From: Bryobacteraceae bacterium CoA2 C42
GTDB lineage: Bacteria > Acidobacteriota > Terriglobia > Bryobacterales > Bryobacteraceae
Length of the DNA stretch: 64,000 bases
Direction: 5' to 3'
Assembly: GCA_019931245.1 (NCBI GenBank)
Contig: JAINDL010000047.1
Coordinates: 1-64,000 of the forward strand
Position 1 is the first letter of the stretch; each line of letters starts with the position of its first letter. Below are positions 1 through 64,000 of this stretch, piece by piece. A model generated the notes under the pieces. It saw only the letters and a list, made by a program, of their open reading frames with translations. It searched no databases and was not told the origin of the DNA. Both the position numbers and the translations under genes were made by a program.

Positions 1-252
1 CTTCTGTCCTACCTGCTGGCGGGCGTCCATCTGCTGATGACGGTTCTCAGCAATATGCCACTTGGGCTTCTGAAACTTGTACCGATGCGGCTTCACGCCC
101 TGGTGGAACTCATCGTCGGCCCAAGCCTGATTGGATTGGCACTCTTCGCGCCGATGCTTGTCTCGGGGGCACAGGTATTCTTTATTGTCGCCGGCATAGC
201 GATCTTTTTGGTCTGGCGCCTGACAGATTATCCGGCCGCAGCAACCACCTGA
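1..252 (+). CDS. C-terminal part of a small membrane protein (5' end outside window)
   Basis: The frame is open from base 1 and ends at a stop at 252, giving 83 residues. Translation has two hydrophobic stretches (about residues 30-48 and 54-72) separated by a short polar turn, and a polar tail. The pattern resembles small integral membrane proteins of the SPW-repeat type, but that is only a resemblance. A methionine at base 37 could be an internal start; because the frame runs to the window edge with similar hydrophobic sequence, I treat it as a truncated view of a longer gene. Function not recognised. Confidence 0.55.
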   Translation, partial: LLSYLLAGVHLLMTVLSNMPLGLLKLVPMRLHALVELIVGPSLIGLALFAPMLVSGAQVFFIVAGIAIFLVWRLTDYPAAATT

Positions 253-307
253 AAAACATGTTTTGGCCAAGAGAATCTACAGAGTGATGTTGAGATGATG
301 GCGGGTT

Positions 308-892
308 TTGCGCCCCCAAGTTGACGTTTCGCACAACCGGCCGCAGAAGGGTCACGGCGAGGCGGCGCGGATTGGCACCGTGCTGGCGGCGGCGGTGTTG
401 AAGACGATGGAGCGGATGACGCCGGTGCCGGTGCAGGGGGTGCGGGCTTCTACGCGGATGGTGGATCTGGCCCCGGCGGCCTACGGGGCCGAGGAGGTGG
501 CGAAGGCGCGCGCCGTGATCGATAACTACGGCAAACCGAACGCGAATCCTTTCTACGAGCAGGTGAACGCGTTTAAGGTGATGGATCTTGTCGAGCGCGG
601 GGGCAAGCCGTTTCCGGCCGAGGTGCAGGTGATTGCGCTGGGCAAGTCCGTCGCCTGGGTGGGGTTGCCGGGGGAGATTTTTGTCGAGCACGGCCGGGCG
701 ATCAAGGTGGCGTCGCCGTTTCCGGTGACGATTATCGCGGAGCTGGCCAACGGGAATCTGGGTTACGTGCCGGACCGGAAGGCGTATGCCGAGGGCGCTT
801 ACGAGGTGATCTCGGCGCGGGTGGCGGCCGGGGGCGGAGAGGCGATGGTGGCGTCGGCGATCGAGCAGTTGGTGGCGCTGTTTCGGGATTAG
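308..892 (+). pseudogene. 5'-truncated neutral/alkaline ceramidase-like gene (C-terminal half only)
   Basis: The 194-residue frame matches the C-terminal half of the neutral/alkaline non-lysosomal ceramidase-like proteins common in Acidobacteria and Planctomycetes: a segment QKGHGEAARIGT, then GLPGEIFVEHG, ELANGNLGYVPDRKAYAEG and YEVISARVAAGGGEAM. Intact members run to about 430-460 residues and carry the metal-binding N-terminal half, which is absent here. An in-frame stop at 296-298 closes the frame upstream and only a TTG at 308 could start it; no ribosome site is visible. The remnant therefore looks like the product of a deletion or rearrangement whose joint lies between 253 and about 325. 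Its stop overlaps the end of the convergent DUF1501 gene. Confidence 0.7.
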
Positions 893-2265
893 GCGTTGAG
901 CAGCCAGCTGGTGAATTCGTTTTCGCCGTGGACGTCGGTGAGGCGCATGTCGCGGCTCTGATAGCGGTAGGTGAGCTGCGTGTGGTCGAGGCCGAGCAGT
1001 CGCAGCAGGGTGGCGTGGACATCGTGGACATCCTTGCGCTGTTCGACGGCGCGGAGGCCGAACTCATCGGTGGCGCCGAGGACGCGGCCGCCGGCGATGC
1101 CGGCGCCGGCCATCCACATGGAGAAGCCGTAGGGATGGTGGTCGCGGCCGTTTTTTCCTTCGGCGAGCGGAGTGCGGCCGAACTCGCTCGACCAGACGAC
1201 GAGGGTGGAGTCGAGCAGGCCGCGGGAGGCGAGGTCGGAGAGGAGGCCGGCGATGGGCTGGTCTGATTTCTTCGCCATTTTGTTGTGGGAGCCGAGCAGG
1301 TCGAGGTGGGCGTCGTCCCAGTCGTCGCCGAGGTTGGTGCCCTGGTAGAGCTGGACGAAGCGGACGCCGCGTTCGACCAGGCGGCGGGCGAGGAGGCACT
1401 TGCGGCCGAAGTCGTCGGTCATGGGTTGGTCGATGCCGTAGAGGGCTTTGGTGGCGGCGGATTCTTTCGAGAGATCGACGGCGTCGGGGGCCTCGGCCTG
1501 CATGCGGTAGGCGAGTTCGTAGGAGGCGATGCGGGCTTCGAGGGTGGAGTCCTCTTCGCGGGTGGCGAAGTGGCGGCGGTTCAGGCGGTCGATGAGGGCG
1601 AGGGTTTCTTTCTGGGATGCGGGGGGGATGCCGGCGGGGGAGGCGAGGTGGAGAACGGGGTTTTGCCCGCTGCGGAAGGTGGTGCCCTGGTAGGAGGCGG
1701 GGAGGAAGCCCGAGCCGTAGGCGCCGGCGCCGGACTTCATGGCGCCATCGCTCATGACGACGAACGAGGGCAGGTTTTTGTTCTCCGAGCCGAGGCCGTA
1801 GGCGGCCCAGGCGCCGAGCGAGGGGCGGCCGGGGAACTGGTTGCCGCTGGTGCGGAGGTTGATGGCGGGGGCGTGGTCGAAGGCGTCGCCGTGGCAGGAA
1901 CGGATGACGGCGAGGCGGTCGGCGTGCTTTTGCAGGTGGGGATAGAGGTCGGAGATTTCGAGGCCGGATTGGCCGCTGCGGGTGAAGTGCCAGGGGGAGG
2001 CGAGCATGCGGGCCTTGCGGAAGTCGATGCGGCTGGTGACGAGACCTTCGCCGAAGGAGCCGGGCAGCGGCTGGCCGTTGTATTTGGCGAGGGCGGGCTT
2101 GGGGTCGAAGGTGTCGACGTGGCTGACGCCGCCGTGCATGAACAGGTAGATGATCCGCTTGGCCTTGGTGGCGGCGAGCAGCTTCTCCTGGAGGAGGCCG
2201 GAGAGGGCGACGAGGCCGAAGCCTTGGCCGGCGCGGGCGAGGAAGTGACGGCGGGAGGGTTGCAT
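889..2265 (-). CDS. DUF1501 family protein, Tat-exported
   Basis: 458 residues. The N-terminus (SRRHFLARAGQGFGLVALSG) is a twin-arginine type signal. The rest follows the DUF1501 family, distant relatives of the alkaline phosphatase/sulfatase fold: FMHGGVSHVDTFDPKP near residue 45, a SCHGDAFDH segment, a late WSSEFGRTP block and DHHPYGFSMWMAGAGI near residue 385. Biochemical activity of DUF1501 proteins is not established. The gene begins 7 nt after the stop of the PSD1 gene (2273-4678), so the two are almost certainly one transcript; the same PSD1-DUF1501 order appears again at 19277-22899. The start is the ATG at 2265. Confidence 0.85.
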   Translation of the reverse strand: MQPSRRHFLARAGQGFGLVALSGLLQEKLLAATKAKRIIYLFMHGGVSHVDTFDPKPALAKYNGQPLPGSFGEGLVTSRIDFRKARMLASPWHFTRSGQSGLEISDLYPHLQKHADRLAVIRSCHGDAFDHAPAINLRTSGNQFPGRPSLGAWAAYGLGSENKNLPSFVVMSDGAMKSGAGAYGSGFLPASYQGTTFRSGQNPVLHLASPAGIPPASQKETLALIDRLNRRHFATREEDSTLEARIASYELAYRMQAEAPDAVDLSKESAATKALYGIDQPMTDDFGRKCLLARRLVERGVRFVQLYQGTNLGDDWDDAHLDLLGSHNKMAKKSDQPIAGLLSDLASRGLLDSTLVVWSSEFGRTPLAEGKNGRDHHPYGFSMWMAGAGIAGGRVLGATDEFGLRAVEQRKDVHDVHATLLRLLGLDHTQLTYRYQSRDMRLTDVHGENEFTSWLLNA

Positions 2266-2272
2266 GGGGCTC

Positions 2273-4678
2273 CTAGTCGACGTAGAGGAATTCGTTGGTG
2301 TTGAACAGGCCGCGGGCGAGTTCGGCGGCGGCTTTGTCGACGCTGCCGAGCAGTTGGGTTTGTTTGGTCAGGAACTGGCGGGCGAGGTCGAGTTCGTTCG
2401 CATCCGGGCGGCGGGCGAGGGTGGCGCGGAAGATGGCTTCGGCGATGGCCGTTTCGTCGCCGCGCAGGGAGGCGGCGGCGAGGGCGAGGGCCTGCTGGCG
2501 GGTGAAGTCGCTGTTGAGCAGGGAGAGGGACTGGGTGGGGGTGGTGGAGGATTCGCGGCGGGAGCAGCTGAGGACGCCTTCGGGGCGGTCGAAGACTTCG
2601 AGCAGGGGCATGCGGAAGTTACGGCGCGAGATCATGTAGATGCTGCGGCGGGTGTGTTCGGTGGGGTCGGAGGTGACGACCCAGGCGTTGGCGAGCGGCT
2701 GGCTCATGCCGTAGAGCTCTTCGGCGGCGAGGGCGGGGACGACGGGCTTGCCGTGCATTTTGGGGTTGAGGGTGCCGGCGGTGAGCAGGATCGAGTCGCG
2801 GACCTCTTCGGCTTCGAGGCGGCGGCGGGTGAAGTGGGAGAGCCACTGATTTTCGGGATCTTTGGTGAGGGCGGCGGGGGTGGGACGGGTCTGTTGGCGG
2901 TAGACGCTTGAGAGCATCAGGGTGCGGTGGAGGGATTTGAAGTCCCAACCTTGGGCGACGAATTCGTTGGCCAGCCAATCGAGGAGCTCGGGGTGGGTGG
3001 GCCGGGCGCCGCGGGCGCCGAAATCGGAGGTGGTGGCGACGAGGCCGCGGCCGAAGTGGGCCTGCCAGACGCGGTTGACGGCGACGCGGGCGGTGAGCGG
3101 GTGGTCGGGCGAGGCGATCCATTCGGCGAGGGCTTTGCGGCGGAGAGTGGTGGCCGCGCCGGGCGGGGGTGGGGCGATGTCGCCGCCGCCGAGCGCGGAG
3201 AGGAAGCCGGGCCGGGCCTCGGCGTTGGGCTGCCCGGGGAGGTAGACGGGTGGGCCGACGGGGCCGGAGTCGGTAACGCTGGGCGAGAAGGGGCCGGGGG
3301 CGTAAGTGCTATAGAGCGCCAGGAGGCGGGTTTTGAGGCGTTCGAGCTGGGTCTTTTCCTCGGGGGTGAGGAGGGCGAAGATCTCGTCGTCACGCGGGGC
3401 GACTTTCTTTGTGTACATCTCGAAGTCGGCTTTCTGCTGCGGGGTGCGCTGGTCTTCTTCGGTGGCGAAGGCGGTTTGGACGGCCGGGGGGAGTTGGGCG
3501 AGTTTTTCGGCGCGGAGGCGTTTGACGTAGGGCGCTTTCAGGCGCTGGAACTCGTCGGCGAGGTCGTAGAGCTTCCACTGGCGGGTGTTTTCCTGCAGGT
3601 CGTACTGGCGGGCGAGGTTGTAGGTGAGAAAGACGCGGGACTTGACGATGGGGGCGAAGATGGCCTGGAGGCGGTAGTAGTCTTTTTGGGGGATGGGATC
3701 GTATTTATGATCGTGGCAGCGGGCGCAGCCGACGGTGAGGCCGAGGAAGACGCTCGAAGTGGTGTCGACGAAGTCGGTGAGGGTTTCGACGCGGTTGATG
3801 TCTTCGACCTTGAAAAGCATGTCGCGGTTGGGCCCGACGGTGAAGAAGCCGGTGCCTTGTTGGGCGGTGGGCTCGTCGTAGAGTTCGTCGCCGGCGAGTT
3901 GCTCTTTAAGGAAGCGGTTGTAGGGTTTGCCGGCGTTGAAGCTGTCGATGACGTAGTCGCGGTAGCGCCAGGCGTAGAGGAGATAGGGGTCCTGTTCGAA
4001 GCCGGAGGTGTCGCCGTAGCGGACGAGGTCGAGCCAGTGTTTGCCCCATTTTTCGCCGTAGCGGGGGGAGGCGAGGAGGCGGTCGATGAGGGTTTCGTAG
4101 GCGGTGGGGGAAGGATCTTTTTCGAAGGCTTCGATTTCGGCGGCGGTGGGGGGGAGACCGTGCAGGTCGAACGTGGCGCGGCGGATGAGGGTACGGCGGT
4201 CGGCTTCCGGGGCGGGGGAGAGGCCCTGGGCGCGGAGCTGCTGGAGGATGAAGCGGTCGACGGGGGTGCGGGCCCAGGGGTCGGCGAGGGCGGGCGGGGA
4301 GACCGGCTTTACCTTTTCAAACGACCACCATTTTGCGGCGGCTACGGTATCGGCCGGCCAGGCGGCGCCGGCGGTGATCCATTCGCCGAGCAGCTTGACT
4401 TCGGCCGGGTCGAGGGGGCCGGTGGGGGGCATGGCGACTTTGGCGCCGGCGGAGATGGCGCGGAACAGCGGGCTTTCGGCGGGCTTGCCGGGGGTGAGCG
4501 CGGGGCCTTGCTTGCCGCCGCGGAGGAGGGCTTCGCGGCTATCGAGACGGAGGCCGGAGAGCTGAACCTGGGGACCGTGGCAGGCGTGGCACTTGCGGGC
4601 CAGGAGTGCGACGGCCGCGCTGTTCTGATCGGCGGGGTAGAGGGAGAGAGCGAAAGAGAAAAAGACCGCTAGACGCAC
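2273..4678 (-). CDS. PSD1 / planctomycete-type cytochrome c domain protein (DUF1549-DUF1553)
   Basis: 801 residues with a short signal peptide. A haem-binding-like CHACH motif (C30, C33, H34) opens a PSCyt1-type domain with the MPPTGPL segment. A DUF1549 region follows (about 140-345), containing [17 protein letters not shown], the [18 protein letters not shown] block and a second CARCH motif (C318, C321, H322) followed by DHKYDPIPQ. The C-terminal DUF1553 region (about 510-790) contains [14 protein letters not shown] and [11 protein letters not shown]. The predicted place is periplasmic or outer surface; redox or haem function is inferred from motifs only. The start is a GTG at 4678 with no obvious ribosome site; a TAAACT box lies 9 nt upstream (4688-4693, minus), suggesting a nearly leaderless message. 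First gene of the pair with DUF1501. Confidence 0.88.
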
Positions 4679-4687
4679 GTTACGGGG

Positions 4688-4693
4688 AGTTTA
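4688..4693 (-). promoter_or_regulatory. -10-like box TAAACT placed for a leaderless or near-leaderless transcript
   Basis: On the minus strand TAAACT lies 9 nt before the GTG start of the PSD1 gene (2273-4678). No Shine-Dalgarno sequence fits in between. The same box with almost the same surroundings (GATAAACTCCC) precedes the DUF1592 gene at 33370. Sequence pattern only; the start site is inferred. Confidence 0.4.
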
Positions 4694-4772
4694 TCAGGAA
4701 TTTGTAACCATTGATTGCGGGGGATTGGCCGGATATGTTCCAATAGGTAAAATCCAGCGGGAGGTTCCCGAA

Positions 4773-5903
4773 TTGAATCCAGCAATCCTCGCCTTAGAAG
4801 ACGGGACAGTCTTCGCAGGCCGGGCATTTGGAGCGCAGACGGAGCGCTCTGGGGAAGTAGTTTTCAACACTTCCATTACGGGCTACCAGGAAATTTTTTC
4901 CGACCCCTCTTATTCAGGACAGATTGTTGTTCTGACTTATCCGCAGATTGGCAACTACGGCGCCAACGAAGGCGATATGGAGTCGGCGAAACCTTTCATC
5001 GAGGGTTTGGTGGTGCGGGATTTCTCGCCGATCGTCTCGAACTGGCGGTCGGAGAGCCCGGCGGATCGCTTCCTGGCGGCGGCGAACGTGCCTATTATCG
5101 ATTCGATCGACACGCGGAAGCTGGTGCGTCATCTGCGTACTCGCGGGGTGATGCGGGGCGTGTTGTCCAGCGTCTCGACCAACGCCGCGGAGTTAGTGGA
5201 AAAGGCCAAGGCCGTGCCTTCGATGGCGGGGCTCGACCTGGCGACGCGGGTTTCGACACCGGAGCGCTACCGGTGGACCAGTCCGGTGGAGCCGGTTTCG
5301 GCTTCCGAGCGCATGGGCAAAAGCCGCCCGGCGGAGTACCATGTGGTGGCCTTCGATTTCGGGATCAAACGCAATATTTTGCGCCGGCTGGTGACGAGCG
5401 GCTGCCATGTGACGGTGGTGCCGGCGAATACGAGCGCCGAGGATGTGATGGCTTTGCGGCCGGATGGCGTGTTTCTGTCGAACGGCCCCGGCGATCCGGA
5501 ACCGTTGCAGGCGCAGGCGGCCGAGGTGCGGCAACTGATCGGCAAGACGCCGATCTTCGGCATCTGTCTGGGCCATCAGGTGTTGGGTCAGGCGCTGGGC
5601 GGGAAGACGTACAAGCTGAAGTTCGGGCACCGCGGCGGGAACCATCCGGTGCTGAATAAAAGAAACGGGCGCGTGGAGATTACCGCGCAGAACCATGGCT
5701 TTGCGGTTGATCCGGACTCGCTCGCCGATTCGGCTGTCGAAATCACCCACATCAATCTGAATGACCAGACCGTGGAGGGCCTGCGGCACAAGTCGGCCCC
5801 GCTGTTCTGTGTTCAATATCATCCGGAGGCCGCCCCGGGGCCCCACGACTCCCTTTATCTGTTCGACGAATTCATCGACCTCATGAAAGAGGTCAAGCGC
5901 TAA
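4773..5903 (+). CDS. carA: Carbamoyl-phosphate synthase, small (glutaminase) subunit
   Basis: Hydrolyses glutamine and passes ammonia to CarB for carbamoyl phosphate, the precursor of pyrimidines and arginine. 376 residues, the usual length. The N-terminal CPSase small-chain domain starts LALEDGTVFAGRAFG; the class I amidotransferase domain carries the catalytic cysteine C265 in GICLGHQVLG and the QYHPEA block near the end. I chose the TTG at 4773 because GGGAGG (4759-4764) sits 8 nt upstream and the protein then begins at the conserved N-terminus; an ATG at 4725 in frame would add 16 residues unlike the family. Followed by carB after 3 nt, so co-transcribed. It is divergent from the PSD1 gene at 4678. 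Confidence 0.96.
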   Translation: MNPAILALEDGTVFAGRAFGAQTERSGEVVFNTSITGYQEIFSDPSYSGQIVVLTYPQIGNYGANEGDMESAKPFIEGLVVRDFSPIVSNWRSESPADRFLAAANVPIIDSIDTRKLVRHLRTRGVMRGVLSSVSTNAAELVEKAKAVPSMAGLDLATRVSTPERYRWTSPVEPVSASERMGKSRPAEYHVVAFDFGIKRNILRRLVTSGCHVTVVPANTSAEDVMALRPDGVFLSNGPGDPEPLQAQAAEVRQLIGKTPIFGICLGHQVLGQALGGKTYKLKFGHRGGNHPVLNKRNGRVEITAQNHGFAVDPDSLADSAVEITHINLNDQTVEGLRHKSAPLFCVQYHPEAAPGPHDSLYLFDEFIDLMKEVKR

Positions 5904-5906
5904 GCG

Positions 5907-9122
<3,216 letters not shown>

Positions 9123-9135
9123 TCAACAAGTTTGT

Positions 9136-9210
9136 CGGTGGCTCCTCCGCCTAACACCCCAGCCACCGGCAAAACGCCACGAGCCCTCTCCCCACCCCTG
9201 GGCTCGTGGC
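9136..9210 (+). terminator. Two stem-loops after carB, second a likely terminator
   Basis: CGGTGGCT (9136-9143) pairs with AGCCACCG (9161-9168). GCCACGAGCCC (9176-9186) pairs perfectly with GGGCTCGTGGC (9200-9210) across a 13-nt loop. No U-run follows, so intrinsic termination would be weak; the position just after carB supports a 3'-end role. Confidence 0.5.
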
Positions 9211-9353
9211 ACCCCTAAGATTGCGGAGTTCGTTCACGAGTACTTGGTTTTTTTTGAGAAGACACAAGCGCTTGCGATTCAGTGAGTTTGCGTTGCAGGC
9301 CGATGGGGCCGCGATGGGTTCGTGAAATCCTTGCTTTATGGTGGAAACGGAAG

Positions 9354-9376
9354 GCGTCCCGCGGGGACGCTTTTTT
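9354..9376 (+). terminator. Intrinsic terminator hairpin just upstream of a ribosome site
   Basis: GCGTCCC (9354-9360) and GGGACGC (9364-9370) form a tight hairpin with a 3-nt loop, followed directly by TTTTTT. It ends about 12 nt before AGGAGG (9388-9393) of the gene at 9402. A terminator in that position either ends a short transcript from 9211-9353 or acts as an attenuator for the gene. The 9211-9353 interval holds no convincing ORF; a possible long-range pairing is TTCACGA (about 9231) with TCGTGAA (about 9320). Confidence 0.6.
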
Positions 9377-9401
9377 CATTTCACTCTAGGAGGTTGGATT
9401 C

Positions 9402-9725
9402 ATGTCGCAAGTCAATTGGCCGGACACGTTCAATCCGGCGAAGCATCGGGCTTATCTCGACGCGAGCGGTAAGGCCGTCTTTTCCGAGATCCCGAAAGAG
9501 GTTCTCGAGATTTCGTTCATCGAGCCGGGCGAGGGCGGGGACCCGTTTGCGCCGCGCATTGAGCGGGCCAAGCAGTTGGCAGCGCAGGGCTGCGTGATCG
9601 ATACGCAGATTGATGTCTGGGGCTGGGGCGCCGAAAACACGATGCGGCTGCGCCGGTTGTACGGCAAGACGCAGGTGCCGGATGCGTTCGGCAACGTGCA
9701 GATTCTGGTGCCGCCGGCCAAATAG
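9402..9725 (+). CDS. Hypothetical small cytoplasmic protein
   Basis: 107 residues with a good ribosome site, AGGAGG at 9388-9393, 8 nt before the ATG. No signal peptide or membrane segment. Composition is ordinary for a soluble protein, with a short QIDVWGWGAENTMRLRRLYG segment near residues 70-90 and a proline-containing end (VPPAK). I do not recognise the family. It stands alone between the attenuator-like hairpin at 9354 and a strong inverted repeat at 9735-9790 that probably ends its transcript. Confidence 0.75.
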   Translation: MSQVNWPDTFNPAKHRAYLDASGKAVFSEIPKEVLEISFIEPGEGGDPFAPRIERAKQLAAQGCVIDTQIDVWGWGAENTMRLRRLYGKTQVPDAFGNVQILVPPAK

Positions 9726-9734
9726 GTTGGCAAA

Positions 9735-9790
9735 GCAGCCCGGGGACGCAGGCGGGGGGAGCGAGCCTCCCGCCTGCGTCCCCGGGCTGC
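9735..9790. repeat. 22-bp perfect inverted repeat between convergent genes
   Basis: The arms 9735-9756 and 9769-9790 are perfect reverse complements of 22 bases around a 12-base loop, very GC-rich. It sits between the plus gene ending at 9725 and the minus gene ending at 9807, so a two-way transcription end is the simplest reading, although no T-run follows on either side. It is unrelated in sequence to the 80-bp repeat elsewhere in the window. Confidence 0.75.
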
Positions 9791-9806
9791 CGGGTCCGGG
9801 AAGGCG

Positions 9807-10097
9807 CTAGCGGCAGGCGGGGCGGCCGGCGTAGACCGGCATCGCGTCGACGGGGAGCGGTTGGTGGCGGATGATGTTGGTGTCCAGGCCGGGGTCGGCG
9901 GGAACGATCACGATGGAGGAGCAGGCGGTGAGGGGGGCGGGCCGTTCGGGCGCTGCCGGGGGCGGGAGAATCAGGTTTCGCAGGACGGGTTTGGGGGCCG
10001 GCAGTGCGGGTCGAACCAGCGTCACGTGGCTGGGCAGCGGTTTGGGGGCCGCCGCCAAGGGCAGGGCGAGAAGAGGCAGGGCGAGTAGTCCGCGCAT
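9807..10097 (-). CDS. Small secreted hypothetical protein (acidobacterial type)
   Basis: 96 residues beginning with a clear signal peptide (MRGLLALPLLALPLAAAPK). The mature part is proline-rich and then contains LTACSSIVIVPADPG and an end DAMPVYAGRPACR. Short exported proteins ending in a similar D-x-M-P-x-Y-x-G-x-PAC pattern are, to my knowledge, frequent in Acidobacteria, with no known role. I took the ATG at 10097 because it starts the signal peptide; an upstream ATG at 10151 would add 18 polar residues. No ribosome site is visible; a TACCCT box lies 6 nt upstream (10104-10109, minus), as also at 48341. Confidence 0.65.
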   Translation of the reverse strand: MRGLLALPLLALPLAAAPKPLPSHVTLVRPALPAPKPVLRNLILPPPAAPERPAPLTACSSIVIVPADPGLDTNIIRHQPLPVDAMPVYAGRPACR

Positions 10098-10163
10098 GGA
10101 ATTAGGGTAGCGGACCAGGATGCGACCGTCCACCGGTTGCTGCGCCGCCACGCCGGATCAATT

Positions 10164-10191
10164 GAGTCGGATGAGTCGAGTCGGATGAGTC
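10164..10191. repeat. Two tandem copies of a 14-bp sequence
   Basis: GAGTCGGATGAGTC occurs at 10164-10177 and again at 10178-10191, with a further partial GAG after it. It lies between the divergent starts at 10097 (minus) and yebC at 10241 (plus). Too short to assign a role; binding-site duplication or slippage are both possible. Confidence 0.7.
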
Positions 10192-10240
10192 GAGCGCTCA
10201 GCCCTCCGGATCCGATATCCTGTAGGTTTGGTTCTCTTCC

Positions 10241-10975
<735 letters not shown>

Positions 10976-10978
10976 GCG

Positions 10979-11470
10979 ATGCGGATTCTCGGCATCGATT
11001 GCGGATCGGAGCGGACCGGCTACGGGGTGATTGACACCGATGGCCGGTCGCACCGTCTGCGGACCGCCGGGGTGATCCGGACCTCGACGAAGGCCCCGCT
11101 GGCCGAGCGGTTGCTGACGATTGCCGGGGGGCTGCGGGAGGTCATTGCGGCCGAGGCGCCGGAGGCGGCGGCTGTCGAGGCCGTGTTTCACGCGGCCAAC
11201 ACGCAAACGGCGTTGAAGTTGGCCCATGTGCGCGGGGTCGCGCTGCTGGTGTTGGCGGAGGCCGGCTTAACGGTGGGCGAGTATTCGCCGCTCGAGATCA
11301 AAACGAGCGTAGTGGGCTATGGACGAGCGGAAAAGGAGCAGGTCCAACTCATGGTGGGCTCGCTGCTGCAGTTGAAGGAAATCGTAAAGAGCCAGGACGC
11401 GTCCGATGCTTTGGCGGCGGCGATCTGCCACGCCAACCAGGTGCGCTACCGGGAAGCGGTGCGGGTATGA
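10979..11470 (+). CDS. ruvC: Crossover junction endodeoxyribonuclease RuvC
   Basis: Resolves Holliday junctions by paired nicks. 163 residues, typical length. Acidic active-site residues are in place: D7 in RILGIDCG, E67 in AAVEAVF, D140 and D143 in SQDASDALA. The conserved N-T-Q-T-A-L-K-L helix is present. ruvA and ruvB are not next to it in this window; instead four unrelated genes follow with overlapping start and stop codons. The start is the ATG at 10979, 3 nt after yebC; the stop overlaps the ATG of the next gene (ATGA). Confidence 0.95.
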
Positions 11471-12093
11471 GAGTGCTGTTGGGGCTGATGCTGCTCGCCG
11501 GCGGGGCCGCCGCGGAGCCGCAGGTGATCTATAGCAAATCCTTTCCGGGTTCCATGCCCGAATGGGTCCAGATTACGCTGACCAAAGACGGCAAGGGAAT
11601 CTATACCGATCAGAAGGACGACCCGCAGCCGCTGACCTTTGTCTTGAACGCTGAGCAGGCGGGCACCATATTCGCCTTGGCCGAGAAGCTGAACTTTTTT
11701 AACCGTCCGGTGGAGTCCGGCCTGGCGGTGGCGAAGATGGGTGAAAAAAGCTTCCGCTGGGTGGAGGGCGACAAGACGTTTGAAACGAAGTTCAACTACA
11801 CTCAGGACCTCGACGCCCAAGCTCTGCACGACTGGTTTGAGCGGATCACGGAGACCGAGAGCCATCGGATCAACCTCGAACGCGCCGCCCGCTTCGACAA
11901 GCTCGGGGTCAACAAGGCGCTGCTGCTGCTGCAGTCGAGCTGGGAGCGGAAACGGATTGTGGCACCGGAGCAGTTTTACAAGACCCTCGAGCGGATTGTG
12001 AAGAACGAGTCCTATCTGAACATCGCCCGCGACCGGGCTGCCTTTCTGGTCAACGCCTTCCGGGCGGAGACCGCGCCGGAGCCCAAGCCGTGA
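11467..12093 (+). CDS. Hypothetical exported protein
   Basis: 208 residues starting with a short signal peptide ([19 protein letters not shown]). The mature protein contains [13 protein letters not shown], a [20 protein letters not shown] segment and a charged helical second half ending with an EPKP tail. It looks like one of the acidobacterial exported proteins of unknown role. Its ATG overlaps the ruvC stop and its own stop overlaps the GTG of the next gene, so translation of these genes is probably coupled. Function not recognised. Confidence 0.75.
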
Positions 12094-13295
12094 GAGGACT
12101 GGTCTTTCTTTGGGCGGCGCTGCTGTGCGGGCAGGGTTCGCTGCCGCCGGGTGAGCAACAGGAGCTATCGAACGCTCTGGCCGAGGCGGGCAACTCCTCG
12201 CACGAGTTTCTGGCCGCCCTCGAAGCGCATTTGAAGAAGTACCCGAAGACCCCATCGCGATTCGAATTGGAGCGGGCCATTACCAAGTCGGCGATCGAGA
12301 TCAAGGACAACGCGCGCATTGTGCAGTACGGCGAGCAGGTGCTGGCGCAGGATCCGGAAGACCTGGCGACGCTCGACGCGGTTTCCCGCGCCTTACTGGC
12401 CTCCGGCAAGGCGGACAAGGCGCTTTCCTACGCCCAGCGCTACGAGAAGGCGCTGCGGGCACTGGATCAGACAGAGATGTCACGCTGGCAGATGCGGGCC
12501 GAACTGGATCAGGGCCTGGGCCGCGCGCTGCTCTACCAGAGCCGGGCGCAGTTAGTGATGAGCAAGGTGGCCGAGGCCGCGGCGCTGGCGCAGCAGTCGC
12601 ACGCCGCCAACCCGACGGCGGAGTCGGCGCGTGCGCTGGGCCAGGCCTACGCCGCGCAGAAAAAGCCGGAGGCCTGCGAGGCCTTCGCCGAAGCGTTCGT
12701 GGTTTCGCAGGACGCCGAGCGGACGGCTGACCTGGCCGTGCTGCGAGCCGAATGGCGCAAGACCCACCCGGACGAAAAGGGCCTGGGCGATGTGGTGCTG
12801 GCGGCGCACGACCGGGCGGTTGAGCGCGGCAAGCAGCGGCTGGCCCGGCTGCGGGCGATTGACCCGAATGCGATGCGATCGACGGTGGGCGACTTTGTGG
12901 TAACGGGGCCGGACGGGGCGAAGCTGGACTTGTCGACTCTGCGCGGCAAGGTGGTCGTGCTCGATTTCTGGGCCACCTGGTGCGGTCCCTGCCGGACCCA
13001 GCAGCCGCTTTACGAGCGGGTGCAGGAGCGCTTCAAGGATCAGCATGACGTGGTGTTCCTCAACATCAATACGGACGAAGACCGCTCCGTGGTGGCGCCG
13101 TTTCTTCGAAAGAACCAGTGGAACAAGTCCGTCTACTTCGAAGGCGGTTTGTCGCGTCTGATGAACGTCAGCTCGATTCCCGCGACGATAATCCTGAACA
13201 AGCGCGGGGAACTCGCGAGCCGGATGAACGGGTTTATCCCGGACCGGTTTGTCGACTCTCTCACCGATCGCGTCAATCGGATCTTGGGAGAGTGA
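12090..13295 (+). CDS. TlpA-like thioredoxin-fold protein with TPR-like N-terminal region
   Basis: 401 residues. After a signal peptide, residues about 30-260 are alpha-helical with repeated A-rich helix pairs typical of TPR arrays (VLAQDPEDLATLDAVSRALL, ESARALGQAYAAQKKPEACE). Residues about 270-400 form a TlpA/AhpC-TSA thioredoxin domain: LRGKVVVLDFWATWCGPCR with the redox pair C298 and C301, and the cis-proline region SSIPATIILNKRG. A periplasmic disulfide reductase or oxidase role is inferred from the fold; the partner is unknown. The start is a GTG at 12090 overlapping the previous stop (GTGA); the stop overlaps the deoB ATG (TGATG). Confidence 0.85.
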   Translation: MRGLVFLWAALLCGQGSLPPGEQQELSNALAEAGNSSHEFLAALEAHLKKYPKTPSRFELERAITKSAIEIKDNARIVQYGEQVLAQDPEDLATLDAVSRALLASGKADKALSYAQRYEKALRALDQTEMSRWQMRAELDQGLGRALLYQSRAQLVMSKVAEAAALAQQSHAANPTAESARALGQAYAAQKKPEACEAFAEAFVVSQDAERTADLAVLRAEWRKTHPDEKGLGDVVLAAHDRAVERGKQRLARLRAIDPNAMRSTVGDFVVTGPDGAKLDLSTLRGKVVVLDFWATWCGPCRTQQPLYERVQERFKDQHDVVFLNINTDEDRSVVAPFLRKNQWNKSVYFEGGLSRLMNVSSIPATIILNKRGELASRMNGFIPDRFVDSLTDRVNRILGE

Positions 13296-14440
13296 TGCGG
13301 TTTTCTCGTGTCATCTGGATTGTGCTCGACTCGGTGGGAATTGGCGAGATGCCGGACGCGGCCGCCTATGGCGACGCCGGTTCGGACACCCTCGGCAACA
13401 TCGCGCGGCGGCGGCCGCTGCGGCTGCCGCACTTTGCGGCTTTGGGTTTGGGGAACATCGTGCCGGTCTCCGGCGTGGGGCCGGTGGAGGCGCCCACGGC
13501 GGCTTACGGCAAGTGCGCGCTGGCGTCGCCGGGTAAGGATACGACCACCGGGCACTGGGAGATGGTGGGGATTCATCTCGCCGAGCCGCTGCCGCTCTAT
13601 CCCCATGGGTTTGATCCTGCCTTTATGCGGGCGTTCGAGGACCGTATTGGCCGGGACACGCTCGGCAACAAGGCGGCTTCGGGCACCGAGATCATCGTCG
13701 AGTTGGGCGATGAGCATGTCCGGACGGGTTCGCCGATCATTTACACTTCGGCCGATAGCGTCTTTCAGATTGCGGCGCACGAAGAGGTGATCCCGCTCTG
13801 GGAGCTCTACAAAATCTGCGAGACGGCGCGCGAGATGCTCCCTGGGATTGGCCGTGTGATCGCCCGCCCGTTTGAGGGCGAGTCCGGGGCCTATCGCCGC
13901 ACGGCCAACCGGAAGGATTACGCGATGGCCCCGGCGCCGGGCATGCTGCTCGACCGCCTGGCCGCCGCGAAGGTCCCGGTTCATTCCGTGGGCAAGATCT
14001 TCGATGTGTTTCTCGGCCGCGGCATCCAGCTTTACGACAAGACCAAGACCAACGCCGACGGCATGGCGAAGACGCTGGCCGCGATGGCGGAATCGAAGTC
14101 CGGCCTGATTTTCGTGAATCTGGTCGATTTCGATATGCTCTTCGGCCATCGCAACGATGTCGAAGGCTACGCGCGTGCGCTCGAGGAGTGCGACGCCTGG
14201 GTGCCGTCGCTGCTGGCGGCGCTCGCGGCCGGCGACCTGGTGATTTTTACCGCCGATCATGGCTGCGACCCCACGACCCCCTCGACCGACCACAGCCGCG
14301 AGTATACGCCCCTGCTGGTCTACGGCGGCGCCCCGGTGGCCCTCGGTACCCGCGCCACGCTCGCGGACATCGGCCAGACGGTGGCCGAGAATTTCGGCGT
14401 CGAAATCGCCCAAGGAACCAGTTTTTTATCAAGCTTATGA
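13295..14440 (+). CDS. deoB: Phosphopentomutase
   Basis: Interconverts ribose-1-phosphate or deoxyribose-1-phosphate with the 5-phosphates in nucleoside salvage. 381 residues, close to the family length. It belongs to the alkaline phosphatase superfamily: metal-site aspartate in IVLDSVGIGEMPDA, the GKDTTTGHWEM nucleophile-region motif, NLVDFDMLFGHRND and the metal ligands in FTADHGCDPTTPSTDHSREY. The ATG at 13295 overlaps the preceding stop and begins exactly at the conserved N-terminus; a longer frame upstream exists but lies within the previous gene. It overlaps tpiA by ATGA at its end. Confidence 0.95.
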   Translation: MRFSRVIWIVLDSVGIGEMPDAAAYGDAGSDTLGNIARRRPLRLPHFAALGLGNIVPVSGVGPVEAPTAAYGKCALASPGKDTTTGHWEMVGIHLAEPLPLYPHGFDPAFMRAFEDRIGRDTLGNKAASGTEIIVELGDEHVRTGSPIIYTSADSVFQIAAHEEVIPLWELYKICETAREMLPGIGRVIARPFEGESGAYRRTANRKDYAMAPAPGMLLDRLAAAKVPVHSVGKIFDVFLGRGIQLYDKTKTNADGMAKTLAAMAESKSGLIFVNLVDFDMLFGHRNDVEGYARALEECDAWVPSLLAALAAGDLVIFTADHGCDPTTPSTDHSREYTPLLVYGGAPVALGTRATLADIGQTVAENFGVEIAQGTSFLSSL

Positions 14441-15186
14441 GAACTCCTGTCATGGCCGGCAATTGGAAGATGTTCAAGAATCCGGCGGAAACCACTGCAT
14501 TTTTCGAGAAGTTCCTGCCGCAGGTGGCGGGCGCGACGCACTGCGAAATCGTCCTGTGCCCTCCGGCGATCAACATCCCGGCGGCGGTGGCCGCCACGGC
14601 GGGCTCCCGCGTCGAGGTCGGCGCCCAGAACCTGTATTGGAAGAATGAAGGCGCCTTTACCGGGGAGATCAGCGGCCCGATGATCAAGGCCGCCGGTGCG
14701 GCGTGGGTCATCATTGGCCACAGCGAACGCCGGCAGTTTTTCGGCGAGACGGATGCGACGGTGCTCGAGCGCACGAAGGCAGCGTTGGCCGCCGGGTTGA
14801 AGCCGATTGTCTGCGTGGGCGAGATGCTGGCCGAACGCGAAGCCGGCGAGACCGAGGCGGTGCTGCACCAGCAGTTCGCCGGGGGCCTGGCGGGCCTCAG
14901 CGCGGAGGAGTTTGCGCGGGTGGTGATCGCCTACGAGCCCGTGTGGGCGATCGGCACCGGCAAGACGGCGACGCCGGAGATGGCGGCCGATGCGCACCGG
15001 ATCATTCGCGGGCGCGTCGAAGCCGCATTTGGCGGTAACGCGGCGGCCGCCGTGCGCATCCTGTATGGTGGCAGCGTGAAGCCGGACAACGTGAAAGGCT
15101 TAATGGCCCAGCCCGAAATTGACGGGGCGCTCGTGGGCGGAGCCAGTCTCGAAGCCGGTTCGTTCGCTTCCATCGTCAACTTCTAG
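14437..15186 (+). CDS. tpiA: Triose-phosphate isomerase
   Basis: Glycolytic and gluconeogenic isomerase interconverting DHAP and glyceraldehyde-3-phosphate. 249 residues, standard. Active-site residues are seen: lysine in AGNWKMFK (near residue 11), histidine in IIGHSERRQFFGE (near 95), glutamate in AYEPVWAIGTGKTATPE (near 165); phosphate loop LYGGSVKPDN and the final GALVGGASLE. The start ATG at 14437 overlaps the deoB stop. A deoB-tpiA coupling is metabolically sensible because deoxyribose-5-phosphate is cleaved to glyceraldehyde-3-phosphate. Confidence 0.97.
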   Translation: MRTPVMAGNWKMFKNPAETTAFFEKFLPQVAGATHCEIVLCPPAINIPAAVAATAGSRVEVGAQNLYWKNEGAFTGEISGPMIKAAGAAWVIIGHSERRQFFGETDATVLERTKAALAAGLKPIVCVGEMLAEREAGETEAVLHQQFAGGLAGLSAEEFARVVIAYEPVWAIGTGKTATPEMAADAHRIIRGRVEAAFGGNAAAAVRILYGGSVKPDNVKGLMAQPEIDGALVGGASLEAGSFASIVNF

Positions 15187-15202
15187 TTTTCCGGAGCCGG
15201 TG

Positions 15203-15841
15203 ATGCGGGTTTGTTCCCTTGCTTTTGTTGCATGTTCTCTCTACGCCCAGGAGAGCGGTGGTCTCAAGCCGGCGGACGCCCGCCCTCCGGCTACCAACGA
15301 AAAGGCGGTGGTCGCGCTGGCGCGGAACGTGCAACGGGAACTGATCCGTCTGCCGGAGTATGGCCTGTTCGACAATCTGAAGTTCGGCATCAAAGACTAC
15401 ACGGTCTATCTGCGCGGCTACGCCTCCCGCCCTACGCTCAAGTCGACGGCCGAGCGCGTGGTGAAGGGGATTGAGGGCGTCGAGAAGGTGGTCAACGAGA
15501 TTGAGGTGTTGCCGCTCTCTCCGGCCGACGACGATATCCGCTGGCGCGTTTACGTCGCCATCTACGGCCACCCCGCCCTCGCCCGCTACAATCCCAACCG
15601 CGGCGCGCCGCTGTTTCCCTCGATGACCCGCCGCACCATGGGCATCACGCAGGACCCGCCCCCCGGCTTCCACCCCATTCATATCGTCGTGCGGAACGGC
15701 CAGGTGACCCTCGAAGGCGTCGTCGCCAACACCGGCGACCGCACCATCGCCGAGTTGCAGGCCAACGGCGTTCCCGGAGCGTTTTCGGTGACCAACAATC
15801 TGATCTCCGCCAGCGAAGAGAGCAAGCCCAGAAAACGGTAA
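15203..15841 (+). CDS. BON-domain exported protein
   Basis: 212 residues with a signal peptide (MRVCSLAFVACSLYAQ). Two BON-like units are visible: residues about 38-105 (NVQRELIRLPEYGLFDNLKF, then VYLRGYASRPTLKSTAERVV and GVEKVVNEIEVLP) and a second near the end (VVRNGQVTLEGVVANTGDRT). BON domains occur in OsmY-like and secretin-associated proteins and are thought to bind membranes; the exact role here is unknown. The ATG at 15203 follows tpiA by 16 nt. A GC-rich imperfect hairpin follows the stop (about 15843-15859). Confidence 0.85.
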   Translation: MRVCSLAFVACSLYAQESGGLKPADARPPATNEKAVVALARNVQRELIRLPEYGLFDNLKFGIKDYTVYLRGYASRPTLKSTAERVVKGIEGVEKVVNEIEVLPLSPADDDIRWRVYVAIYGHPALARYNPNRGAPLFPSMTRRTMGITQDPPPGFHPIHIVVRNGQVTLEGVVANTGDRTIAELQANGVPGAFSVTNNLISASEESKPRKR

Positions 15842-15895
15842 AGGGCCGCCGGGCGGTCTGATATACTTCCGGTCAGGTGTTCGGAAGTTAGTATC

Positions 15896-17218
15896 ATGCG
15901 CCGCGTTCTACTCCTCCTGTGCGGGACCATCGGCCCACTCGCCGCCGCTCCCAGCTTTCATAAAGACGTTCAGCCGCTCCTGCAAAAGCATTGTCAGGGC
16001 TGCCACCAGCCGGCCTCGAAAGCGGCCAATCTCGACGTGACCTCCTACGAGGCGTTTGCCAAGGGTGGTCAGCGCGGACCCGCGTTTGTCGCCGGCCAGC
16101 CGGAGCAATCGCTCACCATCCGGTACCTACTTGGCGAAACGAAGCCAAGGATGCCGCTGGCCGCCGCAGCGCTGCCGGAGGCGGAAATCGCGATTTTCCG
16201 GGACTGGATTCGCGCCGGGGCCAAGGACGACAGTCCGGTGGAGGTCAGCGAGACCAAGGCAACGGTCTATCAGCAGCCGCCGGTAATCACCGCGCTCCAG
16301 TTCTCCCCGGACGGGCAGACCCTGGCCGTCTCCGGCAACCGCGAGGTGCTGCTGCACACGGCGGACGGCAAAAAGCTGCTCCACCGGCTGGCCGGGCGCG
16401 CCGAACGGATTCTGTCGGTCGCCTTCAGCGCCGATGGCAAGCTCCTCATCGCCGGCGGTGGAACGCCGGCGCAGTTCGGCGAGGTGCAGGTGTGGGATGT
16501 GGCCGCGGCGAAGCTGCTGCGTTCGGCGCGCCTGACCAACGATACCGTCTTTGGCGCGTCGCTGGCGCCCGATGCCTCGAAGATCGCCGTCGGCTGCGCC
16601 GATAACACGGTGCATGTCTTCGAGACGGCGACGGGCAAGGAGCTGTACAAGATCGGCAACCACGAGAACTGGGTGCTGGCGACGGTGTTCGGCGTCGATT
16701 CCAAGCGCTTCGTTTCCGCCTCCGGCGATCGCGCCGCCAAGCTGATCGACGCGAACTCGGGCGCTTTTCTTGAAAACGTCAATCTGCTGCGGGGGGAACT
16801 CAACGCCATCGCCCGCCATCCGAAGAAGGACGTGGTCGTCCTCGGCGGGGCGGAGCGCTACCCGTACATTTACCTGATGGACCGTCCGCGCAACATGAAG
16901 ATTGCTGACGACACGACGCTGGTGCGGCGGCTCGAGCGGCAGGATGGCGCTATTACGGCGCTGGGCTGGTCGCCGGACGGCGCCCGGATTGCCGTGGCGA
17001 GCCAGTCGGCCGCGGTGAATTTGTATGATCCGGAGTCGGGGGAGAAGAAGGCGAGCTGCACCGGTCATGGCGCCGGCATTTATACCGTGGCTTTCTCGCC
17101 GGACAGCACGAAGCTGGCGACTGGCGGCTTTGATGGCAAGGTCCGCGTCTACGCAACCGGGGATTGTAAACTGCTCTACTCCTTTGTTCCCGTTCCTCTT
17201 TCGGCAGGTGCCCAATGA
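15896..17218 (+). CDS. PSCyt1-type cytochrome domain fused to WD40 repeats
   Basis: 440 residues. A signal peptide is followed by a haem-type motif CQGCH (C33, C36, H37) in a planctomycete cytochrome C-like domain (FHKDVQPLLQ, MPLAAAALPEAEIAIFRDWI, to about residue 120). Residues about 130-430 are WD40-like repeats: ALQFSPDGQTLAVSGN, SVAFSADGKLLIAGG, TVAFSPDSTKLATGGFDGKV. This two-part architecture recurs in Planctomycetes and Solibacter-type genomes; function is unknown. It is the first of five genes (15896-23753) in the same direction. TATACT at 15862-15867 is a possible -10 box. The stop overlaps the next ATG. Confidence 0.85.
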   Translation: MRRVLLLLCGTIGPLAAAPSFHKDVQPLLQKHCQGCHQPASKAANLDVTSYEAFAKGGQRGPAFVAGQPEQSLTIRYLLGETKPRMPLAAAALPEAEIAIFRDWIRAGAKDDSPVEVSETKATVYQQPPVITALQFSPDGQTLAVSGNREVLLHTADGKKLLHRLAGRAERILSVAFSADGKLLIAGGGTPAQFGEVQVWDVAAAKLLRSARLTNDTVFGASLAPDASKIAVGCADNTVHVFETATGKELYKIGNHENWVLATVFGVDSKRFVSASGDRAAKLIDANSGAFLENVNLLRGELNAIARHPKKDVVVLGGAERYPYIYLMDRPRNMKIADDTTLVRRLERQDGAITALGWSPDGARIAVASQSAAVNLYDPESGEKKASCTGHGAGIYTVAFSPDSTKLATGGFDGKVRVYATGDCKLLYSFVPVPLSAGAQ

Positions 17219-19302
17219 GACTTCTATCCTCTCTCTGCCTGGCGACGGCCTTACTGGCGGCCCCGCCGGCGATTACGGAGTTGCAGCCCCGCGGCGCCCA
17301 GAAGGGCCGCCCGTTTGAACTCACGATTGTCGGCCAGAGTCTCGGGGAGGGAGCGACGGTGGTCTCCTCGCTGCCGGCTACATTTACCCCGCTCGGGTCC
17401 ACCAAGCCCGGTATGGAGTCGCGCTACGCGACCTTTCTGGTGGAGCCGACGGGCGAATGGGCCGTGGGCGTCTACCCGCTGCGAGTCAAGGCGTCGAATG
17501 GCCTGTCGAACATCGTCCTGTTCAACGTGGGCGCGTTTCCGGAGTTAACCGAAGAGGAGAGCCGCCCCGGCGCGCTGCCGCGGCAGAACGATTCGCTCGA
17601 AAAAGCGCAGACGCTTCCCTCGACGCCGCTGACCCTGAACGGCACGCTGATGGGGCCGGACCGCGACGTCTTCCGCCTGCAGGTCAAAGCCGGTGAGCGC
17701 CGCGTGTTCGAAGTGGACGCCCGGCGCGCCGGCTCTGCGGTGGACCCAGTGATCCGCGTCTACGATGCGGCCGGCAAACAGGTCGCCCGCAGCGAGGACG
17801 ACCCGATGATCGGGCTCGACGCCCGGCTCGACATGACGTTTCCCAAAGAGGGCTTCTACTACGTTGAGATCCACGACGCCCGTTTTTCGACGCAGGCGCA
17901 AAGCTACTACCGCTTCAAGACCGGCGCTTACGCCTACGCCGCCGATATCTTTCCGCTCGGCGGCCGGCGCGGCGAAACCGCCAGCGTGACGCTGTCCAAC
18001 GTCACCGTGAAGGCCGACCTCGCGAGCGTCAAGGCCCCGCAGACCTTCGTCAATCTGCCCGATTCGCCGTCGCTGCCGCTGCCCTTCGCCGTGGGCGATT
18101 ATCCCGAATTGCGGGAACCGGTGACGGCGCCGCTGACGCTGCCGGTGACGATCAACGGCCGGCTGGCCAAAGCCGCCGAGGTGGATAAATATACGCTGAG
18201 CGTCGAACCCGGCCAGGAGTACCTGTTCGAGTTGCAGGCCCGCGAACTGGGCACCTCGAAGCTCACCGGGTTGATCACGGTTTATGACGAAGCCGGCAAG
18301 AAGCTGAGCTCGGCCGGCGATGGTCCGCTGCCGGTGGACGTGGCCGCGGTGCAGGCCAGCAGCCGGACGCTGGGCGATCCGTTCCTGCAGTTCAAGGCGC
18401 CGGAGGGGGTGCGGAAGATCACGGTGGCGGTGGAGGATCTGGCGCTGCGCGGCGGCGCCCACTATGCCTACCGCCTGCACGTCTCGCGTTCGGGCGCCGA
18501 TTTTCAGGCCCAGGTTACCACCCCGTTCGTCAACATTCCCGCGGGCGGCACGGCGCTCGTGAACTTCAACATCGGCCGCCGCGGCTACACCGGTCCTTTG
18601 CGAATCGAACCCATCAACCTGCCCGCCGGCATCCAGGCGGCCGGGGGCGACATTCCGCACGAGATCCCCGACCCCAACAACCGGGCCAACAGCCGCCGCG
18701 GCATGATCACGTTGACCGCGGCGCCGAACGCCCAGTTCGCCGCCGGGGAGATCGGCTTCCGCGTCGTTTCGACCGACCCGAAGATGCCCCGCGTCGAACG
18801 CGTAGCGACCGGCCTGGGCTACTCGATCGCCGTGAACGGCGCAACGGCGCAGGGCGTGGTGGACCGGCAGCGGGCGCTGACCGGGCAATGGCTGGGCTAC
18901 CAGTTGCCTGCGGCGTTGACCGACGCCGCGCCGGCCAGTTTATCCCTGCAACTCGAGAAAGCGACCAAGAAAGCGGCCGGCTACGAGTACCTGTTCCGCT
19001 GGCGGTGGACGACGCGGGACCGGATGCAGGCCGTGCCGGAGAACGTCGTGGTGGACCTGCCGAATTTTATTGATTTTCGCGCGATTGAAATGGAGGTCGA
19101 TAAAAAAGATCGGACGTCTGGTACCTTTCTTGTCACCTCGACCCGCAACACGCTGCCGGCTCTTTATAACATTGGAATCATGGGCCGTCTGATGACCGGC
19201 GGCCAGACCCAGGAAATTTACTCGCCGCTGCTGCCTCTGGCGGTGGCCGAACTCGATCCGGAAGAGAAATCGAACGATGCGAATCCCACTCCTGCTCGTT
19301 AG
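17215..19302 (+). CDS. Exported protein with bacterial pre-peptidase C-terminal (PPC) domains
   Basis: 695 residues, signal peptide at the start (MRLLSSLCLATALLAAPPA). Residues about 20-110 look like an Ig/IPT-type beta-sandwich (ITELQPRGAQKGRPFELTIV). Two PPC-like domains follow: around 140-225 (GTLMGPDRDVFRLQVKAGER, FPKEGFYYVEIHD) and 315-420 (INGRLAKAAEVDKYTLSVEP). No catalytic domain is visible. It is likely a surface-binding or structural partner of its neighbours. The ATG at 17215 overlaps the previous stop, and its last 26 bases overlap the start of the PSD1 gene. Confidence 0.8.
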   Translation: MRLLSSLCLATALLAAPPAITELQPRGAQKGRPFELTIVGQSLGEGATVVSSLPATFTPLGSTKPGMESRYATFLVEPTGEWAVGVYPLRVKASNGLSNIVLFNVGAFPELTEEESRPGALPRQNDSLEKAQTLPSTPLTLNGTLMGPDRDVFRLQVKAGERRVFEVDARRAGSAVDPVIRVYDAAGKQVARSEDDPMIGLDARLDMTFPKEGFYYVEIHDARFSTQAQSYYRFKTGAYAYAADIFPLGGRRGETASVTLSNVTVKADLASVKAPQTFVNLPDSPSLPLPFAVGDYPELREPVTAPLTLPVTINGRLAKAAEVDKYTLSVEPGQEYLFELQARELGTSKLTGLITVYDEAGKKLSSAGDGPLPVDVAAVQASSRTLGDPFLQFKAPEGVRKITVAVEDLALRGGAHYAYRLHVSRSGADFQAQVTTPFVNIPAGGTALVNFNIGRRGYTGPLRIEPINLPAGIQAAGGDIPHEIPDPNNRANSRRGMITLTAAPNAQFAAGEIGFRVVSTDPKMPRVERVATGLGYSIAVNGATAQGVVDRQRALTGQWLGYQLPAALTDAAPASLSLQLEKATKKAAGYEYLFRWRWTTRDRMQAVPENVVVDLPNFIDFRAIEMEVDKKDRTSGTFLVTSTRNTLPALYNIGIMGRLMTGGQTQEIYSPLLPLAVAELDPEEKSNDANPTPAR

Positions 19303-21430
19303 CGCGGCGGTTGCCGCCAGCGCCCAACCCGTGACGTTTCTGCGGGACGTCGCGCCGATTCTGAACAAAACCGGCTGCACCTCCGGCCCCTGCCACGGCG
19401 CGGCCAAGGGCAAGAACGGCTTCAAGCTCTCGCTGCGCGGCTACGATCCGCAGTTTGACTACGAGGCGCTGCTGTACGACCTCTCCGGCCGCCGCTTCAA
19501 CCGCGCCGAACCCGGCCGCAGCCTGATGCTCGCCAAGCCGACGCAGTCGGTGGCGCACGGCGGCGGGCAGCGTTTCGATAAGAAGTCGCCCTATTACCAG
19601 ACGATCTACAACTGGATCGCGCAGGGCGTGCCCTACGGCGACCCGGCCAAAGATAACGTCAGCGCGCTTGAGGTTACCCCGGCCGAGGTGGCGATGACCG
19701 GCCCGGGCGGCACGGCGCAGGTGAAGGTGATGGCCCGGTTCGCCGATGGGCAGACGCGGGACGTGACGAGCGAAGCGACCGTGGAATCGAACACGCCCGA
19801 CGTGGCGAAGGTGGATGTGGCGGCCAAGGTCTCGGGCGAACGGATCGGCGAGGCGACGCTGCTCGTCCGCTATCAGGGCAAGTTTTCGACGATTCCGGTG
19901 ACGATTCTCAACCCCAAGCCGGGCTTTGCCTGGAAGCAGTTGCCGCAGAACAACTTTATCGACCAGCACATCGACGCCAAGCTGCAGAAGCTGAAGATTC
20001 AGCCCTCGCCGGCGGCGGACGACGCGGCGTTCTTGCGCCGTGTCTCGCTGGATTTGACCGGGCAACTTCCTTCGCCCGATGAGATCCGGGCCTTTCTGGC
20101 CGATCCGGCGCCGTCCAAGCTCAAGCGCGACCGGCGGATCGATAAGCTGATCGCGAGCCCCGCGTTTACCGACCATTGGACGGTGAAGTGGAGCGACCTG
20201 TTGCAGTCGTCCCGGAAGTTCCTGGGCGAGAAGGGCGCCTACGGCTTCCGCGAATGGATCCGCGAATCGATCGCCGCCAACAAGCCCTACGACAAGATGG
20301 TGCGCGAACTGCTGACCAGCCGCGGCAGCACCTATGATGACCCGGCCGGCAACTACTTCCGGGCGACGCGCGACGCCAAGCCGACCATGGAGAAGACCAC
20401 GCAGGTCTTCCTGGGCGTGCGCATGGTGTGCGCGCAGTGCCACGATCATCCGTTTGAGAAGTGGACGCAGAACCAGTATTTCCAGATGTCGGCCTTCTTC
20501 TCCGCCGTCGGGCTGCGGCCAGGCTACGAGGTGGGCGAGGAGATTCTCTACGATCAGCGGGCCGATTATGAGATGAAGCACCCGAAGGATTCGCGCGTGG
20601 TGGCGCCCGAGTTCCTGATCGCCTCGCTCACGCCGGTGAAGATTCCGGCCGGGCCGCAGCGCCGCGATGCGCTCGCCGATTGGCTGGTCTCGAAGCAGAA
20701 TCCCTTCTTTGCCAAGGCCGTGGCCAACCGCATCTGGAGCTACTTCTTCGGCAAGGGCATCATCGACCCGGTGGACGATATCCGGGCTTCGAATCCTCCG
20801 GTGAATCCCGCGCTGCTCGAAGCACTCACCAAGGATTTTGTCGACCACAACTTCGATCTCCAACATCTGATGCGGACGATCGCCCGCAGCCGGACCTACC
20901 AGGCCTCCTTCCAAACCAACGAGTGGAATGCCAAGGACGCGGATAACTTCTCGCACGCCATGCCACGCCGGCTGCACGCCGAACCGTTGATGGACGCCGT
21001 GGCGGCCGCCGCCGGGGCGCGCCCAAAGTTCCCCGATGTGCCCGAAGAGACGAACGCCTCGCAGGTGCTCGACCCGCACGTGGGCGCCGAAGGGTTCCTC
21101 GATCTGTTCGGCCGGCCGACGCGGGAATCGGCTTGTGAATGCGAGCGGCGGACCGACTTCAGCCTGCCGCAGGCGCTGAACCTGGTGAACGGGAAGACGA
21201 TCTCCGACGCCGTGGCCGACCCGAAGGGCCGCGTGGCGAAGAATGTTCTGGCCGGCAAGTCCGATGCGGCCATGGTGGAAGACCTCTACCTGGCCTCGCT
21301 CTCGCGGCTGCCCACCAAGGCCGAGGCCGAGTACGGCATCAAGTACCTCTCCGGTGGTCCCCGGGCCCTGCGCGCGCAGGATCTTCTCTGGGCCCTTCTC
21401 AACAGCAAAGGATTCCTCTACAGTTATTAA
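19277..21430 (+). CDS. PSD1 family protein with Ig-like (BIG2-type) insert (DUF1549-DUF1553)
   Basis: 717 residues. A signal peptide is followed by a cysteine motif C34-x4-C39-H40 (GCTSGPCHGAAKG), a variant spacing of a haem site. Residues about 115-210 are a bacterial Ig-like BIG2 domain. DUF1549 follows (about 225-430), with the CAQCHDHPFEKWTQNQYF block (C385, C388, H389), then DUF1553 (about 480-715), with VANRIWSYFFGKGI and SRTYQASFQTNEWN. Family activity is undefined. It starts at 19277 inside the end of the preceding gene and is followed 11 nt later by DUF1501, repeating the 889-4678 arrangement. Confidence 0.87.
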   Translation: MRIPLLLVSAAVAASAQPVTFLRDVAPILNKTGCTSGPCHGAAKGKNGFKLSLRGYDPQFDYEALLYDLSGRRFNRAEPGRSLMLAKPTQSVAHGGGQRFDKKSPYYQTIYNWIAQGVPYGDPAKDNVSALEVTPAEVAMTGPGGTAQVKVMARFADGQTRDVTSEATVESNTPDVAKVDVAAKVSGERIGEATLLVRYQGKFSTIPVTILNPKPGFAWKQLPQNNFIDQHIDAKLQKLKIQPSPAADDAAFLRRVSLDLTGQLPSPDEIRAFLADPAPSKLKRDRRIDKLIASPAFTDHWTVKWSDLLQSSRKFLGEKGAYGFREWIRESIAANKPYDKMVRELLTSRGSTYDDPAGNYFRATRDAKPTMEKTTQVFLGVRMVCAQCHDHPFEKWTQNQYFQMSAFFSAVGLRPGYEVGEEILYDQRADYEMKHPKDSRVVAPEFLIASLTPVKIPAGPQRRDALADWLVSKQNPFFAKAVANRIWSYFFGKGIIDPVDDIRASNPPVNPALLEALTKDFVDHNFDLQHLMRTIARSRTYQASFQTNEWNAKDADNFSHAMPRRLHAEPLMDAVAAAAGARPKFPDVPEETNASQVLDPHVGAEGFLDLFGRPTRESACECERRTDFSLPQALNLVNGKTISDAVADPKGRVAKNVLAGKSDAAMVEDLYLASLSRLPTKAEAEYGIKYLSGGPRALRAQDLLWALLNSKGFLYSY

Positions 21431-21441
21431 GGAGCAAGCTC

Positions 21442-22899
21442 ATGTTGAACATCCCTGGACGTATCGCTGGACAGACTTGTGAAGGGCCCACCCGCCGCGA
21501 ACTGCTGCGCATCGGCTCGCTGGGCCTGGCGGGTCTGCACCTGCCCGGGTTTTTCCTTTCGCAGAAAGCGGCGAAGGCCGCGGCCGTAGCCGAGCGGTTC
21601 GCCGGCGCCAAGGGCTTCGGCAACGCCAAGAACGTCATCATGATCTTCCTGCAGGGCGGGCCGAGCCACATCGACATCTGGGACCCGAAGCCGAACGCGC
21701 CCTCCAATATCCGCGGCGAGTTCAAGCCGATCAAGACGAAGATCCCCGGCACCTGGATCGGCGAACACATGCCGATGATGGCCGATACGATGGACAAGGT
21801 GACGCTCATCCGTTCGATGAGCTACACGCCGAACGGGCTGTTCAACCACACGGCGGCGATCTATCAGATGCTCACCGGCTATCCGCCGGACAAGGTCTCA
21901 CCCTCCGGCCAGCTTGAACCGCCCAACGCCGCCGACTTCCCGACGGCCGGCAGCCACATTTCGAAGATGATGCCGATGAAGGACGCCATGCTGCCCTTCG
22001 TCGAACTGCCGCGTCCGCTGCAGGAGTCCGGGATTATCGGCAAGGGGGGCGCGGCTGGCTTCCTCGGTAAGGCCTATGACCCCTACCGGATGTATCAGGA
22101 CCCGGCGCAGAAGGTGACGCTTGAAGATCTGTCGCTGCGCAAGGAGATTCCGCCGGAGCGGCTGAAGGATCGCTTTGAACTGCTCAAGGGCATCAACGGT
22201 TCGATGCCGGAGCTCGAAAAGGCGCTGAACGCCTCGGCCGTCGATGAGTACTACGGCAAGGCCTATGATCTGGTGCTTTCGGGCAAGGCGCGGGACGCGA
22301 TGGACCTGACCAGGGAATCGGACAAGATGCGGGAGCGTTACGGCCTGCACACCTTCGGACAGAGCACGTTGATGGCGCGGCGTCTGATCGAGGCCGGAAC
22401 GAAGTTTGTGCAGGTGAACTGGCCATCGGTGGCCAACGGAGACCCCGAAAAGACGGCGTGGGATACGCACGCCGCCAATTTCGGTCCGCTCAAGAATCTG
22501 CACTGTCCGAAGCTGGACCGGAGCCTGTCCGCGCTGCTGCAGGATATGGACGACCGGGGGCTGCTCAAGGAGACGCTGGTGGTGGCCGTGGGTGAGTTCG
22601 GCCGGAGCCCGCGCATGGGCGTTTCGACGAGCGGCAACAGCAACAGCCCCGATGGCCGCGACCACTGGCCTTATTGCTACAGCGCGGTGGTGGCCGGCGC
22701 CGGCATCGGCCGCGGCGTGCAGTACGGCGAAAGCGACGCGACCGCGTCAAGCCCGAAGGAGAAGCCGGTGCATCCGAACGATCTGCTGGCGACCATCTAC
22801 TTTGCGCTGGGCATTGATCCGGAGATGGAGATCCGCAACCATCTGAATCAGCCGCGGGAGTTGGTGAAGGGCAAGGTTGTCACCGACTTGTTCGCCTAG
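21442..22899 (+). CDS. DUF1501 family protein, Tat-exported
   Basis: 485 residues. Ribosome site AAGGAG (21429-21434) precedes the ATG at 21442. The N-terminus has a Tat-like signal (TRRELLRIGSLGLAGLHLPG). DUF1501 blocks: IMIFLQGGPSHIDIWDPKPN near residue 70, NHTAAIYQMLTG, the late VAVGEFGRSPRM and GRDHWPYCYSAVVAGAGI. It has an insert or variable region compared with the copy at 889-2265. Likely works with the preceding PSD1 protein, as the pair is repeated in the window; the reaction is unknown. An in-frame region upstream of 21442 belongs to shadow coding over the PSD1 end and was not used. Confidence 0.87.
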   Translation: MLNIPGRIAGQTCEGPTRRELLRIGSLGLAGLHLPGFFLSQKAAKAAAVAERFAGAKGFGNAKNVIMIFLQGGPSHIDIWDPKPNAPSNIRGEFKPIKTKIPGTWIGEHMPMMADTMDKVTLIRSMSYTPNGLFNHTAAIYQMLTGYPPDKVSPSGQLEPPNAADFPTAGSHISKMMPMKDAMLPFVELPRPLQESGIIGKGGAAGFLGKAYDPYRMYQDPAQKVTLEDLSLRKEIPPERLKDRFELLKGINGSMPELEKALNASAVDEYYGKAYDLVLSGKARDAMDLTRESDKMRERYGLHTFGQSTLMARRLIEAGTKFVQVNWPSVANGDPEKTAWDTHAANFGPLKNLHCPKLDRSLSALLQDMDDRGLLKETLVVAVGEFGRSPRMGVSTSGNSNSPDGRDHWPYCYSAVVAGAGIGRGVQYGESDATASSPKEKPVHPNDLLATIYFALGIDPEMEIRNHLNQPRELVKGKVVTDLFA

Positions 22900-22906
22900 G
22901 ATTCTG

Positions 22907-22912
22907 TATACT
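22907..22912 (+). promoter_or_regulatory. TATACT -10 box, 7 nt before a GTG start
   Basis: TATACT at 22907-22912 is separated by exactly 7 nt from the GTG start of the DUF1080 gene (22920), so transcription would begin at or next to the start codon (leaderless). There is no Shine-Dalgarno sequence and no clear -35. The same TATACT-N7-start geometry is seen at 55867. Confidence 0.45.
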
Positions 22913-22919
22913 CCAAAGC

Positions 22920-23753
22920 GTGAAGTTATTCGCTCTATTCGCTCTTGTCGCGGTTTCCGCCTCCGCTCAGTCGGCCAAGGATTGGATTCCGCTCTTTAAC
23001 GGCCGGGACCTGACCGGATGGACGCCGAAGATCACCGGCTATCCGGTCGGGGAGAATTTCGCCAACACCTTCCGCGTGCAGGACGGTTACCTGACCGTCG
23101 GCTACGAAGGCTACGACAAGTTCAACCAGCGCTTCGGGCACCTCTTTTACAAAGAGTCCTTCTCGTACTACCGGATTCGCCTCGAGTACCGGTTTATCGG
23201 GAATCAGTCGAACGAAGGGCCGGGCTGGGCAACGCGCAACAGCGGCATCATGGTGCATGGTCAACCGGTCGAGACGATGCAGAAGGATCAGGACTTCCCC
23301 ATTTCGATCGAGGTGCAACTGCTCGGCGGCCTCGGCAAGGGGCCGCGGACGACCGGCAACCTGTGCACCCCGGGCACGAACGTGGAGCGGGACGGGAAGC
23401 TGTTCACCCCGCACTGCCTGAACTCGACGTCGCCGACTTTTGACGGTGACCAGTGGGTGCAGGCCGAGGTGCTCGTGAAGGGCTCCGAATCGGTGGAGCA
23501 CTTCATCAACGGGCAATCCGTGCTCAAGTACGAGCATCCGCAGATTGGCGGCGGCGCGGTGTCCCATCATGACCCGGCCGTGAAGGTAGACGGCAAGCTG
23601 CTCGAGTCCGGCTCGATTTCGCTGCAGAGCGAGAGCCATCCGGTGCAGTTCCGGAAGGTGGAGCTGCTGAACCTGGCCGGGTGTTTGGATAAGAAGGCAA
23701 AGAACTACAAGGCCTATTTGCTTAAATCGGATCCGTCGGCCTGCCGTTTCTAA
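22920..23753 (+). CDS. DUF1080 / 3-keto-disaccharide hydrolase-like exported protein
   Basis: 277 residues with a signal peptide (VKLFALFALVAVSASAQS, first codon GTG). The family signature W-x-P-L-F-N-G-R-D-L-T-G-W is at residues about 23-36; the concanavalin-like fold continues with FSYYRIRLEYRFIG, GIMVHGQPVETM, ISIEVQLLGG and VEHFINGQSVLKYEHPQ. Some DUF1080 members cleave 3-keto-glycosides; activity here is inferred. It follows DUF1501 by 20 nt but has its own possible leaderless promoter. A second DUF1080 gene and a fragment of another lie at 60052-60856. The end has cysteines (GCLDKKAKNY, SACRF). Confidence 0.88.
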   Translation: MKLFALFALVAVSASAQSAKDWIPLFNGRDLTGWTPKITGYPVGENFANTFRVQDGYLTVGYEGYDKFNQRFGHLFYKESFSYYRIRLEYRFIGNQSNEGPGWATRNSGIMVHGQPVETMQKDQDFPISIEVQLLGGLGKGPRTTGNLCTPGTNVERDGKLFTPHCLNSTSPTFDGDQWVQAEVLVKGSESVEHFINGQSVLKYEHPQIGGGAVSHHDPAVKVDGKLLESGSISLQSESHPVQFRKVELLNLAGCLDKKAKNYKAYLLKSDPSACRF

Positions 23754-23759
23754 GGAATC

Positions 23760-23839
23760 GCGCACAACGGACTCGCTACGGCCCGGCAGGAGGGGCGAGT
23801 TCCTCGCCCGTTGGCGCCGAGCCTACGCGGCCTGTGCGC
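23760..23839 (+). repeat. 80-bp palindromic repeat, copy 1
   Basis: Bounded by inverted ends GCGCACA (23760-23766) and TGTGCGC (23833-23839), with an internal hairpin GGGCGAG-TTC-CTCGCCC. Five copies exist in the window: three here in tandem and two in opposite orientation at 33163 and 33256. Confidence 0.85.
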
Positions 23840-23851
23840 TCTTATTGAACC

Positions 23852-23932
23852 GCGCACAACGGACTCGCTGCGGCCCGGCAGGAGGGGCGAGTTCCTGGCC
23901 CGTTTGGTGCCGAGCCTACGCGGCCTGTGCGC
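23852..23932 (+). repeat. 80-bp palindromic repeat, copy 2 (81 bp)
   Basis: Same unit as copy 1 with GCGCACA at 23852 and TGTGCGC ending at 23932; one extra base near the centre and CTGGCC in place of CTCGCC weakens the internal hairpin. It is separated from copy 1 by 12 bp (CTTATTGAAC-type spacer). Confidence 0.85.
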
Positions 23933-23944
23933 TCGTATTGAACC

Positions 23945-24024
23945 GCGCACAACGGACTCGCTTCGGCCCGGCGGGGTGGGCGAGTTCCTCGCCCGTTGGT
24001 GCCGTGTCTACGCGGCCTGTGCGC
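23945..24024 (+). repeat. 80-bp palindromic repeat, copy 3, overlapping the end of the MFS gene
   Basis: Ends GCGCACA (23945-23951) and TGTGCGC (24018-24024). Its right end encodes the last residues and the stop codon of the minus-strand transporter (stop at 24008), so the element has entered or replaced the 3' end of that gene. Confidence 0.85.
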
Positions 24025-25192
24025 TCTTAACGAACAGCAGCAGCGCTCCCACGGCGATCAGAGGGGAGGCGCCGGCCACGACAATGGCCGCGGTATAGTC
24101 CTGCCCGTCGCCGAGCAGGTAGCCGGTAATCAGCGGAGCCAGGGCCCCGGCCACCTGCGCCATCATGTTCTGAAAGCCGAGCGCGCGCCCGACGAGCGCG
24201 CGCGGCACCGCGCTCTGCGACATCGCCCAATAGTTGCCCGCGCCGATGCCCACGCCCATCAGCGAGGCGAGTAGCACCCAGATCACCGGACCGCCCTTGG
24301 GGATCCAGATCAGCCCCAGGAGGATGGACGCCATGGAGAACCCGGCGCAGACGAAGCGCCGCCGCAGGAGCAGCGGATCGGCGGCGCCCCGCAGGGCGCG
24401 GTCGGCCCAGGCTCCGCCCACGAGGTTGACGAGCGCCATGCCGCCAAGCGGCAGCGCCATCGTCAGGCCCATCTTCAGATTCGGAAAGCCGTGCGCCTGC
24501 ATCAGGTAGGCGGGGATCCAGGTCACGACGAAGAACCAGAAATAGGAGTAGAAAAAGACGCTGAGGGAGAGCCCCCAGGCGACCGGCGCCTTGAGGAAAT
24601 CGACCAGTGAGCCTTCGGCCTGGCTGACCGTGGCGACGGCGCCGCGCGGGGCGAGCAGCCACCAGGGCGCCACCCACAGGCAGCCGCCAAGACCCGTGGC
24701 GAGGAACATGGCCCGCCAACCCAGCCACTCGATGAGGGAGGAGCCGATGAGCGCCCCGAGGGCCGGGCCCATCGTCAGGCCGGCGACATAGATAGCCGTC
24801 GGCAGGCCCTGCTCGCGCTCGTTGAAGTTCTGTTTGATGAACGACATGCTGGCCAGCGGGGCGATGGCTTCGCCCATGCCCAGCAACAGGCGCAGGGCGA
24901 ACATCTCTTCAAACGACCGCGCCCAGCCGATGGCGGCCGAGGCGAGGCACCAGAGCAGAAACGCCCCGGCATAGAGCTTGCGGATGCCGAAGCGGTCGAG
25001 CAGCGCCCCGCCCGGCACCTGGAAGGCGGCATAGGTCCAGAAGAAGCTCGACAGCAGCAGCCCCATCTGCGCCGGGGTGAGCGCGAACTCCTGCATGATG
25101 GGCACGGCGGCAATGCTGAGATTGCCACGGTCCATGTAGCTGATGACGATGCCGAGAAAAAGCAGTCCGAGGACGATCCAGCGGCGTTCCAT
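24008..25192 (-). CDS. MFS transporter, anion:cation symporter (ACS)-like
   Basis: 394 residues with about 12 hydrophobic segments. The N-terminus RRWIVLGLLFLGIVISYMDRGNLS and the loop LDRFGIRKLYAGAFLLWC are typical of MFS carriers of the ACS type, which move sugar acids (for example galactonate or glucarate) with protons; the substrate is inferred only. It lies directly after a sugar phosphate isomerase/epimerase-like gene (TAA of that gene abuts this ATG), suggesting joint use of a sugar or sugar acid. Odd feature: the last residues SAQAA and the TAG stop are encoded by an 80-bp repeat (23945-24024). Confidence 0.85.
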   Translation of the reverse strand: MERRWIVLGLLFLGIVISYMDRGNLSIAAVPIMQEFALTPAQMGLLLSSFFWTYAAFQVPGGALLDRFGIRKLYAGAFLLWCLASAAIGWARSFEEMFALRLLLGMGEAIAPLASMSFIKQNFNEREQGLPTAIYVAGLTMGPALGALIGSSLIEWLGWRAMFLATGLGGCLWVAPWWLLAPRGAVATVSQAEGSLVDFLKAPVAWGLSLSVFFYSYFWFFVVTWIPAYLMQAHGFPNLKMGLTMALPLGGMALVNLVGGAWADRALRGAADPLLLRRRFVCAGFSMASILLGLIWIPKGGPVIWVLLASLMGVGIGAGNYWAMSQSAVPRALVGRALGFQNMMAQVAGALAPLITGYLLGDGQDYTAAIVVAGASPLIAVGALLLFVKSAQAA

Positions 25193-26122
25193 TTAACCGG
25201 CCAACGCTTGGCGGCAGTAGTCGAGGCACTTCTTCATCTCGGCCATGACGGTGGAGCCTTCGCCGATGGCATACTCGAGTTCGATGTTGGCCGGCCAGGT
25301 ATACTTTTCCTTTTTCATCAGTTGGAGCACCTCTTTGATCGGGGTGCTGCCCTGGCCCCAGGGCAGGTTGGCCGCGCCGTCGTTGCCGTAGCGGCGGTCT
25401 TTGAGATGGAAGCTGGTGATGCGCGGGGCGTTGGCGCGGATGAAGGGGATGGGCGATTTGTTGATGGCGGCGGTGAAGTGGCCGACGTCGAGGTTGATGC
25501 TGTTGTACTTCGATTGGCCAAGCGCGGTCTCCCAGCTCTGCTCGTTGACCTGCATGTGGTTGTGGTAGCCGGCGTAGATCTTGTGCCTGGCGGCGAAGGC
25601 GCCGATGCGTTCGGTGAGCGCGGCTTCCTTGGGCAGTTCCATGGTGACGCTGCGGGCGCCGAGCGCCTTGGCGACGTTAAACACATAGTCGTATTCGGCA
25701 TCGGGCATGTCGGCGGTGAGCGAGAGCTTGACGATGCCGATATTGACGCCGGCGGCGCTGTAGAGCTTGCGCAACTCCTTGTACTTGTCCATCGAGACCG
25801 AGGTGCGCCATGCGGTGCGTTCGGCGGCGAGTTTCTTCATGGCGGCCTGCCGTTCGGGCGTCATCTGGCGGCCGGCGAAGGCGGGGCCGCGCATCTGCGG
25901 GGCGCCGGCGAAAGACTCGGCGGCGTCGCCCATGAGTTCGACCGCACTGATGCCGAGTTCGGTGCAGTAGCGGAGCAGCTCCGGGGCGGAACTGGGCAGG
26001 GAGCGGAAGCAGTAGGTAATGGCCCCAATCTGGACTCCACCGATCCGGGAGTTTGGTTTCTGTCCGGCGGCGGTGGCCGCGGCGGCGGTCATCAGGGCAA
26101 AGCTGCGTCGTGTCAAACTCAT
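25193..26122 (-). CDS. Sugar phosphate isomerase/epimerase-like TIM barrel, Tat-exported
   Basis: 309 residues. The start MSLTRRSFALMTAAAATAAG is a Tat signal. The rest is an AP-endonuclease-2/xylose-isomerase-type TIM barrel: ELGISAVELMGDA near residue 58, AGYHNHMQVNE near 188, SINLDVGHFTAAI near 214, ITSFHLKDRRYGN near 240 and ANIELEYAIGEG near 285, which hold the expected acidic and histidine metal ligands. It is first in a two-gene unit with the MFS transporter and divergent from the TonB receptor (106 bp between starts). Substrate unknown; exported members are common in Acidobacteria and Bacteroidota. Confidence 0.85.
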   Translation of the reverse strand: MSLTRRSFALMTAAAATAAGQKPNSRIGGVQIGAITYCFRSLPSSAPELLRYCTELGISAVELMGDAAESFAGAPQMRGPAFAGRQMTPERQAAMKKLAAERTAWRTSVSMDKYKELRKLYSAAGVNIGIVKLSLTADMPDAEYDYVFNVAKALGARSVTMELPKEAALTERIGAFAARHKIYAGYHNHMQVNEQSWETALGQSKYNSINLDVGHFTAAINKSPIPFIRANAPRITSFHLKDRRYGNDGAANLPWGQGSTPIKEVLQLMKKEKYTWPANIELEYAIGEGSTVMAEMKKCLDYCRQALAG

Positions 26123-26191
26123 CGCCCCAAGTCTCTCGCGATCTTCGCGCCCCGCGCAAGCACCCCCGGTTTGTTATATGATTTGTCCCAT

Positions 26192-26210
26192 CGTTAAAAA
26201 TCATTTAACG
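26192..26210. promoter_or_regulatory. Candidate operator palindrome upstream of the TonB receptor gene
   Basis: CGTTAAA (26192-26198) and TTTAACG (26204-26210) are perfect inverted 7-mers around a 5-nt centre. The site lies between a TTATAT box (about 26174-26179) and the ribosome site of the TonB gene (GGGAGG at about 26217), in the 106-bp divergent region shared with the isomerase gene. LacI/GntR-type operators have this form; an mRNA hairpin is the other reading. Confidence 0.4.
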
Positions 26211-26228
26211 CCATCAGGGAGGTCTCTT

Positions 26229-29200
26229 TTGAAGACAAGCAAGGTTGCTTGGCTCGCCATGCTCGCGCTATGGCTCACGTCAAGCCTATTGGGACAGTCG
26301 TTCACCGGAAGCGTGAACGGGATTGTGACCGACGAAACGGGAGCGGTGGTCGGGGCGGCCAAGGTGGTCGTCACGGACCGGGACCGCGGCACCACGTTTC
26401 GGACGGTCGCCGACGGCTCCGGCCGGTTTGTAGTGACCGCGCTGCCCCCGGGCAATTACTCGCTCGTGGTGGAAGCGCCGGGCTTTAAGAAATTTCAGAG
26501 CGGCGGCTTCAGCGTCGCCGTGCAGGAGCAGCGTTCGATTGCGGCGCAACTGCAGGTGGGCGATGTGACGACGACCGTCGAGGTGGAGGGGTCGGCCGCG
26601 CTGGTCAACACGACCATTTCGAACCTCGGGCAGGTGATCGACAACAAGTACATTCTGCAGTTGCCCAATCTGGCCCGCAACTCGATGAGTCTGGCGTATC
26701 TGACGCCGGGCGTGGTCGGATCCGGCGGGCGGCGCGGCGACAGCAATACGAACTTCAGCGCCAACGGTTCGCGGAATTCGACCTCCGACGTGCTGATTGA
26801 CGGGGCTACGGTGACGACGGTCGAGCAGAACTCCGGCATCTCCGACTTGAAGTTTTCGCCGTCGGTCGACGCGGTGCAGGAGTTCAAGATGCAGACCAAC
26901 TTCTTCTCGGCCGAGTACGGCCAGACCGGCGGCGCGGTGGTGAACATGGTGACCCGCTCGGGCACCAACGACCTGCACGGCACTGGCTATTACTTCATGC
27001 GCGATGCCAAGCTCAACGCCAATGACTGGTTTTCCAACCGGGCGGGCCGCGCCATTCCGGCCTTCCACCGCGATCAGTACGGTGGCGTGATCGGCGGGCC
27101 GGTGATCAAGAACAAGACCTTCTTCTTTGGCGCCTACGAGTACACGACGCAGGAGAGCCCCACCAGCCAGCAGGCCAGCCTGCCGACGGCCGAGCAGCGC
27201 CGCGGTGACTTTTCGCAAACCTTCAACGCATCGGGCCAACTGATGCAGATCTTCGATCCGTTCAACACGATTACGAACGCGGCCGGGGTGATCACGCGGC
27301 AGCCGCTGGCGGGCAACATCGTTCCGGCGTCGCGGATGAACCCGCTGGCCGTGAAGGCGCTTACTTTTCTACCGGCTCCCAACCAGCAAGGCGCGGCCTT
27401 TACCAACGCCAACAACTGGTTCAACCAGGGCATCAATACCAGCAAATCGCACCAGATCACCGTCAAAGGCGATCACAACTTCAACCAGAACAACCGCATC
27501 AGCGGACGCTGGAGCAATCAGCGAAACGACGGAACGAACCCAAACCTGTTCGGCGATGGCAACCCGTCCTACTTCACGGGCGGCCCCAGCTTCACCCGCA
27601 CGCAGTCGATGGTTGGTGACTTCACCCACGTGGCGAATGCGACGACGCTATTCGTTTTCCGCTACGGCTACACGTACTCCAACTTTGGCCGGAATCCGTT
27701 TTTTGATACGTTTGATCCGACTTCGCTCGGCTTTGCCTCGAACATCAAGGACAATGCGACCAACCTGGTCTTCCCGCGCTTCGGGCCGGAAGGCTTCCGC
27801 GAGTGGGGTACGGAAGGCTATTGGATCATGGATCGTCAGGAGGCCGTCCACCACTGGTCGGGTTCGATGACGAAGATGATCGGCGGCCACAACATCAAAG
27901 CCGGCGGCGAGCGGCGCTACAACCGCCTCGACTACCTGCAGCCGGGTTTCCCTTCGGGCAACTACAGCTTCGCCCGCGGCGCCACCTGCGCGGACCGCTT
28001 CACCTGCCCTTCCAACCAAGGCAATGGTTTGGCCACCATGCTGCTCGGCTGGACCACGGGCAGCAACTACCACATCGAACCGAAAGCTTTCTCCCGGTCG
28101 GCCTACTGGGGCTTCTATCTGCAGGATGACTGGAAGATCACGAGCAAGCTGACGATCAACCTGGGCGTGCGCTACGACTTCGACGTACCGCGCTGGGAGA
28201 CGAAGGACCGCTACAGCTACTGGGATCTGGACGCGCAGTCGCCCATCCGGGCTCAGGGCTATGACACGCGGGGCGTCATCAAGTTTGTCGATGACAAGAA
28301 CCGCTCGCCATTCGACGCCGACAGGAACAACTGGCAGCCGCGCGTCGGCTTCGCCTATGCGCTGAATCCGAAGACCGCAATCCGCTCGGGCTATGGCCTC
28401 TTCTACACCCTCTCCCGCGCGACGGTGTTCGGCCGCCCGGGCACTGGCTTCACGATCAACTCGCCGTCGATCTGGACCGTTGACTCCAACGCGACGCTGG
28501 CCACGCAGCTGAACAACCCGTTCCCGAATGGCGTGCTGTTGCCGCCGGGCCGTTCGCAGGGCGACCGCACGCTGCTCGGCTTCGGCGCCGGCACCATTGT
28601 GCGCGACTACAACCGGAACCCGGAGTACCACTCCTGGAACCTGTCGATCCAGCGCGAACTGCCGCAGCAATCGGTGCTGGAGATCAACTACACCGGCAGC
28701 CGCGGGACGCACCTGTTCATGCCGATTACCACGCTCTCGCCGCTCAATCCGACGCACTGGGCGCTGGGCCGGACGGTACTGAACCAACTGGTTCCCAATC
28801 CGTTCTTCGGTCAGATCACCGATTCGCGTTCGCAGTTGAGCCAGCCCAATATCACGCGGGTCCGCACGCTGCGTCCCATGCCGCAGTTTGACGGCACCAG
28901 CGTGGGTACGGCGGAGCCGGCACGTGGCGACTCCAACTACCATGCTCTGCAGTTGAAGCTCGAGCGGCGCTTCAGCCAGGGGCTAACGCTGCTGACGCAC
29001 TACACCTGGTCGAAGATGATCGACAACGTTTCGCACAGCTCGGGCAACGTCTCGTGGCTGGGCGGATCGACCACCCTGCAGAACATTTGGGACCTCCGCG
29101 GTGAGCGGGCGCTCTCCTCGCATGACGTTGCCAACCGCTTCGTGATGACCGGTTCCTATGAGTTGCCGTTCGGCCGCGGCCGGGCGATCGGTGCGAACAT

Positions 29201-29675
29201 GAACCGGGTTCTCAACTGGTTTGCCGGCGGCTGGAATCTCAGCGGCGTGTTGCTCATGCAGAGCGGCATGCCGCTGCAGGTCAACCAGGCCGGCGGCGCC
29301 ATTTGGGACGGCACCCAGCGTCCGAACCTGATCGGCGACCCCAGCACCACGGGCCGCGTGCAGGACCGGCTGAACGGGTACTTCAACCGGGCGGCGTTCT
29401 CGCAGCCGTTGGCAGACGTCCCGGGCTCCGCTCCCCGCAACCTCAACTACCGTGGACCGGGCATCAAGACCCTGGACGCGGCCCTGTTGAAGAGCATCGT
29501 GGTGAAGGAAGGACACCGCATCGAGATCCGTCTCGAGGCGACCAACTTCACCAACACCCCGATGTTTGGCGATCCGGCCCTCAACTTCGGCGCTGTAGAC
29601 TTCGGGCAGATCACGAGCCTGCGCAACGGCGTGGGGCCGCGCAACATGCAGTTCGGCTTGAAGTACTACTTCTAG
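26229..29675 (+). CDS. TonB-dependent receptor, Oar-like with N-terminal carboxypeptidase-regulatory domain
   Basis: 1148 residues. A signal peptide ends near LLGQSFTGSV; residues about 25-105 are a CarboxypepD_reg-like beta-sandwich (VNGIVTDETGAVVGAAKVVV, ALPPGNYSLVVEAPGFKKF). A plug domain follows (about 120-240: ISNLGQVIDNKYILQLPNL, FSAEYGQTGGAVVNMVTRSG) and a long outer-membrane barrel ending in a terminal aromatic (QFGLKYYF). It probably imports large organic ligands with TonB energy; the ligand is unknown. I chose the TTG at 26229 because GGGAGG sits 7 nt upstream and it begins the signal peptide; the upstream ATG at 26019 lies in the divergent gene. A terminator hairpin follows at 29696. 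Confidence 0.92.
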   Translation: MKTSKVAWLAMLALWLTSSLLGQSFTGSVNGIVTDETGAVVGAAKVVVTDRDRGTTFRTVADGSGRFVVTALPPGNYSLVVEAPGFKKFQSGGFSVAVQEQRSIAAQLQVGDVTTTVEVEGSAALVNTTISNLGQVIDNKYILQLPNLARNSMSLAYLTPGVVGSGGRRGDSNTNFSANGSRNSTSDVLIDGATVTTVEQNSGISDLKFSPSVDAVQEFKMQTNFFSAEYGQTGGAVVNMVTRSGTNDLHGTGYYFMRDAKLNANDWFSNRAGRAIPAFHRDQYGGVIGGPVIKNKTFFFGAYEYTTQESPTSQQASLPTAEQRRGDFSQTFNASGQLMQIFDPFNTITNAAGVITRQPLAGNIVPASRMNPLAVKALTFLPAPNQQGAAFTNANNWFNQGINTSKSHQITVKGDHNFNQNNRISGRWSNQRNDGTNPNLFGDGNPSYFTGGPSFTRTQSMVGDFTHVANATTLFVFRYGYTYSNFGRNPFFDTFDPTSLGFASNIKDNATNLVFPRFGPEGFREWGTEGYWIMDRQEAVHHWSGSMTKMIGGHNIKAGGERRYNRLDYLQPGFPSGNYSFARGATCADRFTCPSNQGNGLATMLLGWTTGSNYHIEPKAFSRSAYWGFYLQDDWKITSKLTINLGVRYDFDVPRWETKDRYSYWDLDAQSPIRAQGYDTRGVIKFVDDKNRSPFDADRNNWQPRVGFAYALNPKTAIRSGYGLFYTLSRATVFGRPGTGFTINSPSIWTVDSNATLATQLNNPFPNGVLLPPGRSQGDRTLLGFGAGTIVRDYNRNPEYHSWNLSIQRELPQQSVLEINYTGSRGTHLFMPITTLSPLNPTHWALGRTVLNQLVPNPFFGQITDSRSQLSQPNITRVRTLRPMPQFDGTSVGTAEPARGDSNYHALQLKLERRFSQGLTLLTHYTWSKMIDNVSHSSGNVSWLGGSTTLQNIWDLRGERALSSHDVANRFVMTGSYELPFGRGRAIGANMNRVLNWFAGGWNLSGVLLMQSGMPLQVNQAGGAIWDGTQRPNLIGDPSTTGRVQDRLNGYFNRAAFSQPLADVPGSAPRNLNYRGPGIKTLDAALLKSIVVKEGHRIEIRLEATNFTNTPMFGDPALNFGAVDFGQITSLRNGVGPRNMQFGLKYYF

Positions 29676-29695
29676 CCGGAAGCGAGCTGTTCGCC

Positions 29696-29729
29696 AAGAG
29701 CCTCCCGCCTTTGCCGGCGGGAGGCTCTT
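29696..29729. terminator. Two-way terminator hairpin
   Basis: Bases 29696-29709 and 29716-29729 form a perfect 14-bp stem (AAGAGCCTCCCGCC type) with a 6-nt loop, between the plus TonB gene (ends 29675) and the minus DUF1552 gene (ends 29736). Short T runs flank it in both directions because the stem begins with AAGAG and ends with CTCTT. Confidence 0.8.
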
Positions 29730-29735
29730 TCCGCT

Positions 29736-31007
29736 TCAGGCGAGGCCCGTCAGGTAGTCGAGCTGTCCGGTCGAGTCGCCGAGGCGGTCTACCGGTACGC
29801 CGGCCAGGGCGAGCAGCGAGAGGTGGAGGTTGTCCACCGGGGTGTTCTTCGGGTAGACGATGTGGCGCCCGCCACCGAGTTTGCCACCGGCGACCAGCGT
29901 CGGCAGGTTGTTGTGGTCGTGCGCGTTCGGGTCGCCGATCGAGGCGCCGTAGAGCGCCAAGGTGCTGTCGAGCAGCGTGCCTTCGCCGTCGGGGGTGCTC
30001 TGCAGTTTGTCGAGGAAGTAGGCGAACTGCTCGACGTGAAAGGCGTTGATCCGGGCTACTTTCTCGATTAGCTCCGGGTCGCCGCGGTGGTGCGTGCAGG
30101 AGTGGTGGGCTTCGGGGACGCCGGCTTCGGGGTAGGTGCGCAGGCCGCCTTCGCGGGCCAGCATGAAGGTGATCATGCGCGTCGAGCCCGAGGCAAACGC
30201 GAGCGCCGAGAGGTCGAACAGGAGCCGGGCGTGTTCGCGGTAGCTCGTGGGGATGCCGGCTGGCGCCGTCACGCCAATGCTGGGGCCGGCCTTGTCGAGG
30301 CGCGTCTCCAATTCGCGGATCGCCGTCAGATATTCATCCAGCTTCCGCTTGTCGGTGCCGCCGAGCCGTCCGGCCAGACGAGCCGTTTCCGTGCGCGTGA
30401 GATCGAGAACGCTGTGGCGGGCGGCGCGCTGGTCCGCCGTGAGGCTCGCGTCGCCGAACAGCCGTTCGAAGACCGCGCGCGGGTTCATTTCGGGCGGCAT
30501 GGGCTGTGTGGAGGACTTCCAGGAGATGCTCTGGTAGACGCAGCTGTAGCTGTCGCAGGAACCCACCTGGCGGCTGTCCTCGCAGGTGATTTCGAGCGAA
30601 GGGACGCGGGTGGTGGCGAAGTGCGCGGCGGCAATCTGGTCCATCGAGACGCCGCAGCGGATATCGGCGCCCTCGGTCTTGCGGGGGTGGACGCCGGTCA
30701 GGTAGCTCGAAGCGGCGCGGGCGTGGTCGCCGGCGCCGTCGCCGAGCGCGTTGCCCTGGTTGGCCGCCAGGCCCGAGAGCACGCTGATGCGGGCACGGTG
30801 CTTTTCAAGAGCGGCCAGCGTGCGGGGGAAGGCGAAGCCGGTGCCGGGCGCGGTGGGCGTCCAGTACGGCATGATCTTGCCGCTGGGCGCGTAGACGACA
30901 ATGAGCCGCTTCGGCGGGGCCGCCGGCGCCGCCATGGCCTCGAGCCACGGCAACCCGATGGCCGCTCCCACACCCCGCAACAGATGCCTTCTCGATAGCT
31001 TACTCAT
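29736..31007 (-). CDS. DUF1552 family protein, Tat-exported
   Basis: 423 residues. Tat signal at the start (KLSRRHLLRGVGAAIGLPWLE). DUF1552 blocks are clear: RLIVVYAPSGKIMPYWTP, RISVLSGLAANQGNALGDG, HARAASSYLTGVHPRKTEGA, VPSLEITCEDSRQVGSCDSY, and TLALYGASIGDPNAHDHNNL near the end with LVAGGKLGGGRHI. The role is unknown; DUF1552 genes are usually paired with DUF1592 cytochrome-type genes, as here. The ATG at 31007 overlaps the DUF1592 stop (ATGA), so the two are translationally coupled. Confidence 0.9.
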   Translation of the reverse strand: MSKLSRRHLLRGVGAAIGLPWLEAMAAPAAPPKRLIVVYAPSGKIMPYWTPTAPGTGFAFPRTLAALEKHRARISVLSGLAANQGNALGDGAGDHARAASSYLTGVHPRKTEGADIRCGVSMDQIAAAHFATTRVPSLEITCEDSRQVGSCDSYSCVYQSISWKSSTQPMPPEMNPRAVFERLFGDASLTADQRAARHSVLDLTRTETARLAGRLGGTDKRKLDEYLTAIRELETRLDKAGPSIGVTAPAGIPTSYREHARLLFDLSALAFASGSTRMITFMLAREGGLRTYPEAGVPEAHHSCTHHRGDPELIEKVARINAFHVEQFAYFLDKLQSTPDGEGTLLDSTLALYGASIGDPNAHDHNNLPTLVAGGKLGGGRHIVYPKNTPVDNLHLSLLALAGVPVDRLGDSTGQLDYLTGLA

Positions 31008-33370
31008 ACGCCTCCTTCCCCGCGCCGTTTCCGGAACGGTTCGCTTTCTACAATACCCAGGATCAGCTCCTGCATGCGGTAGCCGTTCTTCCGCAGCCGG
31101 TCGACGATCAGCCGGACAGCGGGCCGGTCCGATAACTCGACGCCGCGGCCGAGGGCGTAGGTGAGCATCTTTTCGGTGAGGGCGCGGGCGAAGACGTCGG
31201 GATCGGCCTTGAGGATCTGCTTCATTTCGGCGGGCGTCGTGAAACGGACCCCGCCGGGCAGCTCGCCCGAGGCGTCCTCATCGCGCCAGCGGCCGATGGC
31301 GTCGTAGTTTTCGAGGCCAAAGCCGAGCGGGTCCATGCGCGTGTGGCAGGCGGCACAGGACGGGTTGCTGCGGTGTTGGGCGAGCTGCTGCCGCATGGAG
31401 CCTCCGCTGGCGGCGGCCTTCTCTTCGAGCGCCGGGACGTTGGGCGGGGGCGGCGGCGGGGGCTGGTTGAGCAGGTTGTCGAGGATCCATTTGCCGCGGA
31501 TGACGGGGCTGGTGCGCGTGGGATAGGACGAGACGGTGAGCACGCTGCCGTGCGTGAGGACGCCCCCGCGCTGCACCCCATCGAGCGCCACGCGGCGGAA
31601 GGCTTCGCCGCGGACGCCGTCGATGCCGTAGTGCCTGGCGAGCGGCTCGTTGAGGTAGGTGAACGGGGCGTCGAGCAGGTCGAGGACGGAGCGGTTCTCG
31701 CGCAGGATCTCGGTGAAGAAGAGCTCGGTTTCCGTGCGCATGGCGGCGGCGAGCTCGCCGGTGAAGGAAGGGAAGAGCTTCGCGTCCGGCTTCAGTACGG
31801 AGAGGTTGCGGGTTTGGAGCCACTGCCCGGTGAAGCTTTCCACAAACGCGGCGGCGCGCGGGTGGGCGAGCAGGCGCTGCGTCTGTTCGGCGAGGCGAGC
31901 CGGCAGCGTGCCCGAGTCGGCGAGACGGGAGAGTTCGCCGTCCGGCAGGCTGCCCCAGAGGAAGTAGGACAGGCGCGTGGCGAGTTCGTGCGCGGAGACC
32001 GGTTGCGGGCCCGGGCCGCGGTCGGCTTCGAGGCGGAACAGGAAGTGGGGCGAGACGAGGATGGCCATCAGGGCGCTGCGCAGGGCCTTTTCGAAGGATC
32101 CGGTGCGGGCCTGTTCGCGGGCGGCGAGGTTGAGCAGGGCGGAGGTTTCGGCGCTGGTAACCGGGCGGCGCCAGGCTTGGCGGGCGAGGGGGAGCAGGAT
32201 CTGCCGGGCGCAGGCGGGGCTGCCGGCGGGGCCGGCGCAGGCGAGGAGCCGGCGGTCGGGCTGCTGGCCATCGGGCAGGGGGCCGAAGACCTCGACGGAT
32301 TCGAGGTAGGGCGGGGCGCCTTTGTAGGGCGGGTCGGGGAGGACGGCGATGGTGGCTTCGACGCGGTGGCGGCCGGCCGGGACGCGGACGCGTGGGGCTT
32401 CGAGGCCGCGGTCGATCTGGTAGTAGAAGCGGAGCTCGCCTTCGTGGGCGAGTTGGCCGTCGACGGTGAGGCGGAGGCGGACCCGGGTGCCGTCTTTGAG
32501 CGCCTGGTAGAAGGCGGTACGGAGGGTGTAGAGACCGTCGATGGGGAAGACGTGGTCGATGGTGAGGCGCAGTTGACGGTCCTGGCCGATGCGTTCGGCG
32601 AGGTAGCGGTGCATGGTGGCCGGGACGGTTTCTCCGGGGACGGGGATGGCCGCGTGGGCGACCCGTTCGGCGGCCTTGAGGTACTGATCCATCAGGGCAG
32701 AGTTGACCGAGAGGACGTCGCCGATGTTGTCAAAGCCGTACCCGTAGGGGTCGGGGGGAAGCTCTTCAGCGGGGTGGAGGTCGATGCCAAGGAGGTCGCG
32801 GACGGAGTTGGCGTACTCGAAGCGGTTGAGGCGCCGGGCGGTGACGCGGCCGGGGTCGACGGGGCGGGCGCGGTCGAGCGCTTCGTAGGCGGCTTCGATC
32901 TGTTGGGCGATGGCGGCAAGCTGCGGCGGAGCGGGCCGGGGGGCGCCGGGGGGCGGCATTTCACCGGCGCGGAGGCGGGCGGCGATGCGTTCCCAGCGCT
33001 CGCGGTGGGTGGGGGAGTTGGGGTTGGGGGCGTCGAGCAGGGCGGTGAGCGAGAGGCCGCCGGCGGGGGCGGCTGCGCCGTGGCAGCCGGCGCAGTGCCG
33101 GCGCAGGGCGGGTTTGACGGAGTCGGGGAACGATTCAGCGCCGAACGCCAGCGTGCCCAGAAGCGCACAGGCCGCGCAGGCCCGGCACCAACGGGCGAGG
33201 AACTCGCCCCTCCCGCCGGGCCGAAGCGAGTCCGTTGTGCGCGAGTTCCAGAAGAGCGCACAGGCCGCGCAGGCCCGGCACCAACGGGCGAGGAACTCGC
33301 CCCTCCCGCCGGGCCGAAGCGAGTCCGTTGTGCGCGAGTTCCCCAGAAGGAATGCGGCGAAAGGCCTCAT
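31004..33370 (-). CDS. DUF1592-type (PSCyt3/DUF1587/1592/1588/1585) protein with repeat-derived insertion in signal region
   Basis: 788 residues. After the N-terminal region a haem-type CAGCH motif (C93, C96, H97) starts the cytochrome-like domain. DUF1587 follows (RLNRFEYANSVRDLLGIDL), then DUF1595/1592 regions (ELATRLSYFLWGSLPD, ADSGTLPARLAEQTQRLLAH, ESFTGQWLQTRNL) and DUF1588 (GGVLTHGSVLTVSSYPTRTS, PVIRGKWILDNLL, CAACHTRMDPLGFGLENYDA) and DUF1585 at the end. Residues about 11-71 are two in-frame copies of the 80-bp repeat, splitting what would be a plain signal peptide (MRPFAAFLLG then GTLAFGAES). A TAAACT box is 7 nt before the ATG (33378-33383, minus). Coupled to DUF1552. Confidence 0.88.
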   Translation of the reverse strand: MRPFAAFLLGNSRTTDSLRPGGRGEFLARWCRACAACALFWNSRTTDSLRPGGRGEFLARWCRACAACALLGTLAFGAESFPDSVKPALRRHCAGCHGAAAPAGGLSLTALLDAPNPNSPTHRERWERIAARLRAGEMPPPGAPRPAPPQLAAIAQQIEAAYEALDRARPVDPGRVTARRLNRFEYANSVRDLLGIDLHPAEELPPDPYGYGFDNIGDVLSVNSALMDQYLKAAERVAHAAIPVPGETVPATMHRYLAERIGQDRQLRLTIDHVFPIDGLYTLRTAFYQALKDGTRVRLRLTVDGQLAHEGELRFYYQIDRGLEAPRVRVPAGRHRVEATIAVLPDPPYKGAPPYLESVEVFGPLPDGQQPDRRLLACAGPAGSPACARQILLPLARQAWRRPVTSAETSALLNLAAREQARTGSFEKALRSALMAILVSPHFLFRLEADRGPGPQPVSAHELATRLSYFLWGSLPDGELSRLADSGTLPARLAEQTQRLLAHPRAAAFVESFTGQWLQTRNLSVLKPDAKLFPSFTGELAAAMRTETELFFTEILRENRSVLDLLDAPFTYLNEPLARHYGIDGVRGEAFRRVALDGVQRGGVLTHGSVLTVSSYPTRTSPVIRGKWILDNLLNQPPPPPPPNVPALEEKAAASGGSMRQQLAQHRSNPSCAACHTRMDPLGFGLENYDAIGRWRDEDASGELPGGVRFTTPAEMKQILKADPDVFARALTEKMLTYALGRGVELSDRPAVRLIVDRLRKNGYRMQELILGIVESEPFRKRRGEGGV
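33163..33242 (-). repeat. 80-bp palindromic repeat, copy 4, inside the DUF1592 coding region
   Basis: GCGCACA at 33163-33169 and TGTGCGC at 33236-33242. Inverted relative to copies 1-3. By eye identical to copy 5. Flanked by CCAGAA at 33157-33162 and 33248-33253. Confidence 0.85.
33256..33335 (-). repeat. 80-bp palindromic repeat, copy 5, inside the DUF1592 coding region
   Basis: GCGCACA at 33256-33262 and TGTGCGC at 33329-33335; period 93 bp from copy 4, a multiple of three, so the reading frame is kept. CCAGAA occurs again beyond it at 33343-33348. Compared with copy 3 the TAG that ends the transporter gene is CAG here, which leaves the frame open. Confidence 0.85.
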
Positions 33371-33377
33371 GGGAGGG

Positions 33378-33383
33378 AGTTTA
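33378..33383 (-). promoter_or_regulatory. TAAACT -10-like box, 7 nt before the DUF1592 start
   Basis: On the minus strand TAAACT then CCCTCCC then ATG (33370). The geometry fits a leaderless message; the context GATAAACTCCC is shared with the PSD1 gene at 4678. Confidence 0.42.
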
Positions 33384-33424
33384 TCATTGCCCTCAAATCA
33401 TTGCCCTCACATCATGGCCCTCAA
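33383..33424. repeat. Three tandem 14-bp repeats upstream of apt
   Basis: ATCATTGCCCTCAA (33383-33396), ATCATTGCCCTCAC (33397-33410) and ATCATGGCCCTCAA (33411-33424). They fill the intergenic space between the divergent DUF1592 and apt genes. A regulator site cluster or simple slippage are both possible. TAGAAT at 33451-33456 is a candidate -10 box for apt. Confidence 0.7.
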
Positions 33425-33470
33425 AGGGCCGCGACCGCCGGGAGGGCTGGTAGAATAGGGGACTGCACCC

Positions 33471-33986
33471 ATGGTCCACCTCAAACAACTGATCCGGGAG
33501 ATTCCGGACTGGCCCAAGCCGGGCATTCTCTTTTACGACATCACGACCCTGATGAAAGATGGCGCCGGATTTGCGCAGGTGATTCAGGGCCTGACGGCGG
33601 CCGTCCGCCCGGAAGAGGTCGATGTCATTATCGGGATTGAAGCCCGCGGCTTTTTCTTCGCGCCCACCGTGGCGCACTCGCTCGGTAAGGGATTTGTGCC
33701 GGTGCGGAAGCCAAAGAAGCTGCCGGCGGCGGTGGAGGCGGTCGAATACGCCCTCGAGTACGGGACCGACAAGCTGGAGATTCATCAGGACGCCATCCAA
33801 CCCGGCCAGCGGGTGCTGATCGTGGACGACGTACTGGCTACCGGTGGGACGGCGGCGGCCGTAGCTTCGCTGGTCGAGCAGTTGGGCGGGACGGTGGCGG
33901 CGCTGTCGTTCGTCATTGAACTCGATTTCCTCGATGGGCGGCGGAAACTGGGCGGCCGGCCCATCCATTCTCTGCTCCACTACTGA
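33471..33986 (+). CDS. apt: Adenine phosphoribosyltransferase
   Basis: Salvages adenine with PRPP to AMP. 171 residues, standard length. Signatures: [19 protein letters not shown] at the start, [30 protein letters not shown], the [17 protein letters not shown] loop and the PRPP-binding motif [17 protein letters not shown] near residue 118-134. It heads a run (apt-ispE-prs) in which prs makes its co-substrate PRPP. The start is the ATG at 33471; a TAGAAT box lies 14 nt upstream and no strong ribosome site is visible. Confidence 0.95.
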
Positions 33987-33992
33987 GTCGTT

Positions 33993-34955
33993 GTGGCCGA
34001 AACCCGCACCGCCCGCGTCCCCTGCTACGCCAAGATCAACCGGGAACTGACCGTTCTCAACCGGGGCGCGGACGGTTTTCACGAACTGCGTACGGTGTTT
34101 GAGACGGTTTCGCTGCACGACACGCTCGAGCTGTTCTTCACCCCGGGCAAGGCGGTCGAGCCGACGCTCGAATCCGAAATCGATATTCCGGATAATCTGG
34201 TGCTGCGGGCGGCGCGGGCCGTGCTCGAAGCCTCCGGGGCGAAGGGACACCTGCACTGCCAGCTGGTCAAGCGGATTCCCATGGGCGGGGGGTTGGGAGG
34301 GGGTTCCACCGACGCCGCCGCCGTGCTGCTGGCGCTGCCGGTACTGACCGGCAAGCCGCTGCCGGCCGCCCGGTTGCAGGAGATTGCCGCGGGGTTGGGC
34401 AGCGACGTGCCGTTTTTTCTGTACGGCGGGCGGGCGCTCGGGCTGGGGCGGGGAACGGAGCTGTATCCGCTGCCCGAAACCCGGGCGGAAAACCTGCTGA
34501 TCGTGGCGCCGGCGATCCATGTTTCTACGCCCGAGGCCTACCGGGCCTTCGACCGCGCCGGCAACGGAAAATTGACAGAGACCGACGTGGCTCGCTACAT
34601 TGGTAGATTCCAGGCGCGTGTCTGGGAGCACGGGGAATCCCTGTCTCCCGGTGGCGCGGGAAGCAGCAGCGAGAACGATTTCGAACGGGTGGTTTTTCCG
34701 AGGCACCCGGAGTTGGAATCGACCCTCAAACAACTGAAGAGACTGGGCGCAGCGCCCGCCCGCATGAGCGGCAGCGGCGCGTCGCTGTTCGGAATCTTTG
34801 GCACCCCGGAGCAGGTACAGACCGCGGCGGGCCGGTTCGGCTCAGCGCGTGTTTATGCGGCGAAGACTTTGTCTCGCCGCCGGTATCAGGCCTCCTGGTG
34901 GCAAGCCCTCAAAGAACACATGAACGGGAAACAATGGCCGCCTTGCCGCCGGTAA
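33993..34955 (+). CDS. ispE: 4-diphosphocytidyl-2-C-methyl-D-erythritol kinase
   Basis: GHMP kinase phosphorylating CDP-methylerythritol in the MEP route to isoprenoids. 320 residues, slightly longer than the usual ~285-300. Motifs: [20 protein letters not shown] and [17 protein letters not shown] at the N-terminus, the ATP loop [18 protein letters not shown] near residues 94-111, [12 protein letters not shown] near 133 and the third GHMP block [14 protein letters not shown] near 255. The start is a GTG at 33993, 6 nt after apt. The stop is 5 nt before prs. The acidobacterial ispE-prs link also occurs in other bacteria. Confidence 0.94.
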
Positions 34956-34960
34956 GCGCG

Positions 34961-35905
34961 ATGAGATTCGACAGACTCAAGGTTTTTACCGGCAACGCAC
35001 ATCCGGCTCTAGCGGCGGAGATTTGCGAGTGCCTTGGCACCGAACTCGGTGTGGCCCCGGTGCGCGCCTTCGCGGATGGAGAAATCTACCTGCAGATCAA
35101 GGAAAACGTCCGGGGGGCCGATGTTTTTGTGGTACAGCCGACCTGCAATCCGGTCGATCGCTACTTGATGGAACTGCTGCTCATGATCGATGCGTTGAAG
35201 CGCGCCTCGGCCGACCGGATCACCGCGGTATTGCCCTATTACGGCTATGCGCGGCAGGACCGGAAGGATAAACCGCGGGTGCCCATCTCCGCCAAACTGG
35301 TGGCGAGCCTGATTGAGCGGGCCGGGGCGGATCGGGTGCTGGCGCTTGATCTGCACGCCGCGCCGATTCAAGGGTTCTTCGATATCCCGGTCGATCACCT
35401 GTTTGCGGCGCCGGTGATGATTGAGTACTACCGGGATTTGAAGGTTCCCGATCTGATGGTGGTTTCCCCGGACGCGGGCGGCGTGGAGCGCGCGCGGGCC
35501 TTCGCCAAGCGGCTGAACGCGCCGCTGGCGATTATTGACAAGCGCCGGACCGAGGTCAACGTGGCCGAGATCATGCATGTGATCGGCGATGTGCGCGGGA
35601 AGACCTGCCTGCTGGTTGACGACATCATCGACACGGCTGGTACCCTGGTAAAGGGCGCCGAGGCGTTGTTGAGCAGTGGCGCGCGGAGTGTCCGGGCCTG
35701 CGCCACCCATGCTGTTTTGTCCGGCCCCGCCGTGGACCGGATCTGTAATTCCAGTCTCGAAGAGGTGGTGTTTGCCAACTCCATTCCTCTGAAAGAAGAA
35801 GCCTTGGCTTCGGGCCGGATCAAGCAGCTTTCGGTTGCTCCCCTATTGGCCCAGGCCATTCAGTCGATTCATGAAGAGACCAGCGTCAGCGGTCTTTTCG
35901 TGTAG
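34961..35905 (+). CDS. prs: Ribose-phosphate pyrophosphokinase (PRPP synthetase)
   Basis: Makes PRPP from ribose-5-phosphate and ATP. 314 residues from the ATG at 34961, matching the ~315 of the family; an in-frame ATG at 34934 would add nine residues and overlap ispE. Motifs: [34 protein letters not shown], the [18 protein letters not shown] catalytic flap, [37 protein letters not shown] and the PRPP loop [17 protein letters not shown] serves apt two genes upstream and pyrimidine and purine synthesis. It is followed by rplY after 42 nt. Confidence 0.96.
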
Positions 35906-35947
35906 AGATCAGTTCCGCAGTTGTCAGTTGAGTTTTCAGGAGCCTGT

Positions 35948-36613
35948 ATGAGAAAGGACATCACGATCGCCGCCGAGGGCCGCGCCACGCGCGGTAAAAA
36001 CGAAGCTCGGCGGCTGCGCGTCTCCGGACGCGCACCCGCGATCATCTACGGCACCGGCAGAGACCCTGTCGCGGTTGCCATTAGTCCGAAGGAAGTGAAC
36101 AAGATTCTCCTCTCTTCCACCGGTCACAACTCCATTTTCGACGTTGCCGTCGACGGTGGTACCCCCGAACCCGTCATGATCGTCGACTGGTCGTACGAAC
36201 CCGTCAAGGGCAGCCTGCTGCATGTGGACATGCAGCGGATCGACCTGACCAAGCGGCTCAAGGTGAAGATCCCGGTGCATGTGCACGGCGAACCGAAAGG
36301 AGTGAAGCAGCAGGGCGGCGTCCTCGACGTGGTGACGCGTGAGGTGGAAGTCGAGTGTCTGCCGGATGATATCCCCGAGGACTTCCGTCTCGAGATCGCT
36401 TCGCTGGAAATCAACCAGGCCATCCGCGCCGCCGACCTGCCGATGACCAATTCGATGAAGCTGGTGATGGCGCCCGAGGTGGTGATTGTGCACATCGTCG
36501 CTCCGAAGGTGGACGCTGAGGCCGCGGCTGCCGCCGGTGAGCCGGAAGTGATCAAGAAGGGCAAGAAAGACGATAAGGCTCCCGCGGCCGACGCCAAGGC
36601 CAAAAAGAAGTAG
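35948..36613 (+). CDS. rplY: Ribosomal protein bL25, long (CTC) form
   Basis: Binds 5S rRNA. 221 residues: an L25 domain (about 1-95; ATRGKNEARRLRVSGRAPAI, IYGTGRDPVAVAISPKEV) followed by the TL5/CTC beta domain (about 96-190; VKIPVHVHGEPKGVKQQGGV, REVEVECLPDDIPEDFRLEI) and a lysine/alanine-rich tail. AGGAG (35938-35942) lies 5 nt before the ATG at 35948. The prs-rplY-pth order is the widely conserved one. Confidence 0.95.
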   Translation: MRKDITIAAEGRATRGKNEARRLRVSGRAPAIIYGTGRDPVAVAISPKEVNKILLSSTGHNSIFDVAVDGGTPEPVMIVDWSYEPVKGSLLHVDMQRIDLTKRLKVKIPVHVHGEPKGVKQQGGVLDVVTREVEVECLPDDIPEDFRLEIASLEINQAIRAADLPMTNSMKLVMAPEVVIVHIVAPKVDAEAAAAAGEPEVIKKGKKDDKAPAADAKAKKK

Positions 36614-36630
36614 TGTTGCAGTAGTTTTTC

Positions 36631-37218
36631 ATGCTGATCGTTGGTTTGGGAAATCCCGGCGCGGAGTACGAAGAGACGTACCACAACCTGGGATTCCTGG
36701 CTATCGACCGGCTCGCCGCCGCCCACGGCATCCGGATGACCCGGGCCGAAGGCAAGGCGATTACAGGAGTGGGGCGGATTGCCGGCGTCGATGTGGTGTT
36801 GGCCAAACCCCAGACGTACATGAACTTAAGCGGCGGCTCCGTCAAGGAGCTGCTCGGCAAGTACATGCTTCCAGTCGACCGGTTGTTGTTAATCTACGAC
36901 GAACTGGCGCTCGACTGGGGCTCGATGCGGATCCGGTCGAAAGGCTCGGCTGGCGGGCACAACGGTGTCAGTTCGGTCATCCGCAGCGTGGGAACGGAAG
37001 AAATTGCGAGGATTCGGCTGGGTATCCGCCCGGAGCATCCCGTAAAGGATATGAAGTCGTATGTGCTGGCCAAGATCCGGCGGGCACAGTTAGCCACGTT
37101 GGATCCGCTGCTCGATGAGGTTGTCGCGGCGGTGGAATCCATCATCGCCGGGGGCGTCGAAAAGGCCATGGCGCGTTTCAATGCGCGTCGCGCTCCCGGT
37201 GTCAAAGAGGAACCATGA
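36631..37218 (+). CDS. pth: Peptidyl-tRNA hydrolase
   Basis: Frees tRNA from dropped-off peptidyl-tRNA. 195 residues. Active-site positions are intact: N in VGLGNPGAEYE (near residue 9), the catalytic histidine in TYHNLGF (near residue 19), D in IYDELALDWGSMRIRSKGS (near residue 90) and GGHNGVSSVIRSVGT. Starts 17 nt after rplY with an ATG at 36631; its stop overlaps the rpsF ATG (ATGA). Confidence 0.95.
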   Translation: MLIVGLGNPGAEYEETYHNLGFLAIDRLAAAHGIRMTRAEGKAITGVGRIAGVDVVLAKPQTYMNLSGGSVKELLGKYMLPVDRLLLIYDELALDWGSMRIRSKGSAGGHNGVSSVIRSVGTEEIARIRLGIRPEHPVKDMKSYVLAKIRRAQLATLDPLLDEVVAAVESIIAGGVEKAMARFNARRAPGVKEEP

Positions 37219-37700
37219 GGACTTACGAAGAACTCTTTATTGTCAACACCAGCGCCACTGAAGAAGAGCAGGAGGCGATTGTTGAGATGCTCCGCGGGGT
37301 GATCACCTCCGACGGTGGCACGCTCGACAAGGTGGAAAAGTGGGGTGTGCGGAAGCTCGCCTACCGGGTCAACCGGCAGATGGAGGGCATCTACATTCTG
37401 CTCGAATTCTCAACCAAGACGGCGGAGACGGCCAAGGAGTTGGAGCGTCGGTTGCGCGTCACCGACCTGGTGATCAAATTCATCACGGTGCGGATGGATG
37501 AACGGATGCGCCGCGTCGAAAAGCGGAAGAAGCGCCGCGAGAAGCGCGCCGCCCGCAAGCCGCAGATTACCGCTCCGCTGGCGCCGGTAACTCCGGGCGT
37601 GCGTCCGGAAATGCCGGCCGCGCCGGAGATGCCCATGCCCGCCGCGCCCCTTCCCCTCGAAGCCGGGCCGGCCTCCGCTGAGCCGGTCGCCGAGAAGTAA
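37215..37700 (+). CDS. rpsF: Ribosomal protein bS6 with proline/alanine-rich tail
   Basis: 161 residues; the S6 core occupies about 1-100 (YEELFIVNTSATEEEQEAIV, KVEKWGVRKLAYRVNRQMEG, LERRLRVTDLVIKFITVRMD). A basic stretch (KRKKRREKRAARK) leads to a ~45-residue tail rich in P, A and M that ordinary S6 lacks. S6 pairs with S18 in the small subunit, and rpsR follows 31 nt later. The ATG at 37215 overlaps the pth stop, which leaves no room for the S6:S18-binding leader found upstream of rpsF in many bacteria. Confidence 0.94.
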   Translation: MRTYEELFIVNTSATEEEQEAIVEMLRGVITSDGGTLDKVEKWGVRKLAYRVNRQMEGIYILLEFSTKTAETAKELERRLRVTDLVIKFITVRMDERMRRVEKRKKRREKRAARKPQITAPLAPVTPGVRPEMPAAPEMPMPAAPLPLEAGPASAEPVAEK

Positions 37701-37731
37701 CGAGTAGGACACCCAGTAGGAGATTAAGACA

Positions 37732-38037
37732 ATGGCAGAAACCAAGAGCGGAGGCCGCCCGATTGCGGCCAGCCAGCGTCCGACCGGCGGCGACAAAGCC
37801 CTGGCCGGCAATAAGAAGCAGTTCTTCCGCCGGAAGAAGGTGTGCCGGTTCTGTGTCGAGAAGATCGACCACATCGACTACAAAGATGTGAAGTTGCTCT
37901 CCTCTTTCATCTCCGAGCGCGGCAAGATCACGCCGCGGCGGATCTCCGGCGTCTGTTGCGTGCACCAGCGGCTGCTCGCCATGGCGATCAAGCAGAGCCG
38001 GAACATCGCCCTATTGCCGTTCACCACATCGCTATAA
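37732..38037 (+). CDS. rpsR: Ribosomal protein bS18
   Basis: 101 residues with a ~25-residue N-terminal extension before the core. The core shows [39 protein letters not shown] and [20 protein letters not shown] with C x2 C and CC cysteines of the zinc-binding (C+) type. It sits between rpsF and rplI, the standard operon order. ATG at 37732, with AGGAG about 10 nt upstream (near 37720). Confidence 0.95.
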
Positions 38038-38055
38038 CCCCGAGGAGAATCCCCC

Positions 38056-38502
38056 ATGGAAGTCATTTTACGAGAGGATATCGACAAGCTCGGCACGCGC
38101 GGTCAGTTAGTGAACGTCGCTCCGGGCTTTGCCCGCAACTTTCTGTTGCCCAAGCGTCTGGCCGTTCCGGCTACCGATGCCAACAAGAAGATCGTCGAAC
38201 AGGAGCGCCAGGCGGCGCTGCGGCGGGAAGCCGTCGAGGCCGCTGACGCGCAGGAATTGGCCAAGCTGCTCGAACCGGTAACGATCGAGATCAGCATGAA
38301 GGCCGGCGAGAACGACCATCTGTTCGGTTCGGTGACCGCCAAGGACATCGCCGATCAGCTGGAAGTCCGCAACTTCCACATCGATCGGAAGAAGGTCGTA
38401 CTGGCCGACCCGATCAAGACGCTCGGCGAGTTCGCGGTTCCGGTGAAGCTGCACAAACAGGTCACCGCCAACGTCAAAGTAGTCGTCAAACGCGAAGAGT
38501 AA
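38056..38502 (+). CDS. rplI: Ribosomal protein bL9
   Basis: 148 residues, standard. N-terminal domain MEVILREDIDKLGTRGQLVN with GFARNFLLPKRLAVPAT, a long connecting helix (about 42-75) and the C-terminal domain ENDHLFGSVTAKDIADQLEV. GAGGAG (about 38041-38046) precedes the ATG at 38056. Last gene of the ribosomal run; a terminator hairpin follows at 38525. Confidence 0.96.
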   Translation: MEVILREDIDKLGTRGQLVNVAPGFARNFLLPKRLAVPATDANKKIVEQERQAALRREAVEAADAQELAKLLEPVTIEISMKAGENDHLFGSVTAKDIADQLEVRNFHIDRKKVVLADPIKTLGEFAVPVKLHKQVTANVKVVVKREE

Positions 38503-38524
38503 CAAATTCGGCGTTAAACTGATC

Positions 38525-38560
38525 GATGGCCCGGCGTCAGACGCTTGACTCCGGGCCATC
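38525..38560 (+). terminator. Terminator hairpin after rplI
   Basis: GATGGCCCGG (38525-38534) pairs perfectly with CCGGGCCATC (38551-38560), with a 16-nt loop that can itself pair in part (GTCA/TGAC), followed by TTCGTT. It ends the apt-to-rplI run before the SDR gene. Confidence 0.75.
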
Positions 38561-38580
38561 TTCGTTAGGAGCATAGCGAC

Positions 38581-39324
38581 ATGGGCTTTTTCGATTTAAC
38601 CGGCCAGACGGCGATTGTAACCGGCGCGGCCTCGGGGATTGGCGCCGCCATTGCGCGGCGGCTGGCCAAGGCGGGGGCGACCGTCGCCATCGCGGATATT
38701 AATGGCGCCGCGGCAGCCGAAGTGGCTGCGACCATTCCGGGCGCGCTCGCGGTGGCCATGGATGTAACCAGCACCGAATCGGTGCAGGCGGCCGTCGACA
38801 GCGTCGTGGCGCAGACCGGACGGGTGCATATCCTCGTCAACAACGCCGGTATCGGCGGCAAGGCCGCCCCGCTGTGGGAGCAGAGCATCGAGGACTGGCA
38901 CCGCTGTATCGCCATCAACATGGATGGCGTCTGGAACGGCTGCAAGGCCGTGCTGCCGCACATGCGCGAGCACAAATACGGCCGGATTGTGAACATCGCC
39001 TCGATCGCCGGCAAGGAAGGCAACCCGAACATGACCGCCTATTCGGCCACCAAGGCGGCCGTCATCGGCTTCACCAAGTCGGTGGCGAAAGAGGTGGCCA
39101 CCGAGGGCATCTGCGTCAACGCCGTCAGTCCGGCCGTGGTCCGCACCCCGATTCTGGAGCAGTTGACGCCGCAGCAGGTCTCCTACATGACCGAAAAGAT
39201 TCCCATGCGGCGGACGGGGGAGCCCGAGGAGATCGCCGCCGTGGTGCATTTCCTGTCGAGCCCCGACTGCAGCTTTGTGACCGCCCAGACCTACGACGCC
39301 TCGGGCGGCCGCGCCACCTACTAA
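38581..39324 (+). CDS. Short-chain dehydrogenase/reductase, FabG-like
   Basis: 247 residues, classical SDR. NAD(P) site TGAASGIGAAIA (residues 12-23), NNAGIGG near 86, catalytic serine in IVNIASIAGKEG and the Y-x3-K pair in TAYSATKAAVIGF near residue 153. The acidic residue at the end of the second strand (VAIADINGA) favours NAD(H). The end, SPDCSFVTAQTYDASGGRATY, is typical of sugar or 3-oxoacyl reductases. Substrate undetermined. TAGGAG lies about 9 nt before the ATG at 38581. Confidence 0.9.
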   Translation: MGFFDLTGQTAIVTGAASGIGAAIARRLAKAGATVAIADINGAAAAEVAATIPGALAVAMDVTSTESVQAAVDSVVAQTGRVHILVNNAGIGGKAAPLWEQSIEDWHRCIAINMDGVWNGCKAVLPHMREHKYGRIVNIASIAGKEGNPNMTAYSATKAAVIGFTKSVAKEVATEGICVNAVSPAVVRTPILEQLTPQQVSYMTEKIPMRRTGEPEEIAAVVHFLSSPDCSFVTAQTYDASGGRATY

Positions 39325-39345
39325 CCCCACGAGTAACCCCTACCC

Positions 39346-40743
39346 ATGCTTCTCCTGCCCTCGCAATATGCTGATGCGCCACTGCGCGACCTGCTGCACG
39401 AAGCCGGCCTGGGGCGCATCGGCGTCGACCGGGCCTTCGTTCAGGCGATTCTCGACCGCGGCCCCGGCGGCGCGGCCGCCGAGGTGGCGGCCTATGCCCT
39501 CGAGCAGCCGGAAGAGGATCGCGTTGAACTGTCGGTCGATCTGTTCTACATCCTGCGAGCCCTGCGGGACCCGGCCGCGATCCCATTTCTGATCCACTTG
39601 CTGCATCAGGATGACGGCGAAGCGCCGGACGAGATCTACGAGGCGCTCGGCGAACTCGGAGAGGCGGCCGTCGAACCCCTCCTTGCTTTGCGCGAGGAGG
39701 CCGAGGGGGAGCAGCGGGCCAACCTGGAGTTCCTGCTGGCCGGACTCGGCGTGAAGGACGATCGCATCCGGCGGATTCTGCTCGACCGGCTCGAAACTGA
39801 CCCCGCCGATGCCGCCATCAACCTGAGCCTGTACGGCGACCGGGAACTGATCCCGGCCATGCAGCAGCGGCTCGACCGGATGGGAGAGGACGAACAGGAC
39901 CAGAAGCGGGAGCTCGAGTACTCCCTGCGCAATCTCGAAGCGCCGGTGATCGAAGATGGCCCCCCTCCCTTCGATGTGTTCGCCAACTTCGAGGACGTGG
40001 CCCCGCCGGTGTGGGACGTTCTTGAGGCGGACGAGATTGTCGAGCTGCTCGCGCACCCCGACCCCGGCGTCCGCAAAGAGGCCGCCGAAGCGCTCGTCGA
40101 CGAGGAGCCCGACGACGATCTGCTCGCGGCCCTCATGGGCGCCGCCGAGAACGATAGCGACCCGGCCGTCCGGGGAGCCGCCTGGCAGAGCCTCTCGGAA
40201 TACTGGGAGGAGCCCGGCGTGGCCGAGAAGCTGCGGGGCCGGATGGCGGACCCGACCGCGTCCCCGCTCGAACGGGCCGGCGCCGCCATTGCCGTGGCTT
40301 CGAACGAGTTGACCCCGGCCGTCGAAGCCGTGCTGCGGGAACTCTACGACCGGGATGAGACCCGGCCGCAGGCCATGCGGGCAATGTGGCGGACGTTTGA
40401 TCAGCGCTTCTCCCCTATATTTTCCAAGCACTTGCAGGACCCGATCCGCCCCGTGCAAAACGAAGCCATTACCGGCGTGGGCTATCTCGGGATGGTTTAC
40501 GAATCCAAGCACCTCGAACAGATGTTCGACGATCCCGACCTGCGCGAGCGCGCCCTGTTCGCCTACGCGCTCTGCTGTGCCGGCGATACCACCCGGTCGA
40601 ACGCCAAGAAGCTCTACCGCAGGATCGCTGACCTCGCCGGCAGCCTCGATGAGGAGGAGAAGGCGGTCGTCGAGACGGCCATCGATACGCGCCTGGCCCT
40701 GCATGGTCAGGAGCCGGTCTTCGCCCGGCCGCATGAGCATTAG
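39346..40743 (+). CDS. HEAT-repeat protein, acidic
   Basis: 465 residues, strongly acidic, no signal peptide. Repeated helix pairs of the PBS-lyase HEAT type are visible: AAIPFLIHLLHQDDGEAPDE with IYEALGELGEAAVEPLLALR, EIVELLAHPDPGVRKEAAEA and LMGAAENDSDPAVRGAAWQS. No catalytic domain. Likely a scaffold or binding protein, partner unknown. It begins 22 nt after the SDR gene with a weak ribosome site. Odd feature: its last 24 coding bases begin a 30-bp tandem repeat that runs on beyond the stop (40741-40843), repeating the tail and stop codon. Confidence 0.8.
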   Translation: MLLLPSQYADAPLRDLLHEAGLGRIGVDRAFVQAILDRGPGGAAAEVAAYALEQPEEDRVELSVDLFYILRALRDPAAIPFLIHLLHQDDGEAPDEIYEALGELGEAAVEPLLALREEAEGEQRANLEFLLAGLGVKDDRIRRILLDRLETDPADAAINLSLYGDRELIPAMQQRLDRMGEDEQDQKRELEYSLRNLEAPVIEDGPPPFDVFANFEDVAPPVWDVLEADEIVELLAHPDPGVRKEAAEALVDEEPDDDLLAALMGAAENDSDPAVRGAAWQSLSEYWEEPGVAEKLRGRMADPTASPLERAGAAIAVASNELTPAVEAVLRELYDRDETRPQAMRAMWRTFDQRFSPIFSKHLQDPIRPVQNEAITGVGYLGMVYESKHLEQMFDDPDLRERALFAYALCCAGDTTRSNAKKLYRRIADLAGSLDEEEKAVVETAIDTRLALHGQEPVFARPHEH

Positions 40744-40843
40744 GCCGTCAGGGCCCGGCCGCGTGCGCAGTAGGCCGTTAGGGCCCGGCCGCGTGAGCAG
40801 TAGGCCCTCAGGGCCCGGCCGCGTGCGCAGTAGGCCGTCAGGG
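40741..40843 (+). repeat. 30-bp tandem repeat, 3.4 units, grown from the 3' end of the HEAT gene
   Basis: Units 40741-40770, 40771-40800, 40801-40830 and partial 40831-40843. Each begins TAGGCC and continues to GGCCCGGCCGCGTGCGCAG, differing at 1-3 bases. The same sequence minus its first bases is the end of the HEAT coding region (40720-40740), so units are in frame and each begins with the TAG stop. Confidence 0.85.
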
Positions 40844-40859
40844 AAAGTGAGGAAATGCT

Positions 40860-40865
40860 TATAAT
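40860..40865 (+). promoter_or_regulatory. Consensus -10 box for the glycosyltransferase gene
   Basis: TATAAT at 40860-40865, 21 nt before the ATG at 40887, with TG three bases upstream. No good -35 is seen at 16-18 nt. GGAGAGG (40866-40872) lies a little far from the ATG to be the ribosome site. Confidence 0.5.
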
Positions 40866-40886
40866 GGAGAGGTTGAGCCTTGCTCC

Positions 40887-42092
40887 ATGCCAGCTCGCCC
40901 CTCCATTCGCGTGGCCTACTTCACGGACTCCTTTGCGGAGGTGAATGGATTGGCGCGTACCAGCCGGGAACTGTCCGGCTTTACGCGTCGAAACGGCCTG
41001 CCGCTCCTGCTCGTGCGGCCGGGCGAGGAGACGGCCAGTTGGTCCGAGGGTAACCAGATGCACGTGCAGCTGCATCGGGCCGTGACGTCGATCCCCGTCG
41101 ATAGTGAGCTGTCGTTTGACCCACTCCTCCCGCGCCATCTGCTGCGGCTGCGAACGGCGATCCGCCGGTTTCGGCCGGACGTGATCCATGTCACCGGACC
41201 GGGCGATATCGGGCTGATGGGGGCGTATTTTGCCTTTTACTACGGCATCCCGCTCGTCGCCTCCTGGCATAACAACCTGCATGAGCTGGCCGCCCGGCGG
41301 CTGCATCTGCTGCTCGATCAGCCGCTGTTTTCGCTCGTGCCGCGCGCCTACGCCGCCTTTGTCACGTCGTTGACCGAACGGGGGGCGCTCGAGAGCGTGA
41401 CGCTGTTCTATAAGCTGGCGCGCCGGCTGTTTGCGCCGAACCCGGACCTCGTCCGGTTTCTCGGGGAGCAGACGGGCAAGCCCGTGCACCTGATGCGGCG
41501 GGCGGTGGATACGAATCTGTTTCATCCCGGCCGGCGGCTGCGCCAGGACGGGGCGTTTACGCTCGGTTTCGCCGGCCGTCTGCAACCGGAAAAGAACGTC
41601 CGTCTGCTCGCGCAGGTGCAGCGGGCGTTGCCCGGGGGGCACCACCGTTTTCTCATCATCGGAGAAGGGTTTGAAAAGGCGTGGCTGCGGCGCCGTTTGC
41701 GGCGCGCCGAGTTTTGCCATTTCCTCGACGGCGCCGAACTCGCCGGGGCCTACGCGGGCATGGACCTATTTTTGAACCCGTCGCTCACCGATACCTACGG
41801 CACAAGCACCCACGAGGCGCTCGCCAGCGGCGTACCGGCGATCGTCATGAACCAGGGCGGGCCACAGCATCTGATCGAAACCGGGGTGAACGGCTACGTC
41901 TGCCAGAGCGAAGCGCACTTTGTGCGGCGGGTTGCCGACCTGATTGCCAGTCCGGTAGAGTTACAACGAATGCGCCTCGAAGCGCGGGAATCGGCCTGCC
42001 GCGTGAGCTGGGACCGCGTCTTTGACGACGTGTACCATGTATACGAAGCCGCTTGCGGCCATCATCCGACCGACCTTCGAGTAGCCAGTTGA
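40887..42092 (+). CDS. Glycosyltransferase, GT4 family-like
   Basis: 401 residues, GT-B fold. N-terminal domain begins IRVAYFTDSFAEVNGLARTS; HVTGPGDIGLMGAYFAFYYG and PLVASWHNNLHELAARRLHL follow. The C-terminal domain has LGFAGRLQPEKNVRLLAQVQ (near residue 228), IIGEGFEKAWLRRRL and the donor-site block FLNPSLTDTYGTSTHEALASG with G-x-P-A-I-V-M-N-Q-G-G-P. Resembles enzymes making alpha-mannosyl or diacylglycerol sugars, but the acceptor cannot be told. ATG at 40887; the stop overlaps a possible TTG start of the permease gene. Confidence 0.87.
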   Translation: MPARPSIRVAYFTDSFAEVNGLARTSRELSGFTRRNGLPLLLVRPGEETASWSEGNQMHVQLHRAVTSIPVDSELSFDPLLPRHLLRLRTAIRRFRPDVIHVTGPGDIGLMGAYFAFYYGIPLVASWHNNLHELAARRLHLLLDQPLFSLVPRAYAAFVTSLTERGALESVTLFYKLARRLFAPNPDLVRFLGEQTGKPVHLMRRAVDTNLFHPGRRLRQDGAFTLGFAGRLQPEKNVRLLAQVQRALPGGHHRFLIIGEGFEKAWLRRRLRRAEFCHFLDGAELAGAYAGMDLFLNPSLTDTYGTSTHEALASGVPAIVMNQGGPQHLIETGVNGYVCQSEAHFVRRVADLIASPVELQRMRLEARESACRVSWDRVFDDVYHVYEAACGHHPTDLRVAS

Positions 42093-43453
42093 ATCAACCA
42101 TCCTCCTCTCTCCTCCGCCAGCTTGGGCTGGTAAGCGCCACGGCGCTGGTCATTTCAAACATGGTGGGAACCGGGATCTTCACGACCACCGGCTTTCTGG
42201 CGGGCGACCTGGGGGCGCCCGGCATGGTCCTGGGAATCTGGGTGGTGGGGGCGATTGTGGCTCTGGCGGGTGCTTTCTGCTACTCGGAGCTGGGTATTAA
42301 CTTTCCCAGTTCCGGCGGAGAGTACGTCTACCTGACGCAGGCCTACGGACCGACCTGGGGCTTCATGGAGGGTTGGATCTCCTTCACCGCGGGTTTTTCG
42401 GCGCCCATCGCGCTGGCGGCGCTGGCTTTTTCTGATTATCTGGGTTACTTCTTCCCGGCCGTCAAGCAGGCCAGTTCGACGGCCATCGGGCCGTTTACAG
42501 TGGGCGGGGCGCAAATGGTGGCTTCGGCGCTGATTGCGGGCTTCGCGGTGCTGAATCTGTTCGGGATCCGGCTGGCGGCGAGTGTGCAAAACGTGCTGAC
42601 GGCGGTGAAGCTGAGCGTGATCGTGGGCTTTCTCGTCTTTGCGTTCGCCGTGGGCAAGGGAGATTGGGGGCATTTTGAGCAGGCGGCGGTGCGGACGTCG
42701 ACCTCGCCGCTGTGGGAGCAGTTCGCCACCAGCTTGATCTTCATCTACGTGGCGTACTCGGGTTGGAACGCGGCTACCTACGTGGCCGAGGAGCTGCGGA
42801 CCCCGGAGCGCACGCTGCCGCTGGCGCTGACGCTCGGCACCGCGCTGGTAGCGGCCCTCTTTGTCGGGCTGAACTTGGCCTATATCTACGCCCAGCCGCT
42901 TGAGCAGATGAAGAGCGTGGTGGCGGTCGGCTCGCTGGCGGCTTCGAACCTGTTCGGGCCAGAGGTGGCGAGCCTGTTTAGCGGACTCATGGCGGTTTCG
43001 CTCCTGGCGACGGTGAATGCGATGGTCACCATCGGTCCGCGGGTCTATTATGCGATGGCGCAGAACAAGGCGTTTTTCCCGGCCGCGGCGCGGGTACATG
43101 AGCAGTGGCGGACGCCGCATATCGCCATTGCCATGCAGGCCGTCTGCGCTGTGGCGATGTGTTTTCTCTCCTTTCGGGACCTGATGTTCTACGTCGGGTT
43201 TCTACTGAACGCGTTTTCGGTGCTGGCCGTGGCCTCGCTGTTCGTCTTCCGGAAGCGGGCGGGCTGGCAGCGGCTCGGGGTTGTCAACTTCGCCTGGCCG
43301 CTGATTCCTGCCTTCTACATACTGGTGGGGGCCTGGGTGGCGGGATCGGGCTTTCTGATGCGGCCGTCGGTCTCGCTGGCCGCCCTGGGTACGGTGGCCC
43401 TAGGTGCTTTTGCTTACAAGATTTTTCTTGCGCCGCGCCGCGCCGCCGCCTAG
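42089..43453 (+). CDS. APC-family amino acid permease
   Basis: 454 residues, about 12 membrane segments. N-terminal signature ALVISNMVGTGIFTTTGFLA (APC helix 1 unwound GTGIF motif), then GAFCYSELGINFPSSGGEYV and YVAYSGWNAATYVAEELRTP. It likely carries amino acids or related solutes by cation symport or exchange; the substrate is unknown. I prefer the TTG at 42089, which overlaps the stop of the glycosyltransferase gene (TTGA); another TTG at 42053 would add 12 polar residues. Both lack a clear ribosome site. Confidence 0.87.
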   Translation: MNQPSSSLLRQLGLVSATALVISNMVGTGIFTTTGFLAGDLGAPGMVLGIWVVGAIVALAGAFCYSELGINFPSSGGEYVYLTQAYGPTWGFMEGWISFTAGFSAPIALAALAFSDYLGYFFPAVKQASSTAIGPFTVGGAQMVASALIAGFAVLNLFGIRLAASVQNVLTAVKLSVIVGFLVFAFAVGKGDWGHFEQAAVRTSTSPLWEQFATSLIFIYVAYSGWNAATYVAEELRTPERTLPLALTLGTALVAALFVGLNLAYIYAQPLEQMKSVVAVGSLAASNLFGPEVASLFSGLMAVSLLATVNAMVTIGPRVYYAMAQNKAFFPAAARVHEQWRTPHIAIAMQAVCAVAMCFLSFRDLMFYVGFLLNAFSVLAVASLFVFRKRAGWQRLGVVNFAWPLIPAFYILVGAWVAGSGFLMRPSVSLAALGTVALGAFAYKIFLAPRRAAA

Positions 43454-43462
43454 CATCGAGGC

Positions 43463-43912
43463 ATGGGCATCGTGTTGTTTTTCTTCGCGGCCGCCGGGCT
43501 GCTGGCCGCCGAGCCGGATCTTTCCGGCACTTGGCGCTTAAATCCGGACAAGAGCGACTTCGGGTCAGCGCCGCGGCCCGGCGCGGTGGTGACCAGGATT
43601 CGGCAGCAGGCCGGCGAACTGGCTGCGGAATCAACGGTGAGCGGGCGGGTGAGTCAGTATCGGTGGACGCTCGATGGCAAGGAGTCGGTCAACGTGATCG
43701 GGGGCAACGAGGTGAAGGCGGTGGCGGGTTGGCGGGGGCCGATTCTGCAGGTGCGGTCGAAGGTGACGGCGCAGGGCCGCGCGTTGTCGATGACGGATCA
43801 GTACAGTTTGTCGGCCGACGGGCGGGAGATGACGGTGTTTCGGACGATTAGCGGTCCGCAGGGCGAGGTAGAGCAGCGCTACGTCTACGACAAAGACCCG
43901 AGTGCCAAGTAA
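43463..43912 (+). CDS. Exported hypothetical protein, lipocalin-like
   Basis: 149 residues: signal peptide (MGIVLFFFAAAGLLAAEP) and a small beta-rich mature part opening PDLSGTWRLNPDKSDFGSAP, with VSQYRWTLDGKE and later SLSADGREMTVFRTISGPQG. This 'D-L-S-G-T-W-x-L-N-x-x-K-S' opening is frequent in acidobacterial exported proteins with no known function. ATG at 43463; TAGCAT at 43451-43456 is placed 6 nt upstream, another leaderless-type arrangement. Confidence 0.75.
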   Translation: MGIVLFFFAAAGLLAAEPDLSGTWRLNPDKSDFGSAPRPGAVVTRIRQQAGELAAESTVSGRVSQYRWTLDGKESVNVIGGNEVKAVAGWRGPILQVRSKVTAQGRALSMTDQYSLSADGREMTVFRTISGPQGEVEQRYVYDKDPSAK

Positions 43913-43999
43913 GGGTTTTTTTTCGGTACTGTAACCGTTTCTGCGGATTGGTGGAACCTCCGTCCTATGATGAACTAGGCTAGATAGTCGTGTATAGTC

Positions 44000-45289
44000 A
44001 TGAAGCGGAATCTGGTTCCTTTGCTCGGTATCGCGTTTGTTGTCGCTGTGGCGACAACAGGAATTTTTTATGGCCTGTTCGTGGGGCGGCTACGGGACAG
44101 TGAGGCCAGCGCGGCGAAGCGGACGATCGTGGTGGCGGCGCGGCCCATTGATCGGGGGCGTCAGGTAGGTGCCGCAGACCTGAAGCTTTCGCCCTGGTCC
44201 GGGGCGTTGCCGCCGGGGGCGTATCAGCGGGTGGAGGACGTGGTCGGCAAAACGATCTACCGTGCCGCCCTCGAGAACGAGCCGATTACCGAGGATCGGA
44301 CGGTGGTCGAGGAGAGTAAGGGGGAGCGAGGCGTCATCGCCAAGGGGATGCGGGCGATCTCAGTCCGGGTCTCGGAATCGAATGGATTGATGCCGTTTCT
44401 GCGGGCGGGTCACCGGGTGGATCTGCAGGTGGTGAACCTGCGGGGAGACGATCCGGTGGTACGGACGCTGCTGCAAAACGCCGAGGTGTTGAGCGTGCAG
44501 GGCGCCGAGAACAACGGGCAGGGCATGGTTCCGCTCGTGAACCTGCTCGTCGATCCGCGAGATGCCGACCGGGTGGCGCTGGCCGATTCGGCGGCGCGGA
44601 TCCGGTTGCTGCTGCGCAACCAGACGGATGAGGAGCATTTGGCGCGGCCGGCCATGGCGTTTCGTCAGGTCTTCACCGAGCCGCTGCCGCGCGGACCGGC
44701 GGTGCCGCCGGCGCTGGCGCCGGGCCCGGACCCGGGGCCTTCCGTGGCGCGGGTGGATTTTGAGGTGAAACTGGTGAGCGGGCGGGCCAGTTTTTTTGAA
44801 GACAATTTGACTCGTCTCACGGGGCCGCCGCAGGAGGCGGCCGTGCGCATCGCCGCGCTGCAGCGGGGCGTGGGGAGCGATGCGGTGATGCGACCGCAGG
44901 AGTTGCTGTCGAGGGAGACGCTGCGGGCCGCCGATCAGGGTGCGGTGACAGTGCGGGCGGGGTCGAGTTGGAAGGCGGCCAACGGCAATGCCTGCGGGTT
45001 GCGGATTCAGCTTCTGCCGCGCGTGGGCGGCAACGGGGCGATCCGTCTGCGCGTGGAGCCCGAGATGACGATGGAGTGGGGCCAGGGTTCGACCACCCGG
45101 CGCGTGGTGGCCGACGTTGATTTGACCGATGGGCAGACGATGGCGCTCTCCGGTTTTGGCCGGGCCGCGGAGTCCGCCACTCTGCTCCAGAAGATCTTTG
45201 GCGGGCGGATCAACCCCGGCGCGAGTCAGGACCTGATTGTGTTGATCACCCCGCGCGTGATGTCGCCCGTTGTGCAGGCCGCCCGGTAG
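44000..45289 (+). CDS. cpaB: CpaB/RcpC pilus-assembly protein fused to a secretin-like C-terminal region
   Basis: 429 residues. One N-terminal membrane segment (about 6-27), a SAF domain (about 40-100; IVVAARPIDRGRQVGAADLK) and a CpaB/RcpC domain (about 105-215; ISVRVSESNGLMPFLRAGHR, VDLQVVNL, LVDPRDADRVALA). After a proline-rich linker (about 225-245) the last ~180 residues resemble the C-terminal secretin domain: IQLLPRVGGNGAIRLRVEPE, ADVDLTDGQTMALSGFGR, LQKIFGGRI and the near-terminal SQDLIVLITPRVMSPV. Ordinary CpaB is ~260-320 residues without this. Role: Tad/Flp pilus assembly in the periplasm. Followed by tadB (7 nt) and tadC. Confidence 0.8.
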   Translation: MKRNLVPLLGIAFVVAVATTGIFYGLFVGRLRDSEASAAKRTIVVAARPIDRGRQVGAADLKLSPWSGALPPGAYQRVEDVVGKTIYRAALENEPITEDRTVVEESKGERGVIAKGMRAISVRVSESNGLMPFLRAGHRVDLQVVNLRGDDPVVRTLLQNAEVLSVQGAENNGQGMVPLVNLLVDPRDADRVALADSAARIRLLLRNQTDEEHLARPAMAFRQVFTEPLPRGPAVPPALAPGPDPGPSVARVDFEVKLVSGRASFFEDNLTRLTGPPQEAAVRIAALQRGVGSDAVMRPQELLSRETLRAADQGAVTVRAGSSWKAANGNACGLRIQLLPRVGGNGAIRLRVEPEMTMEWGQGSTTRRVVADVDLTDGQTMALSGFGRAAESATLLQKIFGGRINPGASQDLIVLITPRVMSPVVQAAR

Positions 45290-45296
45290 GATTGTC

Positions 45297-46259
45297 ATGG
45301 AGATCGCTCTGATCCTGATCATCTTTACCGGTACCTTTCTGTTGGCGGCCCTGGCGGTGTTCATCGCCTCGTTCGTCCAAAGCCGGATCGGGGCGACCGC
45401 GCCGGCGGCTGAGGGCGCCGCTGGTATCGAGGAGCCGGAAGCCGGGCCGCTGCTGCGGGAGGAGTCGCTGAGTTCGATCACTCTCTGGCAGGCGCTGCTG
45501 CGGCGCCTCGATCTGATCGATAAGCTCAAGCAGCGGATGGATGAGGCGGATTTGCAGTGGTCGGTGGGGCGCGTGACCCTGGCGATGCTGCTGCTGGGGG
45601 GGCTTTTTTTCGCGATGGTGCAGGATAGCCGTCTGCTTCCCCCGGGCGCGGGCCTCGCCGCCTTTGTTCTTGGAGCTTGGCTGCCCTACTGGTTCATCGG
45701 CACGAAGCGGCAGCGGCGCCGGGCGCAGTTCGAGGCGCAGTTTCCGGATGCTCTTGAAAGCTTGGCCCGGATGATGCGCGCCGGCCACCCGTTGGCAAGC
45801 GCCTTTGAGGTTCTGGGCGCGGAGATTCCGGCGCCCCTGGGCGTTGAATTTCGGCGAATGGCCGACGAGCGGCGGCTCGGTGCGCCGCTCGACCAGGTGA
45901 TGGAGAACTTCGTGGCGCGAGTGCGGGTCGATGAGGTCCGCCTGTTCGTCGCCGCCACGCTCCTGCAGGCCCGGACCGGAGGGCGTCTGACCGAGGTGCT
46001 CGAGCGGTTGGCCGAGACGCTCCGCGAGAGCGCGGCGCTGCGCGGTGAAGTCCGCGCGCTTTCGGCCCAGGGCAAGATGACGGGTACCGTACTGACGCTG
46101 CTGCCCCTCGGGATTGCCACCATGCTCTATCTGACGGCGCCTGAGTTCCTCTCCGTGCTGTTCCTGCATCCCTACGGTAGGTACTTGATCTGGGCCGGGA
46201 TTGCGTGTGTGGTCACGGGTCACCTGGTGATTCAGTGGATTGTGAAGGTGAGAATCTAG
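45297..46259 (+). CDS. tadB: Tad pilus inner-membrane platform protein TadB (T2SS F family)
   Basis: 320 residues. An N-terminal membrane segment, a central pair of membrane segments (about 80-130), then the GspF-like cytoplasmic domain with RRRAQFEAQFPDALESLARM and MRAGHPLASAFEVLGAEIP, and two C-terminal membrane segments. ATG at 45297 is the only start consistent with the membrane N-terminus; an in-frame ATG-like start at 45270 lies inside cpaB. In Tad systems it forms the platform with TadC and works with the ATPase TadA, which is not in this window next to it. Confidence 0.87.
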   Translation: MEIALILIIFTGTFLLAALAVFIASFVQSRIGATAPAAEGAAGIEEPEAGPLLREESLSSITLWQALLRRLDLIDKLKQRMDEADLQWSVGRVTLAMLLLGGLFFAMVQDSRLLPPGAGLAAFVLGAWLPYWFIGTKRQRRRAQFEAQFPDALESLARMMRAGHPLASAFEVLGAEIPAPLGVEFRRMADERRLGAPLDQVMENFVARVRVDEVRLFVAATLLQARTGGRLTEVLERLAETLRESAALRGEVRALSAQGKMTGTVLTLLPLGIATMLYLTAPEFLSVLFLHPYGRYLIWAGIACVVTGHLVIQWIVKVRI

Positions 46260-46261
46260 CG

Positions 46262-47155
46262 ATGAGTCCCGAGGTCGCCCTGGCGGGCGGTTTTTTTCTT
46301 CTGGTGCTGGCACTGGTGGGCGGCGGCGGATACTGGTATCTGCAGCGGAGAGAATCAAACGGCCAGGACGATGGGGCTGAGCGGTTGCTGGCGGGTACCC
46401 TCGAGGCGTTTGGGGCGGCCGTGCCGGCGCGGGATTCGCAAGCCGAGCGGTATCGTAAGCTGCTGCGTTACGCGGGCTTCCGGCGGCCGGAGGCGCTGTC
46501 GATCTTTTACGGCGCCAAGGCGGCTACCTCGGTAGCCCTCGGCACGCTGGCCGCGGTCGGTTCCCTGCTGCTGACCGATGCCGGGGTCCAGTGGCTCGTG
46601 GCGCTGCTGGCCGGCGGCGGCCTGGGTTATCTGCTGACGGACCGGGTGCTCGTCTCGCTGGGCAATCGCCGGGCCGAGCGCCTGAAACGCAGCCTCCCCC
46701 TCGCGCTGGAATTGCTGGTGCTGGCACTCGAAAGCGGACAGTCCCTCGATGGTGCGATGCTCGATACGGCCCGCGAACTTGAGAGTTCGCACCCGGATCT
46801 GGCCCGCGAACTGGCGAGCGTGCCGCCCGGGATCCTGTCCACGCGCAGCCGGCAGGACCAGCTCCGGCAACTGCTGAATCAGAATAAAGAGCCGGAGATC
46901 CGCCGCTTCGCGCAGGTGCTGCTCGACAGCGACCGTTTCGGAACCAGTCTGGCGGCGGCCCTGCGGAACCAGACCCGTTACCTGCGGACCAGCCTCCGGC
47001 AGCAGGCCCAGGAACAGGCCCGGAAGGTGAGTGTGAAGCTGGTTTTCCCCGTCTTTTTTCTGATCTTTCCGGCCGTGCTGCTGGTGACACTCGGTCCGGC
47101 CGTGCTGCAACTGATGGACTCGCTGCAATCCGGCTTCGGCAACGTCATCCGGTAA
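46262..47155 (+). CDS. tadC: Tad pilus inner-membrane platform protein TadC (T2SS F family)
   Basis: 297 residues. N-terminal membrane segment, two central ones (about 84-125), the GspF-type segment LPLALELLVLALESGQSLDG and FAQVLLDSDRFGTSLAAALR, then QEQARKVSVKLVFPVFFLIF with the C-terminal membrane pair. Begins 2 nt after tadB. Its 3' end overlaps the convergent lhgO gene by 11 bp. No prepilin, ATPase or TadG-type genes lie after it. Confidence 0.87.
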   Translation: MSPEVALAGGFFLLVLALVGGGGYWYLQRRESNGQDDGAERLLAGTLEAFGAAVPARDSQAERYRKLLRYAGFRRPEALSIFYGAKAATSVALGTLAAVGSLLLTDAGVQWLVALLAGGGLGYLLTDRVLVSLGNRRAERLKRSLPLALELLVLALESGQSLDGAMLDTARELESSHPDLARELASVPPGILSTRSRQDQLRQLLNQNKEPEIRRFAQVLLDSDRFGTSLAAALRNQTRYLRTSLRQQAQEQARKVSVKLVFPVFFLIFPAVLLVTLGPAVLQLMDSLQSGFGNVIR

Positions 47156-48332
47156 GACGCGCGGCGATGCGGTCGACAATCTCGTCGCCGATGGCGAGCG
47201 AGGCCGTGGCCGCAGGGCTCGGGGCGTTCAGCAGGTGCAGCGCCTTCTCTCCGTCGACGATCAGGAAGTCCTGCACCAGATCACCATTGGGCAGCATCGC
47301 CTGCGCGCGGACCCCGGCGCCGCCCCGCTCAATATCTCCGGGCTGCAGGGCCGGAACGAGCCGCTGCAGGGAGGCGCAGAAGAGCCGGTGGCTGAGCGAG
47401 CGGCGGATCTCGTAGCTGGCCATGGAGGGATAGCGGGCCAGGAAGCGCCACAGCCCGGGGAAGGAGAGGGCGTCCCAGAGGTCGGGAAGCGAGACCTGCG
47501 TCCACCGGTAGCCTTCCCGGGCAAAGGCCAGCACCGCGTTGGGGCCGGCCTCGACGCCGCCATGGATCAGGCGGGTGAAGTGGACGCCGAGGAAGGGAAA
47601 TGCCGGGTCGGGGACCGGGTAGATGAGGTGCCGGACCAGATGCTGGCTGGCCGGTTTCAGCATGTAGTACTCGCCGCGGAAGGGTATGATCCGGGCCTGG
47701 CGGCGCTCGCCGGCCAAGGCGGAAACCCGGTCGCAATGGAGGCCGGCGCAGTTGATGAGAAAGTCGGCTTCGTATTGGCCATTGAGAACCCAACCGGGCC
47801 GGATGGAGGTGATGGGGCAGCTGGTGCGGACCTCGGCGCCCGCGGCGGTAAGCAGGCTGGCCATGGTCTGGCAGACCTGGGGGTAATCGACGATGCCCTC
47901 TTCGGGAACCCGGAGCGCGAGCAGCCCCGCGGCGTGCGGCTCAATCTCGCGGATCTCGCCGGCAGAGAGCAGGCGCAGGCCGGAAAGGCCATTCTGCTGG
48001 CCGCGCGCGTGGAGATCGTGGAGGCGGGGCAGTTCGCCCGGTTCGGTGGCGACCACCAGCTTGCCGCAGATCTCGTGCCGGATGCTGTGCTCCTGGCAGA
48101 AAGCGATCATCTGCCGGACGCCCTGGACGGCGAGGCGGGCCTTGGCCGAGCCGGGTTTATAGTATAGGCCCGCGTGCAGAACGCCGGAGTTATTGCCCGT
48201 CTGGTGGCGTCCCACGGCGGCCTCCTTCTCAAACACGGTGAGGCGCAGATGGGGCAGGCGTTGCTGCAGGCGAAGCGCCGTGGCGAGGCCGACGATCCCT
48301 CCGCCGATGATGGCGATGCGGGTGGGGGGCAT
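47145..48332 (-). CDS. lhgO: L-2-hydroxyglutarate oxidase/dehydrogenase
   Basis: FAD-dependent oxidation of L-2-hydroxyglutarate to 2-oxoglutarate, delivering electrons to the quinone pool. 395 residues. FAD Rossmann motif IAIIGGGIVGLATALRLQQR at residues 6-25, VFEKEAAVGRHQTGNNSGVL with HAGLYYKPGSAKARLAVQG, FLINCAGLHCDRVSALAG near 190 and PFLGVHFTRLIHGGVEAGPN. All are LhgO (YgaF) signatures. ATG at 48332; TACCCT lies 8 nt upstream (48341-48346, minus), with no strong ribosome site. Confidence 0.92.
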   Translation of the reverse strand: MPPTRIAIIGGGIVGLATALRLQQRLPHLRLTVFEKEAAVGRHQTGNNSGVLHAGLYYKPGSAKARLAVQGVRQMIAFCQEHSIRHEICGKLVVATEPGELPRLHDLHARGQQNGLSGLRLLSAGEIREIEPHAAGLLALRVPEEGIVDYPQVCQTMASLLTAAGAEVRTSCPITSIRPGWVLNGQYEADFLINCAGLHCDRVSALAGERRQARIIPFRGEYYMLKPASQHLVRHLIYPVPDPAFPFLGVHFTRLIHGGVEAGPNAVLAFAREGYRWTQVSLPDLWDALSFPGLWRFLARYPSMASYEIRRSLSHRLFCASLQRLVPALQPGDIERGGAGVRAQAMLPNGDLVQDFLIVDGEKALHLLNAPSPAATASLAIGDEIVDRIAARLTG

Positions 48333-48374
48333 AAGGAACTAGGGTAGCGCGCCAACGCTGCGGAAGGCCGCCCG

Positions 48375-50804
48375 CTACCGGATTGCCAGACTCACGGTGC
48401 GCGGACTGCGGACGCCGGCCACTTCCAGCACCACCGGCACGATGCCCGGGGCCAGGTCCCGCGGAACGCGCACGTTGAGCTGCGTCAGACCGCTGACCAC
48501 CCCCGGGGTGCTGCCGGCGAACAGAACCTCGGCGTCGCGGTCGGCGAGGAAGACCTTCACCGGCTGCGCGGGCCGGGGCGGATTGGCCCCGGTCACCTCC
48601 CCATCGGCCTGCGCCGGGGTGGTGCGGCCGGTCCCGGTAGCGTAGAGGACGACGATCGAGCCGCGGGCGGCCGGGTTCGCGGCCGTGTTGACGCTGCCGT
48701 TCTCGTTGAGGAACGCTCCGCCGCCCTGGCCGGAAGAGTTAAACGTGAAGAACGCCGGACCCGCCGCCTGCACGGGTACGCTCAGCGCATTGGTGGTGCG
48801 GCCATCCACTTCGACGCGAAGCGTCACGGTATTCTCCGGGATGCCATAGGGCACCACGCAGTTGATCTGGTTCGCCGAGACATAGGCAAGCGGGGCCGGA
48901 AGGTTATTGAACAGGACGCGGGCGCCGTTCAACTGCGTGGCTACCCGCCCCTGACTCGTCAGCGCCAGGCCGGCGGGCGCGGCCGGACCGATCTTCCAGC
49001 CATACAGCGAGAGGATCTGGCCGGGGGCAACGGCGCCGCTGAGTTGGCTGGCCGCGTTCACCGTTCCTGCCAGGGTGATCTGATTGGGGCTCGCAAAACG
49101 GGCCGAGACGAACAGCTCCTCATCCACCGGCACCTGGGTGACTGACTCGACGCCCGAGGCGGCATCGCCCCAGCCGGTGAACTCCAGACCGGCACGGGGG
49201 GCGGCCGTCAGGGTCAGCGTTGTACCCGCGGGAACGAACCCATCGGCCGGCAACGGCGGTACGACGCTGATCGTGCCGCTTCCCGAAGGCGAGGTCAGCA
49301 GATTGACTCGGTGCTCGGCGCTGAAGTCGGCGGTAAGGGTGGCGGACGAGGAGGTGGCGGTGTAGGTTTGGGCCGCATCGGCGCCGACAGACCATCCGGA
49401 GAAGCTGTAGCGGGAACTGGTGCCCGGGAGCGTCTGCCTGGGCGTGGCGACCCGTAGAGTATGCACCGTGCCGGGGGCCCAAACAAAGCGGCGGGGGGTG
49501 GTAATCGTGGTCTCATCGACGACGAGCCGCAGACCGGGAGGATTCGAAGTGATCGTGGTGACCGGGCTGTTGGTGAAGTTGGCCGAGTAGCGCAGGTCGG
49601 TGTCGTTCAGAGGAATCTGGATGGGATTAGCGCTGCCATGGGAACTAAAAAAGCCGAATCCGGACCAGTTGGTGAAGGTGAACCCGTTCGCGGGCACGGC
49701 ACCGAGCCGGATGAGGGAGCCGAGCGGGACGAGCCCATTCTCCGGGGCAGGGGTCAATTCGATGTTGCCGGCCGGGACGGGGCTCGCCGCCGCCGGGAAG
49801 GCGAACAGCCGCCGGTAGTGGGCGGTGAACAGGGTGGTGGACGGGGAGACGGTGATGGTCTGCGTGGCCGGGCCGAAATTGGACCAGCGGCCGAACACCA
49901 GACGCAGGGAGTCCTGCGTCTGGTTGCGTGCTTCGAGGGTGTGCGTGGAGCCGGTGGGCCAGTCGAAAACGGCGGGCGTGGGGACGGTGATGCCGTCGAC
50001 GACCACGTTCAGACCGGGCGGGTTGGAGGTAATGGTGGTCCGCCGCGACGGCGTCCCATAGATGCGGGTGATGGTGTCGATGTCGGAGGGCGACAATCCG
50101 GCGCGCTGGCCGATGGGGATGCCGCGGGGGATGGTCTGCATGGCCAACCGCAGGGGCAGTGCGAAGCCCGATCCCGAGTAATGCATGATCGAATCGTAGG
50201 GATAGGGGCCGACGTCTTCGCCATCCCGGAGCGAGACGATGTACTGGCTCCTGTCCGCGCGGTTGATCGACTCGAGGTCGACGTCGACGAACAGGTCCCG
50301 GTCCTGCCGGGACTGCGTGTGCCAGAGGCCAACCGCGTGGCCGATCTCGTGGATGACCGAGCCGAGGGGGCAATCGTCGGGGAGGTTGATGAACTGGCGG
50401 CCGCCGACGCGGCCGACGTTCGACGAGCAGGCGAACCCATTGCGGCGGCGAAACTGGATGTAGTCGGCCTCCGTCGTGCGGGGGATGAGCCGGATGGGGG
50501 TGTTTTCGTTCCAGGCGCGGATTGCACCTTCGACGCGGGTGGTGATCTCCGGCACATCGTCGTCAATCACGTAGGGGACCGTCGCGTTCGGCCACCGGAA
50601 GCGCTGGCCGAGAACGAGGCTGGAGGCGCGCGCCGATGATTTGCTTTCGAGCTCGGCGGCGGGACCGAGGATGATATCGCCGAGCAGCGCTTCGCCGTCG
50701 ACGACCTGGTAGCGGATCAGGCGTCCGTCGATTTCCGTCTCGCGCCAGACGGGCGGCTGGGCGGCCAGGGGGAGAGCAAGCAGGAGAGCGGTGAGCAGTT
50801 TCAT
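48375..50804 (-). CDS. Astacin-like (M12A) metalloprotease with PEGA-type repeats and Solibacter C-terminal domain
   Basis: 809 residues. Signal peptide, then an astacin catalytic domain (about 65-245): zinc site H152-E-x2-H156-x5-H162 (HEIGHAVGLWH) and Met-turn SIM207HY209, with R-x-D-R-D after it. The glutamate that normally follows the third histidine in astacins is threonine here. Then two PEGA-like units starting ITSNPPGLNVVVDG and ITSNPPGLRLVVDE, InlB-type beta repeats (FTNWSGFGF, LEFTGWGDA), and the ~215-residue C-terminal domain typical of Solibacter-group exported proteins (LAGTVNAASQLSGAVAPGQI to the end). The frame runs open upstream, but the ATG at 50804 starts the signal peptide and overlaps the ThiE-like stop (ATGA). 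Confidence 0.88.
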   Translation of the reverse strand: MKLLTALLLALPLAAQPPVWRETEIDGRLIRYQVVDGEALLGDIILGPAAELESKSSARASSLVLGQRFRWPNATVPYVIDDDVPEITTRVEGAIRAWNENTPIRLIPRTTEADYIQFRRRNGFACSSNVGRVGGRQFINLPDDCPLGSVIHEIGHAVGLWHTQSRQDRDLFVDVDLESINRADRSQYIVSLRDGEDVGPYPYDSIMHYSGSGFALPLRLAMQTIPRGIPIGQRAGLSPSDIDTITRIYGTPSRRTTITSNPPGLNVVVDGITVPTPAVFDWPTGSTHTLEARNQTQDSLRLVFGRWSNFGPATQTITVSPSTTLFTAHYRRLFAFPAAASPVPAGNIELTPAPENGLVPLGSLIRLGAVPANGFTFTNWSGFGFFSSHGSANPIQIPLNDTDLRYSANFTNSPVTTITSNPPGLRLVVDETTITTPRRFVWAPGTVHTLRVATPRQTLPGTSSRYSFSGWSVGADAAQTYTATSSSATLTADFSAEHRVNLLTSPSGSGTISVVPPLPADGFVPAGTTLTLTAAPRAGLEFTGWGDAASGVESVTQVPVDEELFVSARFASPNQITLAGTVNAASQLSGAVAPGQILSLYGWKIGPAAPAGLALTSQGRVATQLNGARVLFNNLPAPLAYVSANQINCVVPYGIPENTVTLRVEVDGRTTNALSVPVQAAGPAFFTFNSSGQGGGAFLNENGSVNTAANPAARGSIVVLYATGTGRTTPAQADGEVTGANPPRPAQPVKVFLADRDAEVLFAGSTPGVVSGLTQLNVRVPRDLAPGIVPVVLEVAGVRSPRTVSLAIR

Positions 50805-51358
50805 GCCGGGGAGAACAGCGAGATGCCCGCAACGCCGGCAGCGCCCGCCTCTTGACAGTGTGACGCGTTTTCGGTCGTGATGCCGCCCAGGGCGAATACC
50901 GGGAGGCGCACCGCCCGGCAGGCTTCGCGGAGCCGGTCGAGGCCGAGGCCGGGGTGATAGTCCGGTTTTGAGAAGGGTTGGAAGACGGGGCTGAAGAAGG
51001 CGTAGTCGGCTCCCTCGTCCTCGGCCTGTCGGAGTTCGTCGAGCGTGTGGCAGGAGACGCCGATGAGGAAACCCGGCGGGGTGGCGGGCCGGAGACGGCA
51101 CGGGGCGGGGCTGCCGCCGGGCAGGTGCACGCCGGCGGCCCGGGCGGCGAGGGCGACATCGAGACGGGTATTGACGATGATCTTTTGGCCGGTCGCCGCA
51201 AGGAGCGCCTGGCGGGTGAGGGCGTAGAGATGGCGGGCCGGGAGATGCTTGGCGCGCAGTTGGAACCAGTCGGCCCGCGGGTGGAGCGTCGGTTGCTCGG
51301 CGATCTGGCAGTAGAGGAACGGGTGCAAGGGCAACTCTTGGCCCACACGAAGCCACAC
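50801..51358 (-). CDS. Thiamine phosphate synthase-like (ThiE/TenI) protein
   Basis: 185 residues, a TIM-barrel of the ThiE/TenI type, slightly short. Segments: ADWFQLRAKHLPARHLYALT (substrate binding QxR-K), QKIIVNTRLDVALAARAAGV with HLPGG, GVSCHTLDELRQAEDEGADY, AFFSPVFQPFSKP and the phosphate loop LPVFALGGITTENASHCQEAGAAG. Could make thiamine phosphate or be a TenI-type aminase/isomerase; it lies outside a thiamine operon and no TPP riboswitch fits the 31-bp gap upstream. The start is a GTG at 51358, with TATAAT two bases before it. Coupled to the astacin gene by ATGA, an odd partner. Confidence 0.78.
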   Translation of the reverse strand: MWLRVGQELPLHPFLYCQIAEQPTLHPRADWFQLRAKHLPARHLYALTRQALLAATGQKIIVNTRLDVALAARAAGVHLPGGSPAPCRLRPATPPGFLIGVSCHTLDELRQAEDEGADYAFFSPVFQPFSKPDYHPGLGLDRLREACRAVRLPVFALGGITTENASHCQEAGAAGVAGISLFSPA

Positions 51359-51389
51359 TAATTATATCGATTTGCTCTAATAAAGCAGT

Positions 51390-52088
51390 ATGCAGATAGG
51401 CGGTCGGCGGGCGATGGTGACGGGCGGGGCATCCGGTTTGGGTGCGGCGACGGCGGCGATGTTGCGTGAGGCCGGGGCCGAGGTGCGGGTGCTCGACCGG
51501 GCGATGGGGCAGGATGTGCTGCGCGATAGCGACGTGGACCTGGCCCTGTTGGGCGGGGTGGATATCGTGGTGAATTGCGCCGGGGTGGCCACGGCGCAGC
51601 GGACGGTGGGGCGGGAAGGGCCGCTGGCGCTCGAGGAGTTTGAGCGCGTGATCCGGGTGAATCTGCTGGGCACCTTTAACGTGATCCGGCTGGCGGCGGC
51701 GGCGATGATGGAAAACCCCGCGGGACCGGATGGGGAGCGGGGCGTGATTGTGAATACCTCTTCGATTGCGGCGTTTGACGGCCAGATCGGGCAGGCGGCT
51801 TATGCGGCCTCGAAGGCGGCCGTAGCGGGGATGACCCTCCCGCTGGCGCGGGAGTTTGCGCGCGCGGGCATCCGCGTCGTCTCGATTGCGCCGGGCTTGA
51901 TGGATACGCCGATGATGGACGCGCTACCCGCGGCGGTGCGCGAAGAGGTGGGCCGCACGGTGCCCTTTCCGAACCGGCTGGGCCGGCCCGAGGAGTTCGC
52001 CCTGCTGGTGCGGCAGGTGGTGGAGAACCCGTATTTAAATGGCGAAACAATTCGTTTGGACGGCGGCATACGATTGGCCCCCAAATGA
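51390..52088 (+). CDS. Short-chain dehydrogenase, 3-hydroxyacyl-CoA dehydrogenase type II-like
   Basis: 232 residues. SDR signatures: TGGASGLGAATAAMLREAGA (NAD site), VLDRAMGQD (acidic end of strand 2, favouring NAD), VNCAGVATAQR, catalytic serine in IVNTSSIAAFDGQIGQ and the Y-A-A-S-K pair near residue 146, then SIAPGLMDTPMMDALP. The insertion around ENPAGPDGERGVIVNTSS is characteristic of HSD17B10-type 3-hydroxyacyl-CoA dehydrogenases. Role probably in beta-oxidation or branched-chain acyl degradation; inferred. ATG at 51390. Confidence 0.87.
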   Translation: MQIGGRRAMVTGGASGLGAATAAMLREAGAEVRVLDRAMGQDVLRDSDVDLALLGGVDIVVNCAGVATAQRTVGREGPLALEEFERVIRVNLLGTFNVIRLAAAAMMENPAGPDGERGVIVNTSSIAAFDGQIGQAAYAASKAAVAGMTLPLAREFARAGIRVVSIAPGLMDTPMMDALPAAVREEVGRTVPFPNRLGRPEEFALLVRQVVENPYLNGETIRLDGGIRLAPK

Positions 52089-52162
52089 ACATTTCATCTG
52101 TGTTATCCTCTTAATTGACATCAAACGATTAAGGGAAGACTAAGGAGTATCCACTTTACGGC

Positions 52163-52432
52163 ATGGCACTGGCGGCGGAATCGAAACAAGAAGTAATCGC
52201 GAAGTATAAGATCCACAAGGATGATTGCGGTTCGCCAGAGGTCCAGGTTGCGATCCTGAGCCAGCGCATTTCGCAGTTGCAGGATCATTTCAAGGCCAAC
52301 AAGAAGGACCACAGCTCCCGCCGTGGACTTCTGATGATGGTAGCCCGGCGGCGTCGGCTGCTGGATTATCTGAAGGGCATTAGCCCGCAGCGCTATAAGG
52401 CGCTCATCACTGGCTTGGGCATCCGTCGTTAG
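52163..52432 (+). CDS. rpsO: Ribosomal protein uS15
   Basis: 89 residues, standard length. Signatures: [40 protein letters not shown] and [20 protein letters not shown]. Binds the central domain of 16S rRNA. AAGGAG (52142-52147) is 15 nt upstream of the ATG, longer than usual spacing. TTGACA at 52115-52120 could be a -35 box. rpsO-pnp is a widely conserved pair. Confidence 0.96.
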
Positions 52433-52448
52433 AGGAAAGCTGAAGGGA

Positions 52449-52469
52449 TTTCCGCTCTGGTGGCGGAAA
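52449..52469 (+). promoter_or_regulatory. Hairpin between rpsO and pnp
   Basis: TTTCCGC (52449-52455) pairs with GCGGAAA (52463-52469) around a 7-nt loop. It lies in the rpsO-pnp spacer, the place where enterobacteria carry the RNase III-processed, PNPase-autoregulated hairpin or terminator. The role here is inferred from position. Confidence 0.5.
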
Positions 52470-52535
52470 GGACTGCGCGTACAATCGCTCCTCGCGTCTC
52501 CTTGATTTCGAGTCAATTCGGTTCAAGGAATAGCA

Positions 52536-54644
52536 ATGCTTCATAAAGTAGATATTGACCTGTATGGCGTACCGGTCTCTTTTGAGACCGGTCACATGGC
52601 CAAGCAGGCAAATGGATCTGTCATTGTTCGTTCGGGTGACTCGGTGGTTCTGGTCACCGCCTGTACGGCTCCCAAGCCGAAACCCAACGCTGATTTCTTT
52701 CCGCTGACGGTGGACTACCGCGAGTATACGTACTCGACCGGTCGATTCCCCGGTGGTTTCATCAAACGGGAAGGCCGTCCCTCGGAAAAAGAGATCCTGA
52801 CGAGCCGGATGATCGACCGTCCGATCCGGCCTCTCTTCCCGGAAGGCTATTCGCACGAGACGCAGGTGATCGGCATGCTCCTGTCGGCCGATCCGGCCCG
52901 CGACCCGGGCACGCTGGCCATTGCCGGCGCGGGTGCGGCGCTCGCGATCAGCGATATCCCGTTTCACCACGTCCTGAGCGCCGTGCGGGTGGGCAAGGTC
53001 GACGGCAAACTGGTGCCGAATCCCTCCTACGCCCAGGCCGCCGTCTCCTCGCTGAGCATCATCGTGGCCGGTACCGATAGCGGCATTGTCATGGTGGAAG
53101 CCGGCGCCGAGCATGTGCCCGAGGCCGAGATCCTCGAGGCGATCGAATTCGGCCATGAGTGCTGCAAAAAGCTCAACGCCGGGATCCGCGCGCTGATGGC
53201 GCTGGCGGGCAAGCCCAAGCGCGAGTTCACCCCGAAGGTGATCAATCAGGAACTGCTCGACCAGATCGATGCGTTCATCCGCCCCGAACTGAGCGACGCC
53301 CTGAACACCCAGAAGTACGGCAAGCTCGAAAGCTACGCCCGCATTGACGCGGCCAAGGCCAAGGTCGTCGAAAAGCATCCGGAAGAGCAGCAGGCTGAAG
53401 CCAAAGAGCTGTTCAGCATGCTCAAAGAGCGCATTTTCCGCGATGAAATGCTGAAGGACCGCCGTCGTCCGGACGGCCGTGCTTTCGACGAAGTGCGCCA
53501 CATCGAGTGCGAAGTCGGCATCCTGCCCCGGACGCACGGTTCGGCTCTGTTCACTCGTGGCGAGACGCAGGCGCTGGTCACCACCACGCTCGGTACTAAA
53601 GACGACGAACAGCGAATTGAACTGCTCGACCCGACGGTTCTCTCCAAGCGCTTCATGCTCCACTACAACTTCCCGCCGTTCTCGGTGGGTGAAGTGGGCT
53701 TCATGCGCGGCGCCGGACGGCGCGAGATCGGCCACGGCGCACTGGCCGAGCGGTCGATGGCGGCCGTGGTGCCTTCCGAGAAGAAGTTCCCGTATACGAT
53801 CCGCGTCGTCAGCGACATTCTCGAGTCGAACGGATCGAGCTCAATGGCCTCGGTTTGCGGCGCTTCACTCTCGATGATGGATGCGGGCGTACCGGTATCG
53901 AAGGCGGTGGCGGGCATCGCGATGGGTCTCGTGAAAGAGGGCGATGATTACGCCATCCTCACCGACATCGCCGGCGCCGAAGACCACTACGGCGATATGG
54001 ACTTCAAGGTGTCCGGTTCGGCCGAAGGCATTACCGGCCTGCAGATGGACATCAAGGTGCCGAATGTCACGACGGAACTGATGAAAGAGGCCATGGAGCA
54101 GGCGCGGAAGGCCCGGCTGCACATCCTCGACATCATGGCCAAGTGCATCGATAAGCCGCGCGGCGACCTGTCGCTGCACGCGCCGCGCATCCACACCATG
54201 ACGATCCCGACCGACAAGATCCGGGAACTGATCGGCCCCGGCGGCAAGATGATCCGCAGCATCACCGACGAGACCGGTTGCAAGATCGACATCAGCGACG
54301 ACGGCACGGTGAACATCTTCGCCACCGACGGCGTGGCCGCGCAGAAGGCCATTCAGCGCGTGACCGATATCTGTGCCGTCGCCGAGCCGGGTAAGACCTA
54401 CCTGGGCAAGGTAGTGCGCATCGTCGACTTCGGCGCGTTCGTTGAAATCTTCCCCGGTACCGACGGCCTGCTGCACATCAGCGAGATCGCCGAAAGCCGC
54501 GTGAAGGAAGTGCGTGACGAGTTGAACGAAGGCGACCAGATCATGGTGAAGGTGCTGGCGCTCGAAGGCAACAAGATCAAGCTGAGCCGCAAAGCGGTGC
54601 TCAAAGAGCAGCGCGAGAAGCTCAAGGCGGAATCCGGTCAGTAG
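52536..54644 (+). CDS. pnp: Polyribonucleotide nucleotidyltransferase (PNPase)
   Basis: 3'-5' phosphorolytic RNA decay enzyme of the degradosome. 702 residues. Two RNase PH domains ([40 protein letters not shown]; later [16 protein letters not shown] and [14 protein letters not shown]), the linking helical domain, KH domain ([20 protein letters not shown]) and S1 domain ([28 protein letters not shown]). ATG at 52536 with AAGGA about 9 nt upstream. It follows rpsO; a terminator hairpin follows at 54667. Confidence 0.97.
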
Positions 54645-54666
54645 GTCCGCTGCGCGCAATCGAAAC

Positions 54667-54701
54667 AACGGCCGCCCCGGGAACCCCCCGTGGCGGCCGT
54701 T
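54667..54701 (+). terminator. Intrinsic-type terminator after pnp
   Basis: AACGGCCGCC (54667-54676) pairs with GGCGGCCGTT (54692-54701), followed by TTCGTT. A 10-bp stem with a 15-nt loop. Confidence 0.8.
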
Positions 54702-54738
54702 TTCGTTGTCACCTCCCGCCGCCGGCCTGCATCCTAGC

Positions 54739-54834
54739 ATGCAGATGGGTGAAATCCTCCTTCCGCTGGCGATGATAGCCGGCTACATTCTGCTGATGCG
54801 CTTTGTGCTGCCTAAGCTGGGCGTGCCCACTTGA
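54739..54834 (+). CDS. Very small membrane protein, possibly read through as a selenoprotein to 54921
   Basis: Reading from the ATG at 54739 gives 31 residues: a hydrophobic helix (ILLPLAMIAGYILLMRFV) followed by LPKLGVPT and a TGA at 54832-54834. A second ATG at 54745 is possible. No ribosome site is seen. The frame continues past the TGA for 28 sense codons (MSGCDAG...) to a TAA at 54919-54921, and a GC-rich hairpin with a GGTC apex lies 19 nt after the TGA, which would suit a bacterial SECIS element. Whether the TGA is a stop or selenocysteine cannot be decided here. Helix plus 'L-P-K-x-G-V-x-T' end suggests a single-span inner-membrane peptide. Function unknown. Confidence 0.5.
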   Translation: MQMGEILLPLAMIAGYILLMRFVLPKLGVPT

Positions 54835-54842
54835 ATGAGCGG

Positions 54843-54868
54843 CTGCGACGCCGGGTCCCGGCGTCCAG
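54843..54868 (+). promoter_or_regulatory. Hairpin after the TGA: candidate SECIS element or 3'-end hairpin
   Basis: GACGCC (54847-54852) pairs with GGCGTC (54860-54865), extended inside by G-C pairs around a GGGTCCC apex and outside by CTG/CAG (54843-54845 with 54866-54868). The GGTC of the apex starts 19 nt after the TGA. The other reading is a transcription-end hairpin for the minus gene that stops at 54874; no T-run supports that. Confidence 0.4.
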
Positions 54869-55866
54869 ATGCTTCACTTGAGAAAGGTCAGCACCCACCG
54901 CGAGTCGCTGCCGACAAATAAGCGGGCGCGTTGGCTGACGCGCTTGTCCGTCTCGCCCGAGCCGAGGCCCAGCGCCATCGGATACCAACCGACATTGGCG
55001 AGAATCTGCCGCGGCGGCGACCATCCCTCCGGATTGGCCAAATCGCCGGCAAAGCTGATGTAGATGCCCTCCGGCGGCCAACCCGGTTCGCAGCACGCGC
55101 GGTTCATCAGCATCACGTACTGGTTGAGATACGTGTTGTAGTGTAGGGACGGGCCCCAAAAAGCGTCCGTGTTCGGACTCGCCCAACTGACCACTGCCGG
55201 AAGGACAGCTTCGCTGAAACCGCCGATACCCGCTTCGTTCCAATCGCCGCCGTAGCGCTTCCAGACGTTGCCGGCGGGGGACAAGCGATCCTCATAGGCG
55301 AGGCGGGCGACGGCAATCCCCTGGGCGCTCAAGGGGCCCGCATAGTTGGAGTAGTAGATATAAAAATACCGGCGCTCCTCATCAAGCAGGACGCTGAAAT
55401 CGCCGTTGCCGCCCGCAAAGTACCCGTTTTCGGCCGTACAGTCGGCCTTCTCGCCCGAGGAGAGAATGATGCCGAGGTCGGAAAAGCTGATGCCGTTGTC
55501 GGTCGAGACCAGCATCCCGATCTCGGGCGCACTCAGATAACGACCCTCACATCCGGCATCGACCTCGTGGTGATACCAGGCAAAGAGCGTACCGTCGGGT
55601 TCAACGTGGGTGGCTTCGATCCACATCGGTACGTGCGCGTAGCTATCCAGTTTCACGGCGCGGACGCGGCGCAGGTTGGTAACATCCGTGCCCTCGCTGC
55701 GGACCGGCATGCCATCGGAGTTGAAAACGATCATCTGCCCATTGCGCCAGTGGATGGGGCTGTTCGAGTCGGCAACGCCGGGGAACCATTGGAGCTCCTC
55801 GGGCGTAACAGTAACCTGCTGGGCGGACGCAAACAGGGCGAGTACGGAAAAGCAGACAAGGACTCG

Positions 55867-55872
55867 TATACT
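55867..55872 (+). promoter_or_regulatory. TATACT -10 box, 7 nt before the symporter start
   Basis: TATACT at 55867-55872 then 7 nt then ATG (55880), with no ribosome site. Same geometry as 22907. It lies inside the 5' end of the divergent gene on the other strand. Confidence 0.45.
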
Positions 55873-55879
55873 AATCGGA

Positions 55880-57661
<1,782 letters not shown>

Positions 57662-57669
57662 GGAACCCG

Positions 57670-59139
57670 ATGATGACACGACGCACTTTGCTGGCCGGCC
57701 TGGCCGCACGCCGGAAGCCGAATCTCCTTTTTATCATCTCCGATGACCACGCCGCCTACGTCATGGGCTGCGACGGCAACAAACGAGCCAGCACCCCGAA
57801 TCTCGACCGGCTTGCCCGCGAAGGCGTCCGCTTCGCCCAGCACTACTGCAATCAGCCCGTCTGCACCCCCTCCCGGCAGAGCCTGCTCACCGGCCTCCTG
57901 CCCTCGGCCGCCGGCGTCACCGTGCTGCAGACCTCGCTCGACCCCGCCCGCCCCAACCTCGCCAAGCGCTGCCGCGAGGCCGGCTACAACACCGCCGTCT
58001 TCGGCAAAATGCATCTCAACCGTCCCTCTTCACCCGGCCTCTATGGCTTTGAGACGATGATGGCCGAACGCGAGATCAACCAGGCCTGGAGCGGCAGCCC
58101 CGTGCTCCAACCCGCGCCCGCCGGCGTCGCCACCAAGCCCCCGTGGAAACCATTCCGCGACCCGGCCCGCATCTGGCTCAACGGCGAAAAACTCCCCTAT
58201 CCCCGCTACTACGACGAGATGCGCGGCACCTTCACCGCCCGCCAGGCCACCCGCTGGATGGAGGAGCACCGCGAAGAGCCCTTCGCCCTCTGGGTCAGCT
58301 TCCCCGACCCCCACTCGCCCTTCGACTTCCCCATCGACATGGCCGCGCAGTTCCCCGCCGCCTCGTTCGCGGTCCCCCGCGTCGGACCCGAGGACGCCGG
58401 GCAGATCCCGCTCATCTTCCGCAATCTCAGCCCGGAGGACAAGCAGGGCATCCAGGCGGCCTACTACACCTCGGTCGCCATGCTCGACCGGAACGTCGGC
58501 GAAGTGCTCGACACCCTGCGCCGCCTGAATCTCGAAGACGATACCCTCGTCGTCTACCTCGCCGACCACGGCTACTGCATCGGCCAGCACGGCCGCTTTG
58601 AAAAGCACTGCGGCTACGAACCGGCGCTGCGCGTGCCGCTGATCATCCGCTTCCCCGGCCGGGCCCGCCGCGGGGCTACGGTCGAGGCGCTCACCGAGCA
58701 CGTCGACGTCACCGCGACCCTGGCCGATATGCTGGGCCTCGGGCCGCTGCCCGGCCAGCACGGCACCAGCCTGCGGCCCCACCTCGAAGGCAAAAAAGCC
58801 CCCGGCCGGACCCACATCACGAGCCAGTATCTCGAAAACGAAGAGGCCTTCCTCAGCAGTCCCGACTGGAAGTTCATCCACTGCTCGGGCAAGCGCAAGC
58901 GCGGCGATGGCTACGAGACCGACCGCCCCACCCCGGGCCGCTACATCCGCCTCTACGACCGGAAACGCGATCCCGGCGAGTTCACCGACGTCGCCGCGAA
59001 GTACCCCGAGGTCGTCAGGCAGATGCAGGACCTCGTGCTCAAACGCTATCGTGCAACCCATCCCGATGCCGCCGCCGAACCGACGAATCTACCCGCCCCG
59101 GAGGCCATCGACTTCTACGTTCGCCCCCGTGATGCATAA
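57670..59139 (+). CDS. Sulfatase (formylglycine-dependent, S1 type)
   Basis: 489 residues. Metal site D25-D26 in NLLFIISDDHAAYVMG, then the formylglycine signature C65-T-P-S-R (QPVCTPSRQSLLTGLLPSAA), the lysine block AVFGKMHLNR, FALWVSFPDPHSPF and the second metal site VVYLADHGYCIGQHGRFEKH. The cysteine needs conversion to formylglycine by a maturase not in this window. The short N-terminus (MMTRRTLLAGLAARRKPN) is a truncated Tat-like signal with a weak hydrophobic core, so export is uncertain. GAGGAA lies just before the ATG at 57670. Confidence 0.9.
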   Translation: MMTRRTLLAGLAARRKPNLLFIISDDHAAYVMGCDGNKRASTPNLDRLAREGVRFAQHYCNQPVCTPSRQSLLTGLLPSAAGVTVLQTSLDPARPNLAKRCREAGYNTAVFGKMHLNRPSSPGLYGFETMMAEREINQAWSGSPVLQPAPAGVATKPPWKPFRDPARIWLNGEKLPYPRYYDEMRGTFTARQATRWMEEHREEPFALWVSFPDPHSPFDFPIDMAAQFPAASFAVPRVGPEDAGQIPLIFRNLSPEDKQGIQAAYYTSVAMLDRNVGEVLDTLRRLNLEDDTLVVYLADHGYCIGQHGRFEKHCGYEPALRVPLIIRFPGRARRGATVEALTEHVDVTATLADMLGLGPLPGQHGTSLRPHLEGKKAPGRTHITSQYLENEEAFLSSPDWKFIHCSGKRKRGDGYETDRPTPGRYIRLYDRKRDPGEFTDVAAKYPEVVRQMQDLVLKRYRATHPDAAAEPTNLPAPEAIDFYVRPRDA

Positions 59140-59152
59140 TCGGATAAAAAGG

Positions 59153-59181
59153 TAGACATTTAATTGGTTCCCGTGTATTCT
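59153..59181 (+). promoter_or_regulatory. Sigma-70-type promoter of the universal stress gene
   Basis: TAGACA (59153-59158), a 17-nt spacer and TATTCT (59176-59181), with the ATG 9 nt further at 59191. The best two-box promoter seen in the window; the transcript would have a leader of only a few bases. Confidence 0.5.
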
Positions 59182-59190
59182 GGGGTTGCC

Positions 59191-60051
59191 ATGAAGAACT
59201 TCGCGAAAATTCTCCTTGCCGTAGACTTTGCCCCCCAGTCGATCCTGATGGCGCACCACGTGCGCGCCATGGCCGAGGCGAGCGGGGCCGAGATCCTCGC
59301 CGTGCACGCCATGCGGCCGTTCGAGATGATGGTCGAGGGCATGGACGTGCCCGGCGCCGTGGTCCTCGAATGGTACGAGGCGCAGAAGCCGCTGCTCGAG
59401 CGGCAGTTGACGGCGTTCTGCCAGGAGCATCTGGGCGGTTGCCGCTACCGGACGTTCCTGGTCGAAGGCGATCCGGCGGGGGAGATCCTCAAGATCGCCG
59501 GCATGGAATCCGCGGATCTGGTGGTGCTGGCAACGCATGGCTTTGGCGTCTTCCGGCGCCTGATTCTTGGCTCGGTCGCCGCCAAGGTGCTGCACGATTC
59601 GCCGCTGCCGGTGCTGACGGGGGCCCACCTGCAGGAGCCGCGGCCGGGCAGCGGGAGCTTCCGCAAGATTGTCGTGGGCGTCGACCTGGCGGCCCGCACC
59701 GGCGAGGTGCTGGCGGCGGCCCGGGAGTTGGGGGCCGAGGAGATTACGGTGGTCCATGCCATGCCCGTGGTGGCCGACGGCGTGCAGCCGTCAATGGATC
59801 CCTCCTGGCAGATGGCCCTGCAGACGGCGGTGGCGGCCACGTTGGAGGACGCCATGGAAAAGGCCGGACTTACGGCGAAGACTGTGATCGAGGCAGCCGG
59901 GCCGGCCCAGCTGATTCATCGCGTCGCCGTCGAGCAGGGCGCCGATCTCGTGGTGATCGGCCGGCACTCGGACCACTCGCTGCTCGGCCGGTTGACGGCG
60001 CAGGCCTACTCGATTGTCCGCGAGTCGCCCTGCCCGGTGCTGAGTCTGTAG
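59191..60051 (+). CDS. Universal stress protein, tandem UspA domains
   Basis: 286 residues, two UspA domains. Domain 1 (about 1-145): FAKILLAVDFAPQS, ADLVVLATHGFGVFRRLILG with the G-x2-G-x9-G-S nucleotide motif. Domain 2 (about 155-286): FRKIVVGVDLAARTGEVLAA, ADLVVIGRHSDHSLLGRLTA with a weaker motif, then IVRESPCPVLSL. Tandem forms bind ATP or other nucleotides and respond to stress; exact role unknown. I chose the ATG at 59191; an upstream GTG-type start would add nine residues. Confidence 0.9.
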   Translation: MKNFAKILLAVDFAPQSILMAHHVRAMAEASGAEILAVHAMRPFEMMVEGMDVPGAVVLEWYEAQKPLLERQLTAFCQEHLGGCRYRTFLVEGDPAGEILKIAGMESADLVVLATHGFGVFRRLILGSVAAKVLHDSPLPVLTGAHLQEPRPGSGSFRKIVVGVDLAARTGEVLAAARELGAEEITVVHAMPVVADGVQPSMDPSWQMALQTAVAATLEDAMEKAGLTAKTVIEAAGPAQLIHRVAVEQGADLVVIGRHSDHSLLGRLTAQAYSIVRESPCPVLSL

Positions 60052-60166
60052 TCGGGCCGGTGAATCCCGATCCCGCGGTACGGCGCGATCGGGTCGGCCT
60101 CCTGCGCCGATGGCACCGGCTTGCCGGTCCCTCAGTGCTCACGCAAACCCGCACGGTGGCGCAGGT
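60052..60166 (-). pseudogene. Degenerate partial copy of a DUF1080 3' end
   Basis: On the minus strand this stretch reads NLRHRAGLREH-stop-GTGKPVPSAQ, then DPIAPYRGIGIHRPD, which lines up with the end of the intact gene (LRLRYRGGLLEHWVNGKPVL and DSIAEFRKIRIRRLD). A TGA stands where the intact gene has TGG (W), and about 14 codons in the middle are missing. The fragment begins right after the intact stop at 60167, so it looks like an old tandem 3' duplication or the remains of a neighbouring paralogue. Confidence 0.7.
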
Positions 60167-60856
60167 TCAGTCGAGCCGGCGAATCCGGATCTTGCGGAAC
60201 TCCGCAATGGAGTCCGCGTGGTTCTGCAACGCCACGGGGCTGGCCGGGCCGCTGACCTTGGCCGAAAGCACCGGCTTACCGTTCACCCAGTGCTCCAGCA
60301 GGCCACCCCGATACCGCAGCCGCAGGGTGTTCCACTCGCCCGGCGGATGGGCCGGCGATGCCGTGGGCGGGATCTTGTTGTAGAGCGCGCCGGTATGGCG
60401 GTTCCGGCCGCGGGCGCCGTCGGGATGGCGCTCATCGTCGAGAAGTTGGAACTCCAGCCCCCGCAAGTAAAGCTCGCCCCGCGCGCCCGGCGGGAGTTCG
60501 GACCGCTGGATCCGGCGGCCATCCAGATAGCCGGGCTTCTCGTGAAGCAGAAAAATCTCCTCGGTGACGTGATGCTTCACCCCGCTGTTACCGCCGGGTT
60601 CGAGGCGCCACTCGAGCGTCAACTCGAAGTTATCGAAGGTTTCGAGCGTAATCAGGTCCTCGAGCAGCCGCGGATCCCGCACCGTGGTGAACACCCCGTT
60701 GGCGAAGGTCCAACTGCGGTCGGCCAGGGGACGGAAGTGCGCCGGCGAATCGAGACGCAACCACTTGCCCTCTGAAAAAGCGGGCAGCGCGAGAGCAAAC
60801 AGCAGGCAGAGAGGCCGGAGTCGGGCCAAGCGGGTAGGGCAGGGAACAATCATCAT
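60167..60856 (-). CDS. DUF1080 / 3-keto-disaccharide hydrolase-like exported protein
   Basis: 229 residues with signal peptide (LRPLCLLFALALPAFSEG). DUF1080 fold segments: TFANGVFTTVRDPRLLED, NFELTLEWRLEPGGNSGVKH, GRRIQRSELPPG, LEFQLLDDERHPDGARGRNR, HTGALYNKIPPTASPAHPPG, EWNTLRLRYRGGLLEHWVNG and the final AEFRKIRIRRLD. The classic D-G-x-S-L-x-G-W opening is replaced by a shorter form (WLRLDSPAHFRPLADRSW). Activity on keto-sugars is inferred. Followed downstream by a decayed copy of its own 3' end. Confidence 0.85.
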   Translation of the reverse strand: MMIVPCPTRLARLRPLCLLFALALPAFSEGKWLRLDSPAHFRPLADRSWTFANGVFTTVRDPRLLEDLITLETFDNFELTLEWRLEPGGNSGVKHHVTEEIFLLHEKPGYLDGRRIQRSELPPGARGELYLRGLEFQLLDDERHPDGARGRNRHTGALYNKIPPTASPAHPPGEWNTLRLRYRGGLLEHWVNGKPVLSAKVSGPASPVALQNHADSIAEFRKIRIRRLD

Positions 60857-60904
60857 CGGACCGACCTTCAGTATGGCCGATCCGGCGCGCCGGGCGCACC
60901 GGCT

Positions 60905-61939
60905 TTACGGCGCGGCGTTCACCCAGTAGCCGGGGCGGCTGCGCACCTGTACCTTCCCACCCACCCCCACCTGCACCCGCAGCGCGTGATATCCGGGCTT
61001 GGGTTCGTTTGGTAAAAAGCTGATCACGTACTGCGCATGGATCTCCTCGCCCAGCTGCTGAATGGCTTTTTCAAGGCCGCTCAGCCGCGTAAACGGGTAT
61101 TCCGCTCCCCCCGTGGCCACGGCCAGTTTCTCGGTGGCCTTCTCCTTGCCGAGCCGGGCGAGTTCGCCGATGCCGCCCAGCAGGTCGGCTGATTGAGCGC
61201 CCGAGTTGGCGGGAATCGACTCGCCCACCGGATCAGAGACCGGCTTGCCCGAAGGCAGCGGCAGCGGGCGCGTGCGCCGAGGCGCCTGCAGGTCTTCAGG
61301 CTTGGCGAGAAAGCCGGTGCGGAAGGCGGAATAGGTAGCGGCGTAGACGGTCACCCCGGCCGTCTGCGCGGCGCGGATTACGTCGTCGAGCTTGGCCTCA
61401 CTGCCGCGGTCGCGCGTCTCGGCGATCAGCAGCAGAACGCGGCGCGAGTTCGGGCGGGCGTCAAGCAACCGGATCGCCTCGGCGGCGGCGTCAAGCAGAT
61501 GGCCCTCGGTGGGCGCACGGGGCTCGAGCCGGGCGAAGGCTCCGGCGAGGGCGTCGACATCGCGCGTGCAGGGCTGCCGGAGCACCACCGAATCGGAAAA
61601 CGAAAGCAGCCCGGCGCAGCCGCGCTCTCCCGCCACCAGCGGCTGAATCATCGCGCCAATCTGGCGCACCTTGACAAGCGCCGCCGCCGAGATGCCCGAG
61701 GTCTGTACAGCCACCAGCAGCGACACCGGAGCGACGCCCGTATCAAACGTGTCGAGTTCAAATGGCTGCCGGGCGTTCTGGTCGAAAAGCTGGAAGCTCT
61801 CCTTTGTTAAACCGTCCACGGGCCGACCCTTGGCGTCGCGCACCGTCACGGGCACCACCACCAGGCGGACCTGCGTCCGGAATCCGGCCTCCTGCGCCGG
61901 CAGAACGCTAGCGAGCAGAAAGGCGATGGCGCCGCGCAT
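60905..61939 (-). CDS. Acidobacterial VWFA-related exported protein
   Basis: 344 residues with a signal peptide (MRGAIAFLLASVLPAQEAG). The opening FRTQVRLVVVPVTVRDAKGR and PVDGLTKESFQLFDQNARQP is the hallmark of the 'VWFA-related Acidobacterial domain' family. The von Willebrand A domain (about 70-215) has a degenerate metal site: LLVAVQTSGISAAA instead of D-x-S-x-S, so metal binding is doubtful. The end LPNEPKPGYHALRVQVGVGG with VQVRSRPGYWVN is the usual family tail. Role unknown, probably extracellular binding. The gene starts 3 nt after the aldo/keto reductase gene stop (same strand). Confidence 0.87.
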   Translation of the reverse strand: MRGAIAFLLASVLPAQEAGFRTQVRLVVVPVTVRDAKGRPVDGLTKESFQLFDQNARQPFELDTFDTGVAPVSLLVAVQTSGISAAALVKVRQIGAMIQPLVAGERGCAGLLSFSDSVVLRQPCTRDVDALAGAFARLEPRAPTEGHLLDAAAEAIRLLDARPNSRRVLLLIAETRDRGSEAKLDDVIRAAQTAGVTVYAATYSAFRTGFLAKPEDLQAPRRTRPLPLPSGKPVSDPVGESIPANSGAQSADLLGGIGELARLGKEKATEKLAVATGGAEYPFTRLSGLEKAIQQLGEEIHAQYVISFLPNEPKPGYHALRVQVGVGGKVQVRSRPGYWVNAAP

Positions 61940-61942
61940 CCG

Positions 61943-62911
61943 CTAGACCGGGTCGCCGTCTTGGTGCGGCGCGAGCTGATCGAGGATCGCCGTCTTTTCG
62001 GGCTTCTTGTAACGCTCAATCTTCGAGCCGATCGGGCCCTTGGCCGTCCGCGAAAGCAGCGTCGAAATCTCCTGGCGATTCATCTTCTGGAAGGTCTTCA
62101 CCGTCAGCACATTCTCTTCAAGCTGCTGCACGGTCTCCACGCCCGAGACGAGCGTATCGACATCATGGCTCAGCGTGTAGCGCAGGCACTCGGCGATCGT
62201 CGCGATGTTCGCTTTCGTAATGCCGCCAATCGCGTTCGACTTCATGGCGAGCAGGCCCAACCCCTTGGCCCGTACCTTGGGCAGCACGTGCTGGATGAAG
62301 CTCAGATAGTGCGGGTCGATGAGGTTGACCGGATGCTGCACCGTCTCCCAGCCGTCAAATCCTTTGAGCAGCGCCTGATGTACCTCGGGGTCATGATGGC
62401 CGGTGAAGCCGATGTGGCGCACCATGCCCTTCTTCTTGGCCTCGACAAACGCTTCGAGCGAGCCGCCGGGGCCGAAGATCTTCTCCACCTCGTCCATCCG
62501 GGCCACCTCATGGCAGCACCATAGATCGAGATAGTCCGTGTTCATCCGCTTGAGCGTCATCTCAAGCTGGCCCATGGCAGACTTCTTGTCCCGCAGTTCG
62601 GCCTTCGACATCAGCAGGACCTTCTTCCGCAGGCCGCCCGTGAGCGCCTTGCCGTAGACCTCGTCCGACTTGCCCTGGTGGTACTTGGCGGCCGAATCAA
62701 ACATCACAACGCCAAGATCGATCGCGCGGCGAATAATCTTAATCCCCTCCTCCTCGCCCTTCACGGCCATGTGGTAGCCGCCGAGCGTGAAGCGGGAGAC
62801 CCGCAGGCCGGACTTGCCGAGCGTGGCCATCGGCATGGGGGCGTCGGCCAGCGCCGAGACCGAGGTGCCGAGAGCGGCAGCGGTGGAGTGGAGAAAATCG
62901 CGACGGTCCAT
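61943..62911 (-). CDS. Aldo/keto reductase with Tat-like signal
   Basis: 322 residues. Tat-type start (MDRRDFLHSTAAALGTS). AKR barrel: LGKSGLRVSRFTLGGYHMAV, then catalytic tetrad candidates D72 (FDSAAKY), Y77, K103 (LLMSKAEL) and H134 (WCCHEVARMD). The NADPH-site end (VSGVETVQQLEENVL) is present. It lacks the C-terminal iron-sulfur cysteines of some exported AKRs. Substrate unknown. In line with the cyclophilin gene upstream (9-nt gap) and the VWA gene downstream. Confidence 0.87.
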   Translation of the reverse strand: MDRRDFLHSTAAALGTSVSALADAPMPMATLGKSGLRVSRFTLGGYHMAVKGEEEGIKIIRRAIDLGVVMFDSAAKYHQGKSDEVYGKALTGGLRKKVLLMSKAELRDKKSAMGQLEMTLKRMNTDYLDLWCCHEVARMDEVEKIFGPGGSLEAFVEAKKKGMVRHIGFTGHHDPEVHQALLKGFDGWETVQHPVNLIDPHYLSFIQHVLPKVRAKGLGLLAMKSNAIGGITKANIATIAECLRYTLSHDVDTLVSGVETVQQLEENVLTVKTFQKMNRQEISTLLSRTAKGPIGSKIERYKKPEKTAILDQLAPHQDGDPV

Positions 62912-62920
62912 GAGAGCTCC

Positions 62921-63541
62921 TTAGCGAACGACTGTGACTTTCTTAATTGTATCGAGGCGCGGCCACGTCCGTTCAAAGTACGCGTTGCCTTCCTGCTGCG
63001 CGAGCTTCGGATCCGGCCCCGGCCCGAGCGGCGCGATGTCGCCGTAGACGAAGGCGAGTTGATCGAGCACCGCGAGCCCCTCGGTTACCTTGCCGATCGG
63101 CGCGAAGCCGTCCCGGTCGAGCGCGGCGTTATCCCGCAGGTTGAAGAACAGCTGCGTCGAGCGCGTGTTGGGGCCGCGGGTGGCAAAGGTGAGCGTGCCG
63201 CGCAGATTGCTCTGCTTCACCGGATCATCGACGATCTCCCGGCCCGCCCATAGCCGGTTCGTCTTCGGATCTTTGTGGATGCCCCATTGCGCCACGAAGC
63301 CGCGCACGACGCGGAAGAACTTCTGCTCGTCATAGAACTTCTCCTGCACGAGTTCGTAGAACCGATCCGCGCCGAGCGGCGCCCACGCGCGGTTCACGGC
63401 AACGACGATATCGCCCTTCGAGGTCTCAAATCGCACCGAAAACTGCTCCGGCGCCGGCACGGGAGGCTTCGGCTTTTCGGCCACCTTCGCCGGGCCGCAG
63501 GCCGCCAGCAGAGCGAGGGCGGGAATCCATATCTTTCGCAT
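62921..63541 (-). CDS. Cyclophilin-type peptidyl-prolyl isomerase, lipoprotein
   Basis: 206 residues from the ATG at 63541, which starts a lipoprotein signal (MRKIWIPALALLAAC, lipobox L-A-A-C15). An in-frame ATG at 63556 would overlap the polA end and add five residues. Cyclophilin core: VRFETSKGDIVVAVNRAWAP, FYELVQEKFYDEQKFFRVVR, GFVAQWGIHKDP, LRGTLTFATRGPNTRSTQLF and FAPIGKVTEGLAVLDQL. The F-F-R-V motif and the Q/F pocket residues are present. Probably a periplasmic folding helper anchored in a membrane. Starts 4 nt after the polA stop. Confidence 0.9.
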   Translation of the reverse strand: MRKIWIPALALLAACGPAKVAEKPKPPVPAPEQFSVRFETSKGDIVVAVNRAWAPLGADRFYELVQEKFYDEQKFFRVVRGFVAQWGIHKDPKTNRLWAGREIVDDPVKQSNLRGTLTFATRGPNTRSTQLFFNLRDNAALDRDGFAPIGKVTEGLAVLDQLAFVYGDIAPLGPGPDPKLAQQEGNAYFERTWPRLDTIKKVTVVR

Positions 63542-63545
63542 CGCG

Positions 63546-64000
63546 CTATTTCGCATCGCGCCAATTGTCCCCTACTCCGGTGTCGACAACAAGCGGAACC
63601 GCGAACTCGCGGACCGACTCCATCTCGGTCTTGACCAGTTCGGTCAGCGCCGCGACCTCCTCGGGCGGGGCCTCGAAGACGAGTTCGTCGTGCACCTGCA
63701 GAATCATCCGGGCGGCGAACTGCCGGCTCGCGAGCGCCGCCGCGATGCGGATCATCGCCAGCTTGATCAGGTCGGCGGCCGAGCCCTGCAGCGGCGTGTT
63801 CACCGCCGTGCGCTCGGCAAACGACCGGGCGTTCGGGTTGCGGCTGTCCATATCGGGAATGGGGCGCCGGCGGCCGAACAGCGTTTCGGCGTAGCCTTTG
63901 GCGCGCACCGCGGCAATGGTCGTCTCAATGAACTGTTTCACCCCGGAGTAGCGGGCGAAATAGGCCTTGATGTACCTCTCGGCCTCGTGCTTCGGGATGC
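63546..64000 (-). CDS. polA: DNA polymerase I, C-terminal part (5' end outside window)
   Basis: The frame is open from the window edge (IPKHEAERYIKAYFARYSGV) to a TAG at 63546-63548. It covers the fingers/palm end of family A polymerases: VRAKGYAETLFGRRRPIPDM, NARSFAERTAVNTPLQGSAA with DLIKLAMIRI, and motif C QVHDELVFEAP with the H-D-E catalytic residues, ending GDNWRDAK. About 150 residues are visible of ~900. The next gene downstream is the cyclophilin lipoprotein. Confidence 0.94.
   Translation of the reverse strand, partial: IPKHEAERYIKAYFARYSGVKQFIETTIAAVRAKGYAETLFGRRRPIPDMDSRNPNARSFAERTAVNTPLQGSAADLIKLAMIRIAAALASRQFAARMILQVHDELVFEAPPEEVAALTELVKTEMESVREFAVPLVVDTGVGDNWRDAK

Follow-up and report, generated by a model that had tools for sequence, protein, structure and literature searches.

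A mobile palindromic repeat family of Bryobacteraceae with a junction motif, a strand bias and in-frame insertions in signal peptides

The palindromic repeat described here, R, is almost certainly a mobile element. R is dispersed through its host genomes, differs in presence and in copy number at the same places in close relatives, lies next to a short junction motif, is biased in orientation relative to GC skew and is inserted in frame within genes. As a whole, these results are probably best explained by a non-autonomous palindrome that hops as single-stranded DNA. Although palindromic repeats are widespread, they are seldom caught moving. The filled and empty sites, the motif, the strand bias and the copy-number differences found in close relatives make the route by which R spreads testable.

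R was recognised in a stretch of 64,000 nt of the source genome (the window), where it forms two opposed arrays. Re-reading of the sequence confirmed the five palindromic units of ~80 nt of the original prediction at the positions given there. The in-frame position of array 2, the CTTYTRAG-like motif and the strand bias described below go beyond that prediction. Array 1, on the plus strand, comprises copy 1 (23760–23839), copy 2 (23852–23932, 81 nt) and copy 3 (23945–24024), and array 2, on the minus strand, comprises a pair at 33163–33242 and 33256–33335 whose units are identical across 88 nt. The start-to-start distances of 92, 93 and 93 nt and the spacers of 12, 12 and 13 nt across both arrays agreed with the prediction, as did the ends GCGCACA and TGTGCGC, which were found in all five units. 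The predicted inner hairpin GGGCGAG-TTC-CTCGCCC held exactly for four of the units but not for copy 2 of array 1, which has CTGGCCC. Each folded on its own, three of the five units formed one long hairpin, and the folding of four strands gave z = -1.6 to -5.1 against dinucleotide shuffles. The units are not a product of chance, as the 80-mer was found across the genome with up to 99% identity to the consensus. Known RNA families gave a single match in the region 23500–24300, far under its gathering score. The predicted absence of a nearby transposase fits the list of open reading frames between 19 and 38 kb, inspected by eye, and the Pfam assignments of the five neighbours.

When the whole source genome and its relatives were searched, the family predicted from the window proved to be dispersed and present in many copies. 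The source genome (6.07 Mb, 237 contigs, 97.7% complete) had at least 87 matches to R, at least 61 of which were full-length, that is, covered the whole 81-nt query or all except its first two bases as counted by hand from the match rows. These counts are lower bounds since 40 of 144 candidate stretches were scored and at least eight contigs of the assembly end within a copy. Among 61 genomes, R matches were found in 15 of the 19 members of the genus, in one of the 18 genomes from other genera of the family and in none of the 24 genomes beyond; the match in one positive genus member, G018, was weak (E=4.9e-4). Up to 15 candidates were scored per relative, so that each count is a minimum and a zero denotes none among those scored. 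Seven genomes had at least 13 matches, namely the source genome (G000), G010 (at least 36), G016, G006, G007, G013 and G014 (at least 15). A scan of one genome per species found at least 88 stretches matching R, and the 80 of these that were listed have the titles of Acidobacteria, Acidobacteriaceae, Bryobacterales, Bryobacteraceae and Candidatus Sulfopaludibacter metagenome-assembled genomes, some of them from lakes by title. Viral contigs held no exact-pattern match and plasmids no sequence similar to R, and carriage by phages or plasmids was rejected on these grounds. The titles and abstract openings of the open-access literature searched included none describing this family. For the analyses below, 173 R sites were pooled from the source genome, four relatives and named records, some of which represent the same genomes, and sites with identical flanks were merged within this set.

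Comparison with relatives revealed both filled and empty sites. Over 1 kb beside array 2, the two closest relatives, G010 and G016, are 96% and 93% identical to the source genome, and both lack array 2 at the corresponding place. The empty site in G010 reads CATTC-CTTCTGGG-CACG on the minus strand, and the filled site of the source genome reads CATTC-CTTCTGGG-GAACTC-R-TCTTCTGGAACTC-R-TTCTGGG-CACG. The left-junction target motif CTTCTGGG, the single copy of the G010 empty site, thus lies at 33342–33349 on the minus strand; the left tail GAACTC (33336–33341) and the right-junction target motif TTCTGGG (33156–33162), on the same strand, were assigned from the sequence and the relatives. Array 1 has counterparts in G016 (three units) and G010 (two units) at the same place, which is empty in G009, G001, G017, G012 and G006, and the neighbouring gene had no match in the remaining ten genus genomes. 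In G009, G001 and G017 the unoccupied site is CTTCTAAC. By comparison with empty sites, the left target-like motif of array 1, TTTCTAAG, occupies 23747–23754 on the plus strand and contains the TAA stop codon of the 3-keto-disaccharide hydrolase gene lying upstream. It is followed by GAATC (23755–23759), which is a left tail of the GAAC(N)C type by flank alignment, and the right junction of the array, TCTTAACGAAC, lies at 24025–24035 according to the sequence and the relatives. A different hairpin of 27 nt, TTCTAACCAGCGGCGGGGTCCCGCCGCTTCTAAC, is inserted at the array 1 site of G013 and is flanked by the same TTCTAAC motif. It occurs once in G013 and was not found in the four other genomes searched; other hairpins with the flanking motif of R amounted to two single finds in the available loci, one of them TTCTAACCAGCGGCGGGGTCCCGCCGCTTCTAAC.

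A survey of empty sites was performed in five relatives with the joined flanks of those 14 of the 42 arrays of the source genome that had both flanks present. Joined empty sites were obtained for seven of the 14 in the loci fetched (L003, L010, L016, L020, L030, L040 and L047), although the matches at L030 could belong to paralogues from a multi-copy gene; for the other seven, no joined site was present in the loci fetched from the five relatives. Two further empty sites were found (L002/L148 and L050/L133), and copy number differed at shared sites, with one unit versus two at L054/L093 and three versus one at L047/L109. The presence of R therefore varies at the same places among close relatives, as anticipated for a mobile repeat. 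The contrary case of a sequence confined to two places and fixed in all relatives is excluded by the dispersal and the empty sites. Collectively, the genome-wide copies, polymorphic presence and empty sites uphold the original prediction of a small non-autonomous mobile element.

Alignment of 92 distinct flank pairs (101 before merging) gave the left-flank consensus C-TTYT-R-A-G, followed by GAAC(N)C and then by R. The GAAC(N)C tail was 6 nt long in 38 pairs, 5 nt in 31, 4 nt in 17 and undefined in six. The right flank of these pairs starts with TTYTRA and is less sharp than the left. At L010 and at array 2 of the window, the empty site has one copy of a 7–8 nt motif and the filled site has two, one to either side of the insert. 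Over all sites, the motif copies agreed at 3.84 of 7 letters within a site compared to 3.67 between sites (p=0.047). Single copies gave 3.88 versus 3.70 of 7 (p=0.08), with one C/T position of the motif agreeing in 0.60 versus 0.44 (p=0.0095), and arrays alone had no within-site excess. The left motif mismatches the target at the empty sites of L016, L050 and L003. Given this weak agreement and these mismatches, a classical target duplication is not established by the flank motifs, and neither is a clean IS605-type junction. The left motif may be partly supplied by the element.

Among 200 units, 148 were 80 nt long and 24 were a short form of 31 nt; the unit finder retained 48 full units of the source genome, compared to the at least 61 matches obtained by search. 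The short form, GCGCACAACGGACTCGCTTCGGCCTGTGCGC, makes up the right end of arrays L049, L050, L058 and L056, and also occurs alone and in arrays with a period of ~44 nt. The 59 spacers within arrays follow a different consensus, TYTTNNGGAAC(N)C. In the source genome, units of the same array were 95.1% alike (19 pairs) and units of different arrays 93.1% (1109 pairs). Since units of the same array are barely more alike than others, most arrays are not fresh local duplications, although array 2 of the window, with its identical units, may be one. Comparison of 55 diverse units showed conservation of ~23 nt at either end and a variable middle. RNAalifold kept only 10 pairs in this set with no double-sided compensatory change, so that this alignment gives no sign of selection on the hairpin itself. 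Three units (L245:245–324, L037:1501–1580 and L258:3980–4059) have the central loop GAGGAACTC or GAGCAACTC in place of GAGTTCCTC, and look as though the tip of the hairpin were inverted.

The orientation of R was compared with the base composition of its surroundings at the 163 sites whose flanks totalled 4 kb or more. At 128 of these, the strand reading GCGCACAACGG was the G-rich strand of the surroundings (up to 8 kb). The bias was kept after merging of orthologues (104 of 128 clusters), which put 24 sites into one group, repeats being in their flanks. Mean GC3 skew was +0.07 for genes on the strand of the element (n=276) and -0.31 for genes on the other strand (n=328), in a tally that counts genes near two sites twice. 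As the skew is higher on the element's strand, the bias is not one of gene orientation. With repeats masked, R was on the G-rich strand at 127 of 163 sites, compared to an expected fraction of 0.56–0.67 from the supply of TTYT, CTTYTRR, YTTYTRR or TTYTRA and of 0.59–0.64 from full flank profiles. For the strict 7-mer TTYTRAG (100 versus 27 copies, 127 in total), the expectation was 0.79 and the excess was gone (p=0.64). The supply of the motif therefore accounts for part of the strand bias, or for the whole if TTYTRAG is what counts. GC skew was used as a proxy for the replication strand, the G-rich strand usually being the leading-strand sequence. If the G-rich strand is the leading strand here, the lagging-strand template would carry the element and the motif would lie 5' of it, an arrangement found in IS200/IS605 elements.

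Gene context was assessed at 122 sites with usable flanks, 51 of the 173 being dropped for flanks that were short or contained N. Of these sites, 99 were intergenic and 23 intragenic according to a home-made gene finder, which errs at times (in the window, a false minus-strand gene was called over apt and ispE). Non-inserted motif copies were intergenic in 20% of cases (174 of 855 YTTYTRR). This far lower share indicates a strong depletion of genic insertions of R, which is presumably due to selection. At L016, the insert adds 92 nt to a called gene, which is not a multiple of three, and the downstream frame differs from that of the relatives; some insertions, such as this one, would be harmful. 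At the 82 intergenic sites with both neighbours called, the orientations were balanced (L-R- 23, L-R+ 21, L+R- 20 and L+R+ 18). The idea of a mobile terminator with a set orientation to genes was rejected for lack of such a preference.

Of the 120 sites tested (53 of the 173 being dropped for short or N-containing flanks), 14 had R in frame within a hydrophobic segment at the N-terminus. Such cases were defined by a start within 30 codons upstream, a frame running through the array for at least 100 further codons and a hydrophobic N-terminal stretch. The frame was +1 in 11 cases and +0 in three, and none used the other four frames. The 14 cases include two orthologue pairs, and the L141 and L232 genes may begin after the array, leaving about ten independent cases. 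Motif controls fell at like positions in 14 of 855 YTTYTRR (1.6%), 2 of 120 CTTYTRA (1.7%) and 14 of 434 CTTCTG (3.2%), counted at codons 3–25 of called genes, a rule other than that used for R sites. The recipient proteins include an M1 peptidase, a TonB-dependent-receptor-like outer membrane protein and a gamma-glutamyltranspeptidase. Outside the 14, four further likely cases were noted by eye: L009/L216 (esterase family), L095, L107 at 5685 (Tat-like leader) and L038. Several of the N-terminal segments hit were shown, or are likely, to be pre-existing signal peptides.

Array 2 of the window is one such insertion. It lies in a planctomycete-type cytochrome c/DUF1592 protein gene (31004–33370, minus strand), the product of which has Pfam domains PSCyt1, PSD2–PSD5 and PSCyt3, including DUF1585, 1587, 1588, 1592 and 1595. 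The protein starts MRPFAAFLLG-[62 residues]-TLAFGAESF, so that the array is in frame within the signal peptide, predicted by eye, and adds 62 residues to it. The N-terminus is uninterrupted in G010 (MRPLAAFLLGTLAFGADSF), in G016 (MRPFAAFLLGTLAFCAESF) and in G009 and G001. Directly upstream of this gene, at 33383–33425, a 14-nt unit, ATCATTGCCCTCAA, is repeated three times in tandem; G010 has a single copy at the same place with one base changed. Array 1 altered the other end of a protein. The right end of its copy 3 supplies the terminal SAQAA and the stop codon to an MFS transporter gene (24008–25192, minus strand; Pfam MFS_1), which ends ...LLLFVKSAQAA in the source genome, ...LLLFVRSGRRPDPA in the array-free G009 and ...LLLFVRGEG in the array-bearing G010 and G016. 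A protein with CxxCH motifs likewise has R in frame, here in its middle part (L244:4003 and L274:4043 in coordinates oriented by the element; source genome and G016, 27 versus 58 residues), which extends tolerated insertions beyond signal peptides.

We propose that R is the body of a non-autonomous element, a hairpin of ~80 nt behind the 4–6 nt tail GAAC(N)C, which would insert at CTTYTRAG-like sites and then stand singly or in head-to-tail arrays. The element would fold as single-stranded DNA at replication forks. A nuclease or transposase acting in trans on single-stranded DNA, IS200/IS605- or REP-like and perhaps lost since, would insert it into the lagging-strand template. The odds that R spreads by such a single-strand route are about even. 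Arrays would grow head-to-tail by insertion beside earlier copies. Most intragenic insertions would be purged, and those in signal peptides would survive because CTT CTG encodes Leu-Leu there and because a unit plus motif of 93 nt equals 31 codons and keeps the frame. No host function would be needed, and passive tolerance is probably the reason for the enrichment in signal peptides. A bolder reading, which we consider doubtful, would make R a mobile protein-export module: a folded strand hopping at forks, moved by an enzyme beyond Y1/RAYT to a Leu-Leu target, whose 31-residue modules would rebuild signal peptides. The affected proteins would then be secreted and outer-membrane proteins that are rebuilt repeatedly, and this is equally doubtful.

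The alternative that survives best, itself rather unlikely, would make R a true REP family. The RAYT that spread it, either TnpA_REP or class 3 TnpA, would have disappeared from most of these genomes or be hidden in an assembly gap. The hairpin, the high copy number and the apparent lagging-strand preference would all fit. Y1/RAYT enzymes were searched for with PF01797 in the source genome and the genus genomes. The source genome had eight Y1_Tnp matches, all of which aligned to an IS200-type query of the same family, so that the RAYT suggested in the original prediction was not found there. No significant R match was present near these genes (flanks of up to 1.5 kb a side, some ending at contig ends), and the ends of the IS200 are unlike those of R. 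G010, with its many copies of R, had no Y1 match at E≤1e-5. On these grounds, IS200-type Y1 enzymes were rejected as the mobiliser. Quentin et al. (2018, PMC6006769) describe a class 3 of Y1 enzymes that is rare and that is associated with ~600 hairpins in Solibacter usitatus, and a class 3 TnpA protein, recognised by its NHVH and YVVEEQ signatures, was found in G008. Matches to it were obtained in four of the 19 genus genomes (G008, G018, G002 and G014) and in none of the other 15 at E≤0.001; the class 3 TnpA(Y1) loci are L302/L324 in G008 and L325 in G018. G014 is the sole R-rich genome of the four, and its two matches are partial, one of them holding a stop. No class 3 match was obtained at E≤0.001 in the R-rich G000, G010, G016, G006, G007 and G013 (58% complete). 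Furthermore, the G008 gene is flanked by another hairpin sequence (CCGAGCCGCGACCG..., of type CCGAGCCGCGACCGTAAGGGAGCGG), and no significant R match was present near class 3 genes. Class 3 TnpA was rejected as the mobiliser given its presence in four of 19 genomes, only one of them R-rich and that one with partial matches. R also lacks the GT[AG]G foot, and its 80-nt units compare with 20–40 bp for REPs (PMC3733652).

Somewhat less probable still is a classical MITE moved by a DDE transposase with target duplications of 7–8 bp. The 7-nt inverted ends GCGCACA/TGTGCGC and the motif seen once in the empty and twice in the filled sites of L010 and array 2 argue for it. However, GAAC(N)C lies between the left motif and R without a counterpart on the right, leaving the inverted ends not both terminal, and the two motif copies are hardly correlated within a site. 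A double-strand mechanism would also predict no strand bias, yet a bias was seen. In addition, no end of R was seen to bound a longer element in the source genome, where the partial copies were short forms, lay within or next to arrays, or stood where a contig ends.

It is improbable that R-carrying circles enter CTTYTRAG sites through a tyrosine recombinase that, like those of integrons, acts on a folded site, with arrays as successive integrations. Such a process would be expected to leave head-to-tail arrays with distinct spacers and a motif on both sides, and recombination at a folded site would likewise prefer one strand. The integron integrase model TIGR02249 had no match above its curated cut-off of 265 bits in any of the 19 genus genomes, and integron integrase was accordingly rejected as the mobiliser. 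Sub-threshold matches were equally frequent in the genus (19 of 19) and in control genomes (14 of 14). The strongest partial match, in G006, reached 155 bits over 97 of 315 positions with a stop inside. attC boxes are defined as RYYYAAC/GTTRRRY, and none were seen at R by eye.

Very improbable is a route through RNA, in which a reverse transcriptase would insert the copied hairpin where lagging-strand DNA is nicked. Such a route would account for the asymmetric ends, the short motif at the insertion point and the strand bias, and reverse-transcriptase matches occurred in 15 of the 19 genomes. Their numbers do not track R copy number, with one match each in G010 and G016 and none in G013, and this lead was rejected for that reason. 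The source genome has eight places with a reverse-transcriptase match at E≤1e-5, the most among the 19 genomes. To our knowledge, there is no bacterial precedent for insertion of such hairpins by a reverse transcriptase. That R is a fixed, non-mobile regulatory or terminator hairpin, as a strong hairpin followed by TTYT might suggest, is contradicted by its variable presence at the same places in close relatives and by the balanced orientation to neighbouring genes at the 82 intergenic sites, and is most improbable.

No cognate transposase was thus found in the searches for Y1/RAYT, class 3 TnpA, integron integrase and reverse transcriptase. Since most of the R-richest genomes are without detectable enzymes of the usual kinds, either the enzyme that moves R is lost quickly or it is of a kind not recognised by these searches. 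The in-frame insertions in signal peptides are natural experiments on the tolerable length of an export signal.

Among known systems, R resembles REPs and REPINs in being a non-autonomous palindrome of high copy number (at least 61 full-length copies) that lies mostly between genes (99 of 122 sites). REPs themselves are described as sometimes wholly inside ORFs (PMC3733652). R differs in its 80-nt length, its head-to-tail arrays with short spacers and its CTTYTRAG-like target. In place of the REP tag GT[AG]G (or CGTC), the 92 flank pairs have a GAAC(N)C-like left foot and a TTYT-like right foot, and the RAYT gene that typically lies flanked by the repeats of a REP family was not found. The REP label of the original prediction was given up, with neither the foot nor a RAYT in the source genome nor a Y1 match at E≤1e-5 in G010; R is not filed as a REP since both tag and RAYT were tested for and absent. 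The BIME label failed as well. BIMEs consist of alternating inverted REP units, whereas each window array is head-to-tail in one direction (arrays outside the window were assembled from same-strand units only).

The hairpins associated with class 3 TnpA(Y1) are similar to R in their related hosts, high copy number and hairpin form. Solibacter usitatus belongs to the same order as the hosts of R. Such hairpins are known from Acidobacteria and Planctomycetes (PMC6006769). In contrast, no class 3 gene was detected in six of the seven genomes with at least 13 R matches, and the combination of a CnGA foot and a repeat-flanked class 3 gene was not found for R; CTGA does sit in its TTCTGAG motif, though 5–7 nt away from the hairpin. 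IS200/IS605 elements have a hairpin at each end. R shares with this family a hairpin and a short motif 5' of the element, and may share a preference for the lagging-strand template as read from GC skew, but has one compound hairpin and no inner transposase gene. A preference of Y1 enzymes and IS200/IS605 for lagging-strand DNA is described in PMC6006769. DDE-type MITEs have inverted repeats at both extreme ends, which R does not, and attC cassettes go with an integron integrase in the genome, which was not found for R (TIGR02249, 0 of 19).

Rickettsia palindromic elements, described in PMC2229807 as palindromes of 105–146 bp in frame in protein genes, resemble R in their in-frame fusion within protein genes; their target duplication is marked '?' in a table of that paper. 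By description, R is set apart from them by its occurrence in another phylum, its arrays, its insertion motif, its strand bias and its concentration in signal peptides. The 168-bp enterobacterial YPAL/RU-2 element of Yersinia and Erwinia is described as a mobile palindrome that in frame forms part of signal peptides, with YPO1552 as the one named locus (PMC2229807), whereas R has about ten independent insertions in N-terminal hydrophobic segments. Palindromes fused in frame to proteins (Rickettsia palindromic elements) and to signal peptides (YPAL/RU-2) are both on record, and what seems new here is an in-frame palindrome that combines a strand bias with an insertion motif in genomes where no enzyme for it was found.
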